IMG/VR virus record: IMGVR_UViG_3300023284_001417
Span: 1 to 21,310 of that record
From: a virus
DNA length: 21,310 nt
Direction: 5' to 3' (one strand)
The notes under the pieces were generated by a model, which had not been told where the DNA came from, ran no database searches, and saw only the letters and a list, made by a program, of their open reading frames with translations. Shown piece by piece: positions 1-21,310 of this stretch (position 1 is its first letter; each line of letters opens with the position of its first letter). The position numbers were made by a program, and so were the translations under genes.

Positions 1-366
1 AACGCCGGGGTTGAAGTCGGCAAGATCGCGGCTCCCGACTATTCGGGAAGCAAGACACCCGAAGCCGCCGGTCAGGTTATTAGCGAACCCATGCGGAAAC
101 GCCTTTGGGCGATTTGCAAAAAGGGCGGGATTTCCGAAGCGGCCCTGAAGGATTATCTGGGCCGTCAACATGGGATTGAATCGTCAAAAGAAATCACCCG
201 GGGGGTTTATAACGAAATCGTAAAGTGGGCCGAAGACGTAGCGGCCGACAGAGGAAAGGGAGGGGGAACCAATGGAGAAGACAGCGGCAAGACCGGCCCC
301 GGAAGTGGCCCAGGAAATAGCGGGCGCGGCGGCGGCGGCGAGCCTGGGGATCAAAAGACTTTTTGA
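1..366 (+). CDS. C-terminal part of a single-strand DNA annealing protein (ERF/RecT-like), truncated by the window edge
   Basis: The frame is open from base 1 and ends in TGA, giving 121 visible residues; the N-terminal core lies outside the window. The visible part has the short helical tail that often follows the annealing core of phage ERF/Rad52-type and related recombinases: a stretch beginning EPMRKRLWAICKKGG, then a YLGRQHGIESSKEI segment and an EIVKWAED end. In that family this tail is thought to contact DNA or partner proteins, and the core anneals complementary strands in phage recombination. After residue 80 the tail becomes glycine- and proline-rich low complexity. The last 95 bases overlap the next gene, a nuclease, which fits an exonuclease/annealing-protein pair. 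The family call rests only on the tail and gene context. Confidence 0.55.
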   Translation, partial: NAGVEVGKIAAPDYSGSKTPEAAGQVISEPMRKRLWAICKKGGISEAALKDYLGRQHGIESSKEITRGVYNEIVKWAEDVAADRGKGGGTNGEDSGKTGPGSGPGNSGRGGGGEPGDQKTF

Positions 367-1342
367 AGAAATCAGCGACAAGCGCCGGGCCGTGTTGATG
401 AAAGACGCCGGGCCGTATTCTAAGAATCAACCAACCGCTTCAGATATTTCAGAGTGCACGCGGGAAACCGCCTTGGCGATCTTGCATTGGCGGGAACGGC
501 CCGGCTTTGACGAAAAGATTCTCGCCCGGCTTGAAATCGGGCGGGAATTCGAAGCGTCGATCATGTCAAAGCTTTTTGCCTTGGGGATTCCGATCGTTGA
601 CGTTCAATCCATCGTTGAACTGAAGGGGCGAAGCGGGAAGGTGGTTCTTCGGGGGAAGTGTGACGGCAAGGTGGAAATCAACCGGAAGCGTTACCCGTTC
701 GACATCAAAAGCTGTCACCCGAACTTTTTTCAAAGCCTGAACAGCCTTGAAGATTTTCAGCGAAACAAGTTCGCCCGGAAATGGCTTCGGCAAATTCAGG
801 TTTATGAGTTCCTATCAGACGTGGAAATGGGCTTCATTCTGCTTGTGTCACTGACAGGCGAATGGAAGTTTATTCTTGTCCAGCTTGACTACGAAGAAAT
901 GGAAGGGCTTTTCAAACAAGCCGAAGAAGCCGTTGAAGCCGTTGAAGGAGTTCGGGCCGGTTTGTCCGAAGACCTTTGCCTTCCGCCCTTCCATAAGGAT
1001 TCAAGCGTGTGCCTGAAGTGTTGGGCTTACAAGAACGTTTGTTATCCGCCGGTTGAATTTGAGGGCGGTCTTTCGGTTCTCGATGACCCCGCAACCGAAG
1101 TCAAGCTTGACCGGCTGGCCGAAGTGAAACCATTCAAGAAGGAGGCCGAACAACTTGAAAAGGAACTGAAGGCGCGATTTGAAGGCGCGGAGTTGGTCGT
1201 TGTCGGCGATTGGATTGTCAGGGGCGAAGAAAAGGTAAGGAACAACAAAGCCCAACGCGCCAAGAAAGCCAAACAAACGAAATATTGGCAGACGAAGTTC
1301 GAACGCGTTTCCGAAACCCAGGCCGAAGAAGGGGACGATTGA
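272..1342 (+). CDS. Cas4/RecB-like PD-(D/E)XK exonuclease with probable iron-sulfur cluster
   Basis: This 356-residue protein has the nuclease core in order: an acidic residue in GREFE (about 90-94), Asp131 in GKCDGK, Asp144-x-Lys146 in PFDIKS, and a RQIQVYEF helix (173-180) like the Q-x3-Y motif of RecB nucleases. Cys62 together with Cys247-x2-Cys250-x6-Cys257 matches the one-plus-three cysteine layout that holds a 4Fe-4S cluster in Cas4 and AddB. The likely role is resection of DNA ends to give the single strands used by the annealing protein just upstream. The ATG at 272 follows a strong purine-rich site (gggaggggg) but lies 95 bases inside the upstream gene. A later in-frame ATG at 398 also keeps all motifs, but its ribosome site is poorer. 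The nuclease fold is well supported; the direction and substrate of cutting are not visible. Confidence 0.75.
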   Translation: MEKTAARPAPEVAQEIAGAAAAASLGIKRLFEEISDKRRAVLMKDAGPYSKNQPTASDISECTRETALAILHWRERPGFDEKILARLEIGREFEASIMSKLFALGIPIVDVQSIVELKGRSGKVVLRGKCDGKVEINRKRYPFDIKSCHPNFFQSLNSLEDFQRNKFARKWLRQIQVYEFLSDVEMGFILLVSLTGEWKFILVQLDYEEMEGLFKQAEEAVEAVEGVRAGLSEDLCLPPFHKDSSVCLKCWAYKNVCYPPVEFEGGLSVLDDPATEVKLDRLAEVKPFKKEAEQLEKELKARFEGAELVVVGDWIVRGEEKVRNNKAQRAKKAKQTKYWQTKFERVSETQAEEGDD

Positions 1343-1343
1343 C

Positions 1344-1757
1344 ATGCTTTGGGCGGATCTGAATTGGTCGGAAAAGCAGACCATCGACAAGCTGATGATG
1401 GGTTGGGAGTTGGCCCATTGTCCCGGTTACCCAACCCCCGGCTTCTATCTTCACAAAGGGGACTTCGGGCGGGAAGACCGGTTGACACGGATTAGGGATG
1501 ATTTGTTCTTGTCCCTTCGCGAAAAGAAGCTTTTGATCGGCATGGACGGCGAAAGCGGGGATCATCGTTGGTCCCCGACTCTATTGGCGCAAGAAATATA
1601 CCGGGCCATTGGTTCGACTCCGTTCAACCCAAGCCTCAAATCGGGGCCGGTTTGGGATATTGCTTTGACCCCGATCACCCAGCCCCCAAACCCAATCTCT
1701 GACCCGGGACAATCCGGGGCGGCTCCACCAATCTATAATTCGGAAGCGCCGTCTTAG
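1344..1757 (+). CDS. Hypothetical protein with proline-rich tail
   Basis: This protein of 137 residues starts one base after the nuclease stop, so translation is probably coupled. I do not recognise it. The first 90 residues look globular (WSEKQTIDKLMMGWELAHC, then an LREKKLLIGMDG segment), and the rest is rich in Pro, Ser and Gly and is probably disordered. The stop is TAG. If that codon were read through, the frame would continue 28 codons to a TGA at 1842-1844 that overlaps the next start in the usual ATGA fashion; this is listed as a finding. Confidence 0.6.
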   Translation: MLWADLNWSEKQTIDKLMMGWELAHCPGYPTPGFYLHKGDFGREDRLTRIRDDLFLSLREKKLLIGMDGESGDHRWSPTLLAQEIYRAIGSTPFNPSLKSGPVWDIALTPITQPPNPISDPGQSGAAPPIYNSEAPS

Positions 1758-1840
1758 GGGGGAGGCCAAGCGCCAAGCATGGGGCGCGGGCCGGGTGAAC
1801 CATGTTTCCGGCCCCAATCCCCCTTTATGAATGGGGACCA

Positions 1841-2158
1841 ATGAAAAGGCAAAATGCGCCATACGTGAAAGCCCGGACAATCCGCCTTAAAGATATGGCC
1901 CAAGACATAGGCTTTCGAATTTGGAAGCAATTACCGACCCGAGATCCGGAAATGCGAGTTCTGATAACGGCAAGGGTTTCTTTGGCTTTCGCCGATATTT
2001 CAGAAAGCGTTAGGATTTGCATTCATTGCGGTTCGGTTTTTTGGGGGATCAAGCGTCAAGCCTATTGTGATCGCAAGTGTTCCCAGGTGGTTCGAACGAG
2101 ACGGCTTAGAGAAAGGGACAAGAGGAACCATGCAACCCATCAAGATCATGGGTCTTGA
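1841..2158 (+). CDS. Small zinc-ribbon protein
   Basis: This protein has 105 residues. A possible treble-clef or ribbon zinc site lies in the C-terminal third: Cys60-x2-Cys63, then Cys76-x3-Cys80, followed by a very basic helix (RTRRLRERDKR). The CxxC...YCDxxC layout resembles the C-terminal zinc motif of CGNR-type and related nucleic-acid-binding proteins. The same pattern occurs in the gene at 4396-4683. I chose ATG 1841 because GGGGAC precedes it at good spacing; the longer ATG at 1802 has no ribosome site and would add 13 proline-rich residues. The end overlaps the RuvC-like gene by 29 bases. Nucleic-acid binding is an inference from the motif and charge. Confidence 0.65.
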   Translation: MKRQNAPYVKARTIRLKDMAQDIGFRIWKQLPTRDPEMRVLITARVSLAFADISESVRICIHCGSVFWGIKRQAYCDRKCSQVVRTRRLRERDKRNHATHQDHGS

Positions 2159-2603
2159 TTTGTCGATCGCGGAAACCGGGATCGCCGTTATTGAACGGGA
2201 TGGGTGTATTGACACGATCGCCATGGCCCAAACCATCAAGACCAACCCCCGTCATTCCTACGGGGCGCGGCTGGCCGTCATAGCCGATTCACTTTGGGCG
2301 GCGATCGTTAATATGAAACCCGGTAAAGCGATCCTTGAAGCGCCCTTCATTCACATGGACCACCCAAGGGGATCGATCCCGTTGTTTGGGGTTCATGGAG
2401 TTGCGAAGCTTATTCTTCACCGGGTCGGTGTTCCCTATCATGACAAACTTTCCCCGAAGGAGTTGAAGAAATTTGTCGCCGGGCATGGGGACGCGGACAA
2501 GGCTGAAATGGTGAGGGCCATTGATTTCATGTTCAATTTGAAGGTCATAAATCACAACACGGCGGAAGCGTTGGGGTTGGCGCTTTGGGGGTTGGCGCAT
2601 TGA
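2130..2603 (+). CDS. RuvC-like Holliday junction resolvase (RNase H fold)
   Basis: This protein has 157 residues, the usual size for RuvC. It opens with the first RuvC strand and catalytic Asp10 (IMGLDLSIAETG). It then has Glu70 in ILEAPF, the Lys-rich K-x2-K-x2-AGHGDADKAEM segment typical of RuvC (residues 110-127), and a last acidic position, Glu146, in NHNTAEALGLAL. Standard RuvC has two aspartates (D-x-A-D) in this last motif; here the first position is Asn/His and only Glu146 is acidic. The role would be cutting branched DNA made by recombination or replication before packaging. ATG 2130 follows AGAGGAACC; the longer frame from 2067 is unlikely. It sits in the recombination module with the annealing protein and nuclease. 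Confidence 0.75.
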   Translation: MQPIKIMGLDLSIAETGIAVIERDGCIDTIAMAQTIKTNPRHSYGARLAVIADSLWAAIVNMKPGKAILEAPFIHMDHPRGSIPLFGVHGVAKLILHRVGVPYHDKLSPKELKKFVAGHGDADKAEMVRAIDFMFNLKVINHNTAEALGLALWGLAH

Positions 2604-2614
2604 AGGGGGGTGAA

Positions 2615-2833
2615 ATGACTTGGACGGTTTTTCTCGGTGAGAAGGGAGACAAAGAAGATTCCGTTGAGATTGGAAAAGGGGCTGTGGTTTTAGTTGCCAA
2701 GACTGACGGGAGTTGTGAAAGGGTCATGATTGATTCCTTTTCGCCAAACGGCAAGGCGTTTTGTCAAATGAGTTCGAGAGAAAAGGATATTTGGTTTCAA
2801 ATGGCTTGGATAGTTGATGTACTCGAAGCCTGA
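2615..2833 (+). CDS. Hypothetical small protein
   Basis: This 72-residue protein starts at an ATG behind a strong GAAGGGGGGTG site, 11 bases after the RuvC-like stop. The sequence looks like a small beta-rich domain (TWTVFLGEKGDK, then GAVVLVAKTDGS) followed by a short helix (KDIWFQMAWIVDVLEA). I see no metal site, membrane segment or signal peptide. The function is unknown. Confidence 0.6.
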   Translation: MTWTVFLGEKGDKEDSVEIGKGAVVLVAKTDGSCERVMIDSFSPNGKAFCQMSSREKDIWFQMAWIVDVLEA

Positions 2834-2845
2834 AAGGGGGTTGGA

Positions 2846-3238
2846 ATGGCACGAAGGAAGGATGAAAACATGCTCGTATCCAAGGTCGAAAAGAAGATCG
2901 TCTTGGAGTTCGAAGCGGTAACGGGGAACGTTGTTTTCAAGCTGGAAAGCAAAAGCCTTGCAACGAAGCCGAAGATCGTTGAAGCGGGGGTTCAAACCCT
3001 TGATGAAATGCTTTCAGGCATGAACGTTTTGCCGAATCATTTGGAAAACGTCTTGGACCGATGGGGCCGCAAGTTCAAGCTGAAAGACCATCTTGAAAGG
3101 ATGGAAGCCAAGCCCGCCGATATTGAAAAGATATTGGCCGCGTGGCGGGCCGAAGGGTACGCGGGAAAGGTCAAGGAAGCGCTGAAGAAACCCGGCCCCG
3201 AGGTGACCGGGAAGTCACCGGCTCAGGCGGCAAGCTAG
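2846..3238 (+). CDS. Hypothetical protein, helical C-terminal half
   Basis: This 130-residue protein starts behind GAAAGGGGGTTGG. It has a beta-like N-terminal part (KIVLEFEAVTGNVVFKLES), then amphipathic helices rich in Lys and Glu (DRWGRKFKLKDHLERM, ADIEKILAAWRAEGY). No recognised motif is present. The stop is TAG, and the frame stays open beyond it through the next gene's start at 3341, though the link segment is Arg-rich and does not look coding. Confidence 0.65.
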   Translation: MARRKDENMLVSKVEKKIVLEFEAVTGNVVFKLESKSLATKPKIVEAGVQTLDEMLSGMNVLPNHLENVLDRWGRKFKLKDHLERMEAKPADIEKILAAWRAEGYAGKVKEALKKPGPEVTGKSPAQAAS

Positions 3239-3340
3239 AGAATCAAACGGGTCGGAAGGTGGGCCGTTCGGGTTCGGTCCTTTGGGTCAAACAGGATTCC
3301 CAAAGGCCGGGCGGCCCGCCGACCGTCAGAAGGAGAACCC

Positions 3341-3574
3341 ATGACAATCGTCAATACTGACAGGTTTAGTTGTGACATTTGCGGACAGATTGGGTATGTG
3401 GAAAGAGAAAAGGGATCTCCCGGTCCGAATTGTCACCCGGAAGGTTGGGCAACGATAAGCCTTATCGAAGCAACAACAGGACTGAAGATAGAAGTATGCG
3501 GTGATCCCGCTCATCAGGGATTGACCATTAGAGACATGAAAGAAGCGGCGGCGAAGGTCAGAAAAGGATCTTGA
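3341..3574 (+). CDS. Small protein with Cys pair, possible zinc site
   Basis: This protein has 77 residues and starts at an ATG with an excellent AGAAGGAGAACCC site. It carries Cys-x2-Cys near the N terminus (FSCDICGQIG) and further Cys at NCHPEG and EVCGDP, so it may bind zinc, but the second pair is not a clean CxxC. The C-terminal DMKEAAAKVRK is helical. The stop TGA overlaps the next ATG by one base (TGATG), which indicates translational coupling. The function is unknown. Confidence 0.6.
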   Translation: MTIVNTDRFSCDICGQIGYVEREKGSPGPNCHPEGWATISLIEATTGLKIEVCGDPAHQGLTIRDMKEAAAKVRKGS

Positions 3575-3816
3575 TGGATTGGTTGAGTTTTTTAGTCGGA
3601 ATTTGGGCGGGTTGGCTTTCACTTGTCGGCTTTCTTGTGTTTTGGGATCGCCGCATTCGGCGCGTGAATTGGAAGGCCGCACTTGACATCGTTCACGCCA
3701 TTCGCGGCGGGCGGCTTTGCGCCCTTTGCGGTGCCGCGATCAATCAAGAAGACGGGCGATGTTCGGCTTGCGGATGTTCAATTACCCATGCGGGCCGTGA
3801 AGGAAGGAGGGAATAA
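3574..3816 (+). CDS. Membrane-anchored zinc-ribbon protein
   Basis: This protein has 80 residues. One hydrophobic membrane segment lies near the N terminus (FLVGIWAGWLSLVGFLVF, about residues 5-22). It is followed at once by positive charges (DRRIRR), which favours an N-outside, C-inside orientation. The cytoplasmic part ends in a rubredoxin-like ribbon, CALCG then CSACGCS (Cys-x2-Cys-x10-Cys-x2-Cys). The start is coupled to the upstream gene (TGATG) and the stop TAA shares one base with the next ATG. A membrane-tethered zinc ribbon might recruit a partner to the membrane, but nothing here identifies the partner. Confidence 0.65.
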   Translation: MDWLSFLVGIWAGWLSLVGFLVFWDRRIRRVNWKAALDIVHAIRGGRLCALCGAAINQEDGRCSACGCSITHAGREGRRE

Positions 3817-4409
3817 TGGCAACCGCTTGCCCGCTGGATTGGCCCCCCGGATACAAGAGAACAAAGGTCAGGTTGGCCGGGCGCTTCCGAACTTCGTTCA
3901 CTTCAGCGCGTGATGGCCTGTCGGATGAACTGGACCGCTTGGGGGCGAAGTACCCTATTATTTCAACCAACATTGAATTGAAGGCAAACGGGATGCCGTA
4001 TGCGGGCCGGGCCAACCCCGAAGACCCTGGGGTTGCCGTCTATTTCGAATTGACTGGTCGGACCCTATCCATTGCCTGCGATCGTTGGACACATATTCAA
4101 GACAATCTTCAAGCAATCCGCTTGACAGTCGCGGCGATGCGCGGCCTTGACCGTTGGGGCGTGTCTCAAATGATGGACCGGATGTTTCGGGGCTTTGCAC
4201 AACTGCAATCCGGGCCGGATGATTGGCGGAACATTCTCGCCCACATGGGAGACACGCCTGACAATCTGATCGAAGTCAATATCAATTACCGGCTTCTTGC
4301 CGCTGAACTTCACCCGGATCGCGGCGGAAGTCATGAAAAAATGAGCCGATTGAATCAGGCGCGGGACAACGCGATCAAAGAACTTGGGGGCTCGAATGGG
4401 GAAGCCTGA
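3816..4409 (+). CDS. C-terminal J-domain (DnaJ-like) phage protein
   Basis: This 197-residue protein starts at an ATG with AAGGAGGGAATA in front. The last third is a compact J domain: an NYRLLAAELHPDRGG segment with the His166-Pro-Asp168 motif needed to stimulate DnaK, then the ARDNAIKEL helix. The N-terminal 130 residues form a separate, unnamed region (GVAVYFELTGRTLSIACDRW, then a helix IQDNLQAIRLTVAAMRGLD). The same overall order occurs in J-domain proteins of other phages as I recall them. It may couple host DnaK to replication or virion assembly. The J domain is clear from the motif; the partner and substrate are unknown. Confidence 0.75.
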   Translation: MATACPLDWPPGYKRTKVRLAGRFRTSFTSARDGLSDELDRLGAKYPIISTNIELKANGMPYAGRANPEDPGVAVYFELTGRTLSIACDRWTHIQDNLQAIRLTVAAMRGLDRWGVSQMMDRMFRGFAQLQSGPDDWRNILAHMGDTPDNLIEVNINYRLLAAELHPDRGGSHEKMSRLNQARDNAIKELGGSNGEA

Positions 4410-4683
4410 AAAGGTGACCATCGGGGCGCGGATTCCCAGGGAATTGAAGGATGATGTTGTTGGGATTGCACGTTACCGACGGGTTTCCGTTTCATCTATG
4501 TTGGAAGCCTTCATCATCCTGGGAATCTTCACGCTTCATAAGAAGGTCGGATTTTGTCAGTATTGCGGGAAGGTCTTCATTCGAAAGCACCTGGGGGTTC
4601 TTCATTGTCAGGACCGGTGCCGGTGGAATTATTCAGGAAGGCGGCGGCGGGCGCGGGTGAGGGCCAATCTGTCAATAACTTAG
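4396..4683 (+). CDS. Ribbon-helix-helix plus zinc-ribbon protein, putative DNA-binding regulator
   Basis: This protein has 95 residues. The N-terminal half reads as a ribbon-helix-helix unit: strand KVTIGARIP, helix RELKDDVVGIARYR, then helix SVSSMLEAFIILGI. It is followed by a zinc motif, Cys54-x2-Cys57 and Cys71-x3-Cys75, and an Arg-rich tail. The cysteine spacing matches that of the protein at 1841-2158. It overlaps the J-domain gene by 14 bases, and the ATG at 4396 is preferred over an in-frame TTG at 4384. It is the last gene before a 238-base non-coding control region, which would be a sensible binding target. DNA binding is inferred. Confidence 0.6.
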   Translation: MGKPEKVTIGARIPRELKDDVVGIARYRRVSVSSMLEAFIILGIFTLHKKVGFCQYCGKVFIRKHLGVLHCQDRCRWNYSGRRRRARVRANLSIT

Positions 4684-4756
4684 ACCGGTTCGGTTCCCTT
4701 CTAAGGTAATTGACCGACAAAAAGCGATTTCCCTTTGCCTTTAAAGGCTTTTTCCC

Positions 4757-4785
4757 TTGACCTGAGTTAATCCATTTGATAGGCT
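4757..4785 (+). promoter_or_regulatory. Candidate sigma-70 promoter for the replication gene block
   Basis: TTGACC (4757-4762) is followed after 17 bases by TAGGCT (4780-4785). The -35 matches five of six consensus bases, but the -10 keeps only the most conserved T, A and T. It lies in the AT-richer part of the gap 4684-4921 and points at the gene starting at 4922, leaving a leader of about 130 bases. A short palindrome GCCTTTAAAGGC followed by five T sits just upstream (4737-4753) and may be a weak terminator of the previous block. Confidence 0.35.
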
Positions 4786-4830
4786 TGCAATCGGCAAAGA
4801 AGTTATCCAAACTGAAATGGGTTTGACGCT

Positions 4831-4893
4831 GGCCGCCCGCTGTTCGGTTTTGGGGTTTGGATAAGCCCTTTGCCGCCGATCAGTTGGGCGGCC
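4831..4893 (+). promoter_or_regulatory. Leader with two mutually exclusive hairpins before the replication gene
   Basis: The segment GGGCGGCC (4886-4893) can pair with GCCGCC at 4872-4877 (6 bp, 9-base loop). It can also pair with GGCCGCCC at 4831-4838 (8 bp, long loop). The near hairpin is followed by CTTCTTATTT, a poor but possible terminator tail. Two alternatives competing for one strand is the layout of an attenuator or antiterminator. The ribosome site AGGGGAC (4904-4910) for the next gene lies directly after it. Only complementarity is seen; no known riboswitch class is recognised. Confidence 0.3.
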
Positions 4894-4921
4894 TTCTTAT
4901 TTCAGGGGACAAAATCGACCC

Positions 4922-5464
4922 ATGGCGGCCCCCCATTGGTTCCCAAAATTAGTCAACGATTGGCTGAATGATAATCGGGTTCAGGCCATGACTTGGGAAG
5001 AACGGGGGATATATGATCACCTTCTTTGCGTGTCATGGTTGCAAGATCCACCGGGGACTTTACCCGCTAACTTGGGCCTGCTGTGTCGTTTGAGCGGCAT
5101 AAACTTCAGGGTATTAAAGCGGAATCTTTCCGGTTTAATTGGTGAATGTTGGGTCGAAGAAAGCGGAAGGTTGATCAACCTAAAGTTATTCGAAATAGGC
5201 CAAAATCAATTAGTTAAGATAAAACAACGCAAAGAAGCCGGAAGGGTCGGAGGTCTAGCAAAAGCTAGGAATTTGCTAGAGCAAAAGGCTAGCGAACGGC
5301 CTAGCGAGTCAGAATCAGAATCAGATTCAGATTCAGATTCAGATTCAAAATCAAAAGAATCTAAACCTTCCCCCCTTTCGCATGATTCGAACGGAAACCG
5401 CCCGAATCACACGACCCCCCCAGGAATGGCCCCCCGATCTTCAAGAAATCAAAACCGAACTTGA
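4922..5464 (+). CDS. DUF1376 (YdaU-like) phage replication protein, N-terminal part
   Basis: The reading gives 180 residues. The first 90 have the DUF1376 signature: PHWFPKLVNDWLNDNRV, MTWEERGIYDHLL, a WLQDPPGTLP loop and a winged-helix-like LLCRLSG region. A KQRKEAGRVGGLAKA segment follows, also typical. Phage members usually sit in replication modules, apparently as helicase-loader or DNA-binding proteins. After residue 127 the chain becomes a Ser-Glu/Asp repeat encoded by a hexanucleotide repeat. It ends in a low-complexity tail that does not look like the expected helical C-terminal domain; that domain appears in the frame that starts at 5382. Either the gene carries a one-base insertion, or the join is made by slippage or frameshifting. 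Confidence 0.7.
   Translation: MAAPHWFPKLVNDWLNDNRVQAMTWEERGIYDHLLCVSWLQDPPGTLPANLGLLCRLSGINFRVLKRNLSGLIGECWVEESGRLINLKLFEIGQNQLVKIKQRKEAGRVGGLAKARNLLEQKASERPSESESESDSDSDSDSKSKESKPSPLSHDSNGNRPNHTTPPGMAPRSSRNQNRT
5309..5356 (+). repeat. Hexanucleotide tandem repeat, 8 units, coding for Ser-Glu/Asp/Lys
   Basis: Eight consecutive 6-base units are TCAGAA twice, TCAGAT four times and TCAAAA twice. In the gene's frame they encode Ser-Glu, Ser-Asp and Ser-Lys dipeptides, a flexible linker. Because the unit is six bases, gain or loss changes linker length but never frame. The repeat lies just before the C6, C7 and C6 tracts discussed for the frame change. Confidence 0.85.
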
Positions 5465-5708
5465 AGCCCTTGAAGTCTTGCCATGGTTCGATGACACAAA
5501 ATACTGGAAGCGGCTGGATCTTGAATTCAATCCAATTCCCGATTTGGCCTATCTGGACGAACTGAAATCCTACGTGAATTGGATCACCGTCCAACCTAAG
5601 ACCCGGCAGCGCCGAGATCACAAGCGCGGCTTCCGTAATTGGTTATCGAAGGCAAAAAGGATGAAGGAAAATGACGCGCAAAGGAAGGCAATCCGCGAAG
5701 GGCGCTGA
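5382..5708 (+). CDS. Probable C-terminal domain of the replication protein in the +1 frame
   Basis: The longest ATG-started reading is 108 residues, but the frame is open from 5280, so 185 bases are open in both frames with the DUF1376 gene. The ATG at 5382 follows a C/T-rich stretch with no ribosome site. The product (WPPDLQEIKTELEALEVLPWFDD, then HKRGFRNWLSKAKRM) looks like the C-terminal helical part often found after the linker in phage replication proteins, with its basic RNWL end. Removing one base anywhere in 5280-5464 would fuse it to the DUF1376 part. It may be a separate gene, a frameshift product, or evidence of an indel in a homopolymer C tract. The end overlaps the next gene by 38 bases. 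Confidence 0.55.
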   Translation: MIRTETARITRPPQEWPPDLQEIKTELEALEVLPWFDDTKYWKRLDLEFNPIPDLAYLDELKSYVNWITVQPKTRQRRDHKRGFRNWLSKAKRMKENDAQRKAIREGR

Positions 5709-6021
5709 AGCCGATCAAGTGTGGCGCTGTGAGTTCATGGCCGCCTTTGGCCGGTGTGGATTTCCGGCGGGCATATATCCGGCGGGAAGGAAGACCGGCG
5801 GGCGTTGTTCGTACCATTACGACATCAATCCGACCTTGGCCGGTCGCGCTGAAGCCTTCGATCCCTTCGTTGCTTGGGCGGCGATCCATTACCCGGACAC
5901 GCTTTGGGCGGCCTACCCGAAAGCCCTTCTTTTTGAAATCGCCCAGGGGAAACATCATTTCGAACCCAAGGAAGGGAATCCGGCAAGGGGTTGGGCGCTA
6001 GTCAGGCATCAATCCATGTAA
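5671..6021 (+). CDS. Small Cys/His protein, probable zinc binder
   Basis: This 116-residue protein starts at an ATG with GAAGGAAA in front. The N-terminal half has Cys20, Cys29, Cys46 and His49 in the order C-x8-C-x16-C-x2-H (RCEFMAAFGRCGF, then RCSYHYD). This resembles the short zinc fingers encoded next to replication genes in many phages (a CG...pag...CxxH pattern). The second half is rich in aromatic residues and has no motif I know. Zinc binding is inferred from the four spaced ligands. It overlaps the replication gene's C-terminal reading, so it is probably in the same operon. Confidence 0.55.
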   Translation: MTRKGRQSAKGAEADQVWRCEFMAAFGRCGFPAGIYPAGRKTGGRCSYHYDINPTLAGRAEAFDPFVAWAAIHYPDTLWAAYPKALLFEIAQGKHHFEPKEGNPARGWALVRHQSM

Positions 6022-6037
6022 ACGGGGGTGAGGCTTT

Positions 6038-6124
6038 ATGCCCAAATCAACCCTGATGTGTGTTAACAAGCCGTGGTCGAAAGACCGCGATCAACCCTAT
6101 GGGGTTGACAAGGGTCGGTCATAG
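6038..6124 (+). CDS. Possible 28-residue protein in the 6022-6196 gap
   Basis: An ATG at 6038 follows GGGGGTGAGG and opens a frame of 28 codons ending in TAG. The product is polar (MPKSTLMCVNKPWSKDRDQ start) with no motif. The ribosome site is the only positive evidence. A perfect TTGACA at 6105-6110 lies inside it, but no matching -10 is found. The remainder of the gap, up to 6196, shows nothing further. Confidence 0.25.
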   Translation: MPKSTLMCVNKPWSKDRDQPYGVDKGRS

Positions 6125-6196
6125 TTCGTCCATCCTGGGGCTTGTATGGACTTCAAATGTTTAGGGAAAAGACAAGATTCCGGGGCGGGGGGTCGA

Positions 6197-6574
6197 ATGA
6201 AAGAAAGAATTGACACTGAAGACATTATTCAGATCATACCGCCGGGTATCTGGTCGGCGGTTTACCTTGACGATGACGAAGACCTCACCCCTTACATGGT
6301 CCCCTTGATTGCTTGGGCGCTTGTCAGGACAACGGAGTTCTTCTCTGACGAAGACGACCCCCTCAATTTTAAGGATCTCGAACCGATCGATCTTCCAACA
6401 CATGACGTTGACGGATTGATCTGTGACGATTTCGGCGATGTTTATAGATGTCAGGAAGGCGCGGTGGTCTGTTTTGTCGCGGCCCCAGGCGGCCTTGATG
6501 ATGTGGCGGAAGCTATTGAGCGCGAACAAAGGCGGCGGAAAGAAAGGGAAAAGGGGAACCATGCCGGAACCTAA
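6197..6574 (+). CDS. Hypothetical acidic protein
   Basis: This protein has 125 residues, starting at the ATG after GGGGCGGGGGGTCGA; an upstream in-frame ATG at 6146 has a poorer site. The chain is strongly acidic (YLDDDEDLTPYM, FFSDEDDPLNF) and ends in a very charged helix (EREQRRRKEREKG). Acidic small phage proteins sometimes mimic DNA or bind basic host proteins, but there is no specific evidence for that here. It overlaps the M15-like peptidase gene by 14 bases. Confidence 0.6.
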   Translation: MKERIDTEDIIQIIPPGIWSAVYLDDDEDLTPYMVPLIAWALVRTTEFFSDEDDPLNFKDLEPIDLPTHDVDGLICDDFGDVYRCQEGAVVCFVAAPGGLDDVAEAIEREQRRRKEREKGNHAGT

Positions 6575-7061
6575 TTGGGACAAGATTGAATATTTTAAAA
6601 AGTCGGAATTCCCGGAAGGGATTTGGCCCGACATGGATCGAATGTTTATGCTTCACGTTAATATGTTCCGCCACCGTCTTGAAAGGAGGGTTTTCCCAAC
6701 GCCGATAAAAAGGGGTTTTGTCAGAAAGACCGGAAGCAAGGCCAGCCGTCATTATGCGGTGGGCCGGTTGTCTGACGCCGGGGATTTCTTCCCGGATTCA
6801 AGCCTTGCGGAAGCATTTGAAACAGCGGCGGAACTTTGTTGGGGGATAAGGGGAATCGGGATTTATTGGGATACCCGGTTTCGGGGGCGTCCTTGGGGGA
6901 TGGTTCACCTTGATCGCCGGGACGATCGCCTTTGGTGGGCGCGGGTGACCGACCCCGACGGCAAGAAGCGGTACATTTACCCATCCCTTGGGGGCGGACA
7001 ACGCCGGGAATTCTACCGTCTTCTATCGGATGGCAAATTGAAACCGCCAAGGGGGGCTTGA
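6561..7061 (+). CDS. M15-like metallopeptidase (D-Ala-D-Ala carboxypeptidase/endolysin type)
   Basis: This 166-residue protein starts at the ATG after AAAGGGGAACC. The M15 zinc-site layout can be read: SRHYAVGRLSDAGDFFP supplies His64 and Asp72 (or Asp75), and GMVHLDRRDDRLWW supplies His116 close to the expected H-x-D. GIGIYWD before the second motif matches the strand that precedes it in M15 peptidases. The spacing in the first motif is one residue longer than the classical SxHxxGxAxD. M15 enzymes cut peptidoglycan peptide stems, so this is a candidate lysin or tail-associated muralytic enzyme. The next genes (a hydrolase, a membrane-anchored protein and a lipoprotein) also point to the envelope. 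No signal peptide is seen. Confidence 0.6.
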   Translation: MPEPNWDKIEYFKKSEFPEGIWPDMDRMFMLHVNMFRHRLERRVFPTPIKRGFVRKTGSKASRHYAVGRLSDAGDFFPDSSLAEAFETAAELCWGIRGIGIYWDTRFRGRPWGMVHLDRRDDRLWWARVTDPDGKKRYIYPSLGGGQRREFYRLLSDGKLKPPRGA

Positions 7062-7333
7062 TGAAAGACAACACCGGCCAATACTTTTTCAAGGTTTGGG
7101 AAAACGGAAGGCTTATAGAGGATCGCGTTTTTGATGATCCCTTCATTCATTCGGTATTTGAAATCCAGGGGTGGCGGGCGGCCTGGGATGTTTTGCGGGG
7201 GCGCTTTAAACTTGTCGTTGGTGTTGACGGGACCAAAGAGGCAACGAACGTCGTTTTTGCTGGTGATTATACAAAGATCGAAGGGCCGCCCCAAACCGTG
7301 TCGGCCAATAACGGCGCTTCCGAATGTTTTTGA
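7061..7333 (+). CDS. Hypothetical small protein
   Basis: This 90-residue protein has an ATG that shares one base with the upstream TGA (TGATG), preceded by AAGGGGGGC. It looks like a single small alpha/beta domain (YFFKVWENGRLIEDRVFDD, a helix around FEIQGWRAAWDVL, then KLVVGVDG). No motif, membrane segment or metal site is present. It is tightly coupled to the peptidase gene on one side and overlaps the hydrolase gene by 10 bases on the other, so it is probably part of the same functional group. Confidence 0.6.
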   Translation: MKDNTGQYFFKVWENGRLIEDRVFDDPFIHSVFEIQGWRAAWDVLRGRFKLVVGVDGTKEATNVVFAGDYTKIEGPPQTVSANNGASECF

Positions 7334-7932
7334 TCACCATCCCCGGAACGCATGAACTATTTCACGAAGATGGGTGGTGGCAACCGGACTCCCATTGGTG
7401 GCGCGAAGCCAAGCGCGAAGGGTTCAGACACCCGGCCCCGGAAGACCCCTTCTTTTGGTCAACGGACCTTGAAGGGACCATGGGCGAAAATTACGAATGG
7501 ATGGCGGCGGGGGCGGCCCTTCATTGGTGGGTCTTGTATTACTTGGGGCACGGGGACGGCGATTATCGGGACTTTGGGATCGTTGCATGGTCACACGGCG
7601 GACAAGTCGCGGCCCATTTTCTGAACCGCTACCGATGGGAAATCGGTGTTCTTGCCCGGGCCAAAATGGTGACCCTGGGGACACCCGTCAGGCCGGAAAT
7701 GACGGACCTTTATCACGAGGCTTCCTTAAACGCCGAATGGGTTCATGTTTATTCTGATCAAGACGCGTGGCAGGTCTTCGGGGAGTTATCCGAAATGGAA
7801 TGGTCTTTTGATCGTGAAATGGCCTACGCTGGCAAAAACGTAAACATCGGATCGTTACCACATGAAGCGCTGACAAAGCCTTGGTTGTGGACAAACGCGG
7901 GTCTTTGGAATTATCTCCGGGATGGGAGTTGA
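7324..7932 (+). CDS. Alpha/beta-hydrolase (esterase/lipase-like)
   Basis: This protein has 202 residues. It begins with a classical first strand and oxyanion loop (FLITIPGTHE). It then has a nucleophile elbow, AWSHGGQ, with Ser90, close to the Gly-x-Ser-x-Gly motif with Ala in the first position. A candidate acid follows at Asp145/Asp147 (YSDQDAW), and His180 lies in SLPHEAL, so a full Ser-Asp-His triad is possible in the right order. MVTLGTPVRPE after the elbow matches the lipase strand with LGTP. Substrates could be envelope lipid esters or surface polysaccharide acetyl groups. Mycobacteriophage LysB is one known phage esterase of this fold, but the rest of the window gives no sign of a mycolate host. 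The start overlaps the upstream gene and has no clear ribosome site, so coupling is likely. Confidence 0.7.
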   Translation: MFLITIPGTHELFHEDGWWQPDSHWWREAKREGFRHPAPEDPFFWSTDLEGTMGENYEWMAAGAALHWWVLYYLGHGDGDYRDFGIVAWSHGGQVAAHFLNRYRWEIGVLARAKMVTLGTPVRPEMTDLYHEASLNAEWVHVYSDQDAWQVFGELSEMEWSFDREMAYAGKNVNIGSLPHEALTKPWLWTNAGLWNYLRDGS

Positions 7933-7938
7933 ACCGAA

Positions 7939-8484
7939 ATGAGAAAGAAACCTTCCGGGAAGGCGGCGATTATTGGAACCGCGATCGCGGGATTGATGGC
8001 GGGTTACACCCCGCAAATAATGGACTTCATAGAGGCGTCGGGGCTTGGGATTCCGACGCGGCGATTGGCCCAGGCGCAAGATCAGGCCCGCCTGTTCGAA
8101 GAACATTGGGGGGTTGAACCGGTGGCGAAGGCGGACATCGAGGCTGACGATGGGGCGGTCGTGACGTGCGCCACCTTCAAGGATGACGTTGTTTTGGTAA
8201 CCATTGACCCGGCTGATGGGAAGCCCCGGTTCGTTTGGGTTCCCATGGAAGCCGACCCCGGCGGCGGGTCGGCGATGCTCCCGACGGCGCTTGCGGGCGT
8301 GAAAAGGGAGCGAGGATTCCGCAAGGTTCGTGACACAAGGAAATGCGGCTTCAACAAGCGGCTGAACGGCTACATTGAAGATGTTCAATATGTGCGGGGG
8401 GATTGCGAAAGGCGGGTCATCAACGCGGCGCGCGGGACCGCAAAACGATTCAAGATCGCGTGTGGCGTTTCTTGCCCAAGGTGA
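7939..8484 (+). CDS. Membrane-anchored hypothetical protein
   Basis: This protein has 181 residues. A basic start (MRKKPSGK) is followed by a hydrophobic segment (AAIIGTAIAGLMAGY), giving a single N-terminal anchor or uncleaved signal. The rest is soluble and has five Cys toward the C terminus (CGFNKRL, GDCERR, IACGVSCP), which might form disulfides if it is periplasmic. A short helix rich in Ala and Gln (RRLAQAQDQARLFEEHW) follows the anchor. It sits between the hydrolase and the lipoprotein. A role at the envelope is likely, but I cannot name the family. Confidence 0.55.
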   Translation: MRKKPSGKAAIIGTAIAGLMAGYTPQIMDFIEASGLGIPTRRLAQAQDQARLFEEHWGVEPVAKADIEADDGAVVTCATFKDDVVLVTIDPADGKPRFVWVPMEADPGGGSAMLPTALAGVKRERGFRKVRDTRKCGFNKRLNGYIEDVQYVRGDCERRVINAARGTAKRFKIACGVSCPR

Positions 8485-8487
8485 AAA

Positions 8488-8733
8488 GTGTTTCCTTGTC
8501 GAATCCGGGCATTTGTTGAAAGGATTAAGGCGTGTGGGCGATGCAAGGGGGCGGGACGCATGATCCCATATTTCGACTTGCAGCCTTACAGAAAACGCAA
8601 CCCGCGATCGTCTTCGGTCTTATGTACCGGTTGTATGGGGTATGGGCTTGTTTATGGACAAGACAAGAGATTATTGACGCCCGAAGAATATGATCGCTTT
8701 CTAAAATATCACGCAAGAAAGGGGGAAGCATGA
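8488..8733 (+). CDS. DnaJ-type CxxCxGxG zinc-finger protein
   Basis: This protein has 81 residues. There are two copies of the Hsp40 cysteine-rich motif, Cys16-x2-Cys19-x-Gly-x-Gly (CGRCKGAG) and Cys46-x2-Cys49-x-Gly-x-Gly (CTGCMGYG), spaced as one zinc-binding pair. No J domain is present. Phages often encode such single-unit fingers near other genes and their role is not known. The best start in this frame is GTG 8488, four bases after the upstream TGA. The stop overlaps the lipoprotein ATG by four bases (ATGA). Confidence 0.6.
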   Translation: MFPCRIRAFVERIKACGRCKGAGRMIPYFDLQPYRKRNPRSSSVLCTGCMGYGLVYGQDKRLLTPEEYDRFLKYHARKGEA

Positions 8734-9281
8734 AAACAAGTTTGCTTGTCATGGGTCTGCTTATCCTGTCAGGTTGCGCCGGGATCGATCACCGAACGAC
8801 CGGAAGCCCGGTGATCAATATTGAATGGGCGATCGCGCCCTTGCTTGACGTTGAAGAAGAAGCGGCGATTCCCGAAGACCCCAAGAAGAAACGTTTCTAT
8901 CTCGCCCAGGCGATGGCAAAAAACGGAGGCTTTTGGTTCGTCAATTCATGGGCCGCCGGGTCTTTGCTCCCTTCGATTTCGATCGTTACTGAATACTTTT
9001 GCGATCCTGGGACTTGGCCGAATCAAGCCCAATGCCGAAAGACCCAAAGCTTCGCGGCTTCCGATTCCGGTTGGTTGAAGCAACTTGGAACGGCCACGAT
9101 CATCGGGGGCGCTTACGTTGGGGGACAAGCGGTCAGACGGCCCAACCGAACCAACATCAACCAATCGGCAAGCGGCAACGCCCAGGGCGGATCGGCGATT
9201 CAGAGTCAAGGCCAATATCAAAAGCTAATCAACACGATCCCGAAGAAGGATCGATCGCCGGGTTGGGGGGGCGTCAAGTAA
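8730..9281 (+). CDS. Phage lipoprotein
   Basis: This 183-residue protein starts with a lipoprotein signal peptide, MKTSLLVMGLLILSGCAG. The lipobox is Leu-Ser-Gly-Cys with the lipidated Cys at 16, so the mature chain should be attached to a membrane. The body has three more Cys (YFCDP, AQCRK) and a hydrophobic patch (TATIIGGAYVGGQAV, about 126-140). The C-terminal tail is rich in Asn, Gln and Ser. The ribosome site is AAAGGGGGAAGC. Possible jobs are superinfection exclusion or membrane disruption, and neither can be chosen from sequence. A second lipoprotein is encoded on the other strand at 10671-11054; the two do not resemble each other. Confidence 0.7.
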   Translation: MKTSLLVMGLLILSGCAGIDHRTTGSPVINIEWAIAPLLDVEEEAAIPEDPKKKRFYLAQAMAKNGGFWFVNSWAAGSLLPSISIVTEYFCDPGTWPNQAQCRKTQSFAASDSGWLKQLGTATIIGGAYVGGQAVRRPNRTNINQSASGNAQGGSAIQSQGQYQKLINTIPKKDRSPGWGGVK

Positions 9282-9334
9282 CCATTCCGGTCATGAACTA
9301 ACCTTTGGGTTGAATGAAAGGAGGGCAGCAACTA

Positions 9335-9535
9335 ATGGCAACCAAACGGGACATCATAAAGGGGTTGAGGCTTTTGGCCGATGTGATGGAAAGGGATCTT
9401 CGGAATACAGCCATGGACGAACCTTGGACCGGCCCCGACCAAACCCGCGAAAACGTTGTCGGGACAGGCACGAAAAGCAAGAACAAAAACATGGGGAATA
9501 GCGGTTTCAGCGGAGGTCAACACGCGGCGGCATAG
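9335..9535 (+). CDS. Hypothetical small protein
   Basis: This 66-residue protein uses the ATG at 9335, which follows AAAGGAGGGCAGCAACTA. The first 25 residues form a good amphipathic helix (TKRDIIKGLRLLADVMERDL). The rest is polar and glycine-rich and probably disordered. The stop is TAG with TAA four codons later. It is the last gene before the non-coding region with the structured RNA. Confidence 0.5.
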   Translation: MATKRDIIKGLRLLADVMERDLRNTAMDEPWTGPDQTRENVVGTGTKSKNKNMGNSGFSGGQHAAA

Positions 9536-9557
9536 GGCCGCCATTAAGGAAAACTTG

Positions 9558-9806
9558 GGCCGTGTTTGGCGTTCTGGTGAAAACGTCGGAAAAGTGGGGT
9601 GACTGGTGAAGCGGATTGGGAGGCGAAAGCCGCTAGAACCAAGAGCTGACCCTGAAGGAACATTAGGAAAAGGGTAGGGTGTTAGTCCGTGGGGTTGCCA
9701 TTCCCCAGACCAAGAACATTTCACTGGAATAAGGAGTCGTTCGAAACGTGGATCTGTCCCTCACTACTGAGGGTCCATAGTCGGTTCGAATCCGACAACA
9801 CGGCCA
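9558..9806 (+). ncRNA. Candidate structured RNA with tRNA-like ends (tmRNA-like or interrupted tRNA)
   Basis: No protein frame fits here, but the ends fold like a tRNA. GGCCGTGTT (9558-9566) pairs perfectly with AACACGGCC (9797-9805). Directly 5' of that strand is a canonical T arm, GTCGG-TTCGAAT-CCGAC (9780-9796). After the 5' acceptor strand come TG, then a D-arm-like hairpin GCGT-TCTGGTGAAA-ACGT (9569-9586) with GG in the loop, at exact tRNA spacing. The anticodon arm is replaced by about 190 bases. Their ends form a longer helix (AGTGGGG 9593-9599 with CCTCACT 9759-9765, extended by GAC/GTC). Inside are a possible H-type pseudoknot (GCGG 9611/CCGC 9630 with TTGG 9616/CCAA 9639) and a GGGG/CCCC hairpin at 9685-9710. 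This is the architecture of tmRNA, but I see no standard tag sequence and no complete CCA. Confidence 0.5.
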
Positions 9807-9916
9807 TACTTTCTTGAACACGGAAGGGGGTGGTTGTTGGTGATTATTTAAACCGCCGACCGGCGGACACCGAGACTCAAAACCCAATTGCAGAGTTGGA
9901 TTAAGGGTGCAACAGG

Positions 9917-9956
9917 TGGGCGCGGGGTTTATGCCCGACCCCGCGCCCAATTTATT
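9917..9956 (+). terminator. Terminator-like 12-bp GC-rich hairpin
   Basis: TGGGCGCGGGGT (9917-9928) pairs perfectly with ACCCCGCGCCCA (9938-9949) around a 9-base loop and is followed by ATTTATT. The T tract is broken, so termination may be partial. It would end transcripts carrying the structured RNA. The rest of 9807-9916 holds two smaller hairpins (CCGCC/GGCGG at 9853-9866, and a 6-bp stem with loop GCAG near 9895) but no gene. Confidence 0.5.
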
Positions 9957-9969
9957 GGGATGAAGATCG

Positions 9970-10155
9970 ATGGAAGAAGAAGGGCGGGGACCGACAGCGA
10001 AGGAAGTTCGAGCCGAAGGTGGTTGGGTCGTTGAAGACGTTATCACTTTGACCGACGCCCAATATCTTTTTGCGATCGGGTCTTGGGAACCGTTTTCGCC
10101 CGCCTGTTTCTTGCGGGCGGCTGAAAACATGGGGATCGTCAATGTCCAGAATTAG
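9970..10155 (+). CDS. Hypothetical small protein
   Basis: This 61-residue protein has an ATG after GGGATGAAGATCG, a weak ribosome site. The N terminus is acidic and glycine-rich, followed by a helix-like AQYLFAIGSWEPFSPACFLRAAENM. No motif is recognised. It overlaps the next frame by 14 bases, an arrangement common in this genome, which supports it being real. Confidence 0.4.
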   Translation: MEEEGRGPTAKEVRAEGGWVVEDVITLTDAQYLFAIGSWEPFSPACFLRAAENMGIVNVQN

Positions 10156-10546
10156 CGCGAACGTTGTAGTCGTTTGTCTTTCAATTCTGCTTTTGATTTC
10201 AAGCTATGAAATATTAGGAAGCGAACCGGCTCGCCTTCTTTGCACGAACCCCAACATCATCCGGCTTGCCAAGATACGACTTGTCTTGATCCGATGGCCA
10301 CTGGCCGGGGCCGACCGGACACTTGCCAGCTTCCTTGAATCCGTTCTGAACGAAATCACCGAATCCTTGACCGGCGAAAAATGCCCCCTTCCGCCGACCC
10401 CGCAAACGGACACAAAAAAAGGGGACCGACCCAAAGGGCCGATCCCCATGATTCCCCCGCAATTACTACCGGCCCCCCCCAAGAAGAACAGCGGCGGCGA
10501 CGATGGCAAGGATCGCAATCATCAACGCCTTCGAAGATCCGCTTGA
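10142..10546 (+). CDS. Membrane or exported protein with proline-rich tail
   Basis: This 134-residue protein starts at the ATG after GGGGATCGTCA. The N terminus has a short basic start and a hydrophobic stretch (ANVVVVCLSILLLISSYEILG), so it is a membrane anchor or signal peptide; there is no lipobox. The middle is helical (ADRTLASFLESVLNEITESL), and from residue 83 the chain is rich in Pro, Lys and Gly. The last 80 bases overlap the convergent gene at 10466-10657. The frame also runs through the terminator of the leftward operon, so the C terminus may be less constrained. One-anchor, proline-rich proteins occur among phage spanins, but the evidence is too thin to call it one. Confidence 0.5.
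   Translation: MSRISANVVVVCLSILLLISSYEILGSEPARLLCTNPNIIRLAKIRLVLIRWPLAGADRTLASFLESVLNEITESLTGEKCPLPPTPQTDTKKGDRPKGPIPMIPPQLLPAPPKKNSGGDDGKDRNHQRLRRSA
10414..10446 (-). terminator. Intrinsic terminator of the leftward operon
   Basis: Read on the minus strand, GGGGATCGGCCC, a TTT loop and GGGTCGGTCCCC form a stem of 12 pairs with two mismatches. It is followed directly by seven T (the A run at 10414-10420 on the plus strand). It lies 20 bases beyond the stop of the last leftward gene. This is the best intrinsic terminator in the window. Confidence 0.7.
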
Positions 10547-10657
10547 TGATTCCCGGTCGATCAAGTTGTACCGGAAGTGCGCGGCCCGCTTCAGGTCGGC
10601 GCAATTCTGAACGGCGATTTCATTGATCACAATCGGTTTAATCGGTCCCATTTTCAT
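10466..10657 (-). CDS. Small tail-anchored membrane protein
   Basis: This protein has 63 residues. The only hydrophobic stretch is at the C terminus (ALMIAILAIVAAAVLLGGG), preceded by a Ser/Gly-rich hinge, so it should be tail-anchored with the polar N-terminal domain in the cytoplasm. The ribosome site AAAGGGGGATC precedes the ATG. It ends in tandem stops TAG TAA. It is the last gene of the leftward operon, just before the terminator. Phage proteins of this size with a single anchor include holin-like and host-modifying proteins; no choice can be made here. Confidence 0.55.
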   Translation of the reverse strand: MKMGPIKPIVINEIAVQNCADLKRAAHFRYNLIDRESSSGSSKALMIAILAIVAAAVLLGGGR

Positions 10658-10670
10658 TTTGATCCCCCTT

Positions 10671-11054
10671 TCACCATCCCCCTTCGTTGGCTAACATCCT
10701 TCTAAACCGTTCGATTGTTATTTCTTCAATGCCGTTGTCAGAGCAGAAATAAGTGAATATTTTCTCCCCCGCGTAACCGCCAAAACGGTTTTTGGCATTG
10801 ACCCCGACTTCAAAGGCTTCCCCATATTTCCCCGACCACACGACTTGTTCAATTCGGGCAAACCGGAAAAGACCGCTTCCCGGATCGGTTAACTGACCCC
10901 GGAAATGGTCAACGGTCAATTCGCGGTAATTGGCCGGGCATGAAGAAAAGGCTTGGGTCTTTTGTTCCTGAAGGGTCGGGGGCCGGAAGTTCGGGAAGAC
11001 ACTACATCCCATCAAGGACATCAACATGATCAACGAAACCAACGATCCCTTCAT
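10671..11054 (-). CDS. Lipoprotein
   Basis: This protein has 127 residues. The signal peptide MKGSLVSLIMLMSLMGCSVF has the lipobox Leu-Met-Gly-Cys with Cys17 lipidated, which predicts a membrane-attached periplasmic protein. The mature part has two further Cys (SSCPANY, TYFCSDNG), able to form one disulfide, and alternates short strands and helices (DHFRGQLTDPG, GEKIFTYFC). The start overlaps the upstream gene's stop by four bases (ATGA). Lipoproteins in accessory phage operons often block superinfection, but that is only a possibility here. Confidence 0.65.
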   Translation of the reverse strand: MKGSLVSLIMLMSLMGCSVFPNFRPPTLQEQKTQAFSSCPANYRELTVDHFRGQLTDPGSGLFRFARIEQVVWSGKYGEAFEVGVNAKNRFGGYAGEKIFTYFCSDNGIEEITIERFRRMLANEGGW

Positions 11055-11242
11055 CGTTCACCTTCCTTCTTCAGTTGTTCGGGTTTGAACTTCTTGATCG
11101 AGAATTTCTGATTAAGCAACGTCCAGGGCGTGGCGACTTCAACGCAAACATGCTTATACCCGACCCGCTTGACGCGGCCTGAACGATCGCAGCCCTGTTC
11201 GGTGAAGCGGACAATATCCCCAGGCTGAAAGTCGTTTTTCAT
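11051..11242 (-). CDS. Small SH3/KOW-like protein
   Basis: This 63-residue protein starts at the ATG behind AAGGGGTGTC. The chain reads as a small beta barrel: FQPGDIVRFTEQG, then SGRVKRVGYKHVCVEVA. The GDIV and GRV-x-VG pattern resembles KOW and SH3-like barrels that bind RNA or protein. The tail is basic (SIKKFKPEQLKKEGER). Both ends overlap neighbouring genes by four bases. Confidence 0.55.
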   Translation of the reverse strand: MKNDFQPGDIVRFTEQGCDRSGRVKRVGYKHVCVEVATPWTLLNQKFSIKKFKPEQLKKEGER

Positions 11243-11469
11243 GACACCCCTTCCCATTTGGCCGGGATCCTGAACTTGTCGATGTAAGCTTCAAGATCGC
11301 AAATCATAATCCAGTTTTTGACCCCGATCTTATGTACGGCGATTTCTTTCTTTTTTAGCCAACTCCTGATCTGTGAGGTCGAAACACCTGACAGGAAAGA
11401 GGCTTCTTCAACTCCAACCAATCGGCGCTTCGCCAAATTTGTTTTGATCCTTGCTTCGAAATCCGTCAT
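11239..11469 (-). CDS. Excisionase/MerR-like helix-turn-helix DNA-binding protein
   Basis: This protein has 76 residues. The middle matches the winged helix-turn-helix of excisionase-family proteins: LVGVEEASFLSGVSTSQIRSW, then an LKKKEIAVHKIGVKNW wing and the DLEAYIDKF helix. Proteins of this type bend DNA as recombination directionality factors or act as small regulators. It is the only recognisable DNA-binding protein of the leftward operon, so it could autoregulate it. The ribosome site is AAGGGGGATC, with four-base overlaps on both sides. No integrase lies in the window. Confidence 0.65.
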   Translation of the reverse strand: MTDFEARIKTNLAKRRLVGVEEASFLSGVSTSQIRSWLKKKEIAVHKIGVKNWIMICDLEAYIDKFRIPAKWEGVS

Positions 11470-11675
11470 TGTGATCCCCCTTCCATTTCCTCTGGCGTTT
11501 CCTTCAAAGACACCTCAACATAGATCGACTTGTCTGGACTGAAGACCATAGGCGGCGAAATCATCGACTTTCCTTTGTCCCCAAGGTTCAACATTTGATC
11601 GTCCATGATCTGACAATAAAGAAGGGTTCGGCCTTCGACCCCGAGGGCTTCCCATATCTTCATCTCGATTTGCAT
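11466..11675 (-). CDS. Hypothetical small protein
   Basis: This 69-residue protein uses the ATG at 11675, which is preceded by AAGGGGGATCGTA; the longer frame up to 11867 has no site of that quality and overlaps the next gene. The sequence has a helix (QIEMKIWEALG) and short strands (KSIYVEVSLKETPEE). No motif is found. The stop overlaps the next ATG by four bases. Confidence 0.55.
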   Translation of the reverse strand: MQIEMKIWEALGVEGRTLLYCQIMDDQMLNLGDKGKSMISPPMVFSPDKSIYVEVSLKETPEEMEGGSQ

Positions 11676-11692
11676 TACGATCCCCCTTCCCT

Positions 11693-11977
11693 TCATCCGA
11701 AGACGTGGAATATAAGACTTTGGTCTTCGGTCATAACGGTTCCAATAAAGCGGGCCAACTGTTCGACCACAGGCAAATCTTCGAACCCTACCGGCGGGAC
11801 CGCGCCCGTTGGAATGACCCAAATCTTTCTTGCTTCGGAATTTCGAATGGGGTTCACAATGGCCCACAGGTCAAGGCGGCCTTGTCTAAGCCTTACTGAA
11901 ATAAAGATCGCCCGACTCGGAACCATCAAGATTTGTTCCGGTTCGGTTTCTAAAGAAAAGCGCCAAATTCTTGTCAT
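11693..11977 (-). CDS. Hypothetical protein
   Basis: This 94-residue protein starts at the ATG following GGGGATCACC. It looks like one alpha/beta domain with several strands (TRIWRFSLETEPEQ, AIFISVRLRQG, RKIWVIPTG) and a helix (LPVVEQLARFIGTVM). I do not recognise the family. A terminator-like hairpin (11988-12023) sits just upstream, so its transcript level may be lower than that of the promoter-proximal genes. Confidence 0.55.
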   Translation of the reverse strand: MTRIWRFSLETEPEQILMVPSRAIFISVRLRQGRLDLWAIVNPIRNSEARKIWVIPTGAVPPVGFEDLPVVEQLARFIGTVMTEDQSLIFHVFG

Positions 11978-11987
11978 GGTGATCCCC

Positions 11988-12023
11988 AAAGGAAAGGGCC
12001 GGGAAGCCGAAACCCCCCGGCCC
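11988..12023 (-). terminator. Intra-operon attenuator-like hairpin
   Basis: On the minus strand GGGCCGGG (12023-12016) pairs perfectly with CCCGGCCC (12003-11996) across a 12-base loop and is followed by TTTCCTTT. It lies between two leftward genes (stop at 12033, start at 11977). The T tract is interrupted by CC, so partial termination or mRNA processing is more likely than a full stop. Confidence 0.35.
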
Positions 12024-12032
12024 GGTTGATGA

Positions 12033-12320
12033 TCAGGGACCACATGGCCCCAACCGGTAACCTTCCGAAGTGACCCGCCGAAGTTCATCGCTGAAGCCTT
12101 CAACAACGGCTTCCGTTCCGGTGAAGTAACTGATCGCCGTCATGACAAGATCTAAATCGGCGACTTCAACCAATGACGAAATCGGCCCGCGCCAATCTTC
12201 AGGATCTTCGACTTGTTCAAAAGCTTTCCGAAGCTCGGCGATCGCATGGCCGCCGTATTGGTTGTGTTTTTCAAAGGTTTCCGATCTGGTGTTGGCTTTT
12301 GTTTGTTCTTTAATGGTCAT
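12033..12320 (-). CDS. Hypothetical protein, helical
   Basis: This 95-residue protein is mostly helical and charged (KQTKANTRSETFEKHNQYGG-like start, then AIAELRKAFEQVEDPEDW and a SSLVEVADLDLVMTAISYF helix). No known motif is present. The start overlaps the upstream stop by four bases; the ribosome site AGAGG is weaker than others in the operon, so coupling probably matters. Confidence 0.6.
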   Translation of the reverse strand: MTIKEQTKANTRSETFEKHNQYGGHAIAELRKAFEQVEDPEDWRGPISSLVEVADLDLVMTAISYFTGTEAVVEGFSDELRRVTSEGYRLGPCGP

Positions 12321-12550
12321 CGGGTAACCTCTTCGGGTATGGCGTCAATGATTTCTTTCACGCCCTGGATGTCATCGGCGACATCACGCCCTGTGATTTG
12401 TTTCAGAATCTTGGCGTTGGCGGCCATTTCCCCGCGCCTGATCCCTTGTGTATATCCTGACGATCCTTCAAATGAATAGGATTCAAAGTGGTTCCATTGC
12501 CTTAAAGCATATAACGCGATCCCCTTCAGCGTGTTGGCGTGTTCGGTCAT
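12317..12550 (-). CDS. Hypothetical small protein
   Basis: This 77-residue protein starts at the ATG at 12550, which follows AAAAAGGGGAAACGA; the longer frame to 12595 overlaps the upstream gene. Helices are predicted by eye at NTLKGIALYALRQWNHF and RGEMAANAKILKQITG, and again at QGVKEIIDAIPEE. There is no motif. It resembles the small all-helical proteins common in phage accessory regions. Confidence 0.55.
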   Translation of the reverse strand: MTEHANTLKGIALYALRQWNHFESYSFEGSSGYTQGIRRGEMAANAKILKQITGRDVADDIQGVKEIIDAIPEEVTR

Positions 12551-12573
12551 TTCGTTTCCCCTTTTTGTTTTGG

Positions 12574-12786
12574 TCAAAGCCGAGAAGCGCACCATTCGAC
12601 TTCTTCCTTTGCATCTTTAAGGCTGGGCCACAAACCCGCATGTCTGACGATAGCCCCGCTATAATTCCTTATTACTGCATGCCATAATCCGCGATGACTT
12701 TCCGACAACCGGATTGTTGCGTAAAGCGCCCCTTCATACCCGAACCGGCCAGAAATATAAGCGCCGCCTTCCTTCTTCCATTTCAC
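12574..12786 (-). CDS. Hypothetical small protein, beta-rich
   Basis: This protein has 70 residues with the ribosome site GGAAGGGGGAG. The first 50 residues look like antiparallel strands with aromatic residues (GAYISGRFGYEGALYATIRL, GLWHAVIRNYSG). They are followed by a helix (SLKDAKEEVEWCASRL). This strand-strand-helix pattern, ending in a K-x-A-x2-x-VE-W helix, is common in small phage proteins of unknown role. Confidence 0.55.
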   Translation of the reverse strand: MKWKKEGGAYISGRFGYEGALYATIRLSESHRGLWHAVIRNYSGAIVRHAGLWPSLKDAKEEVEWCASRL

Positions 12787-12808
12787 TTCACTCCCCCTTC
12801 CAGGTTTT

Positions 12809-12824
12809 GGGGGCCGAAGCCCCC
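12809..12824 (-). other. UUCG-tetraloop hairpin between two leftward genes
   Basis: On the minus strand GGGGGC-TTCG-GCCCCC forms a perfect 6-bp stem with the very stable UUCG tetraloop. It is followed by AAAACC rather than T, so it is not an intrinsic terminator in that direction. It may protect or stabilise mRNA ends. Confidence 0.5.
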
Positions 12825-12831
12825 CGGTTGA

Positions 12832-13107
12832 TTAGATGATCCTTGATTGGATCTGGAACACCTCCGCCATTCGCTGAATCGCGGCGGCCTTTGAACATCC
12901 GCAAGACATCAACCATGCAACCTGGCCTAACCATTCATGAGCGGTTGCGCCGTAGGTTGCCGGGTACCTTCGGCTTTTGACGGCGTTCCACCAACACACG
13001 ATCCGGGATTCATCAAGACCGTTGATCACTTCGAACCACGCTTTCACTTCTTCCTTCGTGTTATGAACCGGGTCTTTTAAAAGAACGTTCGGCTTCATCA
13101 TTTTCAT
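12832..13107 (-). CDS. Hypothetical protein
   Basis: This protein has 91 residues. The ATG at 13107 overlaps the stop of the small upstream gene by four bases; a second ATG at 13101 has better spacing from GGAAGGGG, so either may be used. It contains helices around NTKEEVKAWFEVINGL and CSKAAAIQRMAEVFQIQ and a Trp-rich middle (CWWNAVKSRRYPATYG). Two Cys near the C terminus (SCGC) are close together but too few for a zinc site. No family is recognised. Confidence 0.55.
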   Translation of the reverse strand: MKMMKPNVLLKDPVHNTKEEVKAWFEVINGLDESRIVCWWNAVKSRRYPATYGATAHEWLGQVAWLMSCGCSKAAAIQRMAEVFQIQSRII

Positions 13108-13220
13108 TTCCCCTTCCCTTTGTGCGGACAACGCCCTATGGCAAGACCGAAGATCCAGGGGGCCAATCTTCCGAGCGGCACGCTTGAATCCATGACAAGC
13201 CAAAACAGAAACCGGCGCAT
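13104..13220 (-). CDS. Small hydrophobic protein, first gene of the leftward operon
   Basis: An ATG at 13220 behind the strong site AAAAGGGGAGGCGAATC opens a frame of 38 residues. Its TGA overlaps the next ATG by four bases, the same arrangement as elsewhere in the operon. The product has a basic start (MRRFLFWLVM) and a second hydrophobic patch (APWIFGLAIG), so it may insert in the membrane; it ends in a lysine-rich tail. The overlap and ribosome site are the main support. Confidence 0.5.
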   Translation of the reverse strand: MRRFLFWLVMDSSVPLGRLAPWIFGLAIGRCPHKGKGK

Positions 13221-13443
13221 GATTCGCCTCCCCTTTTGGTTAATGGTTTGGTTGGGGTCTTTGAACCGAGCCTTGTCTGTGGTCCCGCAAGGTCGTTCCC
13301 GGCTTCCCCGTTCATCCCGACGCTGACCCCGGTTCGTCTTCCCTTTCGGGTTCTGATTCCCCTTCGGTTCTTCCGGGGAACCGTCAACTACTTCGGCGGT
13401 TCAGGTTGCCCGGCTCTTGACTTATTACCGAACAACTACCTAT
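13221..13443 (-). other. Untranslated leader of the leftward operon
   Basis: About 220 bases separate the leftward promoter from the first good start at 13220. Frames on both strands here lack ribosome sites. A 6-bp TTCCCC/GGGGAA hairpin near 13358-13380 competes with a GGTTC/GAACC pairing. I see no known riboswitch. The length is unusual in a genome that otherwise wastes little space. Confidence 0.35.
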
Positions 13444-13472
13444 AACATAATGTCTGACATTAACCCCGTCAA
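13444..13472 (-). promoter_or_regulatory. Leftward sigma-70 promoter
   Basis: On the minus strand TTGACG (13472-13467), a 17-base spacer and TATGTT (13449-13444) match sigma-70 consensus at five and four of six bases with ideal spacing. It faces the leftward operon, and its spacer contains a 15-base palindrome. Confidence 0.6.
13448..13462. promoter_or_regulatory. Palindromic operator TAATGTC-T-GACATTA
   Basis: This is a perfect inverted repeat with 7-base arms and one central base. It overlaps the end of the leftward -10 and most of the spacer, so a bound protein should block that promoter. The half-site GACATTA or its variant GACAATA recurs nearby. Confidence 0.65.
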
Positions 13473-13480
13473 GCGGATAA

Positions 13481-13544
13481 TGACAATAATCGAAAATAAT
13501 TTGACATTATCTTTCGGGTCATTTAATGTATGAATTGACAATAA
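13481..13544 (+). promoter_or_regulatory. Rightward promoter region with repeated TGACAWTA half-sites
   Basis: TTGACA (13501-13506), a perfect -35, is followed by TTTAAT (13522-13527, spacing 15) or TAATGT (13524-13529, spacing 17). Half-sites TGACAATAAT (13481), TGACATTAT (13502) and TGACAATAA (13536) flank and overlap it, matching the arm of the palindrome at 13448. The layout suggests one regulator controlling two divergent promoters. The gene at 13568 starts 24 bases after the last half-site. Confidence 0.5.
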
Positions 13545-13567
13545 CCCAAGAAAGGTGGTGAAGACAA

Positions 13568-13756
13568 ATGGACGGAAAGAAGAAAAGGCCGGGGCCGCCC
13601 TTCAAGAAGCCAAGTGAAAGGCGATCGTTGATCCGTTATTACCGGGTCAGGGAATTAACCTTCAAGAAGCTGAAGGCCGAAGCGAAGCGGCAAGGGAAAG
13701 CGCCGGGTTCGATGGTCGGCGATTGGGTTGAATTGACTTTTGGGAAGGGGGCATGA
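13568..13756 (+). CDS. Small basic protein, candidate ribbon-helix-helix regulator
   Basis: This 62-residue protein has the ribosome site AAAGGTGGTGAAGACAA. The N terminus is very basic (GKKKRPGPPFKKPSERR). It is followed by a possible ribbon-helix-helix unit: strand RYYRVREL, helix TFKKLKAEAKRQG, turn KAPGS, helix MVGDWVELTFG. It is the first rightward gene, directly beside the palindrome and half-sites at 13448-13544. That is where an autoregulating Arc/CopG-like repressor would be expected. The fold is a by-eye reading of a short sequence. Confidence 0.5.
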   Translation: MDGKKKRPGPPFKKPSERRSLIRYYRVRELTFKKLKAEAKRQGKAPGSMVGDWVELTFGKGA

Positions 13757-14124
13757 TGGCAAAGGAAATCTTTCCAAGGGAAGAAACGATCGAAAGGGGG
13801 ATCAATGGGATAAAAGATCAAGACGATCCAATCGAGCGCCGGTTGAAAACACCTTCGGGGAAGGGGGGAGGGATGACAGCAAAGAAAAAGCCCGAAACGG
13901 CAAGGGAAAGGATTCAAAACGAAGCAAGGGTCAAGCGGTATCTGATGAAAACGGTCGAACCCAATAAGGTCACGATCGAAATGGAACTGGATCAAAGCGA
14001 ACCCGTCACGCTTGAACAATGTTGGCTTGAAATCGACAATGTGAGCACGTTGGTTTATCACTTCGTCAAGGGCTTAGTTGAAGACGCCAACCGGGGGATC
14101 ACCTGTAAGCGAACGCATCAATAA
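13756..14124 (+). CDS. Hypothetical charged protein
   Basis: This protein has 122 residues. The ATG shares a base with the upstream TGA (TGATG); an ATG three bases earlier is also possible. A strong internal site, GGGGAAGGGGGGAGGG, precedes another in-frame ATG at 13873, so an 83-residue form may be the main product. The first part is polar and disordered, and the second has strands and a helix (NKVTIEMELDQSEP, LVYHFVKGLVEDAN). No motif is recognised. Confidence 0.5.
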   Translation: MAKEIFPREETIERGINGIKDQDDPIERRLKTPSGKGGGMTAKKKPETARERIQNEARVKRYLMKTVEPNKVTIEMELDQSEPVTLEQCWLEIDNVSTLVYHFVKGLVEDANRGITCKRTHQ

Positions 14125-14140
14125 TAAAAGGGATATTGAA

Positions 14141-14380
14141 ATGGGATTCAAGGGAACGGGACACGTCAAGCAACCCAAGATTTGGTTCGCGCCGGTCACT
14201 TGCGAATGTAACAAGTTCAAACATAAGACCGATGCCGAAAAGCCGATCATGTCGATTTGCCCGAACTGTCAACGGCGTTATGTGATTGTGGCTGACACGC
14301 CCGATGGCCGGAAATGGCAAGCGCTGTCGGAAACAACCCAGGATTTTAAATTCACGGAAACCGGAAAATCGCCGAACTGA
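14141..14380 (+). CDS. Small zinc-ribbon protein
   Basis: This 79-residue protein starts at the ATG after AAAAGGGATATTGAA. Four Cys are arranged as Cys21-x-Cys23 and Cys40-x2-Cys43 (TCECNKF, ICPNCQRRY), a zinc ribbon with one shortened knuckle. The CPNCQRRY-VIV strand is typical of such ribbons. The N terminus is basic and glycine-rich, and the C terminus is polar. It precedes a second zinc-ribbon gene. Confidence 0.6.
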   Translation: MGFKGTGHVKQPKIWFAPVTCECNKFKHKTDAEKPIMSICPNCQRRYVIVADTPDGRKWQALSETTQDFKFTETGKSPN

Positions 14381-14396
14381 CGAACAGGGGGATCGC

Positions 14397-14624
14397 ATGG
14401 GGATCGAAGGTGAATGGGATTCTGAACATGTCCACCGTATAACGTGTCAAAGATGCGGGAAGGTTTGCGAAAGCCACGGGAGGAAAGACCACCCTTAGAG
14501 CCTTCCGGAAGATTGGGCTTATCTCGCAAGGGCGCGAACAAGGTCTTGCCTTCAACTTTCCCATAGCCAAATCGTTGTCTGTGTTTCTTGCGCTGACGCC
14601 TGGGAAGAATGGAAAGGCAATTGA
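14397..14624 (+). pseudogene. Zinc-knuckle protein gene split by an in-frame TAG
   Basis: The ATG at 14397 follows AGGGGGATCGC. The frame gives 33 residues with Cys17-x2-Cys20 (ITCQRCGKV) and then TAG at 14496-14498. The same frame continues without another stop for 41 codons to TGA at 14622-14624, reading SLPEDWAYLA, then VVCVSCADAWEEWKG. This is the standard second half of the small phage proteins that have CxxC near the start, a PEGW-like loop and a C-terminal CxxC-x3-W-x2-W. The TAG therefore separates the two halves of one zinc site. It may be a nonsense mutation, a sequencing error (CAG or TGG to TAG) or a read-through codon. Confidence 0.6.
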
Positions 14625-14649
14625 ATGCGAGTTGAAGACGGAGGGTTAA

Positions 14650-15231
14650 ATGGGGAACGCGAATTGGGAAACGCCCAACGGTTTTTTCCTGACTTGTAAC
14701 GACGCCTGGGGGCCGTTTGATGTTGACGCGGCTGCCGACAAAAACAACACAAAATGTCGGGAATATCTGTCCGCAAGGGTCAAGTCTGAATCTTCGGAAT
14801 GGCCCTTTTTCAAAAAAAGGGTTTGGCTGAACCCCCCGTACACCAACATCGGCGGGTGGGTCAATTCGGCGCGGGAAGAAGCAAGGCTTCATGATAATTT
14901 GACGGCGCTTCTTCTCCCGATGCCAAGGGGTGACGCTTGGTTTACAATGCTTCGGGAGGTTGCCGAAATCATAGAAATTGACGGTCGGTTGAAATTCTTG
15001 GACCCGATTGGAAGGGATAGAATATCCCCCGCCGGTGGTAATATCCTGGCAATCTTCCGGCCCCCCACGACCGGGCTTATTTGGCCGGTTGGGTACACAG
15101 GGGGAAGGATTGAATTGTTGAATATTTTGCCGGTTGCCAATCCCGATAATCTCCCGATGTTCGAAGGAAATCCGATCGAATTGGGCCGATTTCCTGAGGC
15201 GGTTTATAACCCAGAAAAAAAGGAGGGATGA
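14650..15231 (+). CDS. dam: Phage N-6-adenine DNA methyltransferase (Dam family)
   Basis: This 193-residue protein starts at the ATG after GACGGAGGGTTAA. It matches the phage-type Dam family: the N-terminal W-x-TP motif (ANWETPNGFF), the cofactor-side motif FDVDAAAD (residues 23-30), the catalytic NPPY at 61-64 (VWLNPPYTN) followed by Trp70, LLLPMPRGDAWF, and the GRLKFLDP segment near residues 112-119. The family methylates adenine in DNA, usually in GATC, with S-adenosylmethionine. In phages this can protect from host nucleases or mark DNA for packaging or regulation. The family call is firm; the GATC target is inferred from the family. It sits at the start of the run toward the terminase. 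Confidence 0.88.
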   Translation: MGNANWETPNGFFLTCNDAWGPFDVDAAADKNNTKCREYLSARVKSESSEWPFFKKRVWLNPPYTNIGGWVNSAREEARLHDNLTALLLPMPRGDAWFTMLREVAEIIEIDGRLKFLDPIGRDRISPAGGNILAIFRPPTTGLIWPVGYTGGRIELLNILPVANPDNLPMFEGNPIELGRFPEAVYNPEKKEG

Positions 15232-15235
15232 AAGG

Positions 15236-15343
15236 ATGGGAAAATTCCTGACGGATGACGAAATATCAGCGGCCAAGACCTCCGAATTTTTCGGGACCGG
15301 AATATGGGGCAAGGTTGATAGCCTTGGGATAACCTATCTGTGA
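15236..15343 (+). CDS. Possible 35-residue protein
   Basis: An ATG at 15236 follows AAAGGAGGGATGAAAGG, a strong site, four bases after the dam stop. The product begins MGKFLTDDEISAAKTSEFFG and has no motif. Its TGA (15341-15343) is in the same frame as the next gene, with no other stop between, so the two could once have been one gene. Confidence 0.4.
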   Translation: MGKFLTDDEISAAKTSEFFGTGIWGKVDSLGITYL

Positions 15344-15364
15344 CCCGCCGCGAAAGTCGCGCAG

Positions 15365-15565
15365 TTGCGCGGGTGTAGGTTCGCTAAAGAAAGGGGTTGG
15401 GGGAACACCGATCATGACGTTTCCCTCGAAACAAGTTCAAAGCGATCGTCAGAGATTGCGGCGAAGGCATTACATGACCTTTTTTCTGAACTGCGATTGG
15501 GCCGGGAAGAGTATTTTGACGCCCTTGGAGCGGAGGGCCGCGACATTTTGAAGCGGTTTCCGTGA
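15365..15565 (+). CDS. Hypothetical small helical protein
   Basis: The longest reading is 66 residues from a TTG at 15365; no ATG or clear ribosome site exists, so the start is uncertain. The C-terminal 40 residues look natural and helical (SEIAAKALHDLFSELRLGREEYFDALGAEGRDIL). The TGA shares a base with the next ATG (TGATG), which favours this frame over the alternative ATG frame at 15415. Upstream the frame is open back to the TGA at 15341. Confidence 0.45.
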   Translation: MRGCRFAKERGWGNTDHDVSLETSSKRSSEIAAKALHDLFSELRLGREEYFDALGAEGRDILKRFP

Positions 15566-16335
15566 TGGCAAGGCGCAAGCTTCCCAAAAGCGGCCTTCCT
15601 GGCCTTCAGGTAACGACGGCGACCGATCCCGCCTTCGCCCCCCCATGGAAGCTTTACCAAATCGCAATCGCGTACAGGGCCTTGTTAGACGCCCAGGGCA
15701 AGGGAAACAAGAAGGGAGTCAAGGCGGCCAAGTCTGAAGGGGCGCGAAGGCTGAACAAGAATGAACGAGTCGCGGTTATGGTCATGCTTCGCCTTGAAGG
15801 TTACGTGTTCACTTATCGGGAAGCCGGTTACCAGTTTGACGTGACCCATCCCCAAATACTGAATGACCAAAAAGGCGTTGATAAAGCGTTAGTTGAACAC
15901 CATCGGCGGATGGACCGCGACGCCGACGCGCCGGTAACCGATCTTATTAACCAACACAAGCGGATCGTGCGGGAATTCTGGCGGCTTTACGAAGAAGAGA
16001 AATCGGCTCCGGCTGAACGGCGTCACACCCTGACGGCCATTGCCGAAGAACAAGACCGGCACCTTGACCGCCTTCAGGAAGTCGGGATCGTTCCCAGGAC
16101 ACCGAAGAAGCTTGAATGGGACAAGCTTTTGTTCCCCATGCCCGTCGCCGCTGAATTCGTTCAAGTGATGATTGACGCGGCTTTTCGGGCCGGGCTTCGC
16201 GGCGAACAACTAAGGGTCTTCCAACGGGAAGCTATGACCGGACTGAAAGCCAAGAAGCATGAAGGGGAACTAGCAAAAGGGTTGACGATCAATATAACGC
16301 CGGGGGATCAAGGTGATGGAAAAAGCAATAAATGA
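15565..16335 (+). CDS. Helix-turn-helix DNA-binding protein, candidate small terminase subunit
   Basis: This protein has 256 residues. After a basic start it has a DNA-binding-like region (LNKNERVAVMVMLRLEGYVF, then TYREAGYQFDVTHPQILNDQK, about residues 71-110), where a helix-turn-helix can be placed on the EAGYQFDVTHPQI part. The middle is a long charged helical section (INQHKRIVREFWRLYEEEK, AEEQDRHLDRLQEVG) that could form a coiled coil for oligomerisation. A basic C-terminal segment follows. An N-terminal DNA-binding unit, helical middle and position upstream of the large terminase fit a small terminase. Three small genes lie in between and no family signature was confirmed. Confidence 0.5.
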   Translation: MARRKLPKSGLPGLQVTTATDPAFAPPWKLYQIAIAYRALLDAQGKGNKKGVKAAKSEGARRLNKNERVAVMVMLRLEGYVFTYREAGYQFDVTHPQILNDQKGVDKALVEHHRRMDRDADAPVTDLINQHKRIVREFWRLYEEEKSAPAERRHTLTAIAEEQDRHLDRLQEVGIVPRTPKKLEWDKLLFPMPVAAEFVQVMIDAAFRAGLRGEQLRVFQREAMTGLKAKKHEGELAKGLTINITPGDQGDGKSNK

Positions 16336-16471
16336 TTATTTAAAGGAAGTTGCTGAAGCGTTTGGATGGTCAAGCCGGACGTGGCCCCACGATTTGGAAG
16401 CCGATCCTGTGTGGTGGAATGAAGATGGGTTTATCAGTAGTCTTGATGAATTTTTTGACCCGTTGGAATGA
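16316..16471 (+). CDS. Small acidic protein sharing a motif with the 16677 gene product
   Basis: An ATG at 16316 after GGGGGATCAAGGTG opens a 51-residue frame, overlapping the upstream gene by 20 bases and the next by 4. The N terminus (INDYLKEVAEAFGW) closely resembles that of the protein at 16677 (QDDFLKRLAEALGW). The rest is acidic and Trp-rich (EADPVWWNEDG, LDEFFDPLE). The shared motif, ribosome site and overlaps on both sides make it likely to be real. Confidence 0.6.
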   Translation: MEKAINDYLKEVAEAFGWSSRTWPHDLEADPVWWNEDGFISSLDEFFDPLE

Positions 16472-16680
16472 TGAAGGTCATCAAGCGAGCCTTGGATGAT
16501 GAAGTAACGGTTTTAACGCGGCGCACCCCAGGAAGCAAGGTTCGAGTTATCCTGACGCATTGGAAACGAACGGCCAAGCCAGTTGAAGCCTGGGATGATG
16601 AAGAACCCAAGGCGATGCTTTTTGCAGTTGCCGAAATGGTCTTTGGGATCAAGCCGCCCGAAGGGCAGGGGAAACCATGA
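16468..16680 (+). CDS. Hypothetical small protein
   Basis: This 70-residue protein starts at the ATG ATG pair overlapping the previous stop. The N-terminal half has strands (DDEVTVLTRRT, SKVRVILTHWKR) and the second half a helix (PKAMLFAVAEMVFGI) ending in KPPEGQ. The last helix resembles the VAEGIGVKLPEG segment of the next protein, so these neighbouring small genes may share a building block. Its TGA overlaps the next ATG by four bases. Confidence 0.55.
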   Translation: MMKVIKRALDDEVTVLTRRTPGSKVRVILTHWKRTAKPVEAWDDEEPKAMLFAVAEMVFGIKPPEGQGKP

Positions 16681-17183
16681 CTAACACCGCCCAAGATGAC
16701 TTTCTGAAGCGACTGGCCGAGGCGTTGGGGTGGGAACAACGGCATGGGTACAACGGCTTATTTCCATCGGCATTTGTGAGTGATGAGGAAGTGAGTCTTG
16801 TTTATGTTGTGTCTGAGTGGGCGGAAAGGGAAGGGAAAAACGGTCAGGGTTGGCTTCTCACCAACGACGGCATGGCCTACCTCGTCCAGCGTGCGCGTGC
16901 GGAGGGATACTGCAAACGTGAGATTCTTCATTATCCAGAGTATGACGAAGTTTATGTTGGCTTCCCTTATCGGTTACAAGACGGAACAACGCCTGAACCA
17001 AAGCATATGTGGTACGCAGGGCAAGCCAATACTGAGCTTCTCGCTACCGCCCTCGCCGTGGCAGAGGGCATCGGCGTTAAGTTGCCGGAGGGGGCGGTCA
17101 GAATGGTTGGAGGTTGCCAACCAAGGCATGAAGGATTAAATTCAAGCCCGCCCGGCGGGTCTTCCCCAATTCCCAAAGGGTAA
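16677..17183 (+). CDS. Hypothetical protein
   Basis: This 168-residue protein starts in an ATGA overlap with GGCAGGGGAAACC as ribosome site. It has an N-terminal helix (QDDFLKRLAEALGWEQ), a middle alpha/beta part (GWLLTNDGMAYLVQRARAEGY, YDEVYVGFPYRL), and a phage-type helix TELLATALAVAEGIGVKLPEG near the end. The tail is rich in Pro, Ser and Gly. Codons in 16800-17090 look different from the neighbours (more CTC, GTG and GCG, fewer GAA/CAA/GGG), so this part may be a recent arrival. Confidence 0.6.
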   Translation: MTNTAQDDFLKRLAEALGWEQRHGYNGLFPSAFVSDEEVSLVYVVSEWAEREGKNGQGWLLTNDGMAYLVQRARAEGYCKREILHYPEYDEVYVGFPYRLQDGTTPEPKHMWYAGQANTELLATALAVAEGIGVKLPEGAVRMVGGCQPRHEGLNSSPPGGSSPIPKG

Positions 17184-17193
17184 GACGGTCCCC

Positions 17194-17227
17194 GAATGGC
17201 CGGTTGACGAAAGTCGATCGGCCATTC
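17194..17227 (+). other. Strong 15-bp stem-loop with GAAA tetraloop just before the large terminase
   Basis: GAATGGCCGGTTGAC and GTCGATCGGCCATTC pair over 15 positions (two G-T wobbles) around a GAAA tetraloop. It lies 12 bases before the terminase ATG and is followed by AATTTATAGGTC, which lacks a good ribosome site. It could end transcription weakly, control terminase translation, or belong to a packaging site. The fold is clear; the function is not. Confidence 0.6.
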
Positions 17228-17239
17228 AATTTATAGGTC

Positions 17240-18859
17240 ATGGAACCGGCGGCCCTTTCAGATCGATCCCTTTTTTTTGATGAAAGCTTCGCGGCGCTTT
17301 CTGACAACCTGAAACGCGCCGAAGACCCTTCCCTTCGCCTTGATGTTCGGTACCGAGCCTACAAAGACGAACCGGCCCGCTTCGCTAGCGAAGTTTTAGG
17401 CGTTCAGATTGAACCCTATCAAGCGGACATTCTTGACGCCTTGGCGGAATATCCTTCCGTTGCTATCCGGTCGGGCCATGGAGTCGGCAAGACGGCGGCC
17501 CTTGCTTGGGCGGCGATTTGGTTTTTGGTGACCCGTTACCCTTCCAAGATCCCCATCACCGCCCCGACCTTTCAAAAACAAGTCAAAGAAATACTGTGGG
17601 GTGAAATCCATTATTGGATGAAGCGAACGGCCTTCCCCGGACAAGACATCGACCTTCATAGAACGGAAATGGCGGTCATCGGTTATGAAGATTATTGGCG
17701 GGCGGTCGGGGTGTCGGCTTCGATCGATGCAAACATTGAAGGCTTCCATTCGCCAAATCTGCTATATGTTGTAGACGAAGCAAAGGGCGTCCGGGATGAC
17801 ATATTTGATGCGATTCAGGGGGCGCTTACTACCGAAGCCAAGATGATCGTGGCTTCAACGCCGGGGGCGCGGCTTGGTTATTTCTACAAAGTCTTTACGA
17901 AGCTTAGAACAACCTGGAAGACGTTTCATGTCCCTTGCCTGGGGTCTTGGGAAGGCGGGACGGTTAAAAAAGGTGGGTCACCGATTACCGAACGAATCAC
18001 CGAAAAATGGATTGAAACCCGCCGTAGTGAATGGGGGGAGGCTTCCCCGATCTATCAGGCGCGGGTCATGGGGGAATTCCCCGATCAAGGTGAAGACACA
18101 TTGATCCCGATGCGAGCGATCGAGGCGGCGGAAATCCGGGGGTTTGATTCGGATACCATCGACCGGGACAACCGGATCGCCCGGGCCCTGGGGGTCGATG
18201 TGGCCCGCTACGGCGACGATCTAACGGTCTTTACGGTTGTTGATGCCTTTCCTGTCCGGGGGGAAGAAGAAAAGGTTTTCGTTCGGCTTGTTCATGTTTC
18301 TCATAGTTCCAAGGAATCAACGGTTGATTCCTTTTCGAAGGCCAAGGAAATCTCCGGGCGCTACCTTTGCGACCTTGTGACGGTCGATGATACCGGCGTT
18401 GGCGGTGGCGTAACTGACTTGTTGATCGAAGCCGATGTTCCGACGGTTCCGATTAACTTTGGGAGTTCACCTTCAGACGAATCGGCCTATGTAAACTTGA
18501 AGGCAGAAATCTTTTGGAATTTGCGGCTTTGCTTTGAATATGGTTTCATGTCCCTGCAAATGGACCGGGACGAAGAAGACCCGACCGAACTTGATCGGTT
18601 ATTGGGTCAACTTTCTTCGATGCGATATGAGATAAAGCCGAAGGGAATTCGAATCGTTGACCCTGATGAAAGGAAAGGCGGGGCGACCCAGGGCGGCCCG
18701 AAGCGGTCACCCGATCATGTCCATTCCTTGGGGTTGGCCTTTTGGGGGGTCTATCGACACGGCCAACGGGCTTTTGCAAGTTCAGAGGATGATGTAACGC
18801 CCGAAGAAGAACCTTCGGGCCGAATGTTCGAGCATGGTGAAATCAGGGTGTGGCGATAA
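17240..18859 (+). CDS. terL: Terminase large subunit (packaging ATPase and nuclease)
   Basis: This 539-residue protein is a normal size for the family. The ATPase part has Walker A SGHGVGKT (residues 78-85), Walker B LLYVVDEA (174-181) with catalytic Glu180, and the coupling motif VASTPG (204-209). The C-terminal nuclease has the three expected acidic positions: Asp320 in GVDVARYGDD, Asp383/Asp384 in TVDDTGVGGG, and Asp492 in SPDHVHSLGLAF. It drives DNA into the procapsid and cuts the concatemer. The ATG at 17240 has only a weak site (TAGGT) and follows the strong hairpin at 17194-17227, so translation may be controlled. The TAA shares a base with the portal ATG. Confidence 0.93.
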   Translation: MEPAALSDRSLFFDESFAALSDNLKRAEDPSLRLDVRYRAYKDEPARFASEVLGVQIEPYQADILDALAEYPSVAIRSGHGVGKTAALAWAAIWFLVTRYPSKIPITAPTFQKQVKEILWGEIHYWMKRTAFPGQDIDLHRTEMAVIGYEDYWRAVGVSASIDANIEGFHSPNLLYVVDEAKGVRDDIFDAIQGALTTEAKMIVASTPGARLGYFYKVFTKLRTTWKTFHVPCLGSWEGGTVKKGGSPITERITEKWIETRRSEWGEASPIYQARVMGEFPDQGEDTLIPMRAIEAAEIRGFDSDTIDRDNRIARALGVDVARYGDDLTVFTVVDAFPVRGEEEKVFVRLVHVSHSSKESTVDSFSKAKEISGRYLCDLVTVDDTGVGGGVTDLLIEADVPTVPINFGSSPSDESAYVNLKAEIFWNLRLCFEYGFMSLQMDRDEEDPTELDRLLGQLSSMRYEIKPKGIRIVDPDERKGGATQGGPKRSPDHVHSLGLAFWGVYRHGQRAFASSEDDVTPEEEPSGRMFEHGEIRVWR

Positions 18860-20307
18860 TGGGTTTAGGACAAAGACTTCAGGCGGCGGCCAATGCCCTT
18901 CTAGGCCGGGTTGTCGAATCGGCAACGGTCGTTGATGACGACGATGATCAATTCCGTTCCCTGACCGGCAGCAAGCGCAACCTTGATGCAATCCGACAAA
19001 GCCGGATGATCGAAATCGCCCATTTCCTTTATTTGTCGAACCCCGTAGCCAAACGAATCACCGAAGATTTGAAGGATTGGGTCATCGGTGAAGGGGTCTT
19101 CATTCGCCACAAACACGAAGAACTTCAGGCCGTTCTCGATGCCCATTGGGAAGACCCGATCAACGATTGGGAATTGACCCAACATGATTACGTTCGGGAC
19201 TTGGGGCTTTTCGGGGAATTGGCCCTTCCCGCCTTTGTCAACGATATTGACGGCACGGTGAAGATCGGGATCTTGGATTGGAGCGCGATCCATTCGGTCA
19301 CGGCCAACCCCGAAAACATCCGCGATCTTTGGTTGGTCAACAAGCGGCGGCCTGATTCAAGCCAAGGGGAACCGCTTCCAATTATCCGGGTTGATAGCGA
19401 ACCGGAGTCGGAAACCTTCGGGCGCTTGATGGGTGAAATCTTCTATTTCCCCGTCAACCGGATTTCAACAGCAACGCGGGGCGTTCCCGACCTTTTAACC
19501 TTGGCCGACTTCCTTGACGCCTACAAGAAATTCCTGTTTGACGACATGGAAAGAACCGTCTTGGCGAAGCGGATTCTTTGGGATTTGGAAGCCAAGGGGT
19601 CGAACAAGAAAGCCCTTCAAGAGAAGGCCAAGATGTTGAAGAGCCTTCCCGCCGGGGCGGTATATGCTCACAACGATCAAGAAAAATTGATGGCGGCGGT
19701 TCCCGACATGCAGCACAGTGACACCTCGAACGCCAACGCCATGTATCTTGAGAACATCCTGGGGGGGGCCGGGTGGTCAAAAAAGATATTCATTTCCGAA
19801 GGGGAAGGATCGGGCGATCGTGCCGACATCGGCCAAGCGGTCTTGAAGCGGGTCAAGGGCCGTCAACTTTTCGTTGCGGGGATGTTCAGGAACATCGGGA
19901 AGTTTGTTCTTGATCAATGGTGGCTGAAGAATCCCGAAAAACGGCAGGGTGTTGATTCGATGCTTACATTCGCCGACCCGCTTGAAGTCAACAAGGTCTT
20001 GCATGATTTTGAAGTGGTTATGCCCGAACCGACCGATCTTGATTTGGCCCGCGTGTCGGATTCGATCTTGAAAGTCGTTCAGGCGGTGGTCATCGGAACA
20101 ACCGGAAACCTTATGACCGAAGACGAAGGCCGTATGGCGGTTGCGTCGGTCTTCCAAAACCTGGGGGTTGACATCGACCCTTCAGAAAGCAGGGCCGAAG
20201 ACCCAAGCCAAGGGGGACAGGAAGAAGCTGAAGCGATCGCGGCGGCGGCTGAAGCAAGCCGGAAGAACGGAAAACCAAGGGGGCGGAAGGTTGTTCGGGT
20301 TTCTTGA
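18859..20307 (+). CDS. Phage portal protein
   Basis: This protein has 482 residues. The start is the ATG at 18859, which overlaps the terminase TAA by one base; an in-frame GTG nine bases earlier is less likely. Portal features include the N-terminal helix MGLGQRLQAAANALL, an IAHFLYLSNPVAKRITEDLKDWVIG segment typical of portals, and an acidic core (DAHWEDPINDWELTQ). They continue with LFGELALPAFVND, a long stem-like helical part with KRVKGRQLFVAGMFRNIGKF, and a charged C-terminal tail. The portal is the dodecameric ring through which terminase packages DNA. Position between terL and the head protein supports the call. Confidence 0.85.
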   Translation: MGLGQRLQAAANALLGRVVESATVVDDDDDQFRSLTGSKRNLDAIRQSRMIEIAHFLYLSNPVAKRITEDLKDWVIGEGVFIRHKHEELQAVLDAHWEDPINDWELTQHDYVRDLGLFGELALPAFVNDIDGTVKIGILDWSAIHSVTANPENIRDLWLVNKRRPDSSQGEPLPIIRVDSEPESETFGRLMGEIFYFPVNRISTATRGVPDLLTLADFLDAYKKFLFDDMERTVLAKRILWDLEAKGSNKKALQEKAKMLKSLPAGAVYAHNDQEKLMAAVPDMQHSDTSNANAMYLENILGGAGWSKKIFISEGEGSGDRADIGQAVLKRVKGRQLFVAGMFRNIGKFVLDQWWLKNPEKRQGVDSMLTFADPLEVNKVLHDFEVVMPEPTDLDLARVSDSILKVVQAVVIGTTGNLMTEDEGRMAVASVFQNLGVDIDPSESRAEDPSQGGQEEAEAIAAAAEASRKNGKPRGRKVVRVS

Positions 20308-20446
20308 CGCCCAGGGAAGCCCCAGGTTGAACGATATTCTTGTGACCCTTGTCAACTCCCTTGGTTCCCTGGGGTTTTTGTATGACGGGTTGTTAACGCG
20401 GCCCAGGACCGAATTATGCCGATCGCCCGAATCCTTGAGCGCTTGA
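20291..20446 (+). CDS. Possible small protein between portal and head genes
   Basis: The 108-base gap after the portal gene contains a frame that is open from inside the portal end to 20446. The best start is a TTG at 20291 after AGGGGGCGG, giving 51 residues (LDAQGSPRLNDILVTLVNSL, then GFLYDGLLTRPRTEL). It overlaps both neighbours in other frames. Composition is plausible, but there is no ATG and the terminator-like hairpin at 20320-20379 lies inside it, so it may be non-coding. Confidence 0.3.
   Translation: MFGFLDAQGSPRLNDILVTLVNSLGSLGFLYDGLLTRPRTELCRSPESLSA
20320..20379 (+). terminator. Terminator-like structure between portal and head genes
   Basis: CCCCAGG (20320-20326) pairs with CCTGGGG (20368-20374), extended by GAAC/GTTC (20329-20332 with 20364-20367) after a two-base bulge. 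It is followed by TTTTT. The loop of 31 bases is long, so partial termination or a transcript boundary is more likely than a full stop. Confidence 0.3.
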
Positions 20447-21309
20447 CCGACCGTCAAAGGTCCGACCGCTTCCGCCGGGAAGTTGTCAGGGTCATGAATG
20501 AAGCCTTGACCCTGGGGATCGCGGCTCAGGCCGGAACTTTAGCAATCGCCGAAGAACTGAAAGACTCCGTTCTTTCAATCGTTGCCCGAACCGACTTCGA
20601 AGTCTTCAACCTTGCGGTAGTCAACCAAAACCTTGAGGCGGCAATCGGGGTTTTTGGGTCGGACATGGCCGCCCTTCTTTCGCGGGTTCAGGGGGAAGGA
20701 TTCGAAGCGGGCGCGGCCATTCTTGACAGGGGCTTCAGGCTTGCCGGTGTGACCCTTCAGATTTCCAACATCCCCCAAAGTCAACTTCTTATAATCAGGG
20801 CCAACAACGCCGAATTGATAACCCGCCTAAACGATGAAGTACGAAGGTTCATCCGGGGCCAAATCCTTTTGGTCAATTCCGGGGCTCAGGGGTTGTTTAA
20901 CGCCCAGGTTCAGATCGCCAACGCCCTTTCGACTATCCCAGGGGCGGCCAAGGTTGGCCGGTTCGGGAGCCTGACCGAAAGGGCGCGGGCAATCGTTCGA
21001 ACCGAAGTCAAATCGGCCCAGGAATTGGCCGCCCATGTCCGCCGCGAACAATACATCCGCTCCGGCGTCGAGGGTCTTCGGAAACAGTGGAATTTCTGTT
21101 TTTCGCGGCCCGGTCATCTTCGCTTGAATGGTAAGGATATCCCGCACGATCAACGCTTCCAGCTTCGCGGGGCCGACGGGATTTTGTATCGGCCCTTGTT
21201 TCCCCGCGACCGGTGGGTCTTGCCAGCCGGGGAGTCTGTTAACTGCGCCGGGGTGACCTTGCCGGTCAAACGGTCTTGGCGCGAATTCGATCAGGAAGGG
21301 AAGGTATGA
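20416..21309 (+). CDS. SPP1 gp7-like head morphogenesis (minor capsid) protein
   Basis: This 297-residue protein ends one base before the window edge. The C-terminal half has the gp7/Mu gpF pattern: RAIVRTEVKSAQELAAHVRR, then a KQWNFCFSRPGHLRLNGKD segment with the R-x2-H position. FPRDRWVLPAGESVNCAGV follows, with the P-x-G-x2-x-NC end typical of the family. The N-terminal half is helical and likely to contact the portal or scaffold (RFRREVVRVMNEALTLGIAAQ). Members are present in few copies per virion and help head assembly or DNA entry. The start has no strong ribosome site. The position after the portal is the usual one. The frame is complete with TGA. Confidence 0.8.
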   Translation: MPIARILERLTDRQRSDRFRREVVRVMNEALTLGIAAQAGTLAIAEELKDSVLSIVARTDFEVFNLAVVNQNLEAAIGVFGSDMAALLSRVQGEGFEAGAAILDRGFRLAGVTLQISNIPQSQLLIIRANNAELITRLNDEVRRFIRGQILLVNSGAQGLFNAQVQIANALSTIPGAAKVGRFGSLTERARAIVRTEVKSAQELAAHVRREQYIRSGVEGLRKQWNFCFSRPGHLRLNGKDIPHDQRFQLRGADGILYRPLFPRDRWVLPAGESVNCAGVTLPVKRSWREFDQEGKV

Positions 21310-21310
21310 C

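Follow-up and report, generated by a model that had tools for sequence, protein, structure and literature searches.

The intergenic element described here is probably derived from a tRNA, rather than being a tmRNA or a tRNA that carries an intron. It lies in a 21,310-base virus fragment from IMG/VR that belongs to a little-known phage, and that fragment, at its full length, is the window of this analysis. The two ends of the element pair as the acceptor stem and T arm of a tRNA do, and this pairing is above chance, though not overwhelmingly, because the feature was selected from a larger scan. Our preferred reading, to which we assign a probability of about 40%, is that of a tRNA-derived phage RNA in which the acceptor and the elbow would act as a processing and stability module.

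Genomic setting and tRNA-like ends

The element occupies a gap of 434 bases (9536-9969) that lacks a codon signal in all six frames, consistent with the intergenic location given in the first-pass annotation, which was made from the sequence alone. The proteins encoded in the window include a RuvC-like resolvase, a large terminase, a portal and a head protein. Another, encoded at 3816-4409, is DnaJ-like (phrog_9210) and shares 46% identity with a protein of Synechococcus phage Ssp-JY39, the closest database relative among the window proteins searched. ARAGORN at default settings found no intact tRNA in the contig.

The 5' acceptor-like strand, GGCCGTGTT (9558-9566, plus strand, like all features of this gap), matches 9797-9805 perfectly, and all nine pairs are Watson-Crick. 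Reading the letters directly, we find the T arm GTCGG-TTCGAAT-CCGAC at 9780-9796, with five Watson-Crick pairs and a consensus loop, flush with the 3' acceptor-like strand AACACGGCC, which is followed by an A (9797-9806). The first-pass annotation had reported both the 9-bp match and the canonical T arm adjoining it, and both are as described. In tRNA register, the acceptor is a 7-bp stem (9560-9566/9797-9803) stacked flush on the 5-bp T stem. The 3' terminus departs from this register: a CCA is present at 9804-9806, one base away from positions 74-76, and no discriminator base follows the acceptor. This misregister counts against a tRNA-derived RNA, as does the low probability of the T stem in the free folding ensemble (only ~0.13).

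A search for a promoter-like site for the element found none, which also counts against that reading. Downstream, a hairpin at 9917-9949 (13 pairs, of which 10 are G-C), followed by ATTTATT, is a possible terminator of the RNA; the region holds two terminator-like sites, compared with 1.6 expected by chance.

Comparison with chance

To place these ends against chance, we simulated 300 windows that match the dinucleotide composition of the window, and sought flush pairs within 500 bases. Under loose rules, a five-pair T arm with nine flush Watson-Crick pairs arose at a rate of 0.0033 per simulated window, having been seen once among the 300. Requiring a strict T arm lowers the estimate to roughly 0.1 x 0.0017, or ~2e-4 per window. 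Once a T arm is given, the chance of the 9-bp match is ~0.002. For comparison with natural sequences, we analyzed 1.1 Mb, largely from phage loci plus a few contigs of bacteria and archaea, in which 24 T-arm-like sequences occur. The longest flush upstream complement was 3-6 bp for 21 of these 24 and 8 bp for two; only the present element reaches 9 bp. The earlier judgement that such a match would be unlikely by chance is thus upheld by the loose estimate (~0.003), by the strict one (~2e-4) and by the uniqueness of the match among the 24.

Folding of the interior

Four inner features were assessed: a D-arm-like hairpin, a helix said to close the insert, a second hairpin next to the T arm, and the insert as a whole. 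The D-arm-like hairpin (9567-9589) is present as first described, with six pairs (9568-9573/9582-9587) and a loop, CTGGTGAA, that contains GG, but it is marginal, with an equal score in 26 of 500 shuffles of the stretch and an equally good folding energy in 9%. Its pairs have a probability of ~0.08 in the free ensemble, which counts against a tRNA-derived RNA. Free folding favours over it a rival, competing helix of 12 bp (9571-9582/9719-9730), whose probability reaches 0.91. The 10-bp helix proposed to close the insert in the manner of a tmRNA P2 (5' strand 9593-9603, pairing with 9756-9765) is not above chance. The complementarity is there, but 102 of 1000 shuffles (10%) match the best duplex at that place, and the ensemble probability of the helix is ~0.

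A hairpin at 9748-9778, which the first-pass annotation had not listed, is a stronger local feature than either of these. It is formed by TGGA/TCCA and CCCTCA/TGAGGG around a CTAC loop; its stability is equalled by 1.5% of shuffles (7 of 200 in a second test), and the CCCTCA/TGAGGG pairs have probabilities of 0.72-1.0. Class II tRNAs (the Leu/Ser/Tyr type) carry a long variable arm just before the T stem, and the hairpin ends one base 5' of the T stem, which is the class II variable-arm position. When the acceptor, D and T arms were imposed together, the predicted energy was -85.0 kcal/mol compared with -87.0 kcal/mol without constraints, a penalty of 2 kcal/mol that does not exceed the uncertainty of predictions of this kind. 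The most tRNA-like of the modelled folds would consist of the acceptor, a D arm, a foreign domain, the variable-arm-like hairpin and the T arm, that is, a class II tRNA elbow whose anticodon arm has been replaced.

Between the tRNA-like ends lie ~190 bases of unrelated sequence (9588-9779). The part that would replace the anticodon arm (9588-9747) is predicted, with the acceptor, D and T arms imposed, to form a domain closed by 9593-9601/9717-9725. However, the predicted stability of the whole insert does not exceed that of its shuffles (z +0.70), which counts against a tRNA-derived RNA; we also found no support for the pseudoknot that had been suggested within it. No Rfam family matched the insert, and weak matches to Vax2os1_3 and ar15 were rejected as being at chance level.

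Comparison with tmRNA and with intron-containing tRNA

The first-pass annotation had interpreted the element as a reduced or divergent tmRNA, or as a tRNA interrupted by an unusual insert. Like tmRNA, the element has a long insert within tRNA-like ends and lacks an anticodon, and ARAGORN at a 50% threshold does call a tmRNA with the tag ADPEGTLGKG* (score 76.8). Of the 161 shuffles for which ARAGORN makes any call, 85 attain that score, and the Rfam tmRNA covariance model (RF00023) returned nothing even at E 10. No convincing tag frame with a resume codon was found: tmRNA tags usually end in hydrophobic residues, and the sole frame, ADPEGTLGKG, does not, which agrees with the earlier remark that no standard tag is present. 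The connector helix is not above chance, and the CCA is one base out of register. Finally, the third acceptor pair of tmRNA is a completely conserved G-U (PMC3985003), whereas that of the element is G-C in the 7-bp register and C-G in the 9-bp register. We consider a reduced tmRNA the least probable of all the readings, with very little chance of being correct.

A tRNA gene with an intron in its anticodon loop, possibly a minimal group I intron, would also place tRNA-like halves around a noncoding insert. Neither ARAGORN at default settings nor the Rfam tRNA model (RF00005) detects a tRNA in the element. When introns were allowed and the threshold was lowered, ARAGORN offered a tRNA-Ser(GGA) whose intron would span 155 nt (9593-9747), but a score as good was obtained with 244 of 300 shuffled inserts. 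We also scanned a grid of splice start and end points that leave 18-45 bases. No splice gave an anticodon arm above chance (54 of 60 shuffles did equally well or better), and whether the sequence was taken as continuous or spliced, the best anticodon-arm score was below that of most shuffles. The motif TTAGTCC, read directly at 9682-9688, resembles a group I S element; however, the group I intron model (RF00028, Intron_gpI), which spans the P3-P8 core with the guanosine site in P7, has no match at E 10, as the first-pass annotation had anticipated in noting no recognisable core. To our knowledge, 155 nt is below the length of known group I introns, which likewise counts against an intron. With splices at the level of shuffles and no group I match, an interrupted tRNA is very unlikely, though slightly less so than a tmRNA. 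The calls that ARAGORN made at lowered thresholds, tRNA-Ser(GGA), tRNA-His(GTG) and tmRNA, were all rejected, because shuffling the insert yields tRNA-Ser and tmRNA scores as high, and no splice beats the shuffles.

Search for related elements

No homologue was found in GenBank phages, plasmids, IMG/VR or genomes sampled at one per species, collections that may omit near-identical records. With blastn against phages and plasmids, nothing rose above chance level, and weak matches in Sinorhizobium (E 0.1) were rejected. Exact and degenerate patterns in IMG/VR were empty or at chance level. A pattern of acceptor, gap and T loop matched seven times in 85k prokaryote genomes, and none of the seven matches has a five-pair T stem. 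The neighbouring proteins and the terminase have no close relatives in IMG/VR or in the genomes searched. A terminase alignment yielded 80 distant loci (~28-38% identity), among which we found no like element with nine flush pairs, nor was there one in three phages that share single proteins with the window. The missing homologues, and with them the missing covariation, count against a tRNA-derived RNA.

Irregular tRNA-like sequences do occur among the terminase relatives. One locus (L011, 7023-7077) carries, next to normal tRNAs, a tRNA-like sequence of 55 nt that folds into acceptor, D arm and T arm and lacks an anticodon arm. In a second (L069, 7549-7661), the D arm is Leu-like, a T arm is present, the anticodon region is very short and the variable arm is long (~44 nt); ARAGORN passes over this sequence at default settings. 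Departures from the cloverleaf therefore exist in distantly related phages. Further tRNA-like features were noticed at other loci. At L038 (6558-6983), AGTGCA occurs three times upstream of one T arm, the nearest copy giving a tRNA whose anticodon loop has 6 nt. At L030 (6805-7122), two T-arm-like sequences that draw no tRNA call have readable hairpins between them and a weak acceptor match at a distance of 318 nt. At L056 (2454-2470, minus strand), a T arm is followed by CGCTCCGACCA, giving a tRNA-like 3' end for which ARAGORN calls no tRNA; this end may be an attachment site.

Alternative origins

Two further readings are close rivals of a tRNA-derived RNA. The element may be a dead phage tRNA, functionless, which lost its anticodon arm to a deletion and an insertion and whose outer arms have not yet decayed. 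No anticodon arm survives and the structure of the insert is at chance, as such a history would have it; fragments of tRNAs are common in prokaryote genomes (PMC9897764), and distant terminase relatives have irregular tRNA-like sequences, such as that at L011 7023-7077. However, all nine acceptor pairs and all five T-stem pairs are intact, which is unexpected in an old relic, and the contig has no intact tRNA that we could find. We regard this origin as unlikely, yet as the foremost competitor of a tRNA-derived RNA.

Only a little less credit goes to the idea that just the 3' end is tRNA-derived, for instance as an attachment site that copies the 3' end of a host tRNA, or that the T arm itself is a chance occurrence, the 9-bp match being coincidental in either case. 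Partial tRNAs are a product of integration at tRNA genes (PMC9897764), the D arm and the P2-like helix are near chance, 8-bp flush complements accompany two of the 23 other T-arm-like sequences, and this window was presumably chosen from among many. The match itself, at ~0.002 given the T arm, argues the other way. Moreover, an encoded CCA would leave the 3' end without the discriminator base that a host tRNA has there. A scan of ~20 ORFs identified no integrase, which may also speak against an attachment site, although the contig is a fragment and many of its ORFs match no family. Under this explanation, the 27-mer GTCGGTTCGAATCCGACAACACGGCCA would be the part shared with a host tRNA 3' end.

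Proposed interpretation as a tRNA-derived RNA

The reading that we prefer, a tRNA-derived phage RNA, starts from what is observed: acceptor and T-arm pairing above chance, a noncoding gap, no anticodon arm and no known RNA family. In its favour are the unique nine flush pairs, the marginal D-arm hairpin at the right distance, the hairpin at 9748-9778, the low cost of the tRNA-like fold (2 kcal/mol) and the 434-base gap without codon signal. The D arm and variable arm, transcription, cleavage by RNase P and whatever function the insert may have are inferences. The product would be a noncoding RNA of ~245 nt representing the upper half of a class II tRNA (acceptor, D arm, variable-arm-like hairpin and T arm), in which about 130-160 nt of unrelated sequence would stand in place of the anticodon arm and make decoding impossible. 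The insert would be freed from an intergenic transcript as a discrete RNA with protected ends, through cleavage by host RNase P on the 5' side of the acceptor stem and trimming of the opposite side by tRNA 3' enzymes.

The element resembles class II tRNAs in its flush acceptor and T arm, its marginal D-arm-like hairpin with a GG loop and its long hairpin in the variable-arm position; it differs from them in its ~160 extra bases, in its CCA out of register and in having no anticodon arm above chance. The proposed processing has parallels that also count for a tRNA-derived RNA, as RNase P acts on other phage RNAs that are not tRNAs, namely M3 RNA and the phage-derived antisense C4 RNA of P1 and P7 (PMC11143913), although no sequence relation between those RNAs and the element is apparent, and the processing of the element itself is a proposal. 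A more ambitious version, in which the element would found a new class of phage noncoding RNA whose class II elbow and acceptor, lacking an anticodon arm, close a functional domain of ~160 nt and guide its excision by tRNA-processing enzymes, is doubtful; we rank it below the dead-tRNA and attachment-site origins and above the tmRNA and the interrupted tRNA. Of the earlier interpretation as a whole, the tRNA-like ends above chance stand, while the tmRNA and interrupted-tRNA readings are unsupported.

As a relic, the element would add to the decayed tRNAs of phages. Should it be transcribed and processed, it would be a phage RNA distinct from tmRNA in which the tRNA elbow is used to package a different RNA domain, and annotators would then have reason to check T arms that tRNA finders reject in the intergenic gaps of phages.
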